From: Paludisphaera soli
GTDB taxonomy: Bacteria; Planctomycetota; Planctomycetia; Isosphaerales; Isosphaeraceae
Reading direction: 5' to 3'
Assembly (NCBI RefSeq): GCF_011064595.1
Contig: NZ_JAALJI010000012.1
Location: 62,001-126,000 of the forward strand
DNA length: 64,000 nucleotides
The notes under the pieces are model-generated. The model saw only the letters and a list, made by a program, of their open reading frames with translations, made no database searches and had not been told where the DNA came from. Below, in pieces: positions 1 to 64,000 of this stretch (positions are counted from its first letter, which is position 1; the number at the start of each line of letters is the position of its first letter). A program made the position numbers and the translations under genes.

Positions 1-1
1 C

Positions 2-940
2 GCCCCCCTGCCCCCGAACGCCGACGCCGTCGTCATGCACGAACGTACGGACCGTCACGGCGATTTCGTGGCGATCCGCCCCCAGGAGATCAGGTCCGGC
101 CTCAACCGGCTGCCCCGGGGCCGGGTCTACCGCGAAGGGGACCGGCTGCTGGCCGGCGGCGTCGTGCTGACCCCGTCGCGCTTGGGCCTGCTCGCGGCCG
201 TGGGCTCGGCCGTGGTCCGCGTGGTCGACCGCCCCCGCGTGGCGATCGTTCCCACCGGCGACGAGCTGGTGGATTTCCGCGAGACGCCCGGGCCGGGCCG
301 GATCCGCAACTCGAACGCCCTCATGCTCGAAGCCCTGGCGGCGGGTCGAGGCGTGGAAACCTGGACGTCGCCGATCCTCCCCGACGAGCCCGAGGCGCTC
401 CGCGAAGGGCTGCGCCGGGCGCTCGAATCCGACGTGGTGCTGGCGATCGGCGGCGTCTCGGCGGGGAGCAAGGACCTCGTCCCCGGGACGCTGCGGGACC
501 TCGGCGTGCGCGAGGTCTTCCACAAAGTCCGCCTCAAGCCGGGAAAGCCCCTCTGGTTCGGCGTGGGGCCCGACCGCGAGGGCCGGCCGCCGGCCCTGGT
601 CTTCGGGCTGCCGGGCAATCCGCTGAGCGGCCTGGTGAACTTCCGGATCTTCGTCGCCCCGGCCCTCGACGTCCTCGACGGCCGCCCCGCGAGGGCCGCG
701 GGGGTCGTCCCGGCCCATTCCGCCGGCAGGCTGGAACACCGGAGCGACCTGGAGACCTACCTGCCGGCGCGGATCGTCGGCGAGCCGCATGGGCCCGCCA
801 TGCCCACCATCGAGCCCGTCGACTGGAGCGGCTCGGCCGACCTGATGGCCGTCGTCCGGGCCGACGGCTTCCTCGTCCTCCCCGATCGCGAGACCGTGGT
901 CGAGCCGGGTGAAATTGTCGGCTTCCTCCCTTTGCATTAA
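2..940 (+). CDS. moeA: Molybdopterin molybdenumtransferase MoeA, 5' end cut by the window edge
   Basis: MoeA inserts molybdate into adenylylated molybdopterin, the last step of molybdenum cofactor synthesis in the cytoplasm. The frame is open from base 2 and encodes the typical PLPPxADAVV segment just before the first ATG (35), so that ATG is internal and the true start lies left of the window. The remaining 312 residues hold the MPT-binding domain with GGVSAGSKD (about 141-149 counted from the ATG), the GLPGNPLSG loop and the small C-terminal domain IV ending near ADGFLVLP. MogA/MoaB-like proteins share the central fold, but the C-terminal domain argues for MoeA. lnt follows 60 bases later on the same strand; no functional link is evident. 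Confidence 0.93.
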   Translation, partial: APLPPNADAVVMHERTDRHGDFVAIRPQEIRSGLNRLPRGRVYREGDRLLAGGVVLTPSRLGLLAAVGSAVVRVVDRPRVAIVPTGDELVDFRETPGPGRIRNSNALMLEALAAGRGVETWTSPILPDEPEALREGLRRALESDVVLAIGGVSAGSKDLVPGTLRDLGVREVFHKVRLKPGKPLWFGVGPDREGRPPALVFGLPGNPLSGLVNFRIFVAPALDVLDGRPARAAGVVPAHSAGRLEHRSDLETYLPARIVGEPHGPAMPTIEPVDWSGSADLMAVVRADGFLVLPDRETVVEPGEIVGFLPLH

Positions 941-1000
941 GGTACGGGCCCGACCGCTTCGCCCCCGACGCCTCGCAATCGACCGGAAGGACGACGAACG

Positions 1001-2725
1001 ATGGATGCTGGAACCGCCGTCACACAGAGCCCGGAGGAGGAACGCCGGCTCACCCTGAGCGAGCGGGCGTCGCGGCATCCGATCTTCGCGGGCGCCCTCT
1101 CGGGCTTCCTGCTCTGGGCGTCGTTCCCACCCCTGGAATGGAGCGTGCTGGCCTGGCTGGCGCTCACGCCCCTGCTCCGGCTGGCCGTCGAGCCGGTCGC
1201 GCGGTGGCGGGTCTATCTCGGCGCCTGGGCCGGCGGCCTGGCGTTCTGGCTCTGCAGCCTGCAATGGGTCCGGCTGACCGACGCCACCGCCTGGACCGCC
1301 TGGGTGACGATGGCCCTGATCTTCTCGGCCTGGTGGCCGGGCTTCCTGGCCCTCACGCGGCACGCGGTCTTCACGCTCAAGATCCCGCTGATGATGGCCG
1401 CGCCGATCTTGTGGGTCGGGCTGGAGCACGTCCGGGCGTTCATCCTGTCGGGATTCCCCTGGTACTACCTGGGCCATTCGCAGTACCGGGCGATCCCGCT
1501 GATCCAGATCGCCGACGTGACCGGGGCCCTCGGCCTGAGCTTCCTGATCGTGATGGTCAACGCCCTGATCGTGGACCTGCTCACGCTCCCCCTGCTCCGC
1601 CGGTCGCCGAGCGGTCCCCGGTTGCGGCCGAGGCAGGCGGCCCGGGTCTGGATCGTCGCCGTGTCGCTGATCGCGACGTTCGCTTACGGCGCCTACCGGC
1701 TCTCGGCCGCCAAGTTCACCGAAGGCCCCCGGATCGCCCTGCTCCAGACGAACTTCGAGCAGGTCTACAAATCCGACAAGCACAAGGCCCAGGACATCCT
1801 CGACACGCTCGACCGCCTCACGCTCAAGGCCGCCGCCGCCGACCCGAAGCCGGACCTCGTCGTCTGGCCCGAGACGTCGTTCCCCTGGCAGACGATCGCC
1901 ATCGCCCCGAACCTCCCCGAGGAGGCCTTCGCGAAGCAGCTCGGCCAGGTCGCCGACGGGCTCACCGCCGAGTTCTGGCGCGATCGGAAGGAGCGGATCG
2001 AAGCGATCATCCACGCCATGACCGACGCCGCGGGCGTCCCCCTGCTGATCGGGAACCTCCGCTACGACCATCGCCCGGAGGGCCTCGGCAAGTACAACTC
2101 GGCGATCCTGTTCGAGCCCACGTCCCGGGCCATCCAGGTCTACAACAAGATCCAGCTCGTGCCGTTCGGCGAGTACATCCCGCTGCTGGAAACCCTCCCC
2201 TGGCTGACCTTCTTCACCCCCTACCGCGACGGCTACCTGCCGACGCTGACGTTCGGCGAGGAGACCAACGCACTCGACCTGGGGAGATACCGCCTCGCCG
2301 TCGGCATCTGCTATGAGGACACGGTCCCCCACCTGATACGCCGTTTCTTCCACGACCCCCGCGACGGCCGCCAGCCCGACGTGCTCATCGACCTCTCGAA
2401 CGACGGCTGGTTCCATGAGTCCGAGGAGCTGGACATGCACCTGGCCGTCAGCGTCTTCCGCAGCGTGGAGAACCGCGTGCCGCTGGCGCGCGCGGTCAAC
2501 ACGGGGCTCTCGGCGCTGATCGACGGCGACGGCCGGATCCTCCAGGTCCTCCCCCGCGGCACCGAGGGGGTGCTCCAGGCGGACGTCCCGCTCGACGATC
2601 GGTCCAGCCTCTACATCGCCTGGGGCGACTGGCTGGGCTGGTCCTGCCTGGCGGTCTGCCTCGGCCTGGTCCCGGCCGGATGGGCCTCCCGACGGCTGCG
2701 ACCGCGACGACCGACCCAGGCCTGA
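1001..2725 (+). CDS. lnt: Apolipoprotein N-acyltransferase Lnt
   Basis: Lnt transfers an acyl chain from phospholipid to the N-terminal cysteine of apolipoproteins in the inner membrane, the third step of lipoprotein maturation in diderm bacteria. The 574-residue protein has several hydrophobic segments in its first 240 residues and a C-terminal nitrilase-type domain (about 245-540). The expected catalytic triad is visible: Glu291 in WPETSFPW, Lys383 in NKIQLVPFGEY and Cys437 in VGICYED. The family is usually about 510-550 residues, so this is full length. The ATG is preceded by GGAAGG about 11 bases upstream. Its presence supports an outer membrane with triacylated lipoproteins. Confidence 0.95.
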   Translation: MDAGTAVTQSPEEERRLTLSERASRHPIFAGALSGFLLWASFPPLEWSVLAWLALTPLLRLAVEPVARWRVYLGAWAGGLAFWLCSLQWVRLTDATAWTAWVTMALIFSAWWPGFLALTRHAVFTLKIPLMMAAPILWVGLEHVRAFILSGFPWYYLGHSQYRAIPLIQIADVTGALGLSFLIVMVNALIVDLLTLPLLRRSPSGPRLRPRQAARVWIVAVSLIATFAYGAYRLSAAKFTEGPRIALLQTNFEQVYKSDKHKAQDILDTLDRLTLKAAAADPKPDLVVWPETSFPWQTIAIAPNLPEEAFAKQLGQVADGLTAEFWRDRKERIEAIIHAMTDAAGVPLLIGNLRYDHRPEGLGKYNSAILFEPTSRAIQVYNKIQLVPFGEYIPLLETLPWLTFFTPYRDGYLPTLTFGEETNALDLGRYRLAVGICYEDTVPHLIRRFFHDPRDGRQPDVLIDLSNDGWFHESEELDMHLAVSVFRSVENRVPLARAVNTGLSALIDGDGRILQVLPRGTEGVLQADVPLDDRSSLYIAWGDWLGWSCLAVCLGLVPAGWASRRLRPRRPTQA

Positions 2726-3055
2726 TCTTCCGAGGGGTCGCTGATCTCTCCAGTTTACGCCGCTTGCCTTCTCTCCAGTCGTGGGGTAGATTTTGGGCAA
2801 GTTGCGCCAGCGAGCGAAGAATCCAGTTTCTCTTGTGGCAACCTCGTGTTGCGACGTGAGGGGCTTGTCGTTCCGGGCGACGCGGCGTTACATTCGAACT
2901 GAAGGGATTTCGCCCCCACGGCCCGGCGTCGTCGGGGGGTCCCGCCACATCTCCAGGGATTACCACGGTCCAGCCCAATCCCGTCTTCGGCGCACGGCGG
3001 ATTCGTCGCGCGGGTGGTTGGCCGGCCGTCTTACTTTGAATGGTAGGATGGGACC
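2726..3055. promoter_or_regulatory. Gene-free stretch with a candidate promoter for the coiled-coil gene
   Basis: No supportable gene lies in these 330 bases. A sigma-70-like pair, TTGTCG (2865-2870) and TACATT (2889-2894) with an 18-base spacer, points toward the gene at 3056. It is the best match I see, but about 160 bases of leader would remain, so this is only a candidate. Confidence 0.3.
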
Positions 3056-3913
3056 ATGACTACCGTCGGAAAGATACTCGTCCTCTTCATCATGGCCTTC
3101 TCGCTCATCCTGAGCGCGGTCTCTACGGTGGTCTTCACGACCTCGAAGAACTGGAAGACCGCGACGGAAGCGGAGAAGAAGAAGGTCAACGACCTGACCA
3201 CCAAGCTCCGCGACGCGGAGGCCAAGGTGGCGGCCGCCCAGAAGGACCTGGACACCGAGAAGGGCAACTACGCGGCCCAGGCCAAGCAGCTGGAGGACAA
3301 GGTCGCGGCGGTCGAGCAGCAGAATCTGCTGGCCCAGCAGCAGATCACCACCGCCGCCGGCCAGGTCGCCACGGCCCAGCAGAACGCCAAGACCGCCCTC
3401 GACGAAGCGGAGGCCAACCGCAAGGAGACGCTCCAGCTCCGCGAGATAAAGGCCAAGGTCGAGGCCCAGGCGGCCGAGTTCGCGCTCCACAATGCCGAGC
3501 AGAACGACAAGATCCGCGAGATGGAACGCGCCCTGGAGTCGGCCACCAAGAACAACACCGACCTCCGCGAGCGGGTGGCCAAGTACTCCACCCTGCTGCG
3601 GAGCAACGGGCTTTCCGACGACATCACGCAGATCACCGGCATCGAGAGCCCGCCGCCGGTCGTGGGCGAAGTCGACCGGGTCGACGCCACCAACCGTCGG
3701 TTCGAATCGTCGATCGGATCCAACGACGGCCTGGTCGTCGGCCACGAGGTGTACATCATGCGGACCTCGCCCCGCCCCGAATACCTGGGCAAGGCGAAGG
3801 TGATCGCCGTCGAGCCGAACCACTCGGTCCTTCAAGTCATCGGCAACACTTACCAAGGCAAAAAGCTGCAGGAGGGCGACATTGTCTCGTCTACGATCAA
3901 GCCGCGCCTCTAA
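3056..3913 (+). CDS. Membrane-anchored coiled-coil protein of unknown function
   Basis: This 285-residue protein begins with one uncleaved-looking hydrophobic segment (about residues 6-27). A long charged, Ala/Gln/Glu/Lys-rich stretch (about 35-185) with strong heptad character follows, then a C-terminal globular part (about 190-285) rich in Val, Asp and Gly. I do not recognise a named family. The architecture suggests an inner-membrane anchor with a long stalk projecting into the periplasm. The next gene overlaps its 3' end by 32 bases and is also a single-span membrane protein, so the two are probably co-translated and may work together. An intrinsic terminator closes the pair. Confidence 0.8.
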   Translation: MTTVGKILVLFIMAFSLILSAVSTVVFTTSKNWKTATEAEKKKVNDLTTKLRDAEAKVAAAQKDLDTEKGNYAAQAKQLEDKVAAVEQQNLLAQQQITTAAGQVATAQQNAKTALDEAEANRKETLQLREIKAKVEAQAAEFALHNAEQNDKIREMERALESATKNNTDLRERVAKYSTLLRSNGLSDDITQITGIESPPPVVGEVDRVDATNRRFESSIGSNDGLVVGHEVYIMRTSPRPEYLGKAKVIAVEPNHSVLQVIGNTYQGKKLQEGDIVSSTIKPRL

Positions 3914-4088
3914 CGCCGGGGCCTCCCGCTCCGCCGCCGCCCCCCGGCAGCGCGGCGTCCTCGTCCAGGCCCCCAAGAGCGACATCTACGTGGCCCTCCT
4001 GGGGATCTCGCTGGCCGCCCTGCTCATCGGCTGCATCCTGATGACCATCCTCCTCATGCAGTATGAGTGGAAGGTTTCGGTCGGCTGA
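3882..4088 (+). CDS. Small single-span membrane protein overlapping the coiled-coil gene
   Basis: This 68-residue orphan has a basic Arg/Ala-rich N-terminus (1-25) and one strong hydrophobic segment (about 36-58, containing LLGISLAALLIGCILM), then a short tail. The start is TTG at 3882. It is chosen because AGGAGGG (3870-3876) lies five bases upstream and no ATG or GTG precedes the membrane segment in this frame. The 32-base overlap with the upstream gene suggests translational coupling. The length, start codon and overlap make it easy to miss. Function is unknown; from its context it may be a partner of the upstream coiled-coil protein. Confidence 0.6.
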   Translation: MSRLRSSRASNAGASRSAAAPRQRGVLVQAPKSDIYVALLGISLAALLIGCILMTILLMQYEWKVSVG

Positions 4089-4121
4089 CCCCGAAGGCCC
4101 TCTCCCGCCGTGACCCATCGT

Positions 4122-4172
4122 CGCCCGTCCCTCCCGCCGACCACGGCCGGAGGGAGCGGGCGAATTTTTTTT
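4122..4172 (+). terminator. Rho-independent terminator after the coiled-coil gene pair
   Basis: A GC-rich stem pairs 4122-4134 with 4149-4162 (13 pairs with one bulged base, loop of 14), followed by AA and eight consecutive T residues (4165-4172). This is the best textbook intrinsic terminator in the window. Its T tract merges directly into the AT-rich promoter region of the next gene. Confidence 0.85.
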
Positions 4173-4332
4173 GACCAGGCCCTTTACTGTACAGATGAAC
4201 CGTATACAATGGGTCGTAAGGGAAATGACGATTGAGCCGAGAAGGATCGTCGCTCGCTACGCCCGAAGATCGGATCAGGGCGCTCAGGCGTCGTCGACTC
4301 CCCGCTCCTTAACGTGGAAAGAGCGACCACCC
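4171..4332 (+). promoter_or_regulatory. AT-rich leader and possible regulated promoter of the rad52-like gene
   Basis: Directly after the terminator T tract comes TTGACC (4171-4176), then the 8-base perfect palindrome CTGTACAG (4187-4194), then a -10-like TATACAAT (4203-4210). TTGACC is too far (26 bases) from TATACAAT for a classical pair, so the -35 is uncertain. The palindrome sits where an operator could act. Resemblance to a damage-response (LexA-type) operator is only suggestive. Confidence 0.35.
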
Positions 4333-5076
4333 ATGTCCCAGCACATCGAGATTTTCGCGGCGCTCGCCGCCCCGTTCGCGAACGACGAAGTGCGGTCCCG
4401 GAGCCAGGGGGGCCGCGAGTTCTCCTACGTCACGGCCCGGACGGTCATGAACCGGCTGGACGAGGTGCTCGGCCCCGCGAACTGGTGGGACGAGTACACG
4501 CCGATGGAGAACGCGATCATCTGCCGCCTGACGATCCGCCTGGCGGACGGGACGACCCTGACCAAGAGCGACGCCGGCGGGTTCACCACCACGGCCGACA
4601 CGAGCGACTACGAGAAGAGCGGCTTCTCCGACGCCTTCAAGCGGGCCGCCGTCAAGTTCGGCGTGGGCCGCTACCTCTACGGGGACGGCGTCCCGCAGTC
4701 GATCCGCGAGGCCCTGGTCCGCTCCCGTCGCGAGCAGTCCGCCGCGGCCGCCACGCCGGCCCCGGCCGAGTCCGACAGGATCGCCGCGGAGCCGCTGCAG
4801 CCCGCCCCGCGGCAGGCGCCCTCGCACGACACCGGCCCGAGCCCCGCGCCGAAGTCGGGGAAGGCCCTGTTCGCCTGGGTCAAGGAACGCGACGAGAAGC
4901 TGGGCGTCGACCTGCTGAGGACCCTCAGCGATTGGGGGAAGAACAACCACTTCCCGGCCCGGATGGTCCAGTGGAGCGGCGAGCAGGTGGACCAGGGCCA
5001 CTCGGAGGCCCTCCGCGTGCTCTCGAACTACCACGCCGAGAACGGCGCCGTCGCCGCGGCCGGCCCCCGTCGCTGA
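4333..5076 (+). CDS. Rad52/Rad22-family single-strand annealing protein
   Basis: The N-terminal about 130 residues match the Rad52/Rad22 annealing fold: FSYVTARTVMNRLDEVLGP, NWWDEY, a beta strand with DGTTLTKSDAGGF, and SDAFKRAAVKFGVGRYLY, the signature helix of the family. Such proteins anneal complementary single strands during recombination repair and are found in phages and scattered bacteria. A Pro/Ala-rich linker (about 140-180) leads to a C-terminal part (180-247) with no family I can name. The ATG at 4333 is chosen because the fold begins there; an in-frame TTG at 4171 would add a 54-residue tail that does not look like protein. The gene stands alone behind its own terminator and leader. 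No phage genes are adjacent, so it looks like a resident repair gene. Confidence 0.8.
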   Translation: MSQHIEIFAALAAPFANDEVRSRSQGGREFSYVTARTVMNRLDEVLGPANWWDEYTPMENAIICRLTIRLADGTTLTKSDAGGFTTTADTSDYEKSGFSDAFKRAAVKFGVGRYLYGDGVPQSIREALVRSRREQSAAAATPAPAESDRIAAEPLQPAPRQAPSHDTGPSPAPKSGKALFAWVKERDEKLGVDLLRTLSDWGKNNHFPARMVQWSGEQVDQGHSEALRVLSNYHAENGAVAAAGPRR

Positions 5077-5293
5077 GGCGATGGCGGCGTCAAAGCTCCA
5101 GTCGGCGTCGGCCTCGGGCCGATGACGGCTTGTGAGGCCGGGGAAGCTGCTCTACAGTAGGGTCGATTCGCTCGCGAAGCCCATCCACCCCCGCTGTCGA
5201 GCGGCCCCGGCCTCGGATCGTCGCCCCGATCGTCGCGAGGTCGATCGCGGGGCCGGCGTCCGAGCCTTTGTCGTTGTCGAGGGACGGCCCGTC

Positions 5294-6805
5294 GTGAACA
5301 TCGTCTTCGTCGCCTCGGAGGGCGTCCCGTTCGCCAAGACGGGGGGCCTGGCCGACGTCGCCGGCGCCCTCCCGCGGGCCGTGGCGGAGTTGGGCCACGC
5401 GACGTGCCTCTTCCTCCCCTGCTACCGCAAGGTCTGGGACTCCAAGCGCGACCTCGCCGCGACGGGCCTCACTCTGCGCATCCCCGTCGGCTCGTCCACG
5501 GTCCTCGGCCACGTCTTCGAGGCCCGCCTGCCGGACTCCGACGTGCCGGTCTACCTCATCGACGAGCCGGGCTACTTCGATCGCGAAGGGCTGTACGGCC
5601 ACCTCGGACACGACTTCGAAGACAACTGCGAACGCTTCGTGTTCTTCCAGCGCGCCGTGCTGGAGGCGACCGCCGCCCTGAACCTCCGGCCCGACGTCTT
5701 CCACTGCAACGACTGGCAGACCGGGCTCATCCCACTCTACCTCCGGTCGCTCTACAAGGACACGCCCGGGCTGGAGTCGGCCGGGAGCCTGTTCACCATC
5801 CACAACCTCGCGTATCAAGGGCTGTTCTGGCACTGGGACGTCCCGGTCACCGGGCTCGACTGGGGCTATTTCAACCACCGAGCCCTGGAGTTCCACGGCA
5901 AGCTCAGCTTCATGAAGGCCGGGCTGGTGTTCGCCGACATGCTCACCACCGTCAGCCCGACCTACGCCCGGGAGATCCAGACCCAGGTGCAAGGCGCGGG
6001 GCTCGACGGCCTGCTCCGCGACCGCCGCGACGACTTGCGGGGGATCGTCAACGGCATCGAGGAGCGGTCCTGGAGCCCGCGCAACGAGGCGATGCTCGCC
6101 GAGCGATACGACGTCGAGACCGTGTCGAAGGGCAAGGCGGCCTGCAAGGCGTGGCTGCAGAAGCACGCCGGGCTCCCGGTCCGGCCCGACGTCCCCCTGT
6201 TCGCGCAGATCGGCCGCCTCGACCCGCAGAAAGGCTGGGACCTCCTCGCCGAGGTCGCCGAACGCCTCCTGGCTCACGACGTCCAGCTCATCGTCCTGGG
6301 CACCGGGCATCCCAAGTACCACAACCTCCTCGAAGCCCTCGTGCATCGGCATCCCGGCAAGGTCTGGGCGCACCTCGGATTCTCGGACGACCTGGCGCAC
6401 CAGATCGAGGCCGGGGCCGACGTCTTCCTGATGCCCAGCCTCTTCGAGCCCTGCGGCCTGAATCAGCTCTACAGCCTCGCCCACGGCACGGTCCCGGTGG
6501 TCCACGCCACGGGCGGGCTGGTGGACACCGTCGTCGACGTCAACCCGCAGACGATCGCCGACGGCCGGGCCACCGGCTTCATCTTCCACGAACCCACCTC
6601 GAATGCACTCTGGCGGACCCTCGAACGCGTCCTCGACGTCTGGGGCGACCGGAAGACCTGGGCCCGGCTCGTCAGGTCGGGCATGTCCACCGATTGGTCC
6701 TGGAAGCAGAGCGCCGGCCGTTACGTGGATCTCTACCGGGAGATCCAGCGGAGGCGTCGCCCGCAACTTGCCCAGACTCTCAGCGAGGATCCCGTTCTTC
6801 CTTGA
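5294..6805 (+). CDS. glgA: Glycogen synthase GlgA (ADP-glucose type, GT5)
   Basis: GlgA adds glucose from ADP-glucose to the non-reducing end of alpha-1,4-glucan. The 503-residue protein begins MNIVFVASEGVPFAKTGGLA, carrying the KxGGLxDV substrate-binding motif at the very N-terminus. It ends in a GT-B second domain with EPCGLNQLYSLAHGTVPVV and ATGGLVDTV. GTG at 5294 is chosen because the family begins exactly here, with GAGGGACGG just upstream; the frame is open farther upstream without family similarity. It is the first gene of a same-strand alpha-glucan cluster continuing to about 12.66 kb. Confidence 0.93.
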   Translation: MNIVFVASEGVPFAKTGGLADVAGALPRAVAELGHATCLFLPCYRKVWDSKRDLAATGLTLRIPVGSSTVLGHVFEARLPDSDVPVYLIDEPGYFDREGLYGHLGHDFEDNCERFVFFQRAVLEATAALNLRPDVFHCNDWQTGLIPLYLRSLYKDTPGLESAGSLFTIHNLAYQGLFWHWDVPVTGLDWGYFNHRALEFHGKLSFMKAGLVFADMLTTVSPTYAREIQTQVQGAGLDGLLRDRRDDLRGIVNGIEERSWSPRNEAMLAERYDVETVSKGKAACKAWLQKHAGLPVRPDVPLFAQIGRLDPQKGWDLLAEVAERLLAHDVQLIVLGTGHPKYHNLLEALVHRHPGKVWAHLGFSDDLAHQIEAGADVFLMPSLFEPCGLNQLYSLAHGTVPVVHATGGLVDTVVDVNPQTIADGRATGFIFHEPTSNALWRTLERVLDVWGDRKTWARLVRSGMSTDWSWKQSAGRYVDLYREIQRRRRPQLAQTLSEDPVLP

Positions 6806-6913
6806 GGCCGGGGGTTCGCTTCAAGTCCTCTCGCCGACATTCCGAGCCTAAGTATCGTAGCCCCGGGCGCAGGCCAGGGACGGGCCGGGGTGATCGAGAC
6901 GAGGGACCGCGGA

Positions 6914-9103
6914 ATGTCGCAAGTCGCGCTGGCCTTGATGTGGCACCAGCATCAGCCGTATTACCCGGACGATGCGACCGGCGAGAACCCGATGCCCTGG
7001 GTCCGCCTCCACGCGGTGAAGGATTACCTCGGGATGGCCCTCCACCTGGAAGAGGTCCCGGAGTTCCAGTGCACCATCAACCTCGTCCCCAGCCTCCTCA
7101 ACCAGCTTGAGGCCTACGTCGAAGGGGCGACCGACAAGCACCTGACGGTCTCGCGCATGCCGGCCGACGGCCTCTCGCGCGACGACCTGCTCTACGTGCT
7201 CGACAACTTCTTCATGGCGTTCGCCGACGCCATGATCCGCCCCCACCCGCGCTACCACGAGCTGTACATGCTGCGCTCGTCGTGGAGCAGCACCGGCGAG
7301 CAGGCCCGGACCCGTTTCCGCGCCAGGGACCTTCGCGACCTGCAGGTCTGGTCGAACCTCGCCTGGTTCCACCCCCTGCTCTTCGAGAAGGACCCGGAAC
7401 TCGCCGAGTTCAAGGCGAAGGACCGCAACTACACCGAGCAGGACAAGGACTGGCTCCTCGACAAGCAGCGGGAATTGCTGGGCCAGGTCATCCCGCTCCA
7501 CCGCAAGCTCGCCGAGCGCGGCCAGGTCGAGCTGACGACCACGCCCTATTACCACCCGATCCTGCCGCTCCTGCTCGACAAGAAGCTGGCCCGCGAGGCG
7601 ATGCCCGAGGTCGCCCTGCCGTCCTACCGCGAGGGCTACCCGGAAGACGCCGAGGTGCACGTCCGCCGCGCCGTCGAGAGCCACGAGCGGCGGTTCGGCT
7701 CGGCCCCGAGGGGCATGTGGCCGAGCGAAGGGTCGGTCTGCCAGGCGCTCATCCCGCTGCTGGCGAAGCACGGCATCGAGTGGATCGCGACCGACGAGGA
7801 GATCCTCGGCTGCTCGACCGGGGGCGTCGTCGGCCGCGACGGCCGGGGCCACGTCCGCCGGCCCGACCTGCTCTACCGCGGCTGGCACGTCCGCGAGGGG
7901 GACTCGCAGCTCGGCATCGTCTTCCGCGACCATTCGATGTCGGACCAGGTCGGCTTCCACTACCAGCGCAGCCCGGGGCCGATCGCCGCCGCCGACTTCC
8001 TCGGCAAGCTCCACGCGATCGGCGACGCCTGCCGCCACAACCCGTCGACCGTGGTCCCCGTCGTCCTCGACGGCGAGAACTGCTGGGAGTACTTCCCCGA
8101 CGGCGGCGTCTCGTTCCTCCGCTCGCTCTACCAGGAAACCGTCCGCGACCCCCGCGTCCGGCCGGTCAAGATCGGCGACCACCTGCGCGAGAATCGGCCC
8201 GTGGACACGCTCCAGCGGCTGTTCGCCGGCAGCTGGATCAGCCACAACTTCGCCATCTGGATCGGCCACCCCGAGGACAACAGCGGCTGGGACGCCCTTC
8301 ACGAGACCCGCGAGTTCCTCGTCCGCGAGCAGCAGACCGGCCGCCACGACGAGGCGAGCCTGGCGAAGGCCTGGGAGGAGATCTACATCGCCGAGGGCTC
8401 CGATTGGTTCTGGTGGTACGGCGACGACCACTCGTGCGCCCAGGACGCCCTCTTCGACCACCTCTTCCGCAAGCACCTCCGCAACGTCTACGCGTTCCTC
8501 GGCTGCGACCCCCCGGGCTCGCTGTTCGCGCCGATCTCGAAAGCCGCGCCGACGCGGGCGGCCAACGACCAGCCCCGGAGCTTCCTCAACGTCAAGGTCG
8601 ACGGCCGGGCCACCTACTTCGAGTGGATCGACGGGGCCCGCTACGTCTGCGGCAACGACCGCGGCACGATGACGCTGGTCACCCGGGGCCTGATGCACGT
8701 CGTCTGGTTCGGGTTCGACGCCGACCGCTTCCTGGTCCGCATCGACGCCGACGGCGGCCCGGCCGCCGAGCGCCTGGCCGAGGTCGACCGGCTCCGCATC
8801 GGCTTCGTCGACCCAGCCGAGCGCGAGATCATCGTGATCCAGCCCTGCCTGGAGCGGCCGATCGGCTACCTGAACCACGCGGGGCATGAGCCGGCCAACG
8901 GCGACACCGTCTCGGCCGCGACCGGCGCGATCTTCGAACTGGCCGTGCCGTTCGATCGCCTCGGCTTGAAGCCCGGCGACCCGATCCGCTTCTACGTCGA
9001 GCTGCTGAAGGGGGAAGCCAGCCTCGACCGCGCGCCCCGCGAGGGGGTCTTCGAGCTGACCACCCCGTCCCCGGACTTCGAGCGGGTCCTCTGGCAAGTC
9101 TGA
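6914..9103 (+). CDS. GH57 glycoside hydrolase (alpha-amylase/amylopullulanase type)
   Basis: GH57 enzymes act on alpha-1,4/1,6-glucans through a (beta/alpha)7 barrel. This 729-residue protein shows conserved region 1 as HQHQPYY near the N-terminus, the nucleophile region as GMWPSE, and the acid/base region as [12 protein letters not shown]. The last about 200 residues (after 540) form a beta-rich C-terminal domain. The ATG at 6914 follows GAGGGACCGCGGA; an in-frame GTG at 6890 is possible but adds only eight residues. No signal peptide is present, so it acts on cytoplasmic glycogen. It lies between glgA and a GalT-like gene. Product specificity (amylase, pullulanase or branching) cannot be settled by eye. 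Confidence 0.85.
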
Positions 9104-9168
9104 CCGAGACCGAGCGGGGGTCGCGGCGGCGCGACGCCCATCCCAACCAGGAAGGAAGGGGGAGACGG

Positions 9169-10248
9169 ATGCCCGAGCTTCGGAAGGACCCGATCGTCGG
9201 CCGCTGGGTGATCATCGCTCACGAGCGGGCCCGCCGCCCCCACGACTTCAAGGCGGCCCCCGCGCCGATCGCCGGCGCGCAGACGTGCCCGTTCTGCGAA
9301 GGCCGCGAGGAGATGACCCCGCCCGAGATCCTCGCCTACCGCGACTTCGGCAGCCGCCCCAACGGCCCCGGCTGGCGGGTCCGCGTCGTCCCGAATCGGT
9401 TCCCGGCGCTCAAGATCGAGGGCGAGCTGGACAAGCGCGGCGACGGCATCTACGACCGCATGGCCGGCGTCGGCGCGCACGAGGTCATCATCGAGAGTCC
9501 GGACCACCACCTCACCATGGCGTCGCTCCCCGAGGCCAACATCCGCGACGTCCTCTGGGTCTACCGCGACCGCCTGGTCGACCTGAAGCGCGACCGTCGG
9601 CTGGTCCACGGCATGCTCTTCAAGAACGTCGGCGAGGGGGGCGGCGCCAGCCTGGAGCACACCCACAGCCAGCTCATCGTCACGCCGATCGTGCCGATCT
9701 CGGTCTGGGAGGAGATGACCGGCTCGCTGGAGTTCTACAACTACCGGGGCCGCTGCATCTACTGCGACATGGTGCAGCAGGAGACGGCCGTCGAGAAGCG
9801 TGTCGTGCTCGACACCCCCCACTTCACCGCCTTCTGCCCCTACGCCAGCCGCTTCCCCTTCGAGACCTGGATCGTCCCCAAGACTCACGAGAGCCACTTC
9901 GAGAACATCCCCAAGCCGGCCGTCGACGACCTGGCCCACGTCCTGCACCAGGTCCTGGGCAAGCTGGAGCTGGCGCTCGACTCGCCGTCGTACAACTACA
10001 TCGTTCATACCGCCCCCTTTGACCATTCCGGGCTGCCGCACTATCATTGGCATATCGAAGTGATCCCCCGATTGACCAAGGTCGCGGGTTTCGAGTGGGG
10101 CTCGGGGTTCTACATCAACCCCGTCCCGCCCGAGCACGCGGCGGCCTTCCTGCGCGAGGTGGAGGTCGCGACGCCCCAGCCGGGCGCCGCGGCGCGGGAA
10201 CGGGTCTCGGGGGCTCGGCCTCAACCGCACGCGTCCAAGGTCCCCTGA
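9169..10248 (+). CDS. galT: GalT-family nucleotidyltransferase/phosphorylase in the glycogen cluster
   Basis: The 359-residue protein has the HIT-like GalT fold in two halves. It begins [17 protein letters not shown], has zinc-type CPFCEG, and carries the active-site histidine motif as LEHTHSQL in place of the classical HPHGQ. A second cysteine pair occurs in CIYCDM, and the second half has the HYHWHIEV motif. Canonical GalT exchanges UMP between UDP-glucose and galactose-1-phosphate. Here no galactokinase, epimerase or mutarotase is near; the neighbours are glycogen synthase and two GH57 enzymes. ADP-glucose phosphorylase is a documented member of the same superfamily, so an NDP-glucose:glucose-1-phosphate role in glycogen turnover is a reasonable inference. 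The gene symbol denotes family only. Confidence 0.8.
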
Positions 10249-10466
10249 CCGACGGGGGATCGACGCCGATCCGTGGCCCCTCCGGGACGCGCGATGGACC
10301 CCTCAGCCGGCCGTGTCGCCCTGCCCCCCCGGCGAATCCTCGGGCCCCCCTCCGGCCTCCAGGCCCCGCGCGTCGCAGCCCCCGCGACCGCCACAGCTTC
10401 ACGCCCCTCGGCGATCCGGCCCCGGCCGGCGGCGTCGGGGGGTTCCGTCTTCCACGAGGCCGCCCC

Positions 10467-12656
10467 ATGTCGAACCTGCGCCTGATCCTCGCGCTGCACA
10501 ACCACCAGCCCGTGGGGAACTTCGAAGACGTCTTCGAGACCGCCTATCGCGACAGCTACCTGCCGTTTCTGGAGGTGCTGGAACGCTACCCCGAGATCGC
10601 CTTCGCGCTGCACACCTCGGGGCCGCTGCTGGAGTGGCTCGTCGATCAGAAGCCCGACTACGTGGCCCGGGTGCGCGCCCTGGTCGAGGCCGGCCGCGTC
10701 GAGATCCTCGGCGGCGGCTACTTCGAGCCGATCATGACGATGATCCCGCACGCCGACCGGGTCGGACAGATCCGATCGTTTGCGGCCTACCTCGACGACG
10801 TGTTCGGCGCGAAGGTCCGGGGGATGTGGACGCCGGAGCGGGTCTGGGAGCAGCACCTGGTCTCGGCCTTCGCCGAGGCCGGCGTCGAGTACACGGTCCT
10901 CGACGACTTCCACTTCGAACGCGCCGGCGTCTCGGGCGACGACCTGTTCGGCTACTACCTGACCGAGGACGAGGGGCGGCTGCTGAAGGTCTTCCCCGGC
11001 TCCGAGACCCTCCGCTACACGATCCCGTTCCAGGAGCCGCACGCGACCTACGAGTTCCTCCGGAACCTGGCCGCGCGCCGCCCCGGGGCCACGGTCGTGT
11101 TCGCCGACGACGGCGAGAAGTTCGGCTCGTGGCCCGAGACCCATGACCACGTCTACAAGCGCGGATGGCTGAAGCGGTTCTGCGACATGCTCGTCGGCAA
11201 CCGCGACTGGCTCGCCTCCACCACCTTCGGCCGGACGGTCGACGCGACGCTCCCCCTGGGCAAGCTCTACATCGCCGACGGCTCCTACCGCGAGATGACC
11301 GAGTGGGCCCTCCCGCCGGCCCGCCACCAGGCCTACGAGCAGGCGGCGAAGTCGGTCCGCCAGCACGACCGCTCGGCCGAGATCAGGCCCTTCTTCCGCG
11401 CCGGCGGCTTCTGGCGGAACTTCAAGGCCCGCTACCCCGAGAGCGACGAGATGTACACGCGGATGCTCTGGCTCTCGCGGCGGCTCGCCGACCTCTCCGC
11501 CCGGCCCGACGTCGACCCCGACTACCTGGAGGCCGCCCGTCGCGAGCTGTACCGCGGCCAGTGCAACTGCCCGTACTGGCACGGCGCGTTCGGCGGGCTC
11601 TACCTCCCCCACCTCCGCGGCGCGATCTACCAGGCGCTCATCGCCTGCCACGACGCCCTCGACGAGGCCGAGGGGAAGGTCGGGCCGCGGGCCGCGCTGG
11701 AGGTCGCCGACTTCAACCTCGACGCCCGCCAGGAGGTCCGGATCGAGAACGACCGCCTCGTGGCCTTCGTCCGCCCGGCCCTGGGAGGGCACCTCTACGA
11801 GTTGGACGTGCGCAAGGCGGGCGTCAACGTCCTCGCCACGCTCGACCGCCGGCCCGAGGCGTACCACCAGACGATCCGCGACGTCATTCGCGCCCGAGGC
11901 TCGGCCGAGCAAGGCGCGACCCACGACGGCGACGGCCACGTGGTCCTGAAGCAGGACAACCTCGACGACAGGATCGTCTACGACGACCACCCGCGCAAGG
12001 CGCTCGTCGACCACTTCTACCCGCTCGACGCGACCCTCGACGACCTGATCGCCTGCCGGAGCATCGAGCGCGGCGACTTCGCCACGGGGGCCTACCTCGC
12101 CCGGATCCGCCGAGAGGGGGACCGCGTGGGCGTGGTGATGGAGCGGCCCGGCCTGGCCGACGGCCGGCCGGTGAAGGTCCGCAAGTCGATCGAGACGGTC
12201 GCCGGCTCGCCGGCGCTGGAGATCCGGTACGAGATCGAGGACCTGCCCCCCGACGCCTGCCTGCACTTCGCGGTCGAGATCAACCTCGCGGGGATGGCCG
12301 GCCACGCCGACGACCGCTACTACTCGGCCCCCTCGGGCGAACGCCTGGGGATGCTCGACGCCCGCATCGACCGCCCCCACATGGAAGGCCTGAGTCTCAC
12401 CGACGAGTGGCTCGACCTGGCCGCCGAGATCTCCTGGACCAAACCCTGCGGCGTCTGGTGCTTCCCGATCGAGACCGTCAGCCAGAGCGAGGGGGGCTTC
12501 GAGGGGGTCTACCAGTCCTCGGCCGTGATCCCGCACTGGCACGTCGTCGGCGACGAGGCGGGCCGCTGGGAGGTCCTCATCCGCATGGCCTTCGACTCGC
12601 GGAAGCCCGCGGCCGAACCCGCCGCGAGGCACCGGGCCAGCCTGGCCGGGGTCTGA
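10467..12656 (+). CDS. GH57 4-alpha-glucanotransferase/alpha-amylase
   Basis: This 729-residue protein belongs to a GH57 subfamily different from the upstream paralogue. It has LHNHQPVGNF (region 1), GMWTPERVWEQHL with the nucleophile Glu, and VVFADDGEKFGSWP with the acid/base Asp, as in Thermococcus-type 4-alpha-glucanotransferases. The barrel (1-330) is followed by DUF1925-like helices and a large beta-sandwich DUF1926-like C-terminal domain (about 420-720). The ATG at 10467 begins exactly at the conserved strand MSNLRLILALHNHQP; the open frame farther upstream has no family similarity. It probably disproportionates maltodextrins released from glycogen. It is separated by 218 bases from the GalT-like gene. 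Confidence 0.87.
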   Translation: MSNLRLILALHNHQPVGNFEDVFETAYRDSYLPFLEVLERYPEIAFALHTSGPLLEWLVDQKPDYVARVRALVEAGRVEILGGGYFEPIMTMIPHADRVGQIRSFAAYLDDVFGAKVRGMWTPERVWEQHLVSAFAEAGVEYTVLDDFHFERAGVSGDDLFGYYLTEDEGRLLKVFPGSETLRYTIPFQEPHATYEFLRNLAARRPGATVVFADDGEKFGSWPETHDHVYKRGWLKRFCDMLVGNRDWLASTTFGRTVDATLPLGKLYIADGSYREMTEWALPPARHQAYEQAAKSVRQHDRSAEIRPFFRAGGFWRNFKARYPESDEMYTRMLWLSRRLADLSARPDVDPDYLEAARRELYRGQCNCPYWHGAFGGLYLPHLRGAIYQALIACHDALDEAEGKVGPRAALEVADFNLDARQEVRIENDRLVAFVRPALGGHLYELDVRKAGVNVLATLDRRPEAYHQTIRDVIRARGSAEQGATHDGDGHVVLKQDNLDDRIVYDDHPRKALVDHFYPLDATLDDLIACRSIERGDFATGAYLARIRREGDRVGVVMERPGLADGRPVKVRKSIETVAGSPALEIRYEIEDLPPDACLHFAVEINLAGMAGHADDRYYSAPSGERLGMLDARIDRPHMEGLSLTDEWLDLAAEISWTKPCGVWCFPIETVSQSEGGFEGVYQSSAVIPHWHVVGDEAGRWEVLIRMAFDSRKPAAEPAARHRASLAGV

Positions 12657-12688
12657 ACTCGAGCGGGCCCGACGATCAGGAGCGTCGC

Positions 12689-13624
12689 ATGTTCTGGCCG
12701 TTCCGGCGGCGACCGAAGCCCGAGCCGCCCGGACGCCCGGCGATCGACGCCGCGGCCATCGTCCGCCGCGCGCGTCGGCTGCGGTTCCGGGTCCGGCCCC
12801 AGGCCGTGCTCCAGCTCGCCGGCGCCTACCACGGCGCGAGGCCCGGCGAGGGCCTGACCTTCGCCGAGCTGCACGCCTACGAGCCCGGCGACGACGTCCG
12901 GCACCTGGACTGGAACGTCACCGCCCGCCAGGGCCGGCCGTTCGTCCGCCGCTACGTCGAGGAACGGTCGTTCGTCCTCTGGCTGGTGGTCGACGCCTCG
13001 GCCAGCATGCGGTTCGGCCGCGAAGGCCGGACCAAGGCCGACCGCGCCGCGCAGGCGGCGGCCCTGCTGGCGACCGTCGCGGTCCACAACGGCGACCGCG
13101 TCGGCCTGCTGATCGTCAGCGACCGCGTCGAGCTGGAGATCCCGGCCGGCGGCGGCGTCCGCCACCTCTCCCGGATCGTGCGGGCGCTCGTGGCGACCCC
13201 CACGACCTCGCGCGAGACGCAGCTCCAGGCCGCCCTCCCCCGCCTTCGCCGAACCTCGCGGCGGGCGATGCTCGTGGTCCTCGGCGACTTCCAGCCCGAG
13301 GAGCCGCTGGGCGTCTGGCGGCAGGCCAGCCGGCGGCACGACGTGGTGGCCCTGCGCCTGGTCGACCCCCTGGAAGAGACCTTGCCGGACGTCGGCCTCC
13401 TCGCCGTCCGCGACGCCGAGGGGGAAGGCCGGATGCTCGTCGACAGCCACCGACCTCGCCGACGCGCCGCCTACGCCCGCCGCGCCGAGGAGCGTCGGCG
13501 GGCGTTCGTCCGCTGGTGCACGGCCGCCGCCGTCGACGGCCACGACCTGTCGACCGAGACCGATCCGCTCCAGACCCTGATGCAAGTCTTCGAACGTCGG
13601 GCCGCGCGTCGGGGCAAGCCGTGA
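12689..13624 (+). CDS. DUF58 domain protein with a VWA-like metal site
   Basis: The 311-residue protein has the DUF58 signature (EGLTFAELHAYEPGDDVRHLDW about residues 54-75) followed by a VWA-like core with the MIDAS motif DASAS in VVDASASMRFG. DUF58 proteins normally occur in MoxR-AAA/DUF58/VWA operons thought to chaperone or assemble envelope and metal-dependent proteins. Here no MoxR ATPase or VWA partner is adjacent; only the small membrane protein overlapping its stop follows. AGGAGC precedes the ATG. It starts 32 bases after the GH57 gene on the same strand, so it may be read through from the glycogen cluster. Confidence 0.85.
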   Translation: MFWPFRRRPKPEPPGRPAIDAAAIVRRARRLRFRVRPQAVLQLAGAYHGARPGEGLTFAELHAYEPGDDVRHLDWNVTARQGRPFVRRYVEERSFVLWLVVDASASMRFGREGRTKADRAAQAAALLATVAVHNGDRVGLLIVSDRVELEIPAGGGVRHLSRIVRALVATPTTSRETQLQAALPRLRRTSRRAMLVVLGDFQPEEPLGVWRQASRRHDVVALRLVDPLEETLPDVGLLAVRDAEGEGRMLVDSHRPRRRAAYARRAEERRRAFVRWCTAAAVDGHDLSTETDPLQTLMQVFERRAARRGKP

Positions 13625-14145
13625 GCCTCGCCGTCGAGGCCGGCCGGCCCGAGGCGCTGGTGCCGCCCCGCCCCAACCTCGGGCCCGAGCCCTGGCGGGA
13701 CGACTCGCCCGCGGCGTCCTGGCCGGCCTGGATCGCCCTGGCGTTGCTGGCGGCCTGCGTCGCGGCCTGGATCGCCCGAAAGCGACGGCCGGGCGGGGCC
13801 GCCGCGCCGGGCTTATCCGCCGAGTCCGATGATTCGCCCGAGACGCGGCTCGTGGCCCTTGGCGTCTTCGTTCGCAAGGTGATGGCCGCTCGACTGGGCC
13901 CTGCCCTCCGGGCGCGGACGACCGAGGAGATCGCCGCCGACCCTCGGCTGGCCGAGCGGCTGGACGCCGAGGATTTGGGCCGACTCGTGGCGATCCTCGG
14001 CGCGGGGGATCGTGTGAAGTTCGGCCGCGGGGGCGTGGCCGAGGACCTGCTCGAATGCCTGCCCGAATGGACCGCCTGGTCGGCCTCGCTCGACGCCAGG
14101 CTGGCGGCGAGGCGCGAGGAGGCGATTCAGAAACCGTCGCCGTGA
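13621..14145 (+). CDS. Single-span membrane protein coupled to the DUF58 gene
   Basis: This 174-residue protein starts with GTG whose last two bases begin the TGA of the DUF58 gene (GTGA overlap), a sign of translational coupling. It has a short N-terminal segment, one hydrophobic span (about 34-51) followed by basic residues, and a soluble alpha-helical C-terminal domain (about 75-174). In MoxR/DUF58 operons the next gene commonly encodes a DUF4381-type single-span protein; position and topology fit that role, but I do not see a diagnostic motif. Its 3' end overlaps the convergent gene on the other strand by 19 bases. Confidence 0.65.
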   Translation: MSLAVEAGRPEALVPPRPNLGPEPWRDDSPAASWPAWIALALLAACVAAWIARKRRPGGAAAPGLSAESDDSPETRLVALGVFVRKVMAARLGPALRARTTEEIAADPRLAERLDAEDLGRLVAILGAGDRVKFGRGGVAEDLLECLPEWTAWSASLDARLAARREEAIQKPSP

Positions 14146-15167
14146 ACCTCGTCCCGGCCGAACCGGACCGCGACGTCCGCCCGCGCGTCCCGGCCCGCGT
14201 CGGCGCGCAGCCGGAACCGCCAGGTCGTCGTCGAGCCCAGGCGCGAGCGGGGCGCCGGCTCGCTCACGAGGACGACGTCCTCCACGGCCCCCGGCTCGAT
14301 CGTCGGGAACTGCTGCTCGTCGATCGTCCACTCGCTCCCCGAGTCGAACGCGAGGAGGCCCAGGCGCGGGCCCGGCGGGGATTCGATCGCGAAGGCCTCG
14401 CCATCGGTCAGGTCGCCGGCCTCCAGGGGCCGCACGGCCTCGTCGGGCGAGAGGTTCTTGAGCCGGAGCGTCAGCACGAGGCAGCCGTCGTGATCGCGCA
14501 CCAGGCGCTCCTCGCCCAGGTCGCGCGAAATCCGCACGCTCTTGTGCAGGATCACCAGCGGGGTGACCTCCAGGTCGTCGACCACGATCGACTTGCCGAG
14601 CGTCGTCGTCCGCGAGGCCGGCACGTCGGCGAGGGGCGCGGCGGACGGGGCGGGCGCGGGCTCGACGGCCCGCCGACGGGTCGCGGAGACGTCGCGGGAG
14701 GCTGGGGCCGGGGCGGGCTCCCTCGGGATCGTCCGGCCGCTCCAGAGGACCCAGACCAGGGCCATCGTGACGGCGCTGGCGTAACTCCTGAGCAGGACGC
14801 TCGACCAGGAATACGGGGCCGCCTCGCTGCGCGTCAGCGGGGCGTCCGGCGCGAGCGAGGAGGCCGGCGAGGACGTCTCGACGCCGATGTCCAGGCGGTC
14901 GGTCCGACCGACCCGCGACTCCCTCGCCGCCTGCTCGGCCGCGATCCGCTGGAGGTCCCAGGAGCTGGACCCTCCGAGCATGGGGTCGGGATCGGGCTCG
15001 GCGATCGCCGACGAGAGGATCACGCTGATCTCGTCGCTCGCGCCCGAGTGGGGCTCGCCGGCCGGCTTGCGGGGAGTCCGAGAAGACCTGGGCCCGGGCG
15101 GAGCGTCGGGGTCGTCGGAGCGCGTCCGGGGTTCATCGGCGGACGAGGAGGGCGGGCGGGGATTCAT
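14127..15167 (-). CDS. Membrane protein with disordered N-terminus and a beta-rich C-terminal domain
   Basis: I do not recognise a family. The 346-residue protein has a Pro/Ser/Arg-rich, probably disordered cytoplasmic part (1-118), one transmembrane segment (about 124-143), a Pro/Ala linker, and a C-terminal domain (about 190-346) with alternating hydrophobic strands such as LVLTLRLKNLS and VEDVVLVSE. This is reminiscent of DUF4352-like or immunoglobulin-like extracytoplasmic domains. Codon bias fits a real gene. It is convergent and overlapping with the DUF58 partner. It starts 39 bases downstream of the SAM hydroxide adenosyltransferase gene on the same strand, so the two could share a transcript. 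Confidence 0.65.
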   Translation of the reverse strand: MNPRPPSSSADEPRTRSDDPDAPPGPRSSRTPRKPAGEPHSGASDEISVILSSAIAEPDPDPMLGGSSSWDLQRIAAEQAARESRVGRTDRLDIGVETSSPASSLAPDAPLTRSEAAPYSWSSVLLRSYASAVTMALVWVLWSGRTIPREPAPAPASRDVSATRRRAVEPAPAPSAAPLADVPASRTTTLGKSIVVDDLEVTPLVILHKSVRISRDLGEERLVRDHDGCLVLTLRLKNLSPDEAVRPLEAGDLTDGEAFAIESPPGPRLGLLAFDSGSEWTIDEQQFPTIEPGAVEDVVLVSEPAPRSRLGSTTTWRFRLRADAGRDARADVAVRFGRDEVHGDGF

Positions 15168-15206
15168 CTTGGAGGTCCCGGAAGTCGGATCGGGATCGTC
15201 GGAACG

Positions 15207-15998
15207 TCAGTGCTTCGGCCGCAGCCAGACGGTGGCGCCCGGACCGGCCGAGAGCAGCCGGCCCGCGTCGCCGTTGACGACGGCCACTTCCACCCAGCCC
15301 CCGCTGCCGAGCAAGGCAATCAGCGAGCCCGGGGCGCTGTCGGCGTAGGTCCGCTCGACCCCCTCGATCCGGTGGCCGCCGATCTCGACGGCCCAGGCGC
15401 CCGGCTCGCGGCCCGCGAGCTGGTCCTCCTTGATGTTCGTGATCAGGTTGCCGAACGCGTCCTTGAAGATCACCTCGCCGATGCAGCCGCTCTCGGCCGA
15501 CGTGGGCTCGAAGTTGCGGATCGCCACGTACTTCGTCGTCGCCGGGCCGAGATCCGCCGGGGGGCCCCCCTTCAAGAGGTGCGCGGCGGCCGGGGCCAGC
15601 ACGTCCCGGCCGTGGAACGTGGGCGAGATCTCGCGTCGGGCGAGGCTCCGGTTGGTGATCTCCCAGACGCCCTCGACCTCGTGCGTCCGGGCCACCCCGG
15701 TGATCAGGCCGTTGTCCGGCAGGACGAACCACTGGCCCGAGGCCCGGACCGCCAGGAGCCGACGCCTGGTCCCCACGCCGGGGTCGACGACGGCCAGGTG
15801 GATCGTCTCGGGCGGGAAGGCGTCGACGATCCCCGTGAGGACGAACGCCCCTTCGAGCACGTTCTGGGGGGCGATCGAGTGGCAGACGTCGACCATCGTC
15901 ACGCCCGGCGCGAGCCCGAGCAGGATCCCCTTCATCGCCGCGACGTACGGCCCCTCCAGCCCGAAGTCGGTGGTGAGGGTGACGATTCCCGGTTTCAT
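15207..15998 (-). CDS. S-adenosyl-L-methionine hydroxide adenosyltransferase (DUF62/SalL superfamily)
   Basis: Members hydrolyse SAM to adenosine and methionine using an activated water; the chlorinase and fluorinase relatives use halide. The 263-residue length is typical. The Asp-Arg-His triad of the hydrolase type is visible: Asp72 in VVDPGVGT, Arg79 seven residues later, and His129 in FHGRD. The N-terminal ITLTTDFG-like strand and the C-terminal FGNLITN motif (about 201-207) are also family marks. The long loop typical of fluorinases is not apparent. The ATG has GGAGGT immediately upstream. Biological role in most bacteria is unsettled. Confidence 0.9.
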   Translation of the reverse strand: MKPGIVTLTTDFGLEGPYVAAMKGILLGLAPGVTMVDVCHSIAPQNVLEGAFVLTGIVDAFPPETIHLAVVDPGVGTRRRLLAVRASGQWFVLPDNGLITGVARTHEVEGVWEITNRSLARREISPTFHGRDVLAPAAAHLLKGGPPADLGPATTKYVAIRNFEPTSAESGCIGEVIFKDAFGNLITNIKEDQLAGREPGAWAVEIGGHRIEGVERTYADSAPGSLIALLGSGGWVEVAVVNGDAGRLLSAGPGATVWLRPKH

Positions 15999-16056
15999 GC
16001 GACCTCCGCTGGTCTCCCGCCCCCCGATCCGACGCGGCCCGGCCCACGGGGGCCGT

Positions 16057-16443
16057 TCAACCGCGGCCGGCCTCGTGCGTCGCCGTGATCTTCGAGGTCA
16101 TGCCGCCCCGCGGGTTGAAATGGCCGACGACCGTCATGCGCCGGGGCCGGCAGGCCGCGACCAGGTCGTCGAGGATCGTGTTGATCGAATGCTCGTAGAA
16201 GATGCCCTTGTTGCGGTAGTCGTTCAGGTAGAACTTGAGGCTCTTCAGCTCCAGGCAGGTCTCGGCCGGGACGTAGGTGACGACGATCGTGCCGAAGTCG
16301 GGCTGGCCGGTCTTGGGGCAGACGGCCGTGAACTCGGGGAAGCTGATCTCGATCTCATACTCGCGATCCGGGAACTGGTTGGGGAACGTCTCCACCGCGC
16401 CTGCCATGTCGATCGGGACCTCCGTGGGGTGCGTCCGGCTCAT
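16057..16443 (-). CDS. queF: NADPH-dependent 7-cyano-7-deazaguanine reductase QueF
   Basis: QueF reduces preQ0 to preQ1 in queuosine biosynthesis. The 128-residue form is the short, unimodular type. Visible marks are the catalytic Cys in FTAVCPKTGQPDFG, the QueF motif ELKSLKFYLNDYRN and the conserved NKGIFYEHSIN segment with catalytic His. The ATG at 16443 gives the expected short N-terminus; the frame extends 26 codons upstream without similarity. No other queuosine gene is in the window. It is followed downstream by the SAM hydrolase, 58 bases away on the same strand. Confidence 0.93.
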   Translation of the reverse strand: MSRTHPTEVPIDMAGAVETFPNQFPDREYEIEISFPEFTAVCPKTGQPDFGTIVVTYVPAETCLELKSLKFYLNDYRNKGIFYEHSINTILDDLVAACRPRRMTVVGHFNPRGGMTSKITATHEAGRG

Positions 16444-16849
16444 ACACGCGGGACCCGGCCACTTCGATCGGGCCCGCCGCTCCCATTGTAGGCCGCGCCG
16501 GCGGCGATTCGTAGCCGGCACCGGGCCCGAGGCCGGCGGCGGGCGGGGATTTTCGCGCGGCGGCCGTCCGGCCCCGCATGGTATGATCGGCCCGGCGCGA
16601 CCGCCTTCGCTCGCGGACTTCCGCCCCCTCGGACGAGGCGTCGCCGGACGTCGAGGCTTTTCATTGGTGGACCCTTGATTCCTCGTCGCTTTTTGCTAAA
16701 TGTGTTGGTATCGCAGGTTTCTGGCCTCTCGGGCTCGTTTGCGCCTTTCGCGCCGGCTCGGGGAGGCTTCGCGTGCGGGACCGGCCCGATCGCTTCCCAG
16801 TAACCCCGAATGCTTTGGTGCGGTTCCCGTCCCCGACAGGAGTTCCCCG
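16444..16849. promoter_or_regulatory. Divergent intergenic region between queF and the STAS gene
   Basis: These 406 bases hold no supportable gene. A candidate rightward promoter is TTGATT (16675-16680) and TAAATG (16697-16702) with a 16-base spacer, the only notably AT-rich patch in the interval. The queF-proximal half is highly GC-rich with no clear signal. Confidence 0.35.
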
Positions 16850-17209
16850 ATGTCGCAAGGCCCTCGCCGTCTCCTCCGCCTGGAAACCGTCGATGGAGTG
16901 ACCGTCGTCAGCTTCGTCGACACCAAGATCGTGACCGAAGAGCAGATCCAGGAAGTGGGCGAACAGCTTTACAGCCTGGTCGAGGACGAAGGCCACAAGA
17001 GCCTGCTGCTGAACTTCGGCAACGTCCAGTATCTCTCCAGCGCTGCGCTCGGCAAGCTGATCAACCTGAAGAAGAAGGTCTCGGCGGTCAAGGGGAAGCT
17101 CAAGCTCTGCTGCATCCACCCCGATCTCCTCGAAGTCTTCCGGATCACCCGCCTCGACCAGGTCTTCGAGATCTACCCGGAAGAGCAGACGGCCCTCGAC
17201 AAGTTCTGA
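16850..17209 (+). CDS. STAS-domain anti-anti-sigma factor-like protein
   Basis: The 119-residue protein is a single STAS domain. Residues 15-115 show the VTVVSF strand, a LLLNFGNVQYLSSAALGKLI segment with candidate phosphoacceptor Ser63/Ser64, and the C-terminal CCIHPDLLEVFRITRLDQVFEIY strand-helix pair. STAS proteins bind anti-sigma kinases in partner-switching cascades; phosphorylation of the Ser reverses binding. No kinase or phosphatase gene is adjacent, so the partner is unknown. The ATG is preceded by ACAGGAG (16836-16842) at good spacing, which decides this start over upstream alternatives. mutS follows after 154 bases. Confidence 0.88.
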   Translation: MSQGPRRLLRLETVDGVTVVSFVDTKIVTEEQIQEVGEQLYSLVEDEGHKSLLLNFGNVQYLSSAALGKLINLKKKVSAVKGKLKLCCIHPDLLEVFRITRLDQVFEIYPEEQTALDKF

Positions 17210-17256
17210 TCCCGACCCGATCCGGGCTCACGGGCCCTCCCGCGTTCGCGTCCGAC

Positions 17257-17280
17257 GACCCCCGCGCTGGGACGGGGGTC
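17257..17280 (+). terminator. GC hairpin downstream of the STAS gene
   Basis: A perfect 8-base stem (17257-17264 with 17273-17280) encloses an 8-base loop between the STAS gene and mutS. It lacks a following T tract, so it may slow or end transcription only with help; the terminator assignment is weak. Confidence 0.35.
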
Positions 17281-17363
17281 GGCCGCCCGACCGGGGGATC
17301 TTCGGCGTGGCGGTCTCGCACCCTCTGGGGGACGCGGACCGCTTTTTCATTGGCGGAGCGCGG

Positions 17364-19982
17364 ATGGCCGACCCTGCCCTGACCCCGATGATGCAGCAGT
17401 ATCGCGAGATGAAGGCGCGCGACCCCGACGCGCTGCTGCTCTTCCGGATGGGCGACTTCTACGAGATGTTCGGCGAGGACGCCGTCCGCGCCTCGGCCCT
17501 CCTCGGCATCGCGGTGACCACCCGCGACAAGGACAAGGAGGGGGCCGTGCCCATGGCCGGCTTCCCCCACCAGGCCCTGGAGACCTACCTCGCGAAGATC
17601 GTCCAGGCCGGCCAGCGCGCCGCCGTCTGCGACCAGGTCGAGGACGCGAGGCAGGCCAAGGGGCTGGTCAAGCGCGACGTCGTCCGGGTCGTCTCGCCCG
17701 GCACGCTCACCGACGAGGCGCTCCTCGACCCCCGATCGGCCAACTACCTGGCCGCCGTCGTGGAATCGGGCTCCAAGATGGGCCTGGCCTGGGTGGAACT
17801 CTCCACCGGCCGGTTCTCGCTCACCAGCCTGCTCCGCACCGAGCTGGCCGACGAGTTGGCCCGGCTGAACCCCGCCGAGACGCTGGCGTCGGAGCTGGCC
17901 CTCGACGCCCCCTGGCTCCGCGCCTTGCGCTCGCAGCAGCAGCACGTCGTCACGACCCGACCCTCCTGGGATTTCCAGGTCGAGCAGGCGCGGAAGACGC
18001 TGTTCGAGCAGTTCGGAGTGGCGACCGTCGAGGGCTTCGGCGTCGACGACCGCAGCCCCGAGATCCAGGCCGCCGGCGCGCTCGTGGCCTACCTGCGCGA
18101 GACCCAGAAGTCGTCGCTCGGCCACATCGCTCGCCTCACCCCCTACCGTCGCGCCGACGTCCTGGCCCTGGACGAGACCACCCGCCGCAGCCTGGAGCTG
18201 ACCCGGACCCTCCGCGAGGGGAAGCGCGAAGGCTCGCTGCTCCAGGTGATCGACCACACCGCGACGCCGATGGGCGCGCGGCTGCTGGGCGAGTACGTCG
18301 CTTCCCCCCTGACCTCCCCCGAGCTGATCGAGGCGCGGCTGGCGGCCGTCGAGGAGCTGTACCAGGACTCGGGCCTCCGGGCGGACCTCCGCCACGCGCT
18401 CGGCGAGGCGTACGACCTGGAACGCCTGGCCGCCCGGGCCGCCACCGGCCGCGCCACCCCGCGCGACCTCGGCGCCCTGGCCCGCACGCTGGCCCTGCTG
18501 CCGAAGGTCAAGGCCCGGCTCGCCGCCCGGCGTTCGAGGCGGCTCGCGGAGCTGGAGGAGGCGCTGGAACTCTGCCCCGAGGTCCGCGCGGCGATCGAAT
18601 CCGCCCTGGTCGACGACCCGCCGCTCTCGATCAAGGAAGGGGGCCTGATCCGCCCCGGCTGCCACGAGGAGCTGGACCGCCTGCGGTCCGCATCGAAGGA
18701 CGGCAAGGCCTGGATCGCCCGCTACCAGTCCGAGCAGATCCGCCGCACCGGCATCGGCGGGCTCAAGGTCGGGTTCAACAACGTCTTCGGCTACTACATC
18801 GAGATCTCGCACGCCCAGGCCCAGCGCGGCGAGGTCCCGGCCGACTACATCCGCAAGCAGACCGTCAAGAACGCCGAGCGCTACTACACGCCCGAGCTGA
18901 AGGAGTTCGAGAACGAGGTCCGCAACGCCGACGAACGCGCCAACGCCCTCGAATACGAGCTGTTCACGACGCTCCGCGACCGGGTCTCGGCCGACGCCCC
19001 CCGGCTGATCCAGGCCGGCTCCGCGATGGCCCAGGTCGACGTCCTGTCGGCGCTCGCCGAGCTGGCCGCCAAGCAGGGCTACTGCCGCCCCGAGGTCGTC
19101 GCCGAGCCGGTCTTCGAGGTCGAGGCCGGCCGCCATCCCGTGCTCGACGCCATCCTCCCGCGCGGCGAGTTCGTCCCCAACGACACCGTGCTGACCCCCG
19201 ACCGCGGCGACCTGCTCCTCATCACCGGCCCGAACATGGCCGGCAAGAGCACCTACATCCGCCAGGTCGCGCTCATGGCGATCCTCGCCCAGATCGGCAG
19301 CTTCGTCCCGGCCAAGCGGGCGCGGATCGGCGTCGTCGACCGGCTGTTCGCCCGCGTCGGCGCCACCGACGAGCTGTCGCGCGGCCAGAGCACGTTCATG
19401 GTCGAGATGACCGAGACCGCGAACATCCTCAACAACGCCACGAGGCAAAGCCTCGTGATCCTCGACGAGATCGGCCGCGGCACCAGCACGTTCGACGGCG
19501 TCTCGCTCGCCTGGGCGATCACCGAGCACCTGCACGACTCCGTCGGCTGCCGGGCCCTCTTCGCCACCCACTATCACGAGCTGGTCGAGCTGGAGAAGAC
19601 CAAGCCCCGCCTCCGCAACGCCAACGTGGCGGTCGGCGAGAGCCAGGGGGAGATCGTCTTCCTCCACCGGATCGCCCCCGGCGGCGCCGACCAGAGTTAC
19701 GGCATCCACGTCGCCCGGCTGGCCGGCGTCCCATCGCCGGTGCTCGACCGCGCCCGCGAGATCCTCGCCTTCCTGGAGAAGCAGCACGGGCCCGATCCGG
19801 GGCTGCCCGAGCCGGAAGGCCCGATCCGCCGCAAGGTGAAGTCCGGCCGGGCGCTCCAGACGAGCCTGTTCGCCGCACTCCCGGACCCGCTCCTGACCGA
19901 ACTGCGAAACGTGGACCTCGACGCCCTGCCGCCCGATCAGGCCCTCGACCTGCTCCGGCGGCTCCGCGAACTGGCGGGCTGA
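17364..19982 (+). CDS. mutS: DNA mismatch repair protein MutS
   Basis: MutS recognises mismatches and small loops and recruits MutL. The 872-residue protein is full length. Mismatch-contact Phe-Tyr-Glu is at residues 32-34 (MGDFYEMFGEDA), followed by connector, lever and clamp domains. The C-terminal ATPase has Walker A GPNMAGKST (622-630), STFMVEMTE, Walker B LVILDEIGRGTST and the TFATHYHEL-like segment. ATG at 17364 begins MADPALTPMMQQY, the usual family start; an upstream in-frame GTG (17307) would add 19 residues. No mutL is in the window. A small membrane protein gene starts six bases after the stop. Confidence 0.96.
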   Translation: MADPALTPMMQQYREMKARDPDALLLFRMGDFYEMFGEDAVRASALLGIAVTTRDKDKEGAVPMAGFPHQALETYLAKIVQAGQRAAVCDQVEDARQAKGLVKRDVVRVVSPGTLTDEALLDPRSANYLAAVVESGSKMGLAWVELSTGRFSLTSLLRTELADELARLNPAETLASELALDAPWLRALRSQQQHVVTTRPSWDFQVEQARKTLFEQFGVATVEGFGVDDRSPEIQAAGALVAYLRETQKSSLGHIARLTPYRRADVLALDETTRRSLELTRTLREGKREGSLLQVIDHTATPMGARLLGEYVASPLTSPELIEARLAAVEELYQDSGLRADLRHALGEAYDLERLAARAATGRATPRDLGALARTLALLPKVKARLAARRSRRLAELEEALELCPEVRAAIESALVDDPPLSIKEGGLIRPGCHEELDRLRSASKDGKAWIARYQSEQIRRTGIGGLKVGFNNVFGYYIEISHAQAQRGEVPADYIRKQTVKNAERYYTPELKEFENEVRNADERANALEYELFTTLRDRVSADAPRLIQAGSAMAQVDVLSALAELAAKQGYCRPEVVAEPVFEVEAGRHPVLDAILPRGEFVPNDTVLTPDRGDLLLITGPNMAGKSTYIRQVALMAILAQIGSFVPAKRARIGVVDRLFARVGATDELSRGQSTFMVEMTETANILNNATRQSLVILDEIGRGTSTFDGVSLAWAITEHLHDSVGCRALFATHYHELVELEKTKPRLRNANVAVGESQGEIVFLHRIAPGGADQSYGIHVARLAGVPSPVLDRAREILAFLEKQHGPDPGLPEPEGPIRRKVKSGRALQTSLFAALPDPLLTELRNVDLDALPPDQALDLLRRLRELAG

Positions 19983-19988
19983 TCGCTC

Positions 19989-20318
19989 ATGGACCCTGCG
20001 CCGAACGACCGCCGAGCTTACTGGCAGGACAGGCTGGGTCGGCTGCGCCTCGAAGCCGAGCCGCTCGACGTGCAGCTCGCCCGCCGTCACGCCGCCTGCT
20101 GGGCCCTGACCTCGATCACCACAGCGATCGCCGCCGGCTTCCTCGCGCTTTTCGCCTCTTTCGACCGGCCGGACCTCGGGCTGGGGCTCGCTGCCCTGCT
20201 CTGGCTGCCGGTCGTCGGCGTCTCCTGGTGGGATCACGCCCGGCTCTCCCGCGTCGTCCGCGAATACGAGGACGACCTGGCCGGACGGGCCGACGAGGGC
20301 GGCCCCGCGCCCTCCTGA
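19989..20318 (+). CDS. Small two-span membrane protein of unknown function
   Basis: The 109-residue protein has a charged N-terminus (1-35), two hydrophobic segments (about 38-56 and 63-80) with a short connecting loop, and an acidic/charged C-terminal tail. I recognise no family. It starts six bases after mutS and 31 bases before the next gene, all on one strand, so it is likely in the mutS transcript. Its codon use matches that of its neighbours. Confidence 0.65.
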   Translation: MDPAPNDRRAYWQDRLGRLRLEAEPLDVQLARRHAACWALTSITTAIAAGFLALFASFDRPDLGLGLAALLWLPVVGVSWWDHARLSRVVREYEDDLAGRADEGGPAPS

Positions 20319-20349
20319 ACGCGCCCGTCACCTGCACGAGGGCCCCTCC

Positions 20350-21537
20350 ATGTCCCAGTCGAGTGAAGCCGAAGCCCCGTCTCCATCCCCCCGCCTGGAG
20401 GGCGTGGACCTGCTGCGCGGGCTCGTCATGGTCCTAATGGTGCTCGACCACACGCGCGACTTCTTCGTCGGCTCCTCGGTCGACCTCGATCGGGCGACGC
20501 CCGGGCTCTTCCTCACCCGATGGGTCACGCACTTCTGCGCGCCGACGTTCGCCCTCCTCGCCGGCGTTGGGGCGCGACTGGCCGGCGGTCGCGGGACGGC
20601 CCCCGGCCCGCTCGCCCGATCGCTGCTCACGCGCGGTCTCTGGCTGATCCTGCTGGAGGCGACCGTCGTGAAATTCGGGCTGTTCTTCCGGCCGAGCCCG
20701 AGCCTGCTGGTCGGACTCGTCCTCTGGGCCATCGGCGGGGCGTTCGTGCTGCTCTCGGCGTTCGTGGCGACGCGGACGCCGGGCTGGGTCGTCGGCCTGA
20801 TCGGTGCGGCGGTGATCGCCCTTCACAATGGGTTCGACCGACTCCCGCCCGACCTCGGCGGAGCCTTGCGGCCGCTCGCGACGTTCCTCCTGCGTCCCGG
20901 GGAGTACCCGCTGCCGGGCGGGATGACCGCCTTCATCGGCTATCCGCTGCTGCCATGGTTCGCGGTCGTCGCGGTCGGCTACTGGCTTGGCGGGATCTAT
21001 GGGATGGAAGCTGGCCGACGTCGGCCCCTGCTGACGTGGCTCGGCCTGGCGGCGATCGGGCTCTTCGCGGCGCTCCGAGCCTCGGGAGTCTACGGCGACC
21101 CCAGGCCCTGGCAGCCGGAGGCCGACCCGACCAGGACGATCCTGTCGTTCCTCAACTGCACGAAGTATCCGCCGTCGCTCCAGTTCCTGCTGATGACGCT
21201 CGGCCCCGCGTTCCTGGCGCTGGCCGCCTTCGATCGGGGCGCGGGGACGGCCGGCGGGCCGCTGGCGACGCTCGGCCGGGCGCCGCTGTTCTTCTACCTG
21301 CTCCAGTGGTACGTGATCCACGGGCTCGCCCTGGCCGTCGCCCTCGCCCGCGGCGAGCCGACCGGCTGGCTCTTCGTCGACGCGTTCCCCATCGAGCCGC
21401 CGCCGTCGTCCGCCTTCGGCCTCCCTTCGCTCTACCTCTGGTGGCTCCTCATCCTGGCGATCCTCTACTTCCCGAGCGCCTGGTTCGCCCGCTACAAGGA
21501 TCGGAACCGAGGGTCGACCTGGCTGCGTTACTTGTGA
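20350..21537 (+). CDS. DUF1624/HGSNAT-like multi-span acyltransferase-family protein
   Basis: The 395-residue protein has about ten hydrophobic segments. It opens with RLEGVDLLRGLVMVLMVLDH followed by TRDFF, which is the start of the DUF1624 / heparan-alpha-glucosaminide N-acetyltransferase catalytic domain, including the conserved DH pair. In lysosomal HGSNAT this domain moves an acetyl group across the membrane to glucosamine residues; bacterial members are mostly uncharacterised. A sugar-acetylating role at the envelope is inference. It is convergent with the sigma factor gene, and repeat copy A lies between them. Confidence 0.8.
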   Translation: MSQSSEAEAPSPSPRLEGVDLLRGLVMVLMVLDHTRDFFVGSSVDLDRATPGLFLTRWVTHFCAPTFALLAGVGARLAGGRGTAPGPLARSLLTRGLWLILLEATVVKFGLFFRPSPSLLVGLVLWAIGGAFVLLSAFVATRTPGWVVGLIGAAVIALHNGFDRLPPDLGGALRPLATFLLRPGEYPLPGGMTAFIGYPLLPWFAVVAVGYWLGGIYGMEAGRRRPLLTWLGLAAIGLFAALRASGVYGDPRPWQPEADPTRTILSFLNCTKYPPSLQFLLMTLGPAFLALAAFDRGAGTAGGPLATLGRAPLFFYLLQWYVIHGLALAVALARGEPTGWLFVDAFPIEPPPSSAFGLPSLYLWWLLILAILYFPSAWFARYKDRNRGSTWLRYL

Positions 21538-21562
21538 TTCATCGAGCGATTTCCCTATAAAT

Positions 21563-21736
21563 CCTTCCCCCCTGGCGGGGGAAGGTGGCCCGTCAGGGCC
21601 GGATGAGGGGGAAGACGAGCACGGAAGCCGTCGGAGAAATCGGCGGCTGTGAACGCCGTCGCCCCCTCGTGTCGTCCACCTTGATGGTCCCCCTCATCCG
21701 GCCCTTCGGGCCACCTTCCCCCACCGAGGGGGAAGG
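21563..21736. repeat. Palindromic repeat, copy A
   Basis: About 174 bases with terminal arms (21563-21611 and 21689-21736) that are near-complementary to each other. Each arm holds its own small hairpins: a C6/G5 hairpin (CCTTCCCCC...GGGGGAAGG) and a GGCC...GGCC hairpin next to CCGGATGAGGGGG. The roughly 77-base centre is not conserved among copies. This copy lies between the convergent DUF1624 and sigma factor genes, where it could act as a two-way terminator. Related copies are at 34447 and 41491. Confidence 0.85.
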
Positions 21737-21761
21737 GAAGACATGTTAATCCGTCCGCCGT

Positions 21762-22448
21762 TCACCAGCCCCGGGCCGATCCGGCGGCGACGCAGCGGGC
21801 GTCGTCCTCCTCGTCGGCGTCCTCGGCGAAGGCGGAGCGTTCGGTCCACTCGTCTTCGGGCGAGCTCGACTCCAGCTCGTCGCGGAGCCGCTTGCGGGCG
21901 GTGTGGAGCCGGCGCTTGATCGTGCCCAGGGGGACGGCCAGCTCCTCCGCCATCTCGATCAGCGACAGGTCGCGGATGTAGAAGGCGACGAGGGTCTCGC
22001 GGTCCAGGGCCTTCAGCCGCCCGAGGGCCTCCCAGAGCCGCGCGGCGCGCTCGCGGGCGATCAGCCCGTCGATCGGCTCGTCGGCCTGTTCGAAGGCCCC
22101 CTCCAGGACGACCGCCTCGACCGTGAATGGGGCCGATCGCCGGGTGACGTGGTTGATCGCCATCCGCACGGCGACCTGACGCAGCCAGCCGGCGAACCGC
22201 TCGGGCTCGCGGAGCTGGTCGATCCGCCGCATGACGTGGAGGAAGACCTCCTGCGTCAGCTCCATCGCCTCGCCGACGTTCCCCAGCCGGCGCAGGGCGA
22301 TCGCCCGGACCGTGGGCTCGAACTGCTCGACCAGGCGGCCGAAGGCGTCGCGGTCCCCGTCCTGGGCGCTGCGGACCAGGGCCGCGACCTCGACCCAGCT
22401 CGGCGTTTCTTCCTCTCGCGTCTCCATCATGGCGGCCAAGGGATCCAC
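21762..22448 (-). CDS. ECF-type RNA polymerase sigma factor
   Basis: The 228-residue protein has sigma region 2 (about 36-105) with the ELTQEVFLHVMRRI helix and RFAGWLRQVAVRMAINHVTRR. Region 4 (about 135-195) carries the helix-turn-helix DLSLIEMAEELAVPLGTIKRRLHTARKRLR. Regions 1 and 3 are absent, as in ECF sigma factors. A short acidic tail (195-228) follows. The start is uncertain: GTG at 22448, or one of two ATGs at 22430/22427. No anti-sigma factor is adjacent, unless the doubtful upstream gene encodes a partner. It would direct transcription of a stress or envelope regulon not identifiable here. Confidence 0.92.
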   Translation of the reverse strand: MDPLAAMMETREEETPSWVEVAALVRSAQDGDRDAFGRLVEQFEPTVRAIALRRLGNVGEAMELTQEVFLHVMRRIDQLREPERFAGWLRQVAVRMAINHVTRRSAPFTVEAVVLEGAFEQADEPIDGLIARERAARLWEALGRLKALDRETLVAFYIRDLSLIEMAEELAVPLGTIKRRLHTARKRLRDELESSSPEDEWTERSAFAEDADEEDDARCVAAGSARGW

Positions 22449-22843
22449 CTTCCCCGATCGGGGGAGTTGCCGGTGGCTCGCGCGATCGGCCCGATGATCC
22501 CTGGGCCGACGCGATGCGACGAGTTTCCGGCGACGTCACGAACCTGAAACGCTCGCGGAGGTCCGCGGATCGCCGGCACGGGCCCCCCGATGTGGACGGG
22601 GATGGACCGTTGGCGTTCCCGCGACTCGACGCGGCGACGCAAGGATGCGCGGTGCGCGGCGCGGCCGGTTCGAGCGAGAAACCCGATTCCGAATCGCACC
22701 TACGCGGAGTCGTCGTTCGCCGGATCGATCGGCGAGCCTTCGGGGTGACGGTGGGGGACGCCGGACGGGGAACGCTCCCCTCTCCGCCGCCACACCCGCC
22801 GGTCGTCGCCGACGGCGAGCCTCTTTCCAGGACGTGCGACTCG
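22449..22843. other. Gene-free stretch upstream of the sigma factor gene
   Basis: About 395 bases of very GC-rich sequence. Frames are open on both strands but have no recognisable protein, no convincing ribosome-binding site and no clear promoter. I see nothing else. Confidence 0.4.
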
Positions 22844-23365
22844 TTAAGACCCGGCGATCGCCGCTATGGCAGCGATGCTCGCCGTCCGACGACTTGCGGC
22901 CCCAGCCGCGCCGGCCTTCTCGACCTTACCGACGCCCCGGCCTGCCGGCCGGGGCTTGGTAGCGACGGCCCGGGCTGCGGCCGAGGCCGCGGCGGATCGT
23001 CGAAGTCGGGAGGAGGCCGCGGCACACGCTCCGAGGCTCGGCGAGGGCTGGCACGGCCAACCTCGCCAGGCCCGGAGCGGTTCCGTGGTCGCGTCGTCCA
23101 CCGTCGGCGTCGGATCGGACCACGCCCTGAGGCGTGGCGTCACCGGCGTCGACGGCCCGGTAATCGGCGGCGCGGGATAGGCGGCTACGAGGGGCTCGCC
23201 TACAAAGAAATGCGCCGCCATGGTCTTGCGCATGACGTCTTGATGGGCGTGACGGATGCGCAGGGCCTTGCCGTTGTCGACGCTCGCGTTGAGGACGAGC
23301 GACCGCGTCCCGAGATTCAGCCGGTTGGAAAGGGCCGACAGCGTCAGGTTGTTGCGGTTCAACAT
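22844..23365 (-). CDS. Doubtful small protein upstream of the sigma factor
   Basis: The reading frame from ATG 23365 encodes 173 residues beginning MLNRNNLTLSALSNRLNLGT. GAGGG lies about eight bases upstream, and the first 45-50 codons show the strong G/C third-position bias of real genes here. The second half is a low-complexity Ala/Ser/Arg/Pro run that looks less like a folded domain, so the true gene may be shorter or frameshifted. I recognise no family. It is followed on the same strand by the sigma factor after a 395-base gap. Alternative: spurious frame in GC-rich DNA. Confidence 0.35.
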   Translation of the reverse strand: MLNRNNLTLSALSNRLNLGTRSLVLNASVDNGKALRIRHAHQDVMRKTMAAHFFVGEPLVAAYPAPPITGPSTPVTPRLRAWSDPTPTVDDATTEPLRAWRGWPCQPSPSLGACAAASSRLRRSAAASAAARAVATKPRPAGRGVGKVEKAGAAGAASRRTASIAAIAAIAGS

Positions 23366-23760
23366 GGCAATACCCTCGCATCCGCCTTCAGGTGAGGCGG
23401 GATCACGTGGTGGGGCGTCGGCCGTCGGTTTCGCGTCGGGTCGGCGGATGAGGCCGGGTCCCGAGGGCGAGGGCGGCGAGGCCCCACGAGGAATGAGACG
23501 GCTTTCCGGCCGTCCCGCTGCATTCTTCGACGTTCGTCTCGATCGGGCGCGGGACGCCCGGCCACCCTCGAGGGGCGGGGTTCGTTCGAGATAACGCCCT
23601 AGACATCCTAACTCGGGATCGAGTTCGCGCGAAATCGAAAAAAAGGTCGATAATCGGGACGAGAGCGGCCAAGGTGGTTCTGACGCCACGTCGGGAGCAG
23701 GGTCCAGACCCGCCGTCCGGGACGGATCGGACGGGCGGAAAGGCTATCGAGATCCACCGC
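23366..23760. other. Gene-free stretch with an AT-richer patch
   Basis: About 395 bases between the divergent doubtful gene and the GT87-like gene. It contains a short AT-richer patch (about 23605-23665) with a run of seven A residues (23639-23645) that could host divergent promoters, but I cannot place clear -35/-10 pairs. No gene is supported. Confidence 0.4.
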
Positions 23761-25209
23761 ATGACCGCGAGCTCCTGGCGATGGACGGCCGCGATCCTCA
23801 TCACCTACGCCGTCGCGCTGGCGGCCTGGTCCTGGTTCGCGACGGCGGTCGCCCCGGGGCTGATCGCCCGATCCCTGTCCGGCGAGGGAGGGCCGACCCT
23901 GGACCGGCTGGTTCCGCTCATCGCGAAGGGGCGGGCGCTCCCGGTCGTCCAGCAGGAATGGCGGGACGCCTCCTCGGCGGTCGCGGCGGCCCTGGTCGTG
24001 CATGCGGTGCTGGTGCTGGCGATCCTTAGCTGGGGCCGTCGCCGGGAGGGGGCGTCGGAGGGGGGAGTCTGGCTCCGCGGGGCGACGTCGGGATTCCTGA
24101 TCCTCGCCAGCCTGGCCTTCCTGATCGCGACCATCTTCGCCGGCGCGATCCAGGACTACTTCCTGTACTTGCAGATCTGGCGGGAGGTCCTGGGCGGACG
24201 CGACCCGTGGTTCCTCGTCCTGGGAGGGATCGGGGCGTTCTCGCTCAACGCCTACGGTCCCCTCTACAACGTCCTGGCCCTGCCCGTCTTGTGGAACCCG
24301 CTGGCTCCCAAGCTGATCTTCGCCGCGGCCTACTGGTTCTTCGCGTCGTGGCTGGTGCTGGACCTCGGCGGCCGGCGGGGCTTCCCGGCGTGGGGGAGGC
24401 TGGCGCTGGCGATCTGGTTCGCGGGCCCGTTCGCCTGGGTGGAGATCGCGTACTTCGGCCATTTCGACGTGCTGGTCGCCTTGCTCGCCGTCGCGGCGGC
24501 CGAGGCGCGGCTGCGGGGGCGTTGGGGCGCGAGCTTCGGCTGGCTGTCGGCGGGAGTGCTGCTGAAGTTCTTCCCGGGGGTGCTCGCGCCGTTCCTCGCG
24601 CTGGATCGAGGCCGGGTCCGCTGGCGGTATCTGGCCGCGATCGTCGGGCTGTCGCTGGCCGGGATGGCGGCCGCCGGGGCGTACTGGGGGCCTTCCTTGC
24701 TGCGGCCGCTGACGCTGGCGGTGAACCGCGAGTCCGCCGCCCTCTCGATCTTCCGCTACCTTCGCGGGCCGCACTCGCCGATCGGGCGCGACACACTGTT
24801 CTTCGCGCCCGACCAGTACGCCACGCCCTTGCTGCTGCTCGCGCTGTACCGGGCCTGGTCGTGGACGCGGCGGATGGGCTTCGAGCCCCTGGCCTCGTGC
24901 GTCCTCGCGGTGGCGACGACGCTGCTGATGTACAAGGTCGGGTTCCCGCAGTACTACATGGTGTTGTTCCTGATCGCCCCGTACTGGTTCGTCCGGGACT
25001 TCGCGAGGTTGGCGCATCGGGGCCCGCTGGCGACGGCCTTCCTGGCCTGTTTCGCCTGGATCTCCTGGTTCGACCTGCGGCTCGCGCGCGAGGACCCGGG
25101 CCCGCTGGTCGAGTGGGTGGGGGTGCCGACGTTCGCCCTGATGATGGCGTTCGTCGTCTGGGTCGCGGTCGCCGGGCCCCGCGAGCAGTCCCCGGAGGGG
25201 CCGGCGTGA
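23761..25209 (+). CDS. Multi-span GT87-like (DUF2029) membrane glycosyltransferase
   Basis: The 482-residue protein has about ten or more hydrophobic segments and the layout of polyprenyl-phosphate-dependent GT-C enzymes. An early luminal segment DYFLYLQIWREVLGGRDPW follows the second span, and LNAYGPLYNVL resembles the acidic/aromatic motif region of GT87/DUF2029 proteins. Such enzymes add mannose or similar sugars to lipids or glycans at the outer face of the inner membrane. The ATG at 23761 begins MTASSWRW directly before the first span; upstream codons lack similarity. It is convergent with ppk with only seven bases between the stops. Confidence 0.7.
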   Translation: MTASSWRWTAAILITYAVALAAWSWFATAVAPGLIARSLSGEGGPTLDRLVPLIAKGRALPVVQQEWRDASSAVAAALVVHAVLVLAILSWGRRREGASEGGVWLRGATSGFLILASLAFLIATIFAGAIQDYFLYLQIWREVLGGRDPWFLVLGGIGAFSLNAYGPLYNVLALPVLWNPLAPKLIFAAAYWFFASWLVLDLGGRRGFPAWGRLALAIWFAGPFAWVEIAYFGHFDVLVALLAVAAAEARLRGRWGASFGWLSAGVLLKFFPGVLAPFLALDRGRVRWRYLAAIVGLSLAGMAAAGAYWGPSLLRPLTLAVNRESAALSIFRYLRGPHSPIGRDTLFFAPDQYATPLLLLALYRAWSWTRRMGFEPLASCVLAVATTLLMYKVGFPQYYMVLFLIAPYWFVRDFARLAHRGPLATAFLACFAWISWFDLRLAREDPGPLVEWVGVPTFALMMAFVVWVAVAGPREQSPEGPA

Positions 25210-25216
25210 GGGTCGG

Positions 25217-27421
25217 TCAGCCGTACGGCGGCCCCCGGCGCTCGCTCGCCTCGTCAGGCAGGATCACGGGGGTCATGGTGATGCTCGACGCGTGCTCGGT
25301 CGCCAGCTTCTGAAACTCGTCCTGCGAGCGGACGACCGGGGCGCCGGGCTTCGGTTTGACGCGGGCGTAGGTGCCGTCGGCCCGCAGCTCGCGGGCCTTG
25401 AGGTTGTCGGCCAGGGTGATGGCGAGGATCTCGTCGACGACCCGCGACCGGAGGGCCGGCGCCTCGATCGGGAACATCAGCTCGACGCGGCGGCGGAAGT
25501 TGCGGGGCATCCAGTCGGCCGAGGAGAGGAAGACCTCGGGCTCCTCGCCGTTGGCGAAGTAGGCGATCCGCGAGTGCTCCAGGAACTTGTCGACGATGCT
25601 CCGCACCTGGATGTTGTCCGAGACCCCGGGGACCCCCGGCCGGAGGCAGCAGATGCCTCGGATGATCAGGTCGATCTTGACGCCGGCCTGCGAGGCCTCG
25701 TACAGGCTGGTGATGATCCGGGGGTCGACCAGCGAGTTCATCTTGGCGATGATCCGCGCCGGCTGGCCGGCCTGGGCGTGCTCGGCCTCGCGGCGGATCA
25801 GGGCGGTGAGGCGGTCGGCGAGGTTCATCGGCGCGACGACCAGGCGCTTCCAGGTGTTGCCCTGGGAGTAGCCGGTCAGCAGGTTGAACAGGGCGCTGGC
25901 GTCCTCGCCGATCTCGGGCCGGCAGGTGAAGTAGCTGAGGTCGGTGTAGAGCCGGGCGGTGGTGTGGTTGTAGTTGCCGGTCCCCAGGTGGACGTAGCGG
26001 CGGATGCCGTCGTGCTCGCGGCGGACGACCAGGGCCGCCTTGCAGTGGGTCTTCAGGCCGACGATCCCGTAGACGACGTGCACGCCGGCCTTCTGGAGCA
26101 TCCGGGCCTTGTCGATGTTGTTCTCCTCGTCGAGCCGGGCCTGGAGCTCGACGAGGGCGGTCACCTGCTTGCCGTTCTCGGCCGCGCGGGCCAGCGCGGT
26201 GATGATCGGGTTGGAGTCGGCGGTGCGGTAGAGCGTCATCTTGATGGCCAGGACGTTGGGGTCCTCGCTGGCCTGCTCGATGAGCTGGACGACGGCGCCG
26301 AACGACTCGTAGGGGTGGTGCACCAGGAAGTCCTGGTCGCGGATCGCCCGGAAGACGCTGTGGCGGCCGGTAAAGGCGGGGGGCATCTTCGGCTCGTACG
26401 GGGCCTCGCGCAGGTCGCGGAAGCCTTCGAGCTTGTACAGCCCGCCGAGCACCGTGAGGTCGACCGGCCCGGGGACCTTGTAGACGTCGCGCTCCTCCAG
26501 CTCCAGGGCCGAGCCGGCCAGGAGCTGGGCGAGGAAGTCGGAATCGGCCCGCTCGGAGATCTCCAGCCGGACGGGGGCCCCCCACTTGCGCTGGCGGAGC
26601 GTCTCCTCGATGGTCGACAGCAGGCTGCTCTTGACCTCGTTCTCCTGGATCGACAGGTCGCTGTTGCGGGTGGCCCGGAAGGCCACGCGCTCGACCGTCC
26701 GGTAGCCGCCGAAGAGGGCGTCGAGCCGGGGGCCGATGACGTCCTCCAGCAGCACGAACCGCTTGCCCCCGCCGGGCTCGTCCGGCAGCGGCACCAGCCG
26801 GCTGATGACCGACGGCACCTGGAGCACCGCGTAGAGGAGCCGGCCGTGCTGGTTGAGCGACTCGACCCGCAGCAGCAGGTTCAGGCTCTTGTTGTGGACG
26901 TGCGGGAACGGGTGCGCCGGGTCGATCGCCAGGGGGGTGAGGACCGGGTAGACCTGGTTCGTGAAGTAGTCGTCGAGGAACGCGTTGTGGGCCTCGGTCA
27001 GCTCCGCGGGGGTGCAGATGCGGATGCCGTGGCCTTCCAGCTCGGGGCGGACCTCGTTGAGCCAGACCTCGTAGAGCCGGGCGACGAAGTCGTGGGCCCG
27101 CTTGGAGATCTCCAGGAGCTGGGCCAGCGGGCCCATGCCGTCCGGCGGCGGGTCCTGCGGCTCCAGGCTCTCGTAGAGCTGGGCCTGGAGGCCGGCGACG
27201 CGGACCTCGAAGAACTCGTCGAGGTTGGACGAGCAGATGGCCAGGAACTTGAGCCGGTCGAGCAGCGGGTTGGAGCGGTCGCGGGCCTCTTCGAGGACCC
27301 GTTCGTTGAACTCGAGCCAGCTCAGCTCGCGGTTGATGAACAGGCTGGAGTCAACGACGACCGGCGGCGCCGGCACGGTCGAGGGCCCGCTGCTGGTGAG
27401 GGAGTGCTTCGGCTTGCCCAC
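25217..27421 (-). CDS. ppk1: Polyphosphate kinase 1
   Basis: PPK1 reversibly polymerises the ATP gamma-phosphate into polyphosphate through a phosphohistidine. The 734-residue protein has the N domain (FINRELSWLEFNERVLEEA, about 27-45), head domain, and two phospholipase-D-like C domains. The autophosphorylated His is His478 in YVHLGTGNYN, followed by TARLYTDLSYFT. IKMTLYRT and LSSADWMPRNF are further signatures. The start is GTG at 27421; the family core begins about residue 27. nfo lies upstream on the same strand, 84 bases away. No exopolyphosphatase gene is adjacent. Confidence 0.96.
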   Translation of the reverse strand: MGKPKHSLTSSGPSTVPAPPVVVDSSLFINRELSWLEFNERVLEEARDRSNPLLDRLKFLAICSSNLDEFFEVRVAGLQAQLYESLEPQDPPPDGMGPLAQLLEISKRAHDFVARLYEVWLNEVRPELEGHGIRICTPAELTEAHNAFLDDYFTNQVYPVLTPLAIDPAHPFPHVHNKSLNLLLRVESLNQHGRLLYAVLQVPSVISRLVPLPDEPGGGKRFVLLEDVIGPRLDALFGGYRTVERVAFRATRNSDLSIQENEVKSSLLSTIEETLRQRKWGAPVRLEISERADSDFLAQLLAGSALELEERDVYKVPGPVDLTVLGGLYKLEGFRDLREAPYEPKMPPAFTGRHSVFRAIRDQDFLVHHPYESFGAVVQLIEQASEDPNVLAIKMTLYRTADSNPIITALARAAENGKQVTALVELQARLDEENNIDKARMLQKAGVHVVYGIVGLKTHCKAALVVRREHDGIRRYVHLGTGNYNHTTARLYTDLSYFTCRPEIGEDASALFNLLTGYSQGNTWKRLVVAPMNLADRLTALIRREAEHAQAGQPARIIAKMNSLVDPRIITSLYEASQAGVKIDLIIRGICCLRPGVPGVSDNIQVRSIVDKFLEHSRIAYFANGEEPEVFLSSADWMPRNFRRRVELMFPIEAPALRSRVVDEILAITLADNLKARELRADGTYARVKPKPGAPVVRSQDEFQKLATEHASSITMTPVILPDEASERRGPPYG

Positions 27422-27505
27422 GCTTTGACCACCGTCCAGGGGTTCGATGACGTCTGGGGAGGGGCGGCCCCGCCCTCCCCGCCCGCGCCGCGGCCGGCGG
27501 CGCGA

Positions 27506-28405
27506 TCAGGCCGCGACGAGGCCGAGCAGGATCCTCCGGTTGCGGGCGTCCAGGTCCTCGCCGTCCTCGACCCCCTTGGGAGTCTCGAGGATCATCGGCA
27601 GGCCCCGGAACCGCGGATCGTTGAGGAGGAATCCGAACGGGTCCAGGCCGATCGTCCCGACGCCGATCCCCGCGTGGCGGTCGACCCGGCTGGCGAGCTC
27701 GCGGCGGCTGTCGTTGAGGTGCCAGACCCGGATCCGGCCCAGCCCGACCGTCCGATCGAGCTCCGCCACGGTCTCATCGTACAACTCCCGGAGGTGCAAA
27801 GGATAGCCCGCCGCGAAAATGTGGCAGGTGTCCACGCACACCCCGAGACGCCCCCCGTCGGCCGCAAGTCCCAGGATGGCTTCGAGATGCTCGAACCGAT
27901 GCCCGAGGCACGTCCCCTGCCCCGCGGTGGTCTCCAGGTCGATCGTCACCGCGCAGGCGGAGGTCCGATCCAGCACGCGGTCGAGCGCCCTCGCCACCCG
28001 CGCGAGGCCCGCCTCCTCCCCCGTCCCGACGTGCGCCCCGGGGTGGACCACCAGGTCGGCGATCCCCAGCCGGGCGCAACGCTCGACTTCGACGACCATC
28101 GCGTCGATGGACTTCTCCCAGAGGGCGTCGTCGGGGCTCGCCAGGTTGATGAGGTAGGAGGCGTGCGAGACCGGGTCGACGACCCCCGTCTCGGCGATCG
28201 CGGCGCGGAAGGCGCAGGCCTGGGCGTCGGTGATCGGCGGGGCGTTCCACTGGTTGTTGTTCTTGGTGAACAGCTGAACGGTCTCGAACCCCACGGCGGC
28301 GGCCGCGCGGACGGCCCGGTCGTAGCCGCCGGCGATCGACATGTGCGCCCCCAATTTGGGAGGGGACGCGGCCTGGCGGCGGGGGTTCGCGGGCTTTCGG
28401 GGCAT
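27506..28405 (-). CDS. nfo: Deoxyribonuclease IV (endonuclease IV, Nfo)
   Basis: Nfo cleaves DNA at abasic sites in base-excision repair using three zinc ions. The 299-residue protein shows the full set of metal-ligand segments: GAHMSIAGG, SHASYLINLA, VVHPGAHVG, DLETTAGQG, CVDTCHIFAAGY, VWHLNDS, RHAGIGVGTIG and ILETPKG. The ATG at 28405 leaves a 20-residue basic N-terminus before the barrel; the frame is open farther upstream without similarity. The neighbouring divergent gene begins 137 bases away, so this interval carries promoters for both. Confidence 0.95.
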   Translation of the reverse strand: MPRKPANPRRQAASPPKLGAHMSIAGGYDRAVRAAAAVGFETVQLFTKNNNQWNAPPITDAQACAFRAAIAETGVVDPVSHASYLINLASPDDALWEKSIDAMVVEVERCARLGIADLVVHPGAHVGTGEEAGLARVARALDRVLDRTSACAVTIDLETTAGQGTCLGHRFEHLEAILGLAADGGRLGVCVDTCHIFAAGYPLHLRELYDETVAELDRTVGLGRIRVWHLNDSRRELASRVDRHAGIGVGTIGLDPFGFLLNDPRFRGLPMILETPKGVEDGEDLDARNRRILLGLVAA

Positions 28406-28541
28406 GCTTCGGGTCCGGGACGGGCGGAAAGCGGCGAATCCGCGACGTTCCCCGAGGAGCGTCCCTTGCGGATCGGGCCGGAACTCCACTAGAATGCAAC
28501 ATCCTGCCGACCTGTCCAGGGCGAGGGCGAGGGTTCTATCT

Positions 28542-29012
28542 ATGGGATGGCTGATCGCGGCCGGCGTCCTCCCCTCCTGCGTCTTCGCCGGGTGGTTCAT
28601 CCTGCGACGCCCGCTGCGACTCTTCTTCGAGGACCTGCACGTCGACCAGGCCCGCGAGGCGTTCCGCCGCCGCCGCGAGCACCTGGAGGCCGCGTTCGTC
28701 GCCAGCCTCGGCCGGTTCGACCGCGAGGAAGGCGCCCGCTGGGAGGACGCCCAGTGGCACGACGAGATCCTCTGGGCGCGCGACCGCCAGACCCGGCGGT
28801 TCCTCGCCCTGGTCTGCGTGCATTTCGAGCCCGATCTCTTCGAGCCGCCCCAGGCCCGGCGTCACGCCACGGCGGTCTTCGAGTTCTCCAAGGGGCGCTG
28901 GCGGGCCGAGGGGAAGCGGCTGGACCAGATCTTCCCCGACGAGGCCGTCGGCCGCAACCGCCGCTACGAGCCCGTCGCCGTGGTCCATCGCAACCCGCGC
29001 CAGCTCGGCTGA
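28542..29012 (+). CDS. Membrane-anchored small protein of unknown function
   Basis: The 156-residue protein starts with one hydrophobic segment (about 3-22), then an amphipathic Arg/Glu-rich helix (about 30-65). The soluble remainder has alternating strands (RRFLALVCVHFEPDLFE, HATAVFEFSKGRWRAEGKRLD). I recognise no family. The ATG at 28542 is decided by GAGGGCGAGGG just upstream and by the membrane segment beginning at residue 3; open codons farther upstream lie in the divergent promoter region. A gene for an S1-domain protein follows on the same strand after 154 bases. Confidence 0.7.
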   Translation: MGWLIAAGVLPSCVFAGWFILRRPLRLFFEDLHVDQAREAFRRRREHLEAAFVASLGRFDREEGARWEDAQWHDEILWARDRQTRRFLALVCVHFEPDLFEPPQARRHATAVFEFSKGRWRAEGKRLDQIFPDEAVGRNRRYEPVAVVHRNPRQLG

Positions 29013-29166
29013 GGCCCCGCCCCGGGGGGACGGCTTGGCTCCGTCCCGCCGAGCGGATACCCTGGGGCCGGGCGATCCCGCCGGATCGGAAATCTCGCGG
29101 ATGCGCGCGCGGACGGCCGCGATCCCTGTCATGTCATGAACCAGCCTGGAAGACGGACCTGATCCC

Positions 29167-30576
29167 ATGCCCGACGAATCGAACGCCCCGAACGCCCCCG
29201 GAACGCCGTCGCCCCCGCCCCCGCCCTCCGGCCCCAAGTCGAAGCCCCCGGTCTCGCGCGACGCGGCCATCGACCAGGCGATGGAGGCCGCCCTGGGGAG
29301 CGTCCCGGCCCGGCCGGGCTCCGAGCCCCCGCTCAAGAAGCTGTGGGACGACGAGCTGGAGGCCGAGCTCGAAGCGGCCTTGAGCGGCTTCGACCCCCAC
29401 ACGTTCGACGTCGCCCCCGCTCGCCGCAAGCGCGAGGAGCGGCTCCCCGCCGACGGCAAGGGCCGCGGCCAGGAGGCCCAGCAGGGCCTGCGGAAGGGCC
29501 GGGTGATCGGCGTCCGGGGCCGGAGCCTGTTCATCGACCTCGGCGGCAAGAGCGAGGGCGTCGTCCCGCTCGACCAGTTCGAGGGCGAGGTCCCCGCCGC
29601 CGGCGCCGAGATCGAGGTCCAGTTCGACCACTTCGACCGCTCCGAGGGGATCATCCACCTCCGCCTCAAGGGCTCGGCGATCGAGGCCGACTGGAGCAAC
29701 CTCCGCGAAGGCGTCATCGTCGAGGCCAAGATCACCAAGGCCGTCAAGGGGGGCGTCGAGGTCGACGTCGACGGCATCCGCGGCTTCATGCCCATCAGCC
29801 AGATCGACCTCAACCGCGTCGAGGACGCCGGCGACTACATCAACCAGAAGGTCAAGGCGATCGTCACCGAGGCCAACCAGCGCGAGAAGAACCTCGTCGT
29901 CTCCCGCCGCGACCTGCTGGAGCGCGAGCGCGCCGAGCTTCGCGAGAAGACCTGGGAGACTCTCGAAGAGGGCCAGGTCCGCGACGGCGTCGTCCGCTCG
30001 GTCAAGCCCTTCGGCGCGTTCGTCGACGTCGGCGGGGTCGACGGCCTCCTCCCCATCGGCGAGATGAGCTGGGTCCGCGTCAACCAGGTCGAGGACCTCA
30101 TCCGCGCCGGCGACAAGGTGCAGGTCAAGATCCTCCGGATCGACCGCGAGGCCAAGAAGCTCACCTTCGGCCTCAAGCAGCTCCAGAAGAACCCCTGGGA
30201 CGACGCCGAGGACAACTACGCCCGCGGCGCCACCGTCCCCGGCAAGGTCACCAAGATCATGGAGTTCGGCGCGTTCGTCGAGCTGGAGCCGGGCGTCGAG
30301 GGCCTGATCCACGTCTCGGAACTCGCCCCCACCCGGGTCCGCCGGATCGCCGACATCGTCCAGCCCGGCCAGGAGGTCGAGGTCCGGATCCTCAAGGTCG
30401 AGGCCGACGCCCGCCGCATCAGCCTCTCGCTGCTCCCGTCGGGCAAGGACCAGCCGGCCGCCGAGGACGAAGCCGAGGGCGAGGACGACGTCCCGGCCGC
30501 TCCGAAGCCCGAACGCAAGGTCCCGCTCAAGGGGGGCCTGGGCGACCGCGAGCCGATCCCGAAGCTCGGCTCGTGA
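29167..30576 (+). CDS. Protein with four S1 RNA-binding domains (ribosomal protein S1-like)
   Basis: The 469-residue protein has a Pro/Ala-rich disordered N-terminus (1-100) and four S1 repeats (about 108-172, 180-252, 265-338 and 350-422). Repeats 3 and 4 carry the canonical VKPFGAFVDV and IMEFGAFVEL RNA-binding faces with HVSEL. An acidic/basic tail closes it. Bacterial S1 has four to six repeats and brings mRNA to the ribosome; planctomycetes often have more than one S1-like protein, so this may be rpsA itself or a paralogue acting in RNA metabolism. It lies two genes upstream of other translation-related genes (hpf next). Confidence 0.88.
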   Translation: MPDESNAPNAPGTPSPPPPPSGPKSKPPVSRDAAIDQAMEAALGSVPARPGSEPPLKKLWDDELEAELEAALSGFDPHTFDVAPARRKREERLPADGKGRGQEAQQGLRKGRVIGVRGRSLFIDLGGKSEGVVPLDQFEGEVPAAGAEIEVQFDHFDRSEGIIHLRLKGSAIEADWSNLREGVIVEAKITKAVKGGVEVDVDGIRGFMPISQIDLNRVEDAGDYINQKVKAIVTEANQREKNLVVSRRDLLERERAELREKTWETLEEGQVRDGVVRSVKPFGAFVDVGGVDGLLPIGEMSWVRVNQVEDLIRAGDKVQVKILRIDREAKKLTFGLKQLQKNPWDDAEDNYARGATVPGKVTKIMEFGAFVELEPGVEGLIHVSELAPTRVRRIADIVQPGQEVEVRILKVEADARRISLSLLPSGKDQPAAEDEAEGEDDVPAAPKPERKVPLKGGLGDREPIPKLGS

Positions 30577-30702
30577 CTTCCATACCATAGGGCGGGCGTC
30601 GCCGGGGGCCTCCCTTGCAATCGAGGCCCCGTGACGTACCATTTCCACCAAAAGGGTCGCGCGAGACCCTCCGCTTCGAACGCAGTGCCAGCGAGGTGTA
30701 CG

Positions 30703-31056
30703 ATGCAGATCCAGGTCACCACCGACAACCATATCCACGGCGGCGAACGCCTCATCGAAGGGATCACCCAGGCCCTGGAGGGCACGCTGGAGCGATTCAA
30801 CGGCCAGATCACCCGGGTGGAAGTCCACCTGGCCGACGTCAACGGCCCCAAGGGCGCCGACAACGACAAGCGTTGCCTGATGGAAGCCCGCCTCGCTGGC
30901 CACCAGCCGATCGTCGCCAGCCACCAGGCCGCCACCGTCGACGAGTCGGTCGACGGCGCGTCCGAGAAGCTCTTCCGGGCTATCGAGTCGACCTTCGATC
31001 GCCTGCACTCCCACAAGGGCCCGCAGACCTCCGCCGGCGGCGATCAGGTCATCTGA
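30703..31056 (+). CDS. hpf: Short ribosome hibernation-promoting factor (HPF/RaiA family)
   Basis: HPF/RaiA proteins bind the 30S decoding region in stationary phase and block or dimerise ribosomes. The 117-residue protein begins MQIQVTTDNHIHGGERLIE and contains VEVHLADVNGPKGADNDKRC, the strand-turn-strand typical of the family. It lacks the C-terminal dimerisation domain of long HPF. ATG at 30703 has GAGGTG seven bases upstream; the longer frame starting at 30631 lacks similarity. It is followed by a strong hairpin. Confidence 0.85.
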   Translation: MQIQVTTDNHIHGGERLIEGITQALEGTLERFNGQITRVEVHLADVNGPKGADNDKRCLMEARLAGHQPIVASHQAATVDESVDGASEKLFRAIESTFDRLHSHKGPQTSAGGDQVI

Positions 31057-31082
31057 CCGACCCGCCACCGAGGGACTCATGA

Positions 31083-31126
31083 ACGGCCGGGACGCCGGGC
31101 GCCGACGCCCGGGGCGTCCCGGCCGT
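31083..31126 (+). terminator. Strong hairpin terminator after hpf
   Basis: A perfect 14-base stem (31083-31096 with 31113-31126) continues through a two-base bulge into a 5-base inner stem (31097-31101 with 31106-31110) closed by a four-base loop, followed by a pyrimidine-rich CTCCCTTCC but no true T run. It ends the hpf transcript in all likelihood, and argues that the next gene does not start at the ATG at 31079. Confidence 0.65.
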
Positions 31127-31165
31127 CTCCCTTCCGCCCGCCTCCCGACGACGCGAGGCCCCGCG

Positions 31166-31567
31166 ATGCTCCACGACGACGAGACCGAACGGCGGCTCGC
31201 CGAATTCTACGGGCCGCCCGACGAACGCGACCGCAAACAAACCGACTTCATCGCCGACCTCGTGGAGCGGTTCTCCAATCAGGGAGTCCGCAGCCTGCTC
31301 GCCGCCCTCGGCCAGGTCGACGGCCTCCTCTGCACGGACATGCTCCGGCGGATCGACCTCGCCGCGACCCCGCTGGCCGAGATCCTCAGGCCGTTCGAGC
31401 CCTGCGGCCTCCGCCTGGATGTGGATCCGCGCGAGGACGGCGACTTCGACGTGGAATTCGGCGGCTGCTGGCTCGACGTCGGCGACGGCCTCCGCACGGT
31501 CGCCCGACGCTCCGGCGACGGATTCGTCCTCGTCGACGGCGAGGCCGCGCAGTTCTGGATCGCCTGA
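31166..31567 (+). CDS. Orphan soluble protein
   Basis: The 133-residue protein is acidic, with an N-terminal helix segment (ERRLAEFYGPPDERDRKQ) and a hydrophobic/acidic C-terminal part that looks beta-rich (LRLDVDPREDGDFDVEFGGCWLDVG). I recognise no family. The ATG at 31166 is preferred: GAGG is nine bases upstream, and the in-frame ATG at 31079 would place the hpf terminator hairpin inside the coding sequence. The oxidoreductase gene starts three bases after the stop, so the two are likely co-transcribed. Confidence 0.65.
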   Translation: MLHDDETERRLAEFYGPPDERDRKQTDFIADLVERFSNQGVRSLLAALGQVDGLLCTDMLRRIDLAATPLAEILRPFEPCGLRLDVDPREDGDFDVEFGGCWLDVGDGLRTVARRSGDGFVLVDGEAAQFWIA

Positions 31568-31570
31568 ACC

Positions 31571-32545
31571 ATGCCGTCCGCAGCGATCAACCAGGCCCTC
31601 TGGTACCGCCGTTTCGGCCCGCCGGCCGAGGCTCTCGCTTTAGAGGCCTCGGATATCCCGCCCCTCGATCCGGGCCGCGTCCGCGTCCAGATGACCGCCG
31701 CGCCAATCAACCCGTCCGACCTAATCCCGATCACCGGGGCCTACCGGCATCGCGTCGTCCCGCCCCGGGTCGCCGGCCACGAGGGCTGCGGCGTGGTCGT
31801 CGAGTCGGCCGATCCGAGGCTCCTCGGCCGCCGCGTCCTGCCCCTGCGCGGCGAGGGGACCTGGCAGTCCTTCGTCCAGGCCGATCCCGAATGGACCATC
31901 CCGGTGCCGGACGAGATCCCCGACGACCTCGCCGCGCGGGCCTATATCAACCCGCTCGCCGCCCTGCTGATGCTGGAGGCGTGGCCCCCGGCCGGTCGTC
32001 GCGTGCTGCTGACCGCCGCCGGCTCGACGTGCGCCCGGCTGCTGGGCGCGTGGGCCCTGGAGTCGGGTGCCCGCGAGGTCCTCGCCGTCCATCGCTCCCC
32101 CGCCCACGCCGAGTCCCTGGCCGCGCTCGGCCTGACGCCGATCCGCGAGGACGACCCGAAGCTGGCCGCCGCCGCCTCGATCGCCGACCTCGCCTTCGAC
32201 GCCGTGGGGGGCCGCCTCGCCGCCCGCCTCCTCGCCGAGATGCCCCGCCGCGGCGACCTCGTCTCCTACGGCCTCCTCTCCGGCGAGCCCTTCCTCCCGA
32301 CCCCCGCCGGCCCGACCGTCCACCGCTTCCACCTCCGCGACCGCCTCGAAGGCGTCTCGGCCGACGCCTGGCGCGGCTGGTTCGAAAGCCTCTGGCCCCG
32401 CCTCCGAACCGCGACGATCCCCAGCGTCCGCCCCTTCCCGATCGAATACTGGCGCGAGGCCCTCGCGTCGTTCGACGAATCCGGCCGCTCGTCCAAGCCC
32501 ATCTTCCGATTCGCCGAGGTTGATCCCGGGCCGACGCCCCCTTAG
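31571..32545 (+). CDS. Medium-chain dehydrogenase/reductase (quinone oxidoreductase or enoyl reductase type)
   Basis: The 324-residue MDR protein has the GroES-like N-terminal half (VQMTAAPINPSDL, then GHEGCGVVVES) and a Rossmann half beginning VLLTAAGSTCARLLGAWAL, where a degenerate AxxGxx(A/G) replaces the usual glycine-rich loop. The structural zinc cysteines of alcohol dehydrogenases are absent, so it is the zinc-free subtype. WQSFVQADPEWTIPVPDEI followed by AYINPLAALLML resembles mitochondrial-type trans-2-enoyl-CoA reductases; a quinone reductase is the alternative. Substrate is unknown. Confidence 0.8.
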   Translation: MPSAAINQALWYRRFGPPAEALALEASDIPPLDPGRVRVQMTAAPINPSDLIPITGAYRHRVVPPRVAGHEGCGVVVESADPRLLGRRVLPLRGEGTWQSFVQADPEWTIPVPDEIPDDLAARAYINPLAALLMLEAWPPAGRRVLLTAAGSTCARLLGAWALESGAREVLAVHRSPAHAESLAALGLTPIREDDPKLAAAASIADLAFDAVGGRLAARLLAEMPRRGDLVSYGLLSGEPFLPTPAGPTVHRFHLRDRLEGVSADAWRGWFESLWPRLRTATIPSVRPFPIEYWREALASFDESGRSSKPIFRFAEVDPGPTPP

Positions 32546-32612
32546 ATTCACAGGACGCGATCGAGCGGCGCGCCAATCGTCGGTCCTCGGTCCGGTCCCG
32601 CGGGGAGGACGC

Positions 32613-33047
32613 ATGGCCTATTCCATCGAGATCGCCCGGATCCTGACCGATCAGCTCGCGAAGATCGTCACCCTGAACCGGCATCAACTGGTCGGACACG
32701 CCGCGAACCTCGATTTCTGGACGGGGGAAGTGCGGCACGTCCTCGGCGTGATCGACGGCTACGGCCCGCGGTTCGAGCGGATGAAGGCGGCGCACGATGG
32801 ATACGTCGCCGATCACGGCACGCTGGAGTTCCGCCTCGACGAACCCGGCCTCACGGGCAAGCCCGCCGGGCCGAGGCGCGTCCCGAGTCGGGAGCTGGCC
32901 GAGGCGAGGGGTCGACTCCGCGACGCCTTCTATCGGGCCCTGGTCCGCTTCCACGCCGAGGGCTTCATCGACGAGGGGCCGTTGCGGCGGACCTGCGACG
33001 CTCTCGGCATGGGAGTGGAATCGAGCGACCTTCGCAGGCGAGGCTGA
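32613..33047 (+). CDS. Orphan helical protein
   Basis: The 144-residue, His/Arg/Glu-rich protein is predicted mostly helical (IEIARILTDQLAKIVTLNRHQLVGH, then DFWTGEVRHVLGVIDGYGPRF and AEARGRLRDAFYRALVRFHAEGF). I recognise no family. ATG at 32613 follows GGGGAGG at ideal spacing. It sits downstream of the MDR gene on the same strand with a 67-base gap. Confidence 0.65.
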   Translation: MAYSIEIARILTDQLAKIVTLNRHQLVGHAANLDFWTGEVRHVLGVIDGYGPRFERMKAAHDGYVADHGTLEFRLDEPGLTGKPAGPRRVPSRELAEARGRLRDAFYRALVRFHAEGFIDEGPLRRTCDALGMGVESSDLRRRG

Positions 33048-33156
33048 AACACGCAAGATTTATTGATTATGTAAACATGATCGCATTTTCACCCAAATCC
33101 AGGCTGCACACCTCGGGTCCGTCGTCGGGCGCGAGGCTCCGGAGACGAGGACCATC

Positions 33157-34407
33157 GTGCGAGATCACAGCTTCCTGCCGGTGATTCTGGGACTCGCCCT
33201 GGGACTGGTCTCGACGAGAGCGTCGGCCGACGAACTCCGCCCCGTCCCGCTCAAGGCGAAGGTCGAGAACGTCCAGCCGATGACCGGCATCGTCCTCTGG
33301 TCGACCAACGCGGCCGTCCGCACCGCGCCGATCCAGCTCGAATTCCGCTACTTCTCCTACCGCGAGGTCGTCGACGCGAAGGGGGAGTACGACTGGTCGC
33401 CCGTCGAGAAGTTCCTGGACGAGGTCGCCGGCCGTAAGCACCAGGCCGTGCTCCGCTGGCACGACACGTACGTCGGCCAGCCCTCGGGGGTGCCCGATTC
33501 CATCCGGTCGCTTCCGGACTACAAGGAGGTCGTGGCCCCGAGCGAGAAGAAGCCAACCGGGTTCCCCGACTACTCGCATCCGGAGCTGCGGCGGTTCGTC
33601 CTGGACTTCTTCGACCGCTTCGCCGCGAAGTACGACCGCGACCCACGCCTGGCGTTCCTGGAAGTCGGCTTCGGCCTCTGGTCCGAGTACCACATCTACG
33701 ACGGGCCGATGGAGCTGGGGAAGACGTTCCCCTCCCTCGAATACCAGCGCGAGTTCGCCGAGCGGATGGCCGCGCGGTTCCACGAGACGCCCTGGATGAT
33801 CTCGGTCGACGCGGCCTCCGACTGGGCCCCATTCGCGGACGACCCGAAGCTCCTGGCCCTCCCCTTCGGCCTGTTCGACGACTCGTTCAACCACGCCGAC
33901 CACGCCAAGGTCAACGAGCCCAACTGGGACGCCCTCGGCCGCGACCGCTGGAAGGTCGCCCCGACCGGCGGCGAATTCAGCTTCTACGAGCCGAAGGACC
34001 AGAAGCTCGCCCTGGCCCCCCAAGGGCCGCACGGCGTCCCCTTCGAGCGTCACGCCGCGAAGTTCCACATCACCTTCATGATCGGCGACGCCCAGCCCCG
34101 CCACCAGAAGCCCGACCGCATCCGCGAGGCCGGGCAGGCCTGCGGCTACCGCTTCCGTGTCACGCGGTTCGACGCCTCGGAGAGTCGCTCCGAGGTCGCG
34201 ATCGAGAACGTCGGCATCGCGCCGATCTACCACGACGCGTTCCCCGCCGTGAACGGGGTGCGGTCGAAGGAGTCGCTCAAGGGCCTGCTGCCGGTCGAGT
34301 CGCGGACGTTCCCGATCGCGGCCGGCGGCCCGGCTCCGACGCTGACCATCGAGTCCGACCGGCTGGTCCCCGGGCAGCGCATCGAGTTCGACGCCGATCT
34401 GCCATGA
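33157..34407 (+). CDS. Secreted DUF4832-like protein
   Basis: The 416-residue protein has a Sec signal peptide (about 1-25, cut near ASA-DE). It then has a barrel-like domain with FRYFSYREVV, DWSPVEKFLDE, VLRWHD and LAFLEVGFGLWSEYH, the last resembling a glycosidase-type acidic strand end. The C-terminal about 100 residues form a beta domain (RFRVTRFDASESRSEVAIENVGIAPIY) as in DUF4832 proteins. These occur with secreted polysaccharide enzymes; catalytic activity is unproven. GTG start follows GACGAGGA. Repeat copy B follows the stop. Confidence 0.65.
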   Translation: MRDHSFLPVILGLALGLVSTRASADELRPVPLKAKVENVQPMTGIVLWSTNAAVRTAPIQLEFRYFSYREVVDAKGEYDWSPVEKFLDEVAGRKHQAVLRWHDTYVGQPSGVPDSIRSLPDYKEVVAPSEKKPTGFPDYSHPELRRFVLDFFDRFAAKYDRDPRLAFLEVGFGLWSEYHIYDGPMELGKTFPSLEYQREFAERMAARFHETPWMISVDAASDWAPFADDPKLLALPFGLFDDSFNHADHAKVNEPNWDALGRDRWKVAPTGGEFSFYEPKDQKLALAPQGPHGVPFERHAAKFHITFMIGDAQPRHQKPDRIREAGQACGYRFRVTRFDASESRSEVAIENVGIAPIYHDAFPAVNGVRSKESLKGLLPVESRTFPIAAGGPAPTLTIESDRLVPGQRIEFDADLP

Positions 34408-34446
34408 GGGACTGACGCAGAAGGCGTCGTCCGACTCGACGACGGT

Positions 34447-34641
34447 CTTCCCCCCTCGCGGGGGAAGACAGACCGCGCAGCGGTCAGATGAGGGGGTGAC
34501 GCGCGCGGGGCGATTGGCCTTTCACCGCCCCGTCCGCATGGCCGTCGGTCTCGGGAAGACTTGACGGACCTCCGACGGCCTTGTCGCTCGTCCCCCCCTC
34601 ATCCGGCCCTTCGGGCCAGCTTCCCCTGCCAGGGGGGAAGG
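34447..34641. repeat. Palindromic repeat, copy B
   Basis: About 195 bases with the same arm design as the copies at 21563 and 41491. The left arm 34447-34496 contains a CTTCCCCCC...GGGGGAAG hairpin and ends AGATGAGGGGG; the right arm 34594-34641 runs CCCCCTCATCCGGCCC...GGGCC...GGGGGGAAGG. The left arm's inner hairpin differs from copies A and C, and the centre is unrelated. It lies between the convergent DUF4832-like and argC genes. Confidence 0.85.
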
Positions 34642-34717
34642 ACCTTCGCCGCCGACGGCCTGTGGTTCTTGAAAGGGCACTGCCAGGGAGAAGGCTCCCG
34701 GAGGCCCGCCACCCCCG

Positions 34718-35743
34718 TCAGAACAGCGCCGTGGTCTCCGGCGCGCCGAGCATCAGGTTGAGGTTCTGGACGGCGACGCCGGCGGCGCCCTTGATGAGGT
34801 TGTCCAGGCAGGCGAGGACGACGATCCGGCCCCGGACGACGCGGACGGTGATGTCGCAGAAGTTGGTGTAGGCCGAGTCCTTGGTCGCCGGCAGGTGGTT
34901 GATCGCGCGGACGAACGGGCTGTCGGCGTAGAACGACCGGTAGAGTTCCAGCAGGTCGTGCTCGACGGGAGTGCCGACCGGCCTCGCGTAGATCGTGGCG
35001 AAGATGCCGCGGTCCATCGGCACGAGGTGGGGCGTGAAGATGACCTCGACGGGTTCGCCGCCGCCGCCGGCCGTGGTGAGGATCTGGTCGATCTCGGGCG
35101 TGTGGCGGTGCCGGCCGACGTTGTAGGCCGAGAGGCTCTCGTTGCACTCGGGGAAGTGCGTCCCGAGCTTGGGGGACCGCCCCGCGCCCGAGACCCCGCT
35201 CTTGGCGTCGATGATCACCCCCGTGCGCTCGATCAGCCCCTCGGCGATCAGGGGGGCGAGGCCCAGGATGCTCGCCGAGGTGTAGCAGCCGGGGTTGGCG
35301 ATCAGGGAGGCCGCCGGGATCTGTTCGCGAAACAGCTCCGGCAATCCGTAGACGGCGGCTTGCAGGCCCTCGGGATCGGTGTGGGCGTGGCCGTACCAAT
35401 CCTCGTAGACCTGCGCGTCGCTCAGCCGATAGTCCGCGCTGAGGTCGACGACCTTCACGCCACGATCGCGGAGCGACGGCGTGACCGCCATGCTGGCCGT
35501 GTGCGGCAGGGCCAGGAAGGCGTACTGCGCGCGTTCGGCCACGCGGTCGGCGTCGAACGGCTCGCAGGCCAGGTCGATCCGCCTCGCCAGGCTAGGGTGG
35601 ATCGCGTCGAGCCGGGGCGATTCGTCCTGGCGCGAGGTCGCCACGGTCACCCGCACGTCGGGGTGCTTCAACAGGATCTGGATCAGCTCGCGGGCCGCGT
35701 ATCCCGAGGCCCCCACCACCGCCACGCCGACTGGTTCCGCCAC
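34718..35743 (-). CDS. argC: N-acetyl-gamma-glutamyl-phosphate reductase ArgC
   Basis: ArgC reduces N-acetylglutamyl phosphate to the semialdehyde with NADPH in arginine biosynthesis. The 341-residue protein has the GASGYAA nucleotide loop (11-17), catalytic Cys153 in NPGCYTS, and [12 protein letters not shown] with the conserved His/Arg. Length is typical. ATG start. It lies 37 bases downstream of the YfhO-like gene on the same strand and may be in its transcript. No other arginine gene is adjacent. Confidence 0.95.
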
Positions 35744-35780
35744 GACTCGATCCCCTTCCGCTGCTTCGCTTCCCTTCGCT

Positions 35781-38270
35781 TCAACCCATCGCGGTCAAGG
35801 CCCTTCGACGCTCCCGCCGCGACGCTTCCAGTATCGCCGCGCACCAGGCCGCCCAGCAAGCTGCCGAGAACCAGAGCCCCTGCCGCACGACGGCCGCGTC
35901 GTACGTCAGCCGCAACACCGCCCCCTTCGCCGGCCGCGAATCGACCGCGACCCGCATCCAGGCCCCGCCCCCCTTCCCGACCCGGAACGCCGGCCGGATG
36001 TTCGCGGGCGTCTCCGCCCCCCCCTCCTCGACGACCGTCGCCCGCCACTGCGGGTCGAACAGGACGGAGACGAGCACGATGCCGGGGTGGACCGTTTCAT
36101 CCAGCGGGATCTCCCAGCCGATCGGCGACCGTGCGACCGCGTGCAGCGGCCGGGCGGCGGCGAGGAGGTCGAGCACCGGTCGGGGGTCGCCGTTCGACTC
36201 CTCCGGCACGTCCCCGGCCGCCAGCCAAGCGCGCGGGGCGTCGCCGGGCGGCCGGACGATCCGGAACGCGTCGGCCGCCGGACGTCGATCCGGGTTCCAG
36301 TCCGGCCCGAGCAGCCACCGCGCGAGGTTCGGGTCGGCGATCGTCTCGACCTCGCCCGGCGGCCGGGAGCCGGCTTCGAGCGGGTCGAGCACGCGCAGGC
36401 CGGCGCCGGTCGCGCGCATCGCCCTCAACGCCGTCTCCCCGCCGGGGCCGTCCAGGGGCGTTCGCGCCAGCGCGCCGAGCGCCGTCAGGGCCGGGAGGTC
36501 GAGCGTGCGGTACGCCTGCACCGGGGCCAGCCCGGCGGCCATCGCCAGGTTGCGCAGCGGGTCGATCGTGCGCGTCCCGCGCGGCTCCTGCGCCAGCCTG
36601 GCCAGCACCGGGCTCTGCTCGGCCAGCGGCCGGAGCGGGCCGACGTCGACCAGCCGGTGACGCCCCAGGAGCATCAGGTCGGCCCCGGTCAGAGCGACGA
36701 GCGCCGCAGGGACGATCGGCCGCAGGCGAGGGATCGTCGCCAGCCCCGCAAGCAAGGCCACGGCGGACAGGATCGCCAGCGCCTCGCCCAGTTCGACGGC
36801 GTAGATCGCGAACCGATTCGCTTCGAAGGAGCCGAGGCCGGCGACCGGCCGCCGCGCCAGGTTCACGACGCTCCGGAAGTCCGGGTCCCCCTGCCACGGC
36901 CGGGCCCGGAACGCGGCCTCGAAAAGTTCGGCCGCGCCCCGGCTCCCCGAGGGGGACGTCGACCAGAGGGCCAGTTCGAGCAGCCCCACGACCGCCGCGA
37001 TCCAGAGCAGGGCGGCCGCCGCGAGGATCAGGAGCCCCCGCGCCGGCCGCTCCCAGGCTCGCCAACGGTCGACGCCCAGGCCCGCCAGGAGCGCCAGCGC
37101 CAGGGTCATCGGCAGTCCCCAACGCGCGGGGGCCCGGAAGAAGGAGAAGCCCGGCAGCTCGATCAGCGCCCGGAAGCCCGGGACGTACGGCCCCAGGCTG
37201 AGGATCAGCGAAACAGCCCCCAGCACCGACAGGCAACGCACCGCCGGGTCGCGTCGGCCTTCGCGGAAGATCGCCAGCAAGGCCAGGAACAGCGGGACGG
37301 TCCCGACGTAAGCCAGGTATTCCTCGGGCGAGGTATGGAACGGATCCCACACCAGCGGCCGCCAGAGCGGCGATCGGTGGAACAGGTTCGGCGCGACCAG
37401 GCTGACGAGGTGGAGCGGCGTCGCGGCGAACCCCGACAGGTACTCGAAGTCGCGGCGATCGGCGGCCATCCCGGCCAGCCTCGCCGTGGGCCAGACCTGA
37501 ATCGCCGCCAGCGGCAGCACCACCGCCAGCCCCAGCACGAGAAGGCCCGGCCGACGGAAACCCGCGACCGAACGCCTGCGAACCAGGGCCTCCAGAGCCA
37601 TCCAGCCGGCCAGGACCGCGATGGTCCCCTGCGTCATGAAGGCGATCTGGAAATGGCCCGGGAGCACCTGGATCGCCAGGACCAGCGTCAGCAGGAACAG
37701 CCGCCTGGCCGTCCCGGGACCTTCGTGGTTCGCGAGCGACCATGCGAGGCCCCAGGCCCAGGGGAGCCAGGCCCCCGTCGTGTAACCCCAGGGGTGGGGC
37801 ATGTGGATCACGAAAAAACCGGAAGCGGCGTACGCAAATCCCGCGAGCGCCGCCCCCATGCGCCCCGCGCCGAACGTCCGGGAGCACCAGTAAGCCCCCA
37901 ACCCGGCCCACGTCGTATGCAGCACGAGGCTCGCGACGTAGGCCCGCTCGACGCTCAACAGCCCATAAAGGAGGAGATGGGGGGGATAGAACGCGCCCAT
38001 CTGGCTCTCGCCCACGCCGGGAAAGCCGTATCCCCAGAGATCGTTCCAGACGGGGAGGCGACGGGCGGCGATCGATTCGGCCAGGAAGCTCATCAAACCC
38101 AGGAAGAACTGGGTGACGTCGCCCCCGATGGGCATCGCGGTTCCCAAACTGAACGGCAGGAGCCAGACGAGAAGCGCCAGGACCACGCCAAGGGCCGCGA
38201 GACCCCCGACCAGGGGCCCGACGCCTCGCGGGGGCGCATCCGCCTTCCCCGATCGGATCGTCTCGTCCAC
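35781..38270 (-). CDS. YfhO-family multi-span membrane protein
   Basis: The 829-residue protein has about a dozen hydrophobic segments (about 20-520) and a large periplasmic C-terminal domain, ending in a last span and a basic tail. Early [21 protein letters not shown], then [19 protein letters not shown], is the diagnostic YfhO region, akin to GT-C glycosyltransferases. Bacillus YfhO glycosylates wall polymers; the substrate here is unknown. GTG 38270 is chosen; another GTG at 38345 is possible. It is the first gene of the unit with argC. csrA is divergent. Confidence 0.8.
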
Positions 38271-38546
38271 GCCTTGTCGGCCCCCGCTGCAGGTAACTTT
38301 TGCAATTTCCCGGGCGATCTTACAGGAATCCGCCTTGACCGTCACGGCCCGCGCGACCTTCGAGGCCCTCGCGAGCCCTGTTTCCCGCCGAATTCGGGCC
38401 TCATGGCGAACCTCGTCCCCCTTCCGTCGGTCTTGGCATGCGAGCTGCTTTAACTACCCGGCATCGAAGGCGAGACCAACCCGGAGCGACGCTCGGCTCC
38501 GCCGAGAAACGATAACGGATCCCCGATCACACAAGGAGGAAGTCAC

Positions 38547-38747
38547 ATGCTGGTCCTGAGCAGGAAGTTGGGCGAGGCGATCCAGATCGGTCCGGACATC
38601 CGCATCGTCGTCGCGAAGATCGACGGGCATCAGGTCCGCATCGGCATCGAGGCCCCGATGAGCGTCTCGATCAAGCGTCAGGAAATCTGCTTCGAGCTCC
38701 CCTCCGAGCGCGACGCCGACCGCTTGATGGAGGCGGTGAGCGCTTGA
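38547..38747 (+). CDS. csrA: Carbon storage regulator CsrA
   Basis: CsrA is a dimeric RNA-binding protein that represses or stabilises mRNAs by binding GGA motifs in leaders. The 66-residue protein begins MLVLSRKLGEAIQIG and has the conserved core VRIGIEAP and R-x-E-I (VSIKRQEI). The ATG has a strong AAGGAGG at good spacing, which itself contains a GGA site. No fliW is in the window, so its regulation by FliW sequestration cannot be judged. Divergent from the YfhO-like gene. Confidence 0.96.
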   Translation: MLVLSRKLGEAIQIGPDIRIVVAKIDGHQVRIGIEAPMSVSIKRQEICFELPSERDADRLMEAVSA

Positions 38748-38785
38748 CGACCCCCTCCCCGGCGCGCCCACACTGGACGGCCTGA

Positions 38786-38809
38786 CGCGGGGCGGATGAT
38801 CGCCCCGCG
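38786..38809 (+). terminator. Hairpin between csrA and glycerate kinase
   Basis: A perfect 9-base stem (38786-38794 with 38801-38809) closes a six-base loop; no T tract follows. It covers an in-frame ATG at 38796, which supports the later ATG (38832) as the true start of the kinase. Confidence 0.4.
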
Positions 38810-38831
38810 CAGGCCCTCCGGACGCCGACCG

Positions 38832-39998
38832 ATGCGCATCGTGATCGCACCCGACAAGTTCAAGGGGAGCCTGACGGCCCCCCAGGCGGCCGACGCCCTC
38901 GCGCGAGGCGTCCGCGCAGCCCTCCCCTCCGCCGAGATCGTCGCCGCCCCCATGGCCGACGGCGGCGAGGGCGTCGTCGACGCCCTGGTCGTGGCCACCG
39001 GCGGGAGCTACGAGGAAGCTCACGTCGTCGGCCCCCTCGGGTCCCCCCACACCGCGCGGTTCGGGCTGCTCGGCGACGGTGGCACGGCCGTCGTGGAGAT
39101 GGCCGCCGCGGCCGGACTGGCCCTCGTCCCGGAGGACCGCCGCGACCCGCGAAGGACCACCACGCGCGGCGTCGGCGAGCTGATCCTGGCCGCCGCGCGC
39201 ACGGGCGTCCGACGCCTCATCGTCGGCATCGGCGGCAGCGCGACCAACGACGGCGGCGCGGGGATGGCGCAGGCGCTGGGGTTCCGGCTGCTCGACGCGC
39301 GGGGCCGCGACCTCGGCCCGGGCGGCGGGGCGCTGGTGGACCTCGACCGCATCGTCCCGCCGGGCGAGCCGCGCGCGCTCGGGCGCGTCGAGGTCGCCGT
39401 CGCCTGCGACGTGACCAACCCGCTCTACGGCCCCACGGGTGCCTCGGCCGTCTACGGCCCGCAGAAAGGGGCCACCCCCGAGATGGTCGCGGAACTCGAC
39501 CGCAATCTGGAGCACCTGGCCCAGGTGATCGAGCGCGACCTCGGCGTCGCGATTTCCGACGTCCCCGGCGCGGGGGCCGCGGGGGGCCTCGGCGGGGGGC
39601 TGTTGGCGTTCGCGGGGGGCCGCCTGCAACCCGGGATCGACCTCGTGATCGCGGCCGTCGGCCTGGAGAACAAGCTCCGGGGGGCCGACCTCTGCCTGAC
39701 CGGCGAGGGCTCGCTCGACGCCCAGAGCGCCTTCGGCAAGACCGCCGTGGGGGTCGCCCGGCTCGCACGGTCGCTGGGGGTGCCCACCTTCGCCCTCGTC
39801 GGCTCGCTCGGTGAAGGGGCCGAGGCCTGCCTGGCCGAGGGGATCGACGCCTATTACGCGATCGGCCGAGGGCCGGCGACGCTCGACGAGTCCCTCGCCC
39901 GCGCGCCGGAACTCCTCGCCTCGGCCGCCGAGCAGGCGGTGCGCGGGTTCCTCGCCGGGGTCCGCCGCGGCTCGCGAGGAGATCGGGCTCATGAGTGA
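38832..39998 (+). CDS. Glycerate 2-kinase (GarK/GlxK family)
   Basis: The enzyme phosphorylates D-glycerate to 2-phosphoglycerate. The 388-residue protein begins MRIVIAPDKFKGSLTAPQAA, the family signature, with MADGGEGVVDAL (about 36-48), GIGGSATNDGGAGMAQALG and DLCLTGEGSLDAQSAFGK near the C-terminus. Length is normal. Its stop overlaps the next gene (thiL) by eight bases and begins a tightly spaced run, glycerate kinase-thiL-tsaE-hydrolase. Together with glyA (54.4 kb) it could serve a glycine/serine to glycerate route, though they are not linked. Confidence 0.93.
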   Translation: MRIVIAPDKFKGSLTAPQAADALARGVRAALPSAEIVAAPMADGGEGVVDALVVATGGSYEEAHVVGPLGSPHTARFGLLGDGGTAVVEMAAAAGLALVPEDRRDPRRTTTRGVGELILAAARTGVRRLIVGIGGSATNDGGAGMAQALGFRLLDARGRDLGPGGGALVDLDRIVPPGEPRALGRVEVAVACDVTNPLYGPTGASAVYGPQKGATPEMVAELDRNLEHLAQVIERDLGVAISDVPGAGAAGGLGGGLLAFAGGRLQPGIDLVIAAVGLENKLRGADLCLTGEGSLDAQSAFGKTAVGVARLARSLGVPTFALVGSLGEGAEACLAEGIDAYYAIGRGPATLDESLARAPELLASAAEQAVRGFLAGVRRGSRGDRAHE

Positions 39999-40944
39999 AC
40001 ATCCCGTCATCGGCGAATTCGGCCTCATCGACTGGATCCGTCGCCGGAACTCGGCCGCCGGCGCGACGCTCGGCATCGGCGACGACTGCGCGATGGTCGA
40101 CTTCGAAGGCGCGCCGGCCCTCGTGACGGTCGACATGCTGATGGACGGCCGCCACTTCCGACTGGCGGAGGACGGCCCCGAGGCGGTTGGCGCGAAGGCG
40201 ATGGGGGTCAACCTCTCCGACGTCGCGGCGATGGCCGGCGTCCCCCGGTTCGCGGTCGTCGCGGTCGCCCTGCCCCGGGACTCGGCGGTCGACGTGGCGA
40301 AGGGCCTGCACGAAGGGATCCGCCGGATGACCGACCGCTTCGGCGTGCAGCTGATCGGCGGCGACACCAACGCCTGGGACGGGCCTCTCGTCGTCACCGT
40401 CACCCTCCTGGGGGCCGCGACCTCCCGCGGCGTCGCGAAACGTTCCGACGCCCGGGTCGGCGACGCGATCTTCGTCACCGGGCCGCTCGGCGGCAGCCTC
40501 TTCCGGGGCCGGCACCTGCGGCCGGAGCCCCGGGTGGCGGAGGCCCTCGCCCTATCGGCCGCGACGGACCTGCACGCGATGATCGACCTCTCGGACGGAC
40601 TCTCGTCCGACCTGGGCCACATCCTGGAGGAGAGCGGCGGCCTGGGCGCGGCGCTCGACGCCGAGGCCGTGCCGATCCACGACGACGCGATCGACCACTC
40701 CCGCGCCGACGGCGTCCCCGCGCTCGACCACGCCCTGAACGACGGCGAGGACTTCGAGCTTTGCTTCACCGTCCCCGCCGACGCGGCCGACGCCCTGGCG
40801 GCGCGCCCTCCCGACGGGGTCTGGCTCCGCCGCATCGGCGCGATCGTCGCCGAGCCCGGCCTCCGGCTCCGAGGGGCCGACGGCCGCACGTGGGCGATCG
40901 AGGGCCGGGGGTTCGACCACATGAAAGGCCCGTCTCCGCGATGA
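39991..40944 (+). CDS. thiL: Thiamine-monophosphate kinase ThiL
   Basis: ThiL phosphorylates thiamine monophosphate to the active diphosphate. The 317-residue protein has FGLIDWIRR at its start, GIGDDCAMV (about 25-33), KAMGVNLSDVAAMAG with Mg ligands, LIGGDTNAWDG and MIDLSDGLSSDLGHI, all ThiL/PurM superfamily marks. The ATG at 39991 overlaps the kinase gene and has GAGGAG upstream. Its stop overlaps the ATG of tsaE (ATGA). Confidence 0.94.
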   Translation: MSEHPVIGEFGLIDWIRRRNSAAGATLGIGDDCAMVDFEGAPALVTVDMLMDGRHFRLAEDGPEAVGAKAMGVNLSDVAAMAGVPRFAVVAVALPRDSAVDVAKGLHEGIRRMTDRFGVQLIGGDTNAWDGPLVVTVTLLGAATSRGVAKRSDARVGDAIFVTGPLGGSLFRGRHLRPEPRVAEALALSAATDLHAMIDLSDGLSSDLGHILEESGGLGAALDAEAVPIHDDAIDHSRADGVPALDHALNDGEDFELCFTVPADAADALAARPPDGVWLRRIGAIVAEPGLRLRGADGRTWAIEGRGFDHMKGPSPR

Positions 40945-41435
40945 ACGTGCAGCCGCTCGAAGACGCCCTCCAGGTCGAGGTCGCGGGCGAGGCCGAGACC
41001 GAGGCCCTCGGCCGCGCGATCGCGACGTTGCTCGCCCCCGACGTCGTCGTCGGCCTGGTCGGGCCGCTCGGCGCGGGCAAGACGCGGCTCTCCCGCGCGA
41101 TCGCCGAGGCCCTCGGCGTCGACCCGACCGCCATCGCCAGCCCGACCTTCGTGCTCATCCATGAATATGAAGGCGTGATCCCGGTCTACCATTTCGACGT
41201 CTACCGCCTCCCCTCGCCCGCGGCGTTCGAAGACCTGGGCGCGGCCGATTACTGGGCCGCAGGCGGCGTCTGCCTCGTCGAGTGGGCCGACCGCGTCCCC
41301 GACTCGCTCCCCCCCGACGCCTGGTGGATCACGATGGCACCCGTCGACGAGTCCCGGCGGACGATCCGCATCGCCGCCCCCGCCGACGTCCGAAACCGGC
41401 TCGCCGAGGCCCTCGCACCGAAGGAAGCACCATGA
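40941..41435 (+). CDS. tsaE: tRNA threonylcarbamoyladenosine biosynthesis ATPase TsaE
   Basis: TsaE is the ATPase that resets the TsaB-TsaD complex in t6A synthesis at tRNA position 37. The 164-residue protein has a Walker A motif, GPLGAGKTRL, and then SPTFVLIHEYEG, VYHFDVYRL and the Walker-B-like LVEWADRV, as usual for the family. ATG at 40941 forms an ATGA overlap with thiL. Its own stop overlaps an ATG of the next gene (ATGA at 41432). A TsaC-type fusion gene is elsewhere in the window at 51.3-52.5 kb. Confidence 0.94.
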   Translation: MNVQPLEDALQVEVAGEAETEALGRAIATLLAPDVVVGLVGPLGAGKTRLSRAIAEALGVDPTAIASPTFVLIHEYEGVIPVYHFDVYRLPSPAAFEDLGAADYWAAGGVCLVEWADRVPDSLPPDAWWITMAPVDESRRTIRIAAPADVRNRLAEALAPKEAP

Positions 41436-42916
41436 CGCCGAACTGCCCGTCGCGTACTCGAAGATCACTCTTTCATCGCGTCGCTGAATTCCTTCCCCCC
41501 CGGCGGGGGAAGGTGGCAGAAGGCCGGATGAGGGGGGGACGCACGCAGGGAGTCTCGAACTTCGAAGCCCCACCCGCGCGGCCGAGGCGCGGGAAAGACC
41601 TCCTCGAAACCCGGCGGCCTTCTCGCTCGTCCCCCCCTCATCCGGCCCTTCGAGCCACCTTCCCCCGCCAGGGGGGAAGGGCTTTGTGGTCCATGTTCCT
41701 CGCGGCCCTCGCCATGACGGCCCACGCCGAGGACGGCACCCCAGCCGAAGAAGCCAAGCCCAGCCTCGTGGGCGCCTACGGGCCCTGGCTGTCCGACAAG
41801 GTCCTGGGCGACGGCCCTGCGAAGCTCTCGTTCCGCACGGGCCGGTGGAAGTCGCTCGACGAGTGGCGAAAGGTCGGCCGCGAGCGGGTCTGGGAGTGCC
41901 TCGCGCCGGTCGACCAGGGGGGCGTCCCAGAGGTCCGCGTCGAGGAGACGCGCGAGTTCGACGGCCTGCACATCGAGCGGCTCTCGTGGCAGCTCCCCGG
42001 CGGGCCGCGCACGGAGTCCGTCTTCCTGAAGCCGGCCGGGGCGACGGGCAAGCTCCCCGCCGTGCTCGCGCTCCACGACCACGGCGGCAACAAGTTCCTG
42101 GGCTGGCGGAAGATCGCCCGGATCGGCGACGAGCCCTGGCCGATCGTCGTCGACCATCAGGACCACTATTACGGCGGGGTCGCCTGGGCGAACGAGCTGG
42201 CGAAGCGCGGCTACGCGGTCCTCGTCCACGACACCTTCCCGTTCGCCAGCCGCCGCGTCCGCGCGGCCGACGTCCCCCAGCGGATCCGCGAGGGGGGCGT
42301 CGATCCCGAGCCGACCGACGCCGAGGGCGTGGCCCGCTACAACAAGTTCGCCGGCGCCCATGAAGACGTGATGGAGAAAGGCCTGATCAGCGCGGGGACG
42401 ACCTGGCCGGGCGTCTACGTCGTCGAGGACCAGCGGGCGCTGGACGTACTTTGCGCCCGGCCCGAAGTCGACCCGGACCGCGTCGGCTGCGCGGGGCTCT
42501 CCGGCGGCGGCATGCGGACCGTCTACCTCGGCGGGCTGGACGACCGCGTGAAGTGCGCCGTGGCGGTTGGCTTCATGACCACCTGGCGGGACTTCCTGCT
42601 CAACAAGTCGTATACCCACACCTGGATGGCCTACGCCCCGCTCCTTCCGCGCGACCTGGACTTCCCCGAGATCCTCGCCCTCCGCGCGCCCCTGCCGACG
42701 ATGGTCCTCAACAGCAGCGAGGACCAGCTTTACACGCTCCCGGAGATGCAACGAGCCGACGCGATCCTCCGCGAAACCTTCGCCAAGGGGGGCGCCCCCG
42801 AAGCCTACGACTGCCGCTACTACCCCGGCGGCCACCGCTTCGACCTCGACATGCAGCGCGACGCCTTCGCCTGGTTCGACCGCCACCTCGCGGCCTCACG
42901 CGATCCTCGCCCTTGA
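41432..42916 (+). CDS. Secreted alpha/beta hydrolase (acetylxylan esterase/dienelactone hydrolase type) with a repeat in its signal peptide
   Basis: The mature part is an alpha/beta hydrolase with the nucleophile elbow GLSGGG, an acid in VLNSSEDQLYT and a histidine in GGHRFD near the C-terminus. Family members deacetylate polysaccharides or sugars. ATG 41432 overlaps tsaE's stop and starts an Arg-rich n-region, RTRRSLFHRVA. Palindromic repeat copy C (41491-41680) then intervenes in-frame, and after it come the hydrophobic core and cleavage site, LWSMFLAALAMTAHA-ED. Alternative starts after the repeat are TTG 41684 and ATG 41693 (407-residue product); GGGGGGAAGG at the repeat's end could act as their ribosome-binding site. 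Export may be weakened if the h-region is far from the n-region. Confidence 0.7.
   Translation: MTPNCPSRTRRSLFHRVAEFLPPRRGKVAEGRMRGGRTQGVSNFEAPPARPRRGKDLLETRRPSRSSPPHPALRATFPRQGGRALWSMFLAALAMTAHAEDGTPAEEAKPSLVGAYGPWLSDKVLGDGPAKLSFRTGRWKSLDEWRKVGRERVWECLAPVDQGGVPEVRVEETREFDGLHIERLSWQLPGGPRTESVFLKPAGATGKLPAVLALHDHGGNKFLGWRKIARIGDEPWPIVVDHQDHYYGGVAWANELAKRGYAVLVHDTFPFASRRVRAADVPQRIREGGVDPEPTDAEGVARYNKFAGAHEDVMEKGLISAGTTWPGVYVVEDQRALDVLCARPEVDPDRVGCAGLSGGGMRTVYLGGLDDRVKCAVAVGFMTTWRDFLLNKSYTHTWMAYAPLLPRDLDFPEILALRAPLPTMVLNSSEDQLYTLPEMQRADAILRETFAKGGAPEAYDCRYYPGGHRFDLDMQRDAFAWFDRHLAASRDPRP
41491..41680. repeat. Palindromic repeat, copy C, inside a coding frame
   Basis: About 190 bases, same arms as copies A and B: left CCTTCCCCCC...GGGGGAAGGTGGC then CCGGATGAGGGGG; right CCCCCTCATCCGGCCC, GAGCCACC, and CCCCCGCCAGGGGGGAAGG. 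Unlike A and B it lies between two co-oriented genes and within the N-terminal coding frame of the alpha/beta hydrolase, which stays open through the element. Confidence 0.85.
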
Positions 42917-43041
42917 GACCGGGATGCCGGATTTCGGGAACTCCGCCGCGGCCCCGGACGTCTGAACCAGGACGACTGACATGGTACGCGAGGGAGGGTT
43001 CGTCCGATACGAGCCGCCACCGGCATGAGGCGAGGTGACCG

Positions 43042-43677
43042 TTGAACAAGTCCAGACTGCGGCTCGGGCTGACCTCCGTCGCGATCGCGTCGATCTATGT
43101 GCTGTTGCTGACCCGCGCGGAGGAGCGGCCTCGGGACCGACCCGTCGCCGATCAGCCTCCGGCCCGGGTCGAAGCCCCTCCTCCGATCGCGAATCAGACC
43201 GCCCCCCCGACCCGCAGCCATCCCCGGAACGACGGCCCCCCGGACGTGCCCGAGATCGTGATCCCGAACGAGGCGACGCCGCCCCCGGCCTTCGAGGTCT
43301 GGACCCGGAACCGTCGGATGAAGGCGGCGGAGAGGTGCGTGTTCGAGCAGATTCGCGAGGCCCTCGCGGATAACCGGGTCATCCCCGAGCACCGCGCCCG
43401 GCATTTCTCCTGGATAAAGACGGACGAGTCCGGGATGAAGACCGAGGATCTCGGGGCCTTGAACTGGACGGCCGAGCTTTTGGCCGTCGAACCCATCGAG
43501 AACGGCCATCTCGTCTCCCTGCGAATCCAGCCCCGGATGGGGCCGCCGGGCGGCGGGCAGCTCGTCCTCCTCGACCATTCAATCGAGCGATACAAGGTCT
43601 TCCAGGACGGGACCTGGTCCTTCGTCGACGGGACCACCCCACCGGGCATGGGTCACGGCGGCTGGATAATGGATTGA
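43042..43677 (+). CDS. Secreted or anchored orphan protein
   Basis: The 211-residue protein starts with a basic n-region and one hydrophobic segment (about 8-25), then a Pro-rich low-complexity linker (30-90). The soluble part is beta-rich (WTAELLAVEPIENGHLVSLRI, then LVLLDHSIERYKVFQDG). I recognise no family. TTG at 43042 is chosen because GAGGTGA lies a few bases upstream and no ATG or GTG precedes the hydrophobic segment. It follows the hydrolase gene after 125 bases. Confidence 0.6.
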   Translation: MNKSRLRLGLTSVAIASIYVLLLTRAEERPRDRPVADQPPARVEAPPPIANQTAPPTRSHPRNDGPPDVPEIVIPNEATPPPAFEVWTRNRRMKAAERCVFEQIREALADNRVIPEHRARHFSWIKTDESGMKTEDLGALNWTAELLAVEPIENGHLVSLRIQPRMGPPGGGQLVLLDHSIERYKVFQDGTWSFVDGTTPPGMGHGGWIMD

Positions 43678-43717
43678 CCCCGCCGGCCTGACGCCGGGCC
43701 GCGAAATGGCGAAGCGA

Positions 43718-45409
43718 TCAGGGCTGGCCGTCCCGAGCCGGGATCGGCGCCCCCACCCGCGAGGCCCAGGATCGCCAGGCGGCCGTCAGCTCCGCCAGGC
43801 GTTCCGGCTCGTCGGCGGCCCGATCGCGGGTCTCGGCGGCGTCCTCGGCGACGTGGTAGAGCTGCCAGTACCCGCGAGCCTGGGCCACGGCCTTCCAGCC
43901 GTCTTCGATCACGGCCCGGCCCCCTTCGTGCTCGAAATACAAGGTCCGGCGGTCCTGGCGCGGGCGGCCGGCGAGGGTCGGCGTGAGGCTCTCGCCTTCG
44001 AGAGGCTTGAGGACGCGGCCGTCGTATCGCGCGGGATAGTCCACCCCCGCCAACTCCAGGCAGGTGGGCATGACGTCGATGACGTGGCCGAGGCGATCGG
44101 CGGTCGCCCCGCGGGCCGCTTGCAGCCCCTTCGGCCAGCGCACGATCAGGGGCGTGTGGCAGCCGCCGTCGAAAGACTCGGCCTTCCAGTAGCGGAACGG
44201 GGTGTTCGCCGCGTTGGCCCACCACGAGCCGATGTAACCCCAGGTCTCCTCCGAGCCGGGTTGGAACGGGGCCTCGTAGCGGATCGGCTTCCCCTCGCGC
44301 GTCCGCGAGGCGCGGTCGAACCCGCGCTCCAGGTAGCGCTCGGGCGAGGCCCCGTTGTCGGCCAGCACGAGGATGATCGTATCCTGCTCACGCCCCGTCT
44401 CCCGGAGCGCCTGAAGGATCGCCCCGACCCCCTGATCGACCCGGTCCACCATCGCGGCGTGCACGGCCATGAGCGCGGCCTGGTGCTCACGGCCGGCGTG
44501 GTCGAGCGCGTCCCAGTCGGGCCCGCGCCCGTCCAATTCGGGCAGCGGATGGGTCACCGGGTCGATGAGGCCCATCGCGACCTGCCGGCGATATCGGGAC
44601 GCGCGCAGAGCGTGCCAGCCGTCGCGGTAGGTGTCGCGATAGCGGGCGACGTCCTCCGGGCGGGCGTGCAGCGGCCAGTGCGGGGCGCAGTGGGCGACGT
44701 AGAGGAAGAACGGCCGATCCTCGCGTGACATCGTGTGGATGTAATCGACGGACTTCGCCGTAATGGCGTCCGTCAGGTAGAAGTCGTCGGGGACCTCGCG
44801 GACGGGCTCGGTCCCCTCGACCAGCGAGAAGGGGTCGAAGTAGTCGACCACGCCCCAGATGGGCCCGTAGTGGCGGTCGAAGCCCCGATTGATCGGGTAG
44901 CTGCGGACGTCGGCGAACGGCCGGTCGAAGTCCGCCTGGTGGTCGAGCCAGGCCAGTTGCCGGAGACCGTCCGGCTTGCCGTCGATCGGCGACGTCTCCG
45001 AGAGATGCCACTTGCCGGCCATGGCGGTCTGATAGCCGTGCTCGCGCAGTAGCTCGGCGATCGTCGCGCCGTCGCGGCCCAGGTCCCTCCCGTTCTGGGC
45101 CAGCCCCACCTGGTGGGGATACAGCCCGGTCAGGAGCGACGCCCGAGTCGGGCAGCACCGCGAGGCATTGTAGAACCGGGTGAAACGCAGCCCGTCCGCA
45201 GCCAGGCCGTCAATGTTGGGCGTCTGGATCTCGCCGCCGTAACAGCCGAGGTCGCTGAAGCCCAGGTCGTCGAGCATGACGACGACGATGTTCGGGCGAC
45301 GGCCCTCGGCCTGGAGCCCCGACGCCCGCGCCTCTCCCGCGATCGACGCGAGAAGGAGCCCGATCGCCAGCCCGAGCCGGGCGGGAATCCGAAATGCTGC
45401 TTGTCGCAC
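43718..45409 (-). CDS. Secreted sulfatase (arylsulfatase, formylglycine type)
   Basis: The 563-residue protein has a Sec signal (about 1-30) and the sulfatase fold beginning RPNIVVVMLDDLGFSDLGCYGG with metal-ligand Asp47-Asp48. The FGly motif CxPxR is Cys85-Cys86-Pro-Thr-Arg89, followed by ASLLTGLYPHQVG; Cys85 is the residue oxidised by a formylglycine-generating enzyme, which is not in the window. A C-terminal subdomain begins around residue 460. GTG 45409 is chosen because GAGGGAGG lies eight bases upstream and the signal peptide begins there; longer in-frame extensions lack similarity. Planctomycetes use many sulfatases on sulfated polysaccharides. Confidence 0.9.
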   Translation of the reverse strand: MRQAAFRIPARLGLAIGLLLASIAGEARASGLQAEGRRPNIVVVMLDDLGFSDLGCYGGEIQTPNIDGLAADGLRFTRFYNASRCCPTRASLLTGLYPHQVGLAQNGRDLGRDGATIAELLREHGYQTAMAGKWHLSETSPIDGKPDGLRQLAWLDHQADFDRPFADVRSYPINRGFDRHYGPIWGVVDYFDPFSLVEGTEPVREVPDDFYLTDAITAKSVDYIHTMSREDRPFFLYVAHCAPHWPLHARPEDVARYRDTYRDGWHALRASRYRRQVAMGLIDPVTHPLPELDGRGPDWDALDHAGREHQAALMAVHAAMVDRVDQGVGAILQALRETGREQDTIILVLADNGASPERYLERGFDRASRTREGKPIRYEAPFQPGSEETWGYIGSWWANAANTPFRYWKAESFDGGCHTPLIVRWPKGLQAARGATADRLGHVIDVMPTCLELAGVDYPARYDGRVLKPLEGESLTPTLAGRPRQDRRTLYFEHEGGRAVIEDGWKAVAQARGYWQLYHVAEDAAETRDRAADEPERLAELTAAWRSWASRVGAPIPARDGQP

Positions 45410-45630
45410 GACGACGCCTCCCTCGCCCCCCTCCACCCCACTTGAGGCCGCCTCGGTCCCGGGCCTCCCGATCGGTCGAGGGTAGCAGAATTCGGCGTCG
45501 CGAATCGAGCGACTCGAACCATCCTGAAGGTGGGTCGATGCGCCTCTCGGGTCCAAGAAACGCGACGTCAACATGCAGACCTCCGACGACAAGGGATCCG
45601 GTGCGGGCGGCCGTGAAACCTCGGCGATAC

Positions 45631-45737
45631 GCGCCGAACGAAGCCAATTTTCACTCAGATCTCAAATGCTTAAACCAAAACAACTTGCGACTCTCCCCGC
45701 CCTCAAAACTTGTGCGCGAACGAACCCAATCGAAGCC
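45631..45737 (+). repeat. 107-base direct repeat, unit 1
   Basis: The unit begins GCGCCGAACGAAGCCAA and ends GAACGAACCCAATCGAAGCC. A central CTTGCGAC lies at offset 53. The rest of the interior differs from unit 2, but the length (107) and the offset of the central motif are identical. Confidence 0.75.
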
Positions 45738-45825
45738 GATCCCGGGGCGGCGGTGGAGGGGGCGGCCGGCGACGATCGAAGTCGGACCGCCGGGCCGATC
45801 GAGGTGGCAACGGCACCGTCGAATC

Positions 45826-45932
45826 GCGCCGAACGAAGCCAACCACTCGACCGAACGTAAAACATTATCCTATTGTACCTTGCGACCTGAAAACCCGTCG
45901 ATTCCCGCGTGCGAACGAACCCAATCGAAGCC
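45826..45932 (+). repeat. 107-base direct repeat, unit 2
   Basis: Same ends and same CTTGCGAC at offset 53 as unit 1, starting 195 bases after it. Interior sequence otherwise differs. Both ends carry the related core CGAACGAA(G/C)CCAA, so each unit is itself an imperfect internal repeat. Confidence 0.75.
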
Positions 45933-46067
45933 AGTTGTCACCACCCAGACCGCCGCCGAGGCCCGAAGAGCGAGGCTTCCCTGGAGGGGGGCCCCGGGCA
46001 CCTCGGCTTGGAAGGCGGGGACCCCGAACGGTAATGTGGCGATGTACGAATCTTCAATTCAACGACG

Positions 46068-47405
46068 GTGGCCCTCGTGACGACCTCGCCCGAATCCGAC
46101 GTTTACGATGTGGCGGTCCTGGGCGCCGGGGCGGCCGGGCTGGTGGCCGCGATGCGGGCGGCGGAGCGCGGGGCGCGGGTGGCCCTGCTGGAGAAGAACC
46201 GCAAGGCCGGAGTCAAGATTCTGATCTCCGGCGGCACCCGCTGCAACATCACCAACGCCCGGGGGCTGCGGCGGCTGGAGTCGGTCTCGGGGCCGATCGA
46301 CCCGGGGTTCGACCCGAAGCTGCTCCGGGGCGTCCGGGCGATCCAGGACGCCTTCGGGGCCAACGGTGCGTTTCTCGGGCCGTCGCTGCGGAAGTTCGAC
46401 GTGGACCAGACGGTGCGCCTGTTCGAGGCCGAGGGAGTGACGGTCAAGGTCGAGGCCAACGGCAAGATCTTCCCCGCCTCCGACCGCTCGGTCGACGTGC
46501 TGGAGGCTCTCCTGCGTCGGCTCGGACGCTCGGGGGCCGAGGTCCGATTCCTCTGCCCGGCCCGGTCGGTGGAGCGCGACAGCGAGGGCTGGCGGATCGG
46601 CCTGCCGGAAGGCGAGATCCGCGCCCGTCGGGTGATCCTGGCGGTCGGCGGGAGGTCGTTCCCGGGATGCGGGACCACCGGGGACGGCTACGCGATCGCG
46701 CGGGCGCTGGGGCATACGATCGTCGAGGTCCGCCCCGCCCTGGTGCCGTTGAAGGTGGTTCCGGAATGGGTGCCGACGCTCCGGGGGCTGAGCCTGCAGG
46801 ACGTGGTGGCGTCGGTCCACGGGCCCTCGGGCCCGGCCCTGGCGCAAAGGCGGGAGGCGATCCTGTTCACGCACACAGGCCTCAGCGGCCCGGCAATCCT
46901 GGACGTGAGCCGGGCCGAGGCGCGACGGGCGGACGCCGATCGGCTGGAGCTTCGGATCGACTTCCGGCCCGACGAGTCCCGCGAGGGGGTGGACCAGCGG
47001 CTCCAGGCGGCGACGCGTCGCGGCCGCGCGGCGGTCGCCTCGATCCTCTCGGCCGACCTGCCGCATCGCCTGGCGGAGTGCGTGCTGGACCACTGCGCGA
47101 TCCCCCGGTCGCGGATCGGCCCGGACCTGTCGCGGGCCGAGCGGATCCGGCTGGTGGGGGCGCTCAAGGGCCTGGCGATGCCGATCGCGGGGACGCTGGG
47201 GTTCGAGAAGGCGGAGGTCTGCAGCGGCGGCGTCGCGCTGGAGGAGGTGGATCCGAAGACCCTGGAGAGCCGGCTGGCGCCGGGCTTCCACCTGGCGGGC
47301 GAGGTGCTGGACCTGGACGGCCTGATCGGCGGCTACAACTTCCAGGCCGCCTGGAGCACCGGCTGGCTGGCCGGCGAGTCGGCGGCGGCGGGCGTCAGCG
47401 GCTGA
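46068..47405 (+). CDS. BaiN/HI0933-family NAD(P)/FAD-dependent oxidoreductase
   Basis: The 445-residue flavoprotein opens with the FAD-binding loop VLGAGAAGLVAAMRAAERG (about 16-34) and LLEKNRKAGVKILISGGTRCNITN, the unmistakable HI0933/BaiN signature with its Cys. A central insert domain and a C-terminal FAD-contact segment (LAGEVLDLDGLIGGYNFQAAWSTG) complete the fold. Family members are poorly characterised; BaiN reduces bile-acid intermediates in gut clostridia, so this need not be its role. Start is GTG 46068 or a second GTG at 46077. It converges with the mlaD-like gene; their 3' ends overlap by 11 bases. Confidence 0.9.
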   Translation: MALVTTSPESDVYDVAVLGAGAAGLVAAMRAAERGARVALLEKNRKAGVKILISGGTRCNITNARGLRRLESVSGPIDPGFDPKLLRGVRAIQDAFGANGAFLGPSLRKFDVDQTVRLFEAEGVTVKVEANGKIFPASDRSVDVLEALLRRLGRSGAEVRFLCPARSVERDSEGWRIGLPEGEIRARRVILAVGGRSFPGCGTTGDGYAIARALGHTIVEVRPALVPLKVVPEWVPTLRGLSLQDVVASVHGPSGPALAQRREAILFTHTGLSGPAILDVSRAEARRADADRLELRIDFRPDESREGVDQRLQAATRRGRAAVASILSADLPHRLAECVLDHCAIPRSRIGPDLSRAERIRLVGALKGLAMPIAGTLGFEKAEVCSGGVALEEVDPKTLESRLAPGFHLAGEVLDLDGLIGGYNFQAAWSTGWLAGESAAAGVSG

Positions 47406-48501
47406 GGGCCCCTCGCGAGATCGCCCCCGGGTCGCGCGAGACCTTCTCGGCGAACTCGCGGAACGAGGCCAGGGCGATCTTGAGCTGCTGGAGCGCCTGG
47501 TTGGCCGAAGCGGCCAGGGCGTTGAAGTTGTCGTAGAGGTCGGACTGGGTGAGCAATCGTTGGATGGAGCCGTTGGTGTTCAGGCCGCCTCGGTTGTTCC
47601 GGAGGGTGTTCGAGAGCAGCTCGACGTCGGAGGCGATGCGGTTGACCCGGCGCACGGTCTGGCCGAAGTCGGTGGCCGGCGTGCGGTCGACCGGCGAGCC
47701 GAGGTCCTTCATGAGCGGGGCGGCGTCGGCGAGGGCCGTGTCCAGCCGGGCGGAGGCGGCGGAGAACTTGGCGACGCCGGTCTTGAGGGCGTCCTGGGTG
47801 GCGGGGTCGAGGGTGCTGTTGAGCCGGTCGGAGGCCTGCTGGATGTTCGCCAGGGCCGCCTTGACCCCGGCCTCGTTCTGGTCGACGAAGCCCCGGATGC
47901 TGGTGGAGGCGGCCGAGAGGTCCTTGCCGGTGGCGTCCCAGGTTGCGAGGAACTCGTCGAGCTTGCCGGCGCTCTTGGAGATCTTGGCGAGCCCCGAGGC
48001 GGCTTCCTGGATCGTGGTGAGGGTGTCGCCGGCGCGTTCGAAGGCGATGGTGGCGGCGGCGAGGGCCTTGGAGGGGTCGGCGGCCACCTCACCCTCGACG
48101 ATCGGGGCCTGGGCCGGGGTCGGGCCGGTCTCCATCGGGCCCTCGCCCACGCCGGGGAGCAGGTCGATGGTGACGTCGCCGATGAGCGACTTGGTCAGCC
48201 GGGGGATCGACCCCTTTCGAAGCTTGAACTGGCTCTCCAGGGCGAGGGTGACGAGCACGCCGTCCGGCTGGTTCGCCCGGTCGTCGAAGTCGATGCCGAC
48301 GACTTCGCCCACGCGGATGCCGCTCTTGCGCACGGCGACGCCCTGGAGCACGCCCGGGGCCTCGGCGTAGTGGACCTTGATGAACCCGCGCTCGCGGAGG
48401 ATCTGCGGGGACTCGCCGAACCAGACGATCAGCATCGTCAGCACCAGGCCGGCGACGATGACGAACATGCCGAGCCGAAACTGCATGACGCGTTCATTCA
48501 T
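47395..48501 (-). CDS. mlaD: MCE/MlaD-family lipid-transport substrate-binding protein
   Basis: The 368-residue protein has an N-terminal basic stretch and one transmembrane segment (about 10-27), then an MCE domain (about 38-120; VRKSGIRVGEVVGI is the typical strand). A long alpha-helical, Ala-rich tail follows, likely a periplasmic tube-forming coiled coil. ATG 48501 has AGAGGGTG just upstream. It is the last of a mlaE-mlaF-mlaD cassette, which moves phospholipids between inner and outer membranes. No MlaA, MlaB or MlaC homologue is adjacent. Gene symbol denotes the family. Confidence 0.87.
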   Translation of the reverse strand: MNERVMQFRLGMFVIVAGLVLTMLIVWFGESPQILRERGFIKVHYAEAPGVLQGVAVRKSGIRVGEVVGIDFDDRANQPDGVLVTLALESQFKLRKGSIPRLTKSLIGDVTIDLLPGVGEGPMETGPTPAQAPIVEGEVAADPSKALAAATIAFERAGDTLTTIQEAASGLAKISKSAGKLDEFLATWDATGKDLSAASTSIRGFVDQNEAGVKAALANIQQASDRLNSTLDPATQDALKTGVAKFSAASARLDTALADAAPLMKDLGSPVDRTPATDFGQTVRRVNRIASDVELLSNTLRNNRGGLNTNGSIQRLLTQSDLYDNFNALAASANQALQQLKIALASFREFAEKVSRDPGAISRGALSR

Positions 48502-48546
48502 GAGCACCCTCTTCTCTTCCCGCGGGGGTCGGCCGCATCGTCCGGG

Positions 48547-49398
48547 TCAGGGGCTCGCCGCGCGATTCTGGGCCGCCAGCTCGCGGAGCCGCTCGCCGGC
48601 CTCGCCCCGGACGAACTGGCGGACGCGGGGATCGGCGGCGTCCTCCAGCCCCTCGGCCGGGCCGTCGTAGATCATCTGGGATTCGCCGCGGCCGATCCGA
48701 GCCAGCGGGTAGAACATCACGACCCGGTCGGCCACCTTGGTCACCGTCCGCATCTCGTGCGTGACGACGACGCCGGTCTTGTCGCCCCCCCGCTGGGTCT
48801 GGAGGATCAGCTCGTTGATGACGTCGGTCATGATCGGGTCGAGGCCCGTGGTCGGCTCGTCGTAGAGCATGACCTCGGGGTCGAGCGCCAGCGCCCGGGC
48901 GAGGCCCACGCGCTTGCGCTGGCCGCCGGAGAGCTCGGCCGGCTTCTTGTGCTCCAGGCCCTGGGGGAGGCCGACGTCCTGGAGCCTCTCGGCGACGATG
49001 GCGGCGACCCGATCCTCGTCGCATACGTGGTGCTCGCGCAGCCCGAAGGCCACGTTGTCGTAGACGCTCAGGCTGTCGAACAGCGCGGCCATCTGGAACA
49101 GGAAGCCGAACCGGAGCCGGAGCTTCACGAGGTCGCGCCCGGCCAGCCGAGTCACGTCCTGGCCGTCGAAGAGGATCCGCCCGCTGGTGGGGTGGAGCAG
49201 GCCGATGATGAGCTTCAGGAGGACCGTCTTGCCGCACCCGCTCTCGCCGATCACGCAGACGGTCTCGCCCCGCCGTAGCGTCAGGTTGAGCCCGCGCAGG
49301 ACCTTCTGGTGGCGGAACTGGATGGAGACGTCCTGGAATTCGATCAGTTCCGCGGCGGGGGGGTCCGCCTGGATCGCCGTGGGCGCGGCATCGCTCAT
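48547..49398 (-). CDS. mlaF: Mla-type ABC transporter ATP-binding protein
   Basis: The 283-residue ABC ATPase has Walker A GESGCGKT, Q-loop FLFQMAALFDSLSV, signature LSGGQRKRV, Walker B VMLYDEPTTGLDP, and the H-loop VVTHEM. The FDSLSVYDNVAF segment is typical of the MlaF group. The C-terminal region (about 245-283) is an amphipathic extension. Its ATG overlaps the stop of the permease gene (ATGA). It powers the permease next to it. Confidence 0.95.
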   Translation of the reverse strand: MSDAAPTAIQADPPAAELIEFQDVSIQFRHQKVLRGLNLTLRRGETVCVIGESGCGKTVLLKLIIGLLHPTSGRILFDGQDVTRLAGRDLVKLRLRFGFLFQMAALFDSLSVYDNVAFGLREHHVCDEDRVAAIVAERLQDVGLPQGLEHKKPAELSGGQRKRVGLARALALDPEVMLYDEPTTGLDPIMTDVINELILQTQRGGDKTGVVVTHEMRTVTKVADRVVMFYPLARIGRGESQMIYDGPAEGLEDAADPRVRQFVRGEAGERLRELAAQNRAASP

Positions 49399-50252
49399 AG
49401 CAGCCCCGAGGCCTGAGGCCAGATCGCGCGGTAGGTCGTGTTCCAGGCCAGGCCGAGGACGAAGTCCAGGAAGAGGATCGCCATGAACGAGAACACGAAC
49501 GCCTCGGTCGCCGCCTTGCCCACGCCCTCGGCGCCGGCCGTGGAGTTGAACCCGCGATGGCAGCTGATCAGGGCGATCGCGGCCCCGAAGAACAGGCTCT
49601 TGAGCACCCCGGCCAGGATGTCGAGCCCCTCCACGTAGTCGCGCGAGTGCTTCCAGTAGGCGAACGAATCCACCCCCATGACCTGGGTGCAGACGGCCGC
49701 CCCGCCGATGACCCCCATGAAGTCGGCCATCAGGGTCAGCAGGGGGATGAGCAGCAGGCAGGCCATGAACCTGGGGACCGCCAGGTAATAGATCGGGTCC
49801 GTCCCCAGAGCCGAGAGGGCGTCGATCTGCTCGGTGACCCGCATGGTCCCCAGCTCGGCCGCCATCGACGAGCCCACGCGGCCGGCGAGCATCGTCGCGG
49901 CCAGCACCGGGCCCAGCTCCTTCACCAGGGAGATGTTGATGACCGAGCCCAGGCGGGTCGCCAGGCCCATCATCTGGAACTCGTGAAAGGCCTGGACCGC
50001 CAGGACCATGCCGATGAACGTCCCGGTGATCGCCACGACCGAGACGCTCTGGACGCCGATGGCGTAGAAGATCGGCACCAGGACCGACCAGCGCGGTCGG
50101 CGTCGGAAGATCCAGCCCAGGGTCTTCAGCGAGAACAGGCCCACGTCGCCGATCTCGGCCACCCGGTCGAAGACGTGCTGACCCAGGCGGTGGACCGCCG
50201 TTTCCGGGCCTTCGTCAGCGTCCGCTTCCGGATTGAGCGTCGCCACGGCCAT
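49395..50252 (-). CDS. mlaE: Mla-type ABC transporter permease
   Basis: The 285-residue protein has five or six membrane segments and the MlaE signature, GTFIGMVLAVQAFHEFQ, ELGPVLAATMLAGRVGSSMAAELGTMRVTEQIDAL (the coupling region) and GVIGGAAVCTQ. ATG 50252 begins MAVATLNPEAD and follows a GGGAAGGGAT stretch; the frame extends 11 codons upstream. It is first in the cassette, with the ATPase and MCE genes following. Confidence 0.94.
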   Translation of the reverse strand: MAVATLNPEADADEGPETAVHRLGQHVFDRVAEIGDVGLFSLKTLGWIFRRRPRWSVLVPIFYAIGVQSVSVVAITGTFIGMVLAVQAFHEFQMMGLATRLGSVINISLVKELGPVLAATMLAGRVGSSMAAELGTMRVTEQIDALSALGTDPIYYLAVPRFMACLLLIPLLTLMADFMGVIGGAAVCTQVMGVDSFAYWKHSRDYVEGLDILAGVLKSLFFGAAIALISCHRGFNSTAGAEGVGKAATEAFVFSFMAILFLDFVLGLAWNTTYRAIWPQASGLL

Positions 50253-50541
50253 GCCCGCATCCCTTCCCTGAAATCGCAGGCCCATCCCAGGCCGGGGCCC
50301 TCCGCCCCGGGCCGCGTCTCGGCCCCGACGCCCCGATCGCTCGACGATCGGCGTCGTCCGGTCATTCTCAACATTCCTCGATAAGTTGACAAGCCCGACT
50401 CACGGGCCCCGATCGCGCCACGCATCCCGCTCGGAACTCTCGGCTTGCGGAGGTCCAAGGCCGATCGGCGCGCGCGGCGACGCCACACCCTCGGCGAGCA
50501 CGATCGACGAACCTCACCCCGCAGACGTCGCGGGTCCGCTC
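50253..50541. other. Gene-free interval upstream of mlaE
   Basis: Nearly 290 bases between mlaE's start and the end of the small gene at 50542. One AT-richer patch (about 50365-50395) could hold the mlaE promoter; I cannot assign clear hexamers. No gene is supported. Confidence 0.4.
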
Positions 50542-50814
50542 TCAGCGCAGGACGCGGATGTAAATGCAGCCTTCGTGGATGCAGATGTCGGCTTCGACGC
50601 CTTCAAGCCCGGGAAGCGCGACTTCCAGGTAGTTGAAATCCTGATCCCGATATCGATGCACGGAACGCTTCGATGGGTCGGACCCCTTCCGCGAACGGAC
50701 GCTGGACAAGCAGCCCAGCAGGTCGGTCACGAGTTCGGGCAACGAACGCCGGACCTCGGGCTTGATCGCGGGTCGGACAATGGGGAGGGTGACATTGCAG
50801 GAAACCTCAGACAT
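50542..50814 (-). CDS. Small Hsp20-like protein
   Basis: The 90-residue protein ends with YRDQDFNYLEVALPGLEGV followed by ADICIHEGCIYIRVLR. This reads like the first strands of an alpha-crystallin domain (FEVRVDLPGV...VDIEVEDGVLTIRGER) but stops before the rest of the domain, so it is either a truncated Hsp20 or a separate small family with the same strand pattern. The N-terminal part (1-50) has a helical LPELVTDLLGCLSSV stretch. ATG 50814 is preferred because codons upstream lack protein character. Isolated between gene-poor intervals. Confidence 0.55.
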   Translation of the reverse strand: MSEVSCNVTLPIVRPAIKPEVRRSLPELVTDLLGCLSSVRSRKGSDPSKRSVHRYRDQDFNYLEVALPGLEGVEADICIHEGCIYIRVLR

Positions 50815-51322
50815 GGCGAAATCCTTAAAACGTGGCGACCCACGGCGTGGGACGCGGGACCGACATGGGAGGGCAGGCTGGTCCGGGCACGCACGCAATC
50901 CTTGAATCCGTCAATCACCGAAGCCCGGTCCGAGATCAGGTCGCGCTCGCCTTCGAATCGCGACACGTCGAAAGAGAGAAGGATGGGTCATGGCGCACAC
51001 GCTCTCTCAGGCGGTACCAATTTCCGAGGATTTCGCGAGCAACAAGCGGGGAGAAGGGTCAATCCGGCGGAACTTCGAGATGGATTCGACTCGCAGTTTT
51101 TGCATCCATGCATCATTGCTTAACGCAATGTATGCGCACAAGCGAGAGTCAAACCCTAATATAACGCATGCCTGAGGAGAGTGAAGCTTAATTTTTTTTC
51201 AAGTGGACGGCTCTCGATCCAGCCGATCCAGGAGCCTGAATGCCTGGATGTCAAGCAGGGAGTCGAGTCGGAGGGATTGGGGCGGGCGAGGGTCGATGGG
51301 CGGGGCGGCCCGAGAGGCCGCT
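50815..51322. other. Gene-poor stretch with AT-rich patch
   Basis: 508 bases. The part from about 51080 to 51205 is distinctly AT-richer, including TTAATTTTTTTTC (51188-51200). A 61-codon frame (50990-51175, + strand) has AGAAGGA upstream but no family similarity; I do not call it. The small gene at 50814 probably has its promoter here. Confidence 0.4.
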
Positions 51323-52477
51323 TCAGGCGGATTCGGGCGGGAGGGGCGGCACGCCGAGTTCGTCGAGGCGGCGGGCGAGCATCCGCTCGATGGCCTCGGC
51401 GGTGCGTCGGTATGTGGGCTGATCCGAGCCGATTGGGTCGGGGACGTCGTCCCCGTCGGGATCGAGGAGGAAGGCGTGAGGGGCCGATTCAGGGGCCGCG
51501 GCGAGGAGGGCGTCCAGATGGTCCAGGGTCATGGCGAAGACGCGGTCGGCCTGGCGGAGCAGTTCGACGCTGACGGGCCGGCTCCGGTGCTGTTCGAGCG
51601 TCCCGCCCATGGTGCGGAGCACCTCGACGGCGTGGGATGCGGCGGCCGCGCCGTGGGACGCCGCGACGCCGGCGGAGACGACGAGGTAGCCTCGTCCCTC
51701 CAGTTCGGCGATCCCGCAGCCCAGGCGACGCGCCAGCAGCACCTTGCAGATGGCCTCGGCCATCGGGCTGCGGCAGGTGTTGCCGGTGCAGATGAAGGCG
51801 AGGACGACGCCGGATCGGCTCGCGAGGGTCGGAGAGTCGACGACCCCCTCGCGGACGACGGACCAACGGTCGCCGTCGATGCGGACCGCCGTGGCGACCC
51901 GGCCGAGTCGCGTCGGGCCGGAGTCGATCGCCATGTCGACGTCGGACATCGCCCGCAGGGGTTCGGCGGTCGTCGCGGGGGAGCGGTCGGGGTTGCGGAC
52001 GAGGCTCAGGACCAGCGGCGCGGGGCAGAACCGCAGGACCTGCCTCATGAGGCGATCCTCCGGGCAGCGGAGGGCCACGTCTCCGTCGGGGGAGATCATC
52101 GATCGCACCGGTTCGGGGAGGCGATCGAAGAGCCCTTCGCGGATGGGCCGCGGGAAGACCAGGGAGACCGGGCCGGGCCAGCACCGGCGAGCCAGACGCG
52201 CGCCGATCGCCGGGATCTCGGGAACCCAGTCGGCCGCCTCCGAGGCCCCTTTCACCAGCAAGGTCAACGGCCGGGGCTCGGCGTCGCCCCGCTGCTCGCG
52301 GAGCCGGGCCACGCCCCGGGGGTTCAGGGCGCTGGCGGCCAGGCAGTACACCGTCTCGGAGGCCAGCCCGACGACCCCGCCCTGGGCCAGGCACGCCACC
52401 ACCCGGTGCACCACATCGCGCGCGTCATCGCAAAGCGCGAGGTCGATCCAGTTGGGTAGGGCGGGAGCATCCGTCAT
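51323..52477 (-). CDS. Fusion of TsaC/Sua5-type domain with low-molecular-weight protein phosphatase
   Basis: The 384-residue protein joins two enzymes. Residues 1-215 are a YrdC/TsaC domain (GGVVGLASETVYCLAASALNP, then RPLTLLVK, RRCWPGPVSLVFPR and the STxxx-like SGPTRLG region), which makes threonylcarbamoyl-AMP for tRNA t6A. Residues 225-384 are a low-molecular-weight tyrosine/arginine phosphatase with P-loop C230TGNTCR236S and the general-acid region VPDPIG. Start ATG 52477 begins MTDAPALPNW; the frame is open 32 codons upstream. In other bacteria YrdC/Sua5 and LMW-PTP genes (ywlC/ywlE) can be neighbours; here they are one polypeptide. TsaE is encoded at 40.9 kb. Confidence 0.88.
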   Translation of the reverse strand: MTDAPALPNWIDLALCDDARDVVHRVVACLAQGGVVGLASETVYCLAASALNPRGVARLREQRGDAEPRPLTLLVKGASEAADWVPEIPAIGARLARRCWPGPVSLVFPRPIREGLFDRLPEPVRSMISPDGDVALRCPEDRLMRQVLRFCPAPLVLSLVRNPDRSPATTAEPLRAMSDVDMAIDSGPTRLGRVATAVRIDGDRWSVVREGVVDSPTLASRSGVVLAFICTGNTCRSPMAEAICKVLLARRLGCGIAELEGRGYLVVSAGVAASHGAAAASHAVEVLRTMGGTLEQHRSRPVSVELLRQADRVFAMTLDHLDALLAAAPESAPHAFLLDPDGDDVPDPIGSDQPTYRRTAEAIERMLARRLDELGVPPLPPESA

Positions 52478-52529
52478 GAGTCTCGGGTGGAGCGCCGGCG
52501 CTTCGCCGGCGGATGGGGCGGAGAGCTCG

Positions 52530-52826
52530 TCAGAGCAGGAGGGTGAGGCCGATGACGTCCTGGATCTCGGCATAGATCGAGCGAACCTGCTCGGCGTTCT
52601 GCACCGTGAGTTCCAGGGTGATGGACACGTGCCGCCCGCCCCGGGTGGCGCGGACCGTGTATTCCAGGTCGGAGGGGGCGGCCAGGTGCGCCGTCACGGC
52701 CCGGACCACGCGGTCCTCGAAATCGTCCTCGGCACGGCCGATCGCCTTGATGGTGTAGGTGCCGGGGAAGAGGTGGGTCGATTCGAGGAGGTCCACCGAG
52801 GGTCGATGATCCGGGCGACTGTCCAT
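52530..52826 (-). CDS. DUF493 (YbeD-like) small protein
   Basis: The 98-residue protein has the beta-alpha-beta layout of DUF493 with FPGTYTIKAIGRAEDDFED near the start, the signature with Phe-Pro before the first strand, then GGRHVSITLELTVQNAEQVRSIY. These ferredoxin-like proteins are thought to be regulatory; YbeD's function in E. coli is unknown. ATG 52826 has GGAG at suitable distance; a longer version starting at 52874 is possible. The fusion gene follows 52 bases downstream on the same strand. Confidence 0.8.
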   Translation of the reverse strand: MDSRPDHRPSVDLLESTHLFPGTYTIKAIGRAEDDFEDRVVRAVTAHLAAPSDLEYTVRATRGGRHVSITLELTVQNAEQVRSIYAEIQDVIGLTLLL

Positions 52827-52947
52827 GCCTGGGCTCCAGGAACGGCGGAGTTCGAGTCCGCACACGGAACTCATATCATCATACCGAACGCCGATCGCTT
52901 CGGGAACCCGTCGCCTCGATTTTCCCCCGGGCTCGCGGCGGCGTTCG

Positions 52948-52992
52948 AAAAAAGAGCAGCCTCGACGCCGAGGCATGCTGGCGGCGAGGCTG
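52948..52992 (-). terminator. Intrinsic terminator for the small basic ribosomal-type gene
   Basis: Read on the minus strand, CAGCCTCG (52992-52985) pairs with CGAGGCTG (52964-52957), with further pairing inside, followed by CTCTTTTTT (six T at 52953-52948). It lies 110 bases downstream of the 29-codon gene and before the DUF493 gene. Confidence 0.7.
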
Positions 52993-53101
52993 ACCGTGGC
53001 GGATCTGCTGGGGGCGGTCGCGGGACTCGATCCGGCGGCGGGCCTGGCAGACGCATCGTCGTCCGGCCGGAAGGTGCGGCGCGCCGGGGTCCCGCGACGG
53101 C

Positions 53102-53191
53102 TTATTTCTTGCGGTGGCGAATCTTGCTGCGCATCCGACGCTTCTTGCGACCGACCTTGCGGCGACCCTTGCCTCGACGACGACTGGCCAT
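53102..53191 (-). CDS. 29-residue highly basic protein, ribosomal type (bS22/mS38-like)
   Basis: ATG 53191 to TAA 53104-53102 encodes 29 residues beginning MASRRRGKGRRKVGRKKRRM and ending in RHRKK; 20 residues are Arg or Lys. AAGGAG lies six bases before the ATG, and a clear intrinsic terminator follows. The Lys/Arg pattern resembles the AURKAIP1/COX24 (mS38) family found in some bacterial ribosomes, so a small ribosomal protein is likely. Such genes fall below usual length limits and are commonly missed. Confidence 0.75.
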   Translation of the reverse strand: MASRRRGKGRRKVGRKKRRMRSKIRHRKK

Positions 53192-53278
53192 GCGTTCTCC
53201 TTGGAATCCGGAAGCGGCGGCATGCGGACTGGGGGCGGGGACGGGCCCGCCCACCGGTGCAAAACTCTATTTTATACC

Positions 53279-54211
53279 TCAGGCCCCCTCGGGGCTCAAG
53301 CGATTGTTCCAGTCGACCCGCGAGAGATCCGCCAGGGCGAGGATCAGGGCCTGCGTCCCCTTTCGTCCCAGCCCTTGCGCGGCGACCGCCCGATAGAGCT
53401 GCTCCGCGAGCGCCAGGCCGGGCAGCGCCAGGCCCATACGGCGGGACTCGGCCAGGGCGATCCCCATGTCCTTCAGGAAGTGCTCGACGAAGAATCCGGG
53501 CTCGAAATCGCCGGCGATCATGCGGGGGGCGAGCTTGCCGAGGCTCCACGAGCCGGCCGCGCCGCTGGAGACGCTGCGGAGGACCGTCTCGGGGTCCAGG
53601 CCCGCCTTGCAGGCGTAGAGCAGGGCCTCGCAGACTCCCACCATGTTGCCGGCGATCAGTACCTGATTCACCATCTTGGTGTGCTGGCCCGAGCCGGCGG
53701 GGCCCTGGTGGACGATCGTCTCGCCCAGGACCTCGAACAGCGGCCGGAGGGCCTCGGCGACCTCGGCGTCGCCGCCGATCATGATCGAGAGCCGGCCTTC
53801 CCGGGCGCCGACGTCGCCGCCGGAGACCGGCGCGTCGAGCGCGTGGACGGCCTTCGCCTTCGCGTGCTCGGCGATCGCCCGGGCCAGGGCGGGCTCGCTC
53901 GTCGTCATGTCGACGAGGACCATGCCGGGCCGCGCGGAGGTCAGCACGCCGTCGACGCCGAGGATCACCTCGCGGACGTCCTGGGGATGGCCCACGATCG
54001 AGAAGACGACGTCGGACGCCGCCGCCGCCTCCGCGGGCGAGCCGGCCGGCTTCGCGCCCCGGGCGACCAGCGGCTCGACCTTGGCCCGGGTCCGGTTGAA
54101 GACCGTGGCCGTGTATCCGGCCTCGATCAGCCGGCCGCACATCGCGGCCCCCATCACGCCGGTCCCGATCCAGCCGATCCGCGTCTTACTCGGTCCGATT
54201 CGCAGGTCCAT
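53279..54211 (-). CDS. 3-hydroxyisobutyrate dehydrogenase-family NAD(P)-dependent enzyme
   Basis: The 310-residue protein has [21 protein letters not shown] for NAD(P) binding (about 12-32), substrate motif [20 protein letters not shown], and catalytic Lys in [11 protein letters not shown]. The family includes 3-hydroxyisobutyrate dehydrogenase, tartronate semialdehyde reductase and glyoxylate reductase. A role alongside the glycerate kinase gene (tartronate semialdehyde to glycerate) is possible but the two genes are 13 kb apart. ATG 54211 follows TTGAGGA. Its candidate -10, TATAAT, lies at 54322-54327 on the minus strand. Confidence 0.88.
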
Positions 54212-54396
54212 CACGGCGGTCCTCAAGCTGCGGCCCGGGGGCCCCGGCGGGGGCCGGGCCCGCCCCGTGGTCTTGAGCCTTCGGAGAGCCCGGCGATACA
54301 ATTCGACTTTGAGACGGGGCGATTATAGCCGGGCCGGGTCCACGCGACAGCCCGGGGCGTTCGCCCCACCCCCCCGGCACGAGTCCAAGGCACGAC
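54212..54396. promoter_or_regulatory. Divergent promoter region between the dehydrogenase gene and glyA
   Basis: The 185-base interval contains a perfect TATAAT on the minus strand (54327-54322) with a weak CTGTCG -35 candidate 17 bases upstream, serving the dehydrogenase gene. A rightward signal for glyA is less clear in the same AT-rich patch (about 54297-54330). I see no glycine-riboswitch-like fold. Confidence 0.45.
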
Positions 54397-55935
54397 ATGC
54401 GACCCTCCCTGATCCAGAGCTATCTCTCCGGCAAGTCGGCCGGCGACGCCTCCCCCGCGTTCCTCGCCTACCTGGCGAGCCTGGAGACCGTCGCGTCCGT
54501 CTCCCCGGCCGTCGCCCGCGCGATCGTCCGGGAGCTGGCCGACCAGCGCGGCAACATCAAGCTGATCGCCAGCGAGAACTACTCGTCGCTCGCCACCCAG
54601 CTGGCGATGGGCAACCTGCTGACCGACAAGTACGCCGAGGGGATCCCGCATCGCCGCTTCTACGCCGGTTGCGACAACGTCGACGCGGTGGAGGACCTGG
54701 CCAACGCGCGCGCCAAGGAGCTGTTCGGCGCCGAGCACGCCTACGCCCAGGCCCACAGCGGCGCCGACGCCAACATGGTCGCCTTCTGGGCCATCCTCCG
54801 CGCCCGGGTCGAGGTGCCCAAGATGGTCGAGCTCCTGGGCGTCGAGAACGCCGAGGCCCTGACCCCGGCCGACTGGACGAAGATGCCCATCGAGCGCTGG
54901 AACCAGGTCCGGCGAGCCCTGGGCGACCAGCGGCTGCTGGGCATGGACCTCTCCTCGGGCGGGCACCTGACCCACGGCTACCGCCTGAACGTCTCGGGCA
55001 AGATGTTCGAGGCCCACGGCTACACCGTCGACCGCGAGACCTTCCTGCTCGACTACGACGTCATCGAGCGCCAGGCCGTCGAGGTCAAGCCGCTGATCCT
55101 GGTGGCCGGCTTTAGCGCCTACCCTCGGAACATCAACTATCGCCGGATGCGCGAGATCGCCGACAAGGTGGGCGCCGTGCTGATGGTCGACATGGCCCAC
55201 TTCTCGGGCCTGGTGGCGGGCAAGGTCCTGACCGGCGACGAGGACCCGCTGGCCTTCGCCGACGTGGTGACCACCACCACCCACAAGACCCTTCGCGGGC
55301 CGCGAGGCGGCCTGATCCTCTGCAAGCAGGAGTTCGCCGAGCACGTCGACCGGGGCTGCCCGATGGTCCTGGGCGGCCCCCTGCCCCACGTCATGGCGGC
55401 CAAGGCGGTGGCGTTCACCGAGGCCCTCCGGCCCGAGTTCCGGACCTACGCCGCGAAGATCGTCGAGAACGCCCGGGCGCTGGCCGAGGCGTTCGTGAGC
55501 GTCGGGCTCAACGTGATCTCCGGCGGGACCGACAACCACCTCGTCCTGGTCGACGTGGCCTCCGCCCTGGGGATCACCGGCCGCCAGGCGGAGGACGCCG
55601 TCCGCCGCTGCGGGATCACGCTCAACCGCAACCCGATCCCGTTCGACCCCAACGGCCCCTGGTACACCAGCGGCCTCCGGTTCGGCACACCCGCCGTGAC
55701 CACCCTGGGCATGGGCGCCGCCGAGATGCGCGAGATCGCCGAGGTCGTCCACCTCGTCCTGACTCACGTCGTCCCCGGCGCGAACAAGACGGGCGGCAAG
55801 GACAAGGCCAAGTACACGCTCGACGCGGCCGTCGAGAAGCAGGCGAGCGACCGCGTCGCCAAGCTCCTCGGCTCGTTCCCGGTCTATCCCGAGCTGGACC
55901 TGGAGTTCCTCCGGTCCCAGTTCGACGCGAGCTGA
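54397..55935 (+). CDS. glyA: Serine hydroxymethyltransferase GlyA, long form with insertion
   Basis: GlyA interconverts serine and glycine with transfer of a one-carbon unit to tetrahydrofolate. The PLP lysine is Lys297 in [32 protein letters not shown] (about 76-93) and [14 protein letters not shown] are family marks. At 512 residues it is about 90 longer than E. coli GlyA. Much of the excess is an insertion of about 50 residues (about 135-185, [20 protein letters not shown] and what follows) before [12 protein letters not shown], plus an N-terminal extension of about 20. Long versions are also known in chlamydiae. A rhodanese gene follows after four bases. Confidence 0.95.
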
Positions 55936-55939
55936 CCCG

Positions 55940-56308
55940 ATGACCCACCACGCCCGCGAGCCGATCGTCGAGCTGACCGCCGTGGAGCTTCGCGATCGGC
56001 TCGCCGCCGGCGGCGCGATCACGCTGCTGGACGTCCGCGAGCCGCACGAGCGCGAGTTCGCCTCCATCCCCGCGCCGGCCCCGGCCGGCGACCTGTTCAT
56101 CCCGATGCGCGCGATCCCCGGCCGCCTCGACGACATCCGCGAGGCCCTCGGCCGGGGGTCGGTCGTCGCCTACTGCCACCACGGCGTGCGGTCGATGCAC
56201 GCCGCGCGCTGGCTCGCCGAGCAGGGCCTCGGGGGCGTCCTCAACCTCGAAGGCGGGATCGACGCCTGGTCCGTCGCGGTCGACCCCGCGGTCCGCCGCT
56301 ATCACTGA
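55940..56308 (+). CDS. Single-domain rhodanese-like protein
   Basis: The 122-residue protein is one rhodanese domain: LLDVREPHEREFASIPA at the start, the active loop Cys79 in VAYCHHGVRSMHAARWL, and GGIDAWSV near the end. The CHHGVRS loop is the GlpE/PspE-like six-residue type that binds sulfur donors. Two short N-terminal His are likely incidental. It starts four bases after glyA and is probably co-transcribed with it. Confidence 0.9.
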   Translation: MTHHAREPIVELTAVELRDRLAAGGAITLLDVREPHEREFASIPAPAPAGDLFIPMRAIPGRLDDIREALGRGSVVAYCHHGVRSMHAARWLAEQGLGGVLNLEGGIDAWSVAVDPAVRRYH

Positions 56309-56330
56309 AGCCTCTCGACGGAGCCTCTCC

Positions 56331-57398
56331 ATGATCAGGTCCCGACGCCTCGCCTCGCCGGCGACGGCCCTTGCTTTCGGATTCGGCTGCTGGCTCGCGA
56401 CGGCGAACGCCCCGGCGACGGCGCAGGAGGCCGCGACGCCGCCCACCTTCCGGAACCCGATCAAGGTCCAGGGGGCCGACCCCTGGCTGGGCTTCCACGA
56501 CGGCTGGTACTACCTGGCGACGACCACGGGCCGCGACGTGCAGCTCCGCAAGGCCCGGCGGCTGGGCGACCTCAAGACGGCCCCCGATCAGGTCGTCTGG
56601 AAGGAGGACGACGCCAGCCGCAACCGCGACCTCTGGGCGCCCGAGTTCCACCGCCTCGACGGCGGCGACGGCCCGCGCTGGTACCTCTACTTCACGGCCG
56701 GCGACGGCCGCGAGCCGAGCCACCGGATGTACGTCGCCGAGTCCTCGGGCGACGACCCGATGGGGCCGTACACTTTCAAGGCCAAGCTCCGGACCGACCC
56801 CAAAGACGCCCACTACGCCATCGACGGCACCGTCTTCCCCATGCCCGACGGGACGAACTGCTTCATCTGGTGCGGACGCCCCAGCCCGACCGGCCAGGGC
56901 CTCTACATCAGCAAGATGACCAACCCCTGGACGCTGACCGGGCCCCGGGTGTACCTGGACGTCGACGGCCTGGGATGCGACGTCGTCCGCGAGGGCCCCG
57001 TCGCGCTGCGTCGCGGCGATCAGGGTAGGATCTTCCTCGTCTACTCGACCTGCCCGGCCGACACGCCCGACTACAAGCTCGGCATGGTCTCAATCGCCCC
57101 CGACGCCGACCCGATGAAGAGCGCATCGTGGGAGCAGCACCTCCGCCCGGTCTTCCAGCGCGACGACGAGGCCGGCGTCTACGGGCCGGGCCATAACTCG
57201 TTCTTCAAGTCCCCCGACGGACTTGAGGACTGGATCGCCTACCACGCCAAGTCGGGCACGGCCAGGTCCTACGCCGACCGTTCCACCCGCGCCCAGAAGA
57301 TCACCTGGGACGCCGACGGGACGCCGAACCTCGGCAAGCCGCTTTCGACCGCGACCGACGTGCCGGCCCCCTCGGGCGAGCCGGCCGAGCGGCGTTGA
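56331..57398 (+). CDS. Secreted GH43-family glycosidase
   Basis: The 355-residue protein has a Sec signal peptide (about 1-31) and a five-bladed GH43-type propeller. It shows the base Asp in GADPWLGFHDGWYYLATT, LWAPEFHR, the pKa-modulating Asp in YAIDGTVF and the acid Glu in VREGPVALRRGD. GH43 enzymes release arabinose or xylose from plant and algal polysaccharides. It lies 22 bases after the rhodanese gene on the same strand, but the function suggests a separate role together with the sulfatase and hydrolase. Confidence 0.85.
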   Translation: MIRSRRLASPATALAFGFGCWLATANAPATAQEAATPPTFRNPIKVQGADPWLGFHDGWYYLATTTGRDVQLRKARRLGDLKTAPDQVVWKEDDASRNRDLWAPEFHRLDGGDGPRWYLYFTAGDGREPSHRMYVAESSGDDPMGPYTFKAKLRTDPKDAHYAIDGTVFPMPDGTNCFIWCGRPSPTGQGLYISKMTNPWTLTGPRVYLDVDGLGCDVVREGPVALRRGDQGRIFLVYSTCPADTPDYKLGMVSIAPDADPMKSASWEQHLRPVFQRDDEAGVYGPGHNSFFKSPDGLEDWIAYHAKSGTARSYADRSTRAQKITWDADGTPNLGKPLSTATDVPAPSGEPAERR

Positions 57399-57420
57399 AC
57401 GGAATCGGCCCGACGCCGTC

Positions 57421-58725
57421 TCAGGTTCGGGATGCGGCGGGCGTCGACCGGGCGTCCGGGCTGGCCGTCTCGATGGCTCGACGATAGACAGCCAGGATCT
57501 CGTCGATCTTGCCCTCCCAGTCGAAGAGGCGTTCGACGCGATCGCGACCGGCCCTGCCGAGTCGCGCGCGGAGATCCGGGTCGACGGCCAACCGGCCCAT
57601 TGCCTCGGCGAAGCCAGCGACGAGCTTCTCGCGTGAGTCGGGCGGGATGAGGAAGCCGCACGATTCGTCCAGGTAATCGCTCGGCCCGCCCCAGTCGGTA
57701 GCGACCACCGGAAGGCCGCTGGCCATCGCCTCCAGGACGACCGCGCCGCCGCATTCGTAGAGGCTGGAGAGGACCAGGGCGTCGGCCTCGCGGAGCTTCC
57801 GGGCGCATTCCACCTGCGGTTGCCAGCCCCGGAAGTGAACCCGCCCTTGCAGCCCCAACGCAACGACTCGTTCCTCCAGCGAGGCTCGCATCGGCCCGTC
57901 GCCCAGGATCTCAAGCTCCGGCGGCGGTTGGGCGTCGACGCGGGCCAGCGCCTCCAGGAGCACGTCGACGGCCTTCCAATCGACGAGTCGGCCCAGGAAG
58001 ATGAAGCGGGCGGGCCCGTGGAGACGCGCGGGACGGGCGGGGAGCGTCCAGACTTCAAGATCGACGCCGTTCTCGACGAGCTCGACGACCTCGGCGCGGG
58101 AAGCCTTCGGCAGGGCCTCGCGAGTCCGCTTGTTGGCAACCAGGAGCGCGGCCGCACGGAGCTTCCCGGGCATGAGCCGATGCAGCAGCTCCGACGCCTT
58201 GCGGGAGACGGCCATGACGGATCGGCCAGTCCCCCGTTCGAACGCCGGAGGATAGGTCATGTTGCCGTTCATCGGCCCGATGACCACCGGCGCCCCCAGG
58301 CCGTGGAGCAACGAGGGCTCGCGGGGGGAGACCGGGATCGGCTGATGGACGACGTCGACGCCGTGCTCCGCGACGAGCCGACGAGCCAGCGAGCGGGCGG
58401 TGATCTGGGTGCTGAGCCGGCTCGCGTAGCCGGTGGTCAGGTAGGCGACGCGATCGGGCATCAGCCGGCCGGCCTTGAAGGCGAGCTTGTTCAGCCGGGT
58501 GTCCGGGATGAAATACAGCCTGTGCGACTCCTCGGGCAGCAGATCGATCAGCTCCGCGCGGGTCCGCGCGTGGACGACGAGCCAGGCCTCCACGCCCCGC
58601 TTGCGAAGCAGCCGGAAGTAGTGCCAGGGGAGTATGGCCTCGCCGCCGAACCGCACGGAGGCGTGCTCGCTGACGATCAGGACCCGGGGCGGGTCGTTCG
58701 CGGGGGCTCTCGATTCCGACGTCAT
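57421..58725 (-). CDS. GT4-family glycosyltransferase
   Basis: The 434-residue protein is a GT-B retaining glycosyltransferase. It has an N-terminal acceptor domain with RVLIVSEHASVRFGGEAILP and a C-terminal donor domain with FIFLGRLVDWKAVDVLLEAL, ILGDGPMRASLEERV and the ExE-type YECGGAVVLEAMASGLPVVATDWGGPSDYL. No membrane spans are seen, so it works at the cytoplasmic face in envelope or exopolysaccharide synthesis. The start is ATG 58725; an upstream TTG at 58737 is possible. It follows the 816-residue secreted protein gene on the same strand after 188 bases. Confidence 0.9.
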   Translation of the reverse strand: MTSESRAPANDPPRVLIVSEHASVRFGGEAILPWHYFRLLRKRGVEAWLVVHARTRAELIDLLPEESHRLYFIPDTRLNKLAFKAGRLMPDRVAYLTTGYASRLSTQITARSLARRLVAEHGVDVVHQPIPVSPREPSLLHGLGAPVVIGPMNGNMTYPPAFERGTGRSVMAVSRKASELLHRLMPGKLRAAALLVANKRTREALPKASRAEVVELVENGVDLEVWTLPARPARLHGPARFIFLGRLVDWKAVDVLLEALARVDAQPPPELEILGDGPMRASLEERVVALGLQGRVHFRGWQPQVECARKLREADALVLSSLYECGGAVVLEAMASGLPVVATDWGGPSDYLDESCGFLIPPDSREKLVAGFAEAMGRLAVDPDLRARLGRAGRDRVERLFDWEGKIDEILAVYRRAIETASPDARSTPAASRT

Positions 58726-58913
58726 GATCCGACGCAACGCCTGTCGCGCCCTCGATGAAAGGCTCGTCGCGCCTCGCGGGGGTCGACGGGCCCCCGCCCC
58801 GATTCCGCTCGAAGACGGCTAGTGTATCGACCCCCTTCCGCGCCCCGCAAGGGCGTCCGACGGGCCGATCATGGACTCACGACGCCTCATGGCCGCTCGA
58901 CGGGCGCACCGGA

Positions 58914-61364
58914 TCAGGGCGATGGTCGTGCATCGACGTCGGCCGGGAGCGTCAGGATCGCTAGGCCCTCGGGCTCCAGGGAGAGTACGGCGAGGCCGTC
59001 CCGCCACGACACGGCCTCGCCCCGGGCCAGGTCGCGGCCCTCGCCGGTCCTCGGCGCGTCGAGCCGGATCTCGACGGTCCGTCGCTCGGCCGAGTCGTTG
59101 AAGACGGTCAGGTGTCGCTCTCCGAACCGCTCCACGTACACCCGGTCGTCGCTCGACCGCGCCCCGGTGATCGGCTCCCAGCCGGCCTCGGCGACGAGCT
59201 TGCAGAGCGGGACGTACTTGCGGAACAGCGGCCGGTCGCGGTCGTACAGCTCGGGCCTGGTGAAATAGGCCCCGTCGGACGCGTTGTGGCTGAAGAAGCC
59301 GGGGAACATGCCGTAGGCGACGGCCCGCTTCATGTACCGCTCCACCTTGTCCGGGCCGAGCCGGTCGAAGTCGGAGTTCATCAGGAAGCAGAACGGCTTC
59401 CCCTTGCAGAGGGCCCGGCGGAGGAGGAGGTCGGCGTCGGGCATCGGCCGCCAGCGGCCGCCGGGGTTCCAGTCGGACTCCGTCCCCGTCACGTCGAGCA
59501 ACGGGGCGAGCCAGCAAAGCCGGTCGGGCGTGGCGTTCGCCATCATGAGCTTGCCCCGGGCGTGGACGTCGCGGCCGATCCCCCGGACGTACTCGAAGGC
59601 GATCGTCCCCCGGAAGACGGCCGGGCGACGGTCCTCCAGCGCGAAGGTCAGTGGGGCCTCGGACCGGGCGAAGTGGTCGCGACGGAAGTCCAGCTCGTCG
59701 GTGACGTACCCCTCGCTGGAGTCGATGTACTCGCCGTCGAGCACGCCCCTGCGGGCCCCTTCGCCGTAGAGGCGATCGCGGAGGGCCGGGTTCCATTTCA
59801 CGGCGAAGTCGTCGTCGGCCGCCAGGCCCGGCGTGGAGTTCATGCTCCAGACGGCCCCCTTGTTCCAGGGCTCGTCGCGGAAGAGGGCCACCGGACTTCC
59901 GTCGCGGTCGTGGTAGGCGCTGGAGATCCAGGCCTTCGCCTGGGCCTTGCCTGCGGCCGCGAGCCGATGCGCCTCGGCGGCGGCGGCCTCGATCGTGCGG
60001 GGCATGTCGGCGGGCATCGGCATCCACCAGGTCATCGGCTCGGTGTAGCGAAAGGTCAGGATGCCGTGGTCGTCGTCCCAGGCCGTCTCGTTGTTCCCTT
60101 CCTTGAACCGGAAGCCGAAGTCTTCCCAGCCCTTCACCTTGCTGACCGCGGCGAAGGGCATCCAGAGGCCCTGCTCGGCCACCCGCCGCTCGAACGCGGC
60201 CGGGAAGAGCCGGTAGTAGGCGTCGAGCGCGGAGCGGAACTCCCAGGAGGGGTCGAAGCCGAACCGACAGAACCGCAGCGTCGCCTCGGGCTTCTCCGGG
60301 GTCAGGCCGATGTCGAACGCCAGGAACAGCTCGCCGGTCGTCGCGTTGCAGCCGGCCCGGAAGAAGGCCGGGCGAGCCATGTCGATCCCCAGCGCCAGGC
60401 CGCGGCCCTCGCTCACGACGGCCCCGAACGGATACGAGGACAGGCGACCGTTCGCCCCCGCCCGGAACGTCGAGGCCTTCGTGAATTCACGCCCCGGCTC
60501 GACGGCCGACGACCGTCTCGGGTCCTCCAGCCATCGCGAGCCCTGGGCGGCGATGGGGATCGTGTAGACGAGCGTGATCGCCCGGTCGCGGCCGGTGGTC
60601 TCGCGGAGCGTCACGTCCAGGAACGAGGCCCCGTCCACCTCGTCGCGTCGGGCGTCCAGGTCGAGGCCGATCGCCCGCTTCGCGACGTGGACGAAATCGC
60701 CGTCGGCGGCGGCGTCGCGGACCTGGAACCCCTCGCAGGCCGGGCCCTGCGGGACGACCGAAACACCGTCGAAGACCGCGCCGCCCGACTCGGCCGCGAC
60801 GACCCCCAGCCGAGGCTCGCGGAACTGGACCTTGCCGGCGTGGTTCCGGAAGAGCAGATTCACCGAAACCTCGCGGATCGGCCGGGCCGGGACGAACGTC
60901 ACCCGGGCCTCCTGCCAGTCGTGAGTGCCGACCTTGAGCGGCGCGGCCTGCCCCCAGACGGGCATGCCGTCGTCGTAGATCAGGTCGAGATACAGCGCAT
61001 AATCCGAATCGGCGCCCCCGGAGACCCCTTCGGCCTGGCTCCAGACGCTCGCGACGATCGGCGCGGGGGCCCGCTGATCCAGGACGACCCGCTGCGACGC
61101 CCCGCGACGGGCCCTGGTCGAGGCGGCGTTGTCGCAAACGAACGCGTCCCCCTCCCGGACGAAGCCGGATTCCCAGGGCATCCACTTCTCGGGGTCGAGC
61201 CGGTTCGGGCCGCCGTCCCCGTTGCGGACGACGGCCTTGGCGACCGTGCCGTCGGCCGGCCCTTCGGCGCGCGCCGGGCCGGCCGCGGGCAGCGGGAAGG
61301 TGACCGCCCCGAGCGTGACGAGGATACTGAATCGCAGGGCGGCGGGATGGCGCGGACGGTTCAC
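58914..61364 (-). CDS. Large secreted protein, putative novel glycoside hydrolase-like family
   Basis: The 816-residue protein has a Sec signal (about 1-32, RFSILVTLGAVTFPLPAAGP then ARA-EG), beta-sandwich-like regions (about 60-330), a middle part that looks like a (beta/alpha) barrel (about 370-690) with VLDGEYIDSSEGYVTDELDF (candidate catalytic acids), FCFLMNSDFDRLGPDKVERY and GMFPGFFSHNASDGAYFT, and a C-terminal beta domain. I cannot assign a known family; overall organisation and secretion fit a polysaccharide enzyme. GTG 61364 is chosen because AGGAG lies about eight bases upstream and the signal peptide begins right there. Three hairpins precede it at 61467-61621. Confidence 0.7.
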   Translation of the reverse strand: MNRPRHPAALRFSILVTLGAVTFPLPAAGPARAEGPADGTVAKAVVRNGDGGPNRLDPEKWMPWESGFVREGDAFVCDNAASTRARRGASQRVVLDQRAPAPIVASVWSQAEGVSGGADSDYALYLDLIYDDGMPVWGQAAPLKVGTHDWQEARVTFVPARPIREVSVNLLFRNHAGKVQFREPRLGVVAAESGGAVFDGVSVVPQGPACEGFQVRDAAADGDFVHVAKRAIGLDLDARRDEVDGASFLDVTLRETTGRDRAITLVYTIPIAAQGSRWLEDPRRSSAVEPGREFTKASTFRAGANGRLSSYPFGAVVSEGRGLALGIDMARPAFFRAGCNATTGELFLAFDIGLTPEKPEATLRFCRFGFDPSWEFRSALDAYYRLFPAAFERRVAEQGLWMPFAAVSKVKGWEDFGFRFKEGNNETAWDDDHGILTFRYTEPMTWWMPMPADMPRTIEAAAAEAHRLAAAGKAQAKAWISSAYHDRDGSPVALFRDEPWNKGAVWSMNSTPGLAADDDFAVKWNPALRDRLYGEGARRGVLDGEYIDSSEGYVTDELDFRRDHFARSEAPLTFALEDRRPAVFRGTIAFEYVRGIGRDVHARGKLMMANATPDRLCWLAPLLDVTGTESDWNPGGRWRPMPDADLLLRRALCKGKPFCFLMNSDFDRLGPDKVERYMKRAVAYGMFPGFFSHNASDGAYFTRPELYDRDRPLFRKYVPLCKLVAEAGWEPITGARSSDDRVYVERFGERHLTVFNDSAERRTVEIRLDAPRTGEGRDLARGEAVSWRDGLAVLSLEPEGLAILTLPADVDARPSP

Positions 61365-61677
61365 GGGTCGGCTCCTGGGGCGTGGGCCTGGCTCACCCCA
61401 TGGTGCGCGACGCCGGGCAGACCGGCAACCGTCCGAGCGCCCGAGGTCCTCGCGGCGCGCGAGAAAGGGCGGATCTCCCCCCCTTGCTTGGGGAGATCCG
61501 CCCTCGTGGGGTGGGATCGTCGGACATGGTGGGAGATCCTCCCCCTTGCAAAAAGAGGATCTCCGTCGTGCGAGGCGGGGGCGAGATGGCGTCCGGCCCC
61601 TCCCCCTTGCCAAGAGGGGCCCAACGCGTAGGGTGCTTCGAGGCCCGGGGGCTCCTTCCCCGTCGAGGACCGATGTC
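61365..61677. repeat. Leader of the large secreted protein with three hairpins sharing a loop motif
   Basis: Within this 313-base interval are three inverted repeats: 61467-61480/61490-61503 (14 bp), 61532-61541/61555-61564 (10 bp) and 61595-61602/61614-61621 (8 bp). All three loops carry CCCTTGC or CCCCCTTGC near the stem. Stem sequences differ. The spacing between hairpin centres is about 63 and 60 bases, so they look like three degenerate units of one element. Confidence 0.7.
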
Positions 61678-62025
61678 TCAATACCGGCCGATCAGCTCCG
61701 GCGAGCGACCGATCGCCGGGGGGCGGTCATAGGCCGGGACGGCCGAGGCGTCGCGACGAGAGTCACGACGGGCTGGGCGCAAGGGGGCGTTCGGGCCGAA
61801 CGTCCCCGGCCTGCCCAAAAAGTCGGCGTTCAGGCGGAGCCAGCGAAGGACCTCGCCGGCGGCCTCACCGCGCAGCCGAAGGTCGTGCGGGCTCCCCCCC
61901 GGCGACGCGAACCCGAGCCGGAGTTCCAGCCCATCCAGGTGGTCGCCGTCGTCCTCGACCACCGCGTAGGTCAGCAGATCCGGGTTGATCAGGATGTCGC
62001 CGACGGAAAGGAATTTCTTGCTCAT
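61678..62025 (-). CDS. Orphan protein with basic tail
   Basis: The 115-residue protein has an ordered N-terminal part (1-70: SVGDILINPDLLTYAVVEDDGD, then LDGLELRLGF and AGEVLRWLRLNADFL) and an Arg/Pro-rich tail (75-115) that is probably disordered. I recognise no family; the beginning is reminiscent of small planctomycete proteins with a single sheet. Start ATG 62025 has only a weak GAAAG upstream. It is directly upstream (on the minus strand) of the three-hairpin leader. Confidence 0.55.
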   Translation of the reverse strand: MSKKFLSVGDILINPDLLTYAVVEDDGDHLDGLELRLGFASPGGSPHDLRLRGEAAGEVLRWLRLNADFLGRPGTFGPNAPLRPARRDSRRDASAVPAYDRPPAIGRSPELIGRY

Positions 62026-62790
62026 GACGTCTTTCGCTTTCGTGTTTCGTGTGCGGGACGAGGCCGTCCCGGGCCTGACGCGACCCTCGCGTCCGAAGCC
62101 CTTCGGGCCCTGCGTGTTCGTTGGGATGTTTTGGGGATGATCGCCGCGAGGTCGACCGTTCGTCGTCGACCGTTCGGGGAGGCCGGAGCCTTCAACGCCG
62201 GACGGCGGAGGCCCTTCTGGCGCGCCTCAGCGGAGCCGCGTCAACAACAACAGCCTCGGGCGGGACGGGCGGGCATGAGCAAGTCTCCGTGAAAAGGTCC
62301 GCGACGGCCTGCCTGGGAGGAGGGGCCGATCGAGCCGCGTGACCTGCGACGACCTAACCATAGCCGGCATCGGCCCGCCAATCAAGCTCTCTTTCATAAT
62401 TCCGATAGGATTTATATGGAATAGCCATCGTCTCTCCATGCCTTCTTCATTTCATCAGACCCCGAGAAGTCCAGGCGTCCTCTTCAAGGTTTTCTGCGTG
62501 AAGACTTTGGCGAGGGAGATCCCGTCGCTCCCGACCGAAACGGACACGGGCCTCTCCAGGCCTGGTGACCGCCTCACTTTGAGCTGCCGGACGAGGATGA
62601 GCAGGACCTCGCCTCGGCAATCTGGGCGGCCTGAGTAAAGAGCGGAGTATAAACTCTCATGCACCGGCATGGGGATTCGGGCAAAATAGATCAAATAGAC
62701 AAGCCCGGCTCCCGATAAAAAGGAGTAGAATCCCTGTGGCTGGGCGGGTTTCGACGAGGGGTCGGCCCGGTGACTTGGAGAGGAGTGCGA
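62026..62790. other. Gene-free, AT-richer interval upstream of the desaturase
   Basis: 765 bases without a supportable gene. GC falls to roughly 50% from about 62330 to 62470 and again near 62640-62740. Frames at 62455-62694 (minus) and 62339-62638 (plus) are open but lack ribosome-binding sites or similarity I can name. AT-rich segments such as TAGACA (62696-62701) and TAGAAT (62726-62731) could belong to a desaturase promoter, but the spacing (24) is not canonical. No tRNA is seen. Confidence 0.5.
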
Positions 62791-64000
62791 ATGAGCGTTT
62801 CAGAGGTCGTCCGTCCGTCGTTCGACGACATGGCCTTGCAAAAGCGGATCATGCAGCTGCGACGGCCGGACAACGTCACGAACCTGCTCTACCTCGGCCG
62901 GGAGTACGTCTGCCTGGCTTTCATCATCGGGACGGCGGTGGTCTTCGCGGAGTCGCGGGCGGGATGGGGGCTGTCGTGGTGGTGGAACGTCCCGGTGTTC
63001 GCGGCGGCGATGGTCCTGGTCGGGGCCTTGCAGCACCGCCTTGCGGGCCTGGGGCATGAGTCTTCCCACTACACGTTCGTCAAGAATCGGTTCCTGAACG
63101 ACCTGATCCCCGACCTGTTCTGCATGTTCCCGATCCTGACCTCGGTGCACTACTACCGCGTCTTCCACATGGCGCACCACCAGCACACGAACGACCCCGA
63201 GAAGGATCCCGACCTGCTCAACCTGGGCCGGGGCAAGCGCGCCTTCGAGTTCCCGATGACTCGCGAGCGGTTCATCGCCCTGGTTTACTTCTGCATGATC
63301 GTCGCGCCCCTGCGGTTCACCGAGTACCAGTTCGCCTACATGACGGTGAACACGTTCGGCAAGGGGCGGAGCATCTACAACGGCACGGCGAAGGGGCGGG
63401 GGTTCGACGTCTACCTCCCCCGGCTGTCGACCATCCTGGGCGTGCTGTACGTCCTGGCGATCAACGCCGTCTTCATCGCGCTCACCGCGTCCGACCGGCC
63501 GCACTGGATCATCCCCGCGGCCCTGCTCTCGGGAGTGGCCGGGACGCTCGTCGCCTACGCGCTGCCGGATTGGGCGGTCTTCCAGTCGCCGTTCCGCCAG
63601 GCCTACTCCACGCGGTTCGCGGGCTCGGCGCGGCTCTGGTTCTTCACCGTCGTCCTGGCCGCGCTGGCGATGACGCGATGGGCCACCGACGGCCGATCGC
63701 CGATCTACGTCGTGCTGCTCTGGCTGGTCCCGCTGATCTCGACGTTCCCGTTCTTCATGCTGCTCCGGGACGTCTACCAGCACTCGAACGCGGACTCCGG
63801 CCGGCTGACGAACTCGCGGGTGTTCTTCGTCGACCCGTTCACGCGGTGGGCGGTGTTCATCTACGGGCAGGACATGCACATCCCCCACCACCTGTTCCCG
63901 ACCGTGCCGCACTACCGCCTGGCGGAGCTGCACGAGCTGCTCAAGTGCCGGCACGAGGCGTACGGCAGCCAGGTCGTGGAGTGCCACGGCACGTTCGTCG
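62791..64000 (+). CDS. Fatty acid desaturase, 3' end beyond the window
   Basis: At least 403 residues of a membrane fatty acid desaturase. The three histidine boxes that bind the di-iron centre are present: GHESSH (HxxxH, about 90-95), HMAHHQH (about 126-132) and HIPHH near the right edge. Several hydrophobic segments occur in between. Such enzymes introduce double bonds into membrane acyl chains, or act on carotenoids or sterols. ATG 62791 has AGGAG at good distance. The frame runs off the right edge. Confidence 0.9.
   Translation, partial: MSVSEVVRPSFDDMALQKRIMQLRRPDNVTNLLYLGREYVCLAFIIGTAVVFAESRAGWGLSWWWNVPVFAAAMVLVGALQHRLAGLGHESSHYTFVKNRFLNDLIPDLFCMFPILTSVHYYRVFHMAHHQHTNDPEKDPDLLNLGRGKRAFEFPMTRERFIALVYFCMIVAPLRFTEYQFAYMTVNTFGKGRSIYNGTAKGRGFDVYLPRLSTILGVLYVLAINAVFIALTASDRPHWIIPAALLSGVAGTLVAYALPDWAVFQSPFRQAYSTRFAGSARLWFFTVVLAALAMTRWATDGRSPIYVVLLWLVPLISTFPFFMLLRDVYQHSNADSGRLTNSRVFFVDPFTRWAVFIYGQDMHIPHHLFPTVPHYRLAELHELLKCRHEAYGSQVVECHGTFV

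Follow-up and report, generated by a model that had tools for sequence, protein, structure and literature searches.

The window analyzed here is a stretch of 64,000 nucleotides, positions 62001-126000 of contig C24 in the source genome (G000). It contains a tsaE gene (40941-41435, plus strand; Pfam TsaE PF02367, E 4e-35) whose TGA stop codon overlaps the ATG of a hydrolase gene at 41432 in a shared ATGA; the sequence thus bears out the overlap described in an earlier note on this DNA. The hydrolase ATG is still preceded by the ribosome-binding-like sequence GAAGGAAGCACC, for which an anti-SD duplex of −6.2 kcal/mol was calculated, and it opens a frame of 494 residues that continues up to 42916. 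Positions 41432-41485 (plus strand) encode the start codon and the original basic n-region of a signal peptide, MTPNCPSRTRRSLFHRVA, as judged from the translation and from the ATG at the equivalent overlap in genome G001. At 54 nt inside this frame begins a palindromic element, copy C, which was delimited to approximately 41486-41685 (plus strand) using its inverted repeat, BLAST matches, and decayed terminal repeats. Its left arm (41491-41517) and right arm (41654-41680) are 96% complementary. The right arm is read as TFPRQGGR, placing basic residues near the hydrophobic core. The core and presumed cleavage site, MFLAALAMTAHA followed by ED, were assigned to 41693-41728 (plus strand) by eye from the translation and by comparison with G001. 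The mature alpha/beta hydrolase (Peptidase_S9/AXE1-like by family match) and its stop codon occupy 41729-42916 (plus strand). The core and the AHA site are intact, and the gene contains neither a stop nor a frameshift. Copy C therefore separates, in frame, the basic beginning of the signal peptide from the hydrophobic core, as the earlier note had claimed, although the observation proved larger than that note had it. Two other copies in the window, B (34447-34641, corresponding to C24:96447-96641, plus strand; found using BLAST) and A (21565-21734, plus strand; limits of the outer hairpin), gave no in-gene signal in the survey described below.

Copy C is one of many related elements. Its RNA folding exceeded that of shuffled sequences (z = −8.3; 0 of 100 shuffles equaled it), and BLAST returned 119 matches in its own genome, a figure in which palindromes match both strands and for which 40 of 239 first-look candidates were scored. 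A 25-base arm pattern allowing up to three mismatches matched the same genome 64 times versus 0 for the reversed control. Based on 106 elements, the family has terminal inverted repeats with the loose consensus AACGGC-CTTCCC...GGGAAG-GCCGTT, the outer six positions of which are conserved at 42-76%; the ends of copy C are decayed versions of both, from which its span was derived. Target duplications of at least 6 bases were not above control, the longest shared flank word averaging 4.15 versus 4.21 bases. The transposase search covered PF01797 only, and none of the 14 PF01797 loci and their flanks in five of the six genomes contained the element, giving no link to a RAYT. The arms contain CGTC, which may represent a GTAG/CGTC tag at one end of the hairpin, the limits of the unit being blurred. 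Rfam searches of six sources yielded three matches, all far under the gathering score. Overall, these data describe a non-autonomous palindromic repeat of approximately 150-200 bp with hairpin ends and at least dozens of copies per genome, and this repeat belongs to a family of the genus, probably Paludisphaera. The mobile-like character and in-frame insertion proposed earlier were supported.

Several copies in G000 share a left flank like GGGGACCATCAAGGCGGACG (L065, L080, L082, L087, and L097), and a stretch resembling this type of flank forms the spacer of other copies (L069 and L150). From this sharing, some copies seem to be nested or in tandem. Arm pieces of approximately 47-56 bases also matched 33 Rhizobiales/Azospirillum plasmid records at 80-95% identity, mainly from Shinella (14) and Rhizobium (11). 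Among the best 20 of these 33, query coverage was 24-27% and the full element was not found, the same-genus SH-PL62 plasmid (NZ_CP011274.1) aside in both respects. In the Shinella plasmid pcSHIWSC3, the arm match (L280:1501-1549) lies inside an annotated dihydrolipoamide acetyltransferase gene; based on this match, related repeats may be coding in Rhizobiales too.

The coding capacity of the element was evaluated using 29 copies. The mean number of open frames was 2.97 of six, as compared to 3.66 of six in shuffles. Being below the shuffle expectation, an open frame through the element is ordinary, and openness was rejected as a sign of coding design. It is the in-frame position inside a gene, and not the open frame, that needs explanation. 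In its three frames, the right-hand hairpin reads mostly as PSPARGE, LPPPGGK, or FPREGGR/FPRQGGR. Indeed, 202, 209, and 216 of 217 terminal hairpins had a lysine or arginine in the last four residues in frames 0, 1, and 2, respectively.

To place copy C in context, elements were surveyed in five genomes. The G000 sample comprised 80 loci: 39 from the similarity list, window copy A, and 40 from the arm-pattern matches, part of that list. Samples from G001, G002, G004, and G005 comprised 20 loci each, taken among the matches listed. Together, they yielded 170 element clusters including the window copy (G000, 84; G001, 22; G002, 20; G004, 20; G005, 24). The copies were picked by similarity and not randomly, signal peptides were judged by eye and hydropathy, and signal-peptide cases were accepted by hand. 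The G000 counts vary with the cluster settings, from 48 genes and 18 open frames to 47 and 15. Overall, 84 genes read away from an element and 30 frames were open through one. In 11 of these 30, a hydrophobic segment followed soon after the element with no ATG clearly before the segment. Eight of the 170 clusters, representing seven genes, were accepted as in-frame signal-peptide insertions: in G000, the window hydrolase, a BatD-like gene (L093), a VWA gene (L150), and a periplasmic-binding lipoprotein gene (L142); in G001, a DUF3352-like gene (L177; family match below the cut-off) and a sulfatase gene (L182); and in G005, a second hydrolase gene (L239) and a VWA gene (L246). The window case passes the survey filter even though its ATG 41693 lies at the margin of the core. 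Two further signal-peptide insertions were found via orthologues, and start codons and charge were examined in ten N-terminal cases. Of the other three of the 11, L249 is an internal insertion described below, and two candidates were set aside: L190, a weak cluster of 51 nt with the core 19 residues off, and L076, with the core 25 residues off and an unclear start.

None of the 19 other open-through cases was clearly an insertion into the N-terminal part of a cytosolic protein. In 16 of these, an ATG occurred within 35 residues after the element; in L068 the ATG lay further than 35 residues away, while within that span L069 had only a TTG and L223 (minus strand) only a GTG. Using a crude detector, 18 of 54 genes starting after an element had a hydrophobic N-terminus. 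At this frequency, eight of eight would be hydrophobic by chance with a probability of approximately 1.5e-4, and seven of seven, omitting the window, with approximately 4.6e-4; these figures are a guide only, as the filter was biased toward hydrophobic N-termini and one gene accounts for two of the eight. Both flanks were coding in 4 of the 84 G000 clusters, all of which had stops inside the element and were not counted. Of six internal candidates, L240 was kept; the other five lacked a single frame that was both open and coding on the two sides of the element.

An empty site in a relative, the check proposed in the earlier note, was found in G001, a genome of the same genus that is 86% identical. 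There, the tsaE overlap is kept and leads directly into MTYRAPKLATPTVILMLGAFLTTAGAEDG, a normal signal peptide. The related expectation that removing the element would leave a textbook signal peptide holds in outline, G001 having one (MTYRAPKLATPTVILMLGAFLTTAGA followed by EDG), but not as an exact excision of 200 nt: subtracting exactly 200 from the 297 nt upstream of the cleavage point leaves 97, which is not a multiple of three. Thus, either the element ends differ slightly from those assigned or the junction was altered by 1-2 bases. In G003, the hydrolase gene is located away from tsaE and has its own signal peptide, MTRLVRSFCGVFLIGVLARTGVAED, with a related element just upstream of the ATG. 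In G028, G059, and Aquisphaera insulae, the orthologous proteins begin with plain signal peptides, and no close copy was found in G002, G004, or G005 at E 1e-100. The simplest reading of these sequences is an insertion in the G000 lineage after its split from G001, the hydrolase insertion being known from one genome, G000.

More distant relatives of the hydrolase mostly begin at or near M(E)PNMIGAYGPW and have no signal peptide. Many orthologues outside the genus and Aquisphaera lack one, so export was either gained in the genus/Aquisphaera branch or lost in the others. A cytosolic form of the enzyme is therefore plausible, and an n-region of 88 residues is unusual; the insertion could accordingly have ruined export, leaving an enzyme that is now cytosolic or a gene that is beginning to decay. 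We consider this unlikely, given that the core and AHA site are intact, that the frame is unbroken, that dN/dS is low, and that seven further insertions of like kind occur in six other genes. Specifically, dN/dS of the hydrolase against G001 was 0.17 at a dS of 0.46, as compared to a dN/dS of 0.35 for tsaE. By this comparison the hydrolase is under purifying selection, although the ratio spans the whole time since the split from G001 and is thus no proof of selection after the insertion.

Orthologue searches covered all of the seven genes but L142 and L182, and for each of the five searched, relatives without the element were found: the window hydrolase and the VWA, BatD-like, DUF3352-like, and second hydrolase genes. 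In the VWA gene, elements are in frame in G000, G004, and G005. Its n-region contains a single hairpin of 21-23 bases, noticed by eye, in both G001 and G003, and no element was found in G002 or in either outgroup, G028 or G059. By eye, the spacers of the three VWA elements differ, suggesting that they arose by independent insertion at a shared position and do not descend from a single old event. The BatD-like gene carries a full element in G000, a related element in G004 (a BLAST match of 38 bases only), a single hairpin in G002, and no element in G003, G005, G028, or G059. No element was reported for the DUF3352-like gene in any of the seven other genomes. The second hydrolase gene had no element in G002, G004, G028, or G059, and no match for the gene was found in G003; in G000, the element lies upstream and the gene has its own ATG. 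In G001, both the BatD-like and the second hydrolase genes have an element in an open frame with an ATG after it, and were left as ambiguous. Single hairpins of 21-23 bases resembling the end unit of the element were observed in the signal-peptide n-regions of orthologues from other species (L164, L167, and L170). Those of L164 and L167 were unreported by BLAST at E 0.01, while that of L170 gave a match of 24 bases (E 0.001). Such hairpins may be remnants or seeds of full elements, or may be due to chance.

Two elements lie in the interior of proteins. In G005 (L249, contig C2), an element separates hydrophobic stretches of a putative multi-spanning membrane protein that has no Pfam or NCBIfam match. 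Both flanks of the insert (query residues 1 to 139-145 and from 201-209 on) have matches in each of the seven other genomes searched, where at most approximately 13 residues replace the some 55-67 encoded in G005. The orthologue in the window (36840-38144) is without an element at the equivalent site. Also in G005 (L240:147-1760, contig C4), an in-frame element adds approximately 58 residues to protoporphyrinogen oxidase, a heme enzyme. Mapped onto the solved structure 3i6d, this insert falls between positions 270 and 277, and the solved relatives are without it. As internal loop insertions, neither can be explained by an error in the start site. These two cases weigh on whether the N-terminal cases are insertions into untranslated leaders next to misplaced gene starts. 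PMC3733652 cautions that, because of misannotated genes, most of the REPs assigned to NH2-terminal coding regions may in fact be extragenic, and the ATG within 35 residues after the element in 16 of 19 other open-through cases would fit. Beyond the two loops, however, the element separates the start from the core, and the VWA gene of G005 has no ATG, GTG, or TTG in or after the element before the core. Misplaced starts are thus a very improbable explanation.

The earlier note had proposed that the element might supply a translation start, as would be the case if it had cut the old start from the gene and translation now began at TTG 41684 or ATG 41693 with GGGGGGAAGG (41671-41680) as the ribosome-binding site. 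The calculated anti-SD duplexes of GGGGGGAAGG are stronger (−10.0 for TTG 41684 and, in two calculations, −8.9 and −7.1 for ATG 41693) than the −6.2 of ATG 41432. In addition, an element lies upstream of a clear own ATG in the G003 hydrolase and the G000 second hydrolase genes, and possibly likewise in the G001 BatD-like and second hydrolase genes. In the predicted RNA, however, GGGGGGAAGG is base-paired: when the whole element is folded, it pairs with the left arm (mean probability 1.00), and when shorter stretches are folded, it pairs inside a small hairpin of its own (0.90; 0.90-1.00 over the three stretches folded), so the strong duplex energies may not count in the cell. Moreover, starts at TTG 41684 and ATG 41693 would leave 15 and 12 residues, respectively, before the cleavage site, with no lysine or arginine, whereas the old start retains both its SD and the tsaE overlap. 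The G005 VWA gene points the same way: considering ATG, GTG, and TTG codons, none occurs between its upstream ATG, which has a strong SD (−11.9), and the hydrophobic core. In each of the nine remaining N-terminal cases, some such codon is present in or near the element, and the upstream start of the sulfatase gene (L182) has a weak SD (−2.4). In the hydrolase frame, the element also contains a GTG at residue 27 and an ATG at residue 32. A downstream or in-element start is possible for the window hydrolase but not favored, and displacement of the start to TTG 41684 or ATG 41693 is improbable. The alternative offered in the same note, that the element encodes a long linker, was supported.

The evidence in hand is the difference from G001, the in-frame continuity, the intact hydrolase, and the like arrangement in other genes and species. 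Based on these, we consider it likely that the repeat was inserted between the n-region and h-region of the hydrolase in the G000 lineage and that translation proceeds from ATG 41432 through the element. The repeat would have entered soon after the start codon and the frame would have stayed open; translation, most likely still coupled to tsaE, would yield a basic n-region of 88 residues ahead of the hydrophobic core. We infer from the sequence that the product is translated, exported, and cleaved. More generally, the repeats are probably translated and tolerated inside working proteins, as judged from these genomes. The opening bases are ATGA or GTGA in nine of the ten N-terminal cases, and in several the start seems to overlap the preceding stop codon or to lie almost against it, the tsaE overlap alone having been checked against a family model. 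The insertion sites thus look like packed operon junctions, where the n-region may be one of few stretches that tolerate extra residues. A signal-peptide n-region needs a basic residue, and the terminal hairpin of the element would encode one in all three frames; in the ten N-terminal cases, the last 20 residues before the core have a net charge of 0 to +5. Tolerance in the n-region together with the basic tail would explain the signal-peptide bias without special targeting, though targeting may also be involved. A bolder proposal is that the repeats act as portable n-regions, their basic, Gly/Pro-rich tail in every frame keeping or re-creating export after insertion at a start codon, and that selection may have shaped the arms. 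We regard this as speculative and rather unlikely; if true, it would let the repeats persist where operons are dense with genes, and signal peptides throughout the genus could be remodeled by them.

This planctomycete genus carries a repeat family entering genes in frame, mostly where secreted proteins easily bear extra residues, and its genomes provide natural comparisons of genes that have the insert with orthologues that do not. The bias toward signal peptides looks new. Among the matches listed from open-licence PMC papers, we found no earlier description of repeats of this kind from signal peptides, from Paludisphaera, or from Planctomycetes, nothing describing signal-peptide repeats in the literature on coding palindromes and mosaic elements, and, among the matches listed in a text search for the arm word CCTCATCCG, no relevant title. 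The best-known coding palindromes are those of Rickettsia and Wolbachia. Excerpts of a Paludisphaera genome paper (PMC5352709) showed no mention of repeats like those described here. The cases with element-free orthologues bear on a doubt printed in PMC3733652, namely whether N-terminal repeats are translated or reflect annotation errors.

The Rickettsia palindromic elements (RPE) and their Wolbachia counterparts are palindromic, mobile-like, and approximately 100-150 bp long, and occur between genes and repeatedly in frame in conserved genes (PMC3733652, PMC2229807, PMC10969869); in R. conorii, expression has been reported for proteins that carry RPE-1 at the N-terminus (PMC3733652). Judged by sequence, the Paludisphaera repeat is similarly a multi-copy palindrome found in frame in conserved genes whose relatives are without it. 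It differs in residing in a high-GC planctomycete, in that most of the in-gene cases found here lie in signal-peptide n-regions, and in having no one conserved peptide frame, reading as FLPPRRGKV, PSLLVGEG, and AFPPCGGRW in different genes. The working principle is the one seen in coding palindromes. The comparison covered arrangement and reading frame, and we do not claim RPE membership because a single conserved peptide frame is lacking. The GTAG/CGTC-tagged REPs, both super-families of which are also reported from Planctomycetes, likewise consist of hairpin units, often as inverted dimers, some of them inside ORFs (PMC3733652), but the Paludisphaera element is a composite of approximately 200 bp with a spacer, and none of the 14 PF01797 (RAYT) loci had a copy beside it. 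With MITEs it shares terminal inverted repeats, but it lacks target duplications of at least 6 bases above control; shorter ones of 2-5 bp may be present. ERIC, YPAL/RU-2, NEMIS, and other bacterial MITEs form in-frame fusions with ORFs, and in one YPAL case, YPO1552, the predicted signal peptide is partly formed by the element (PMC2229807). There, the element helps form a putative new exported protein, whereas the Paludisphaera element splits the existing signal peptide of conserved genes.
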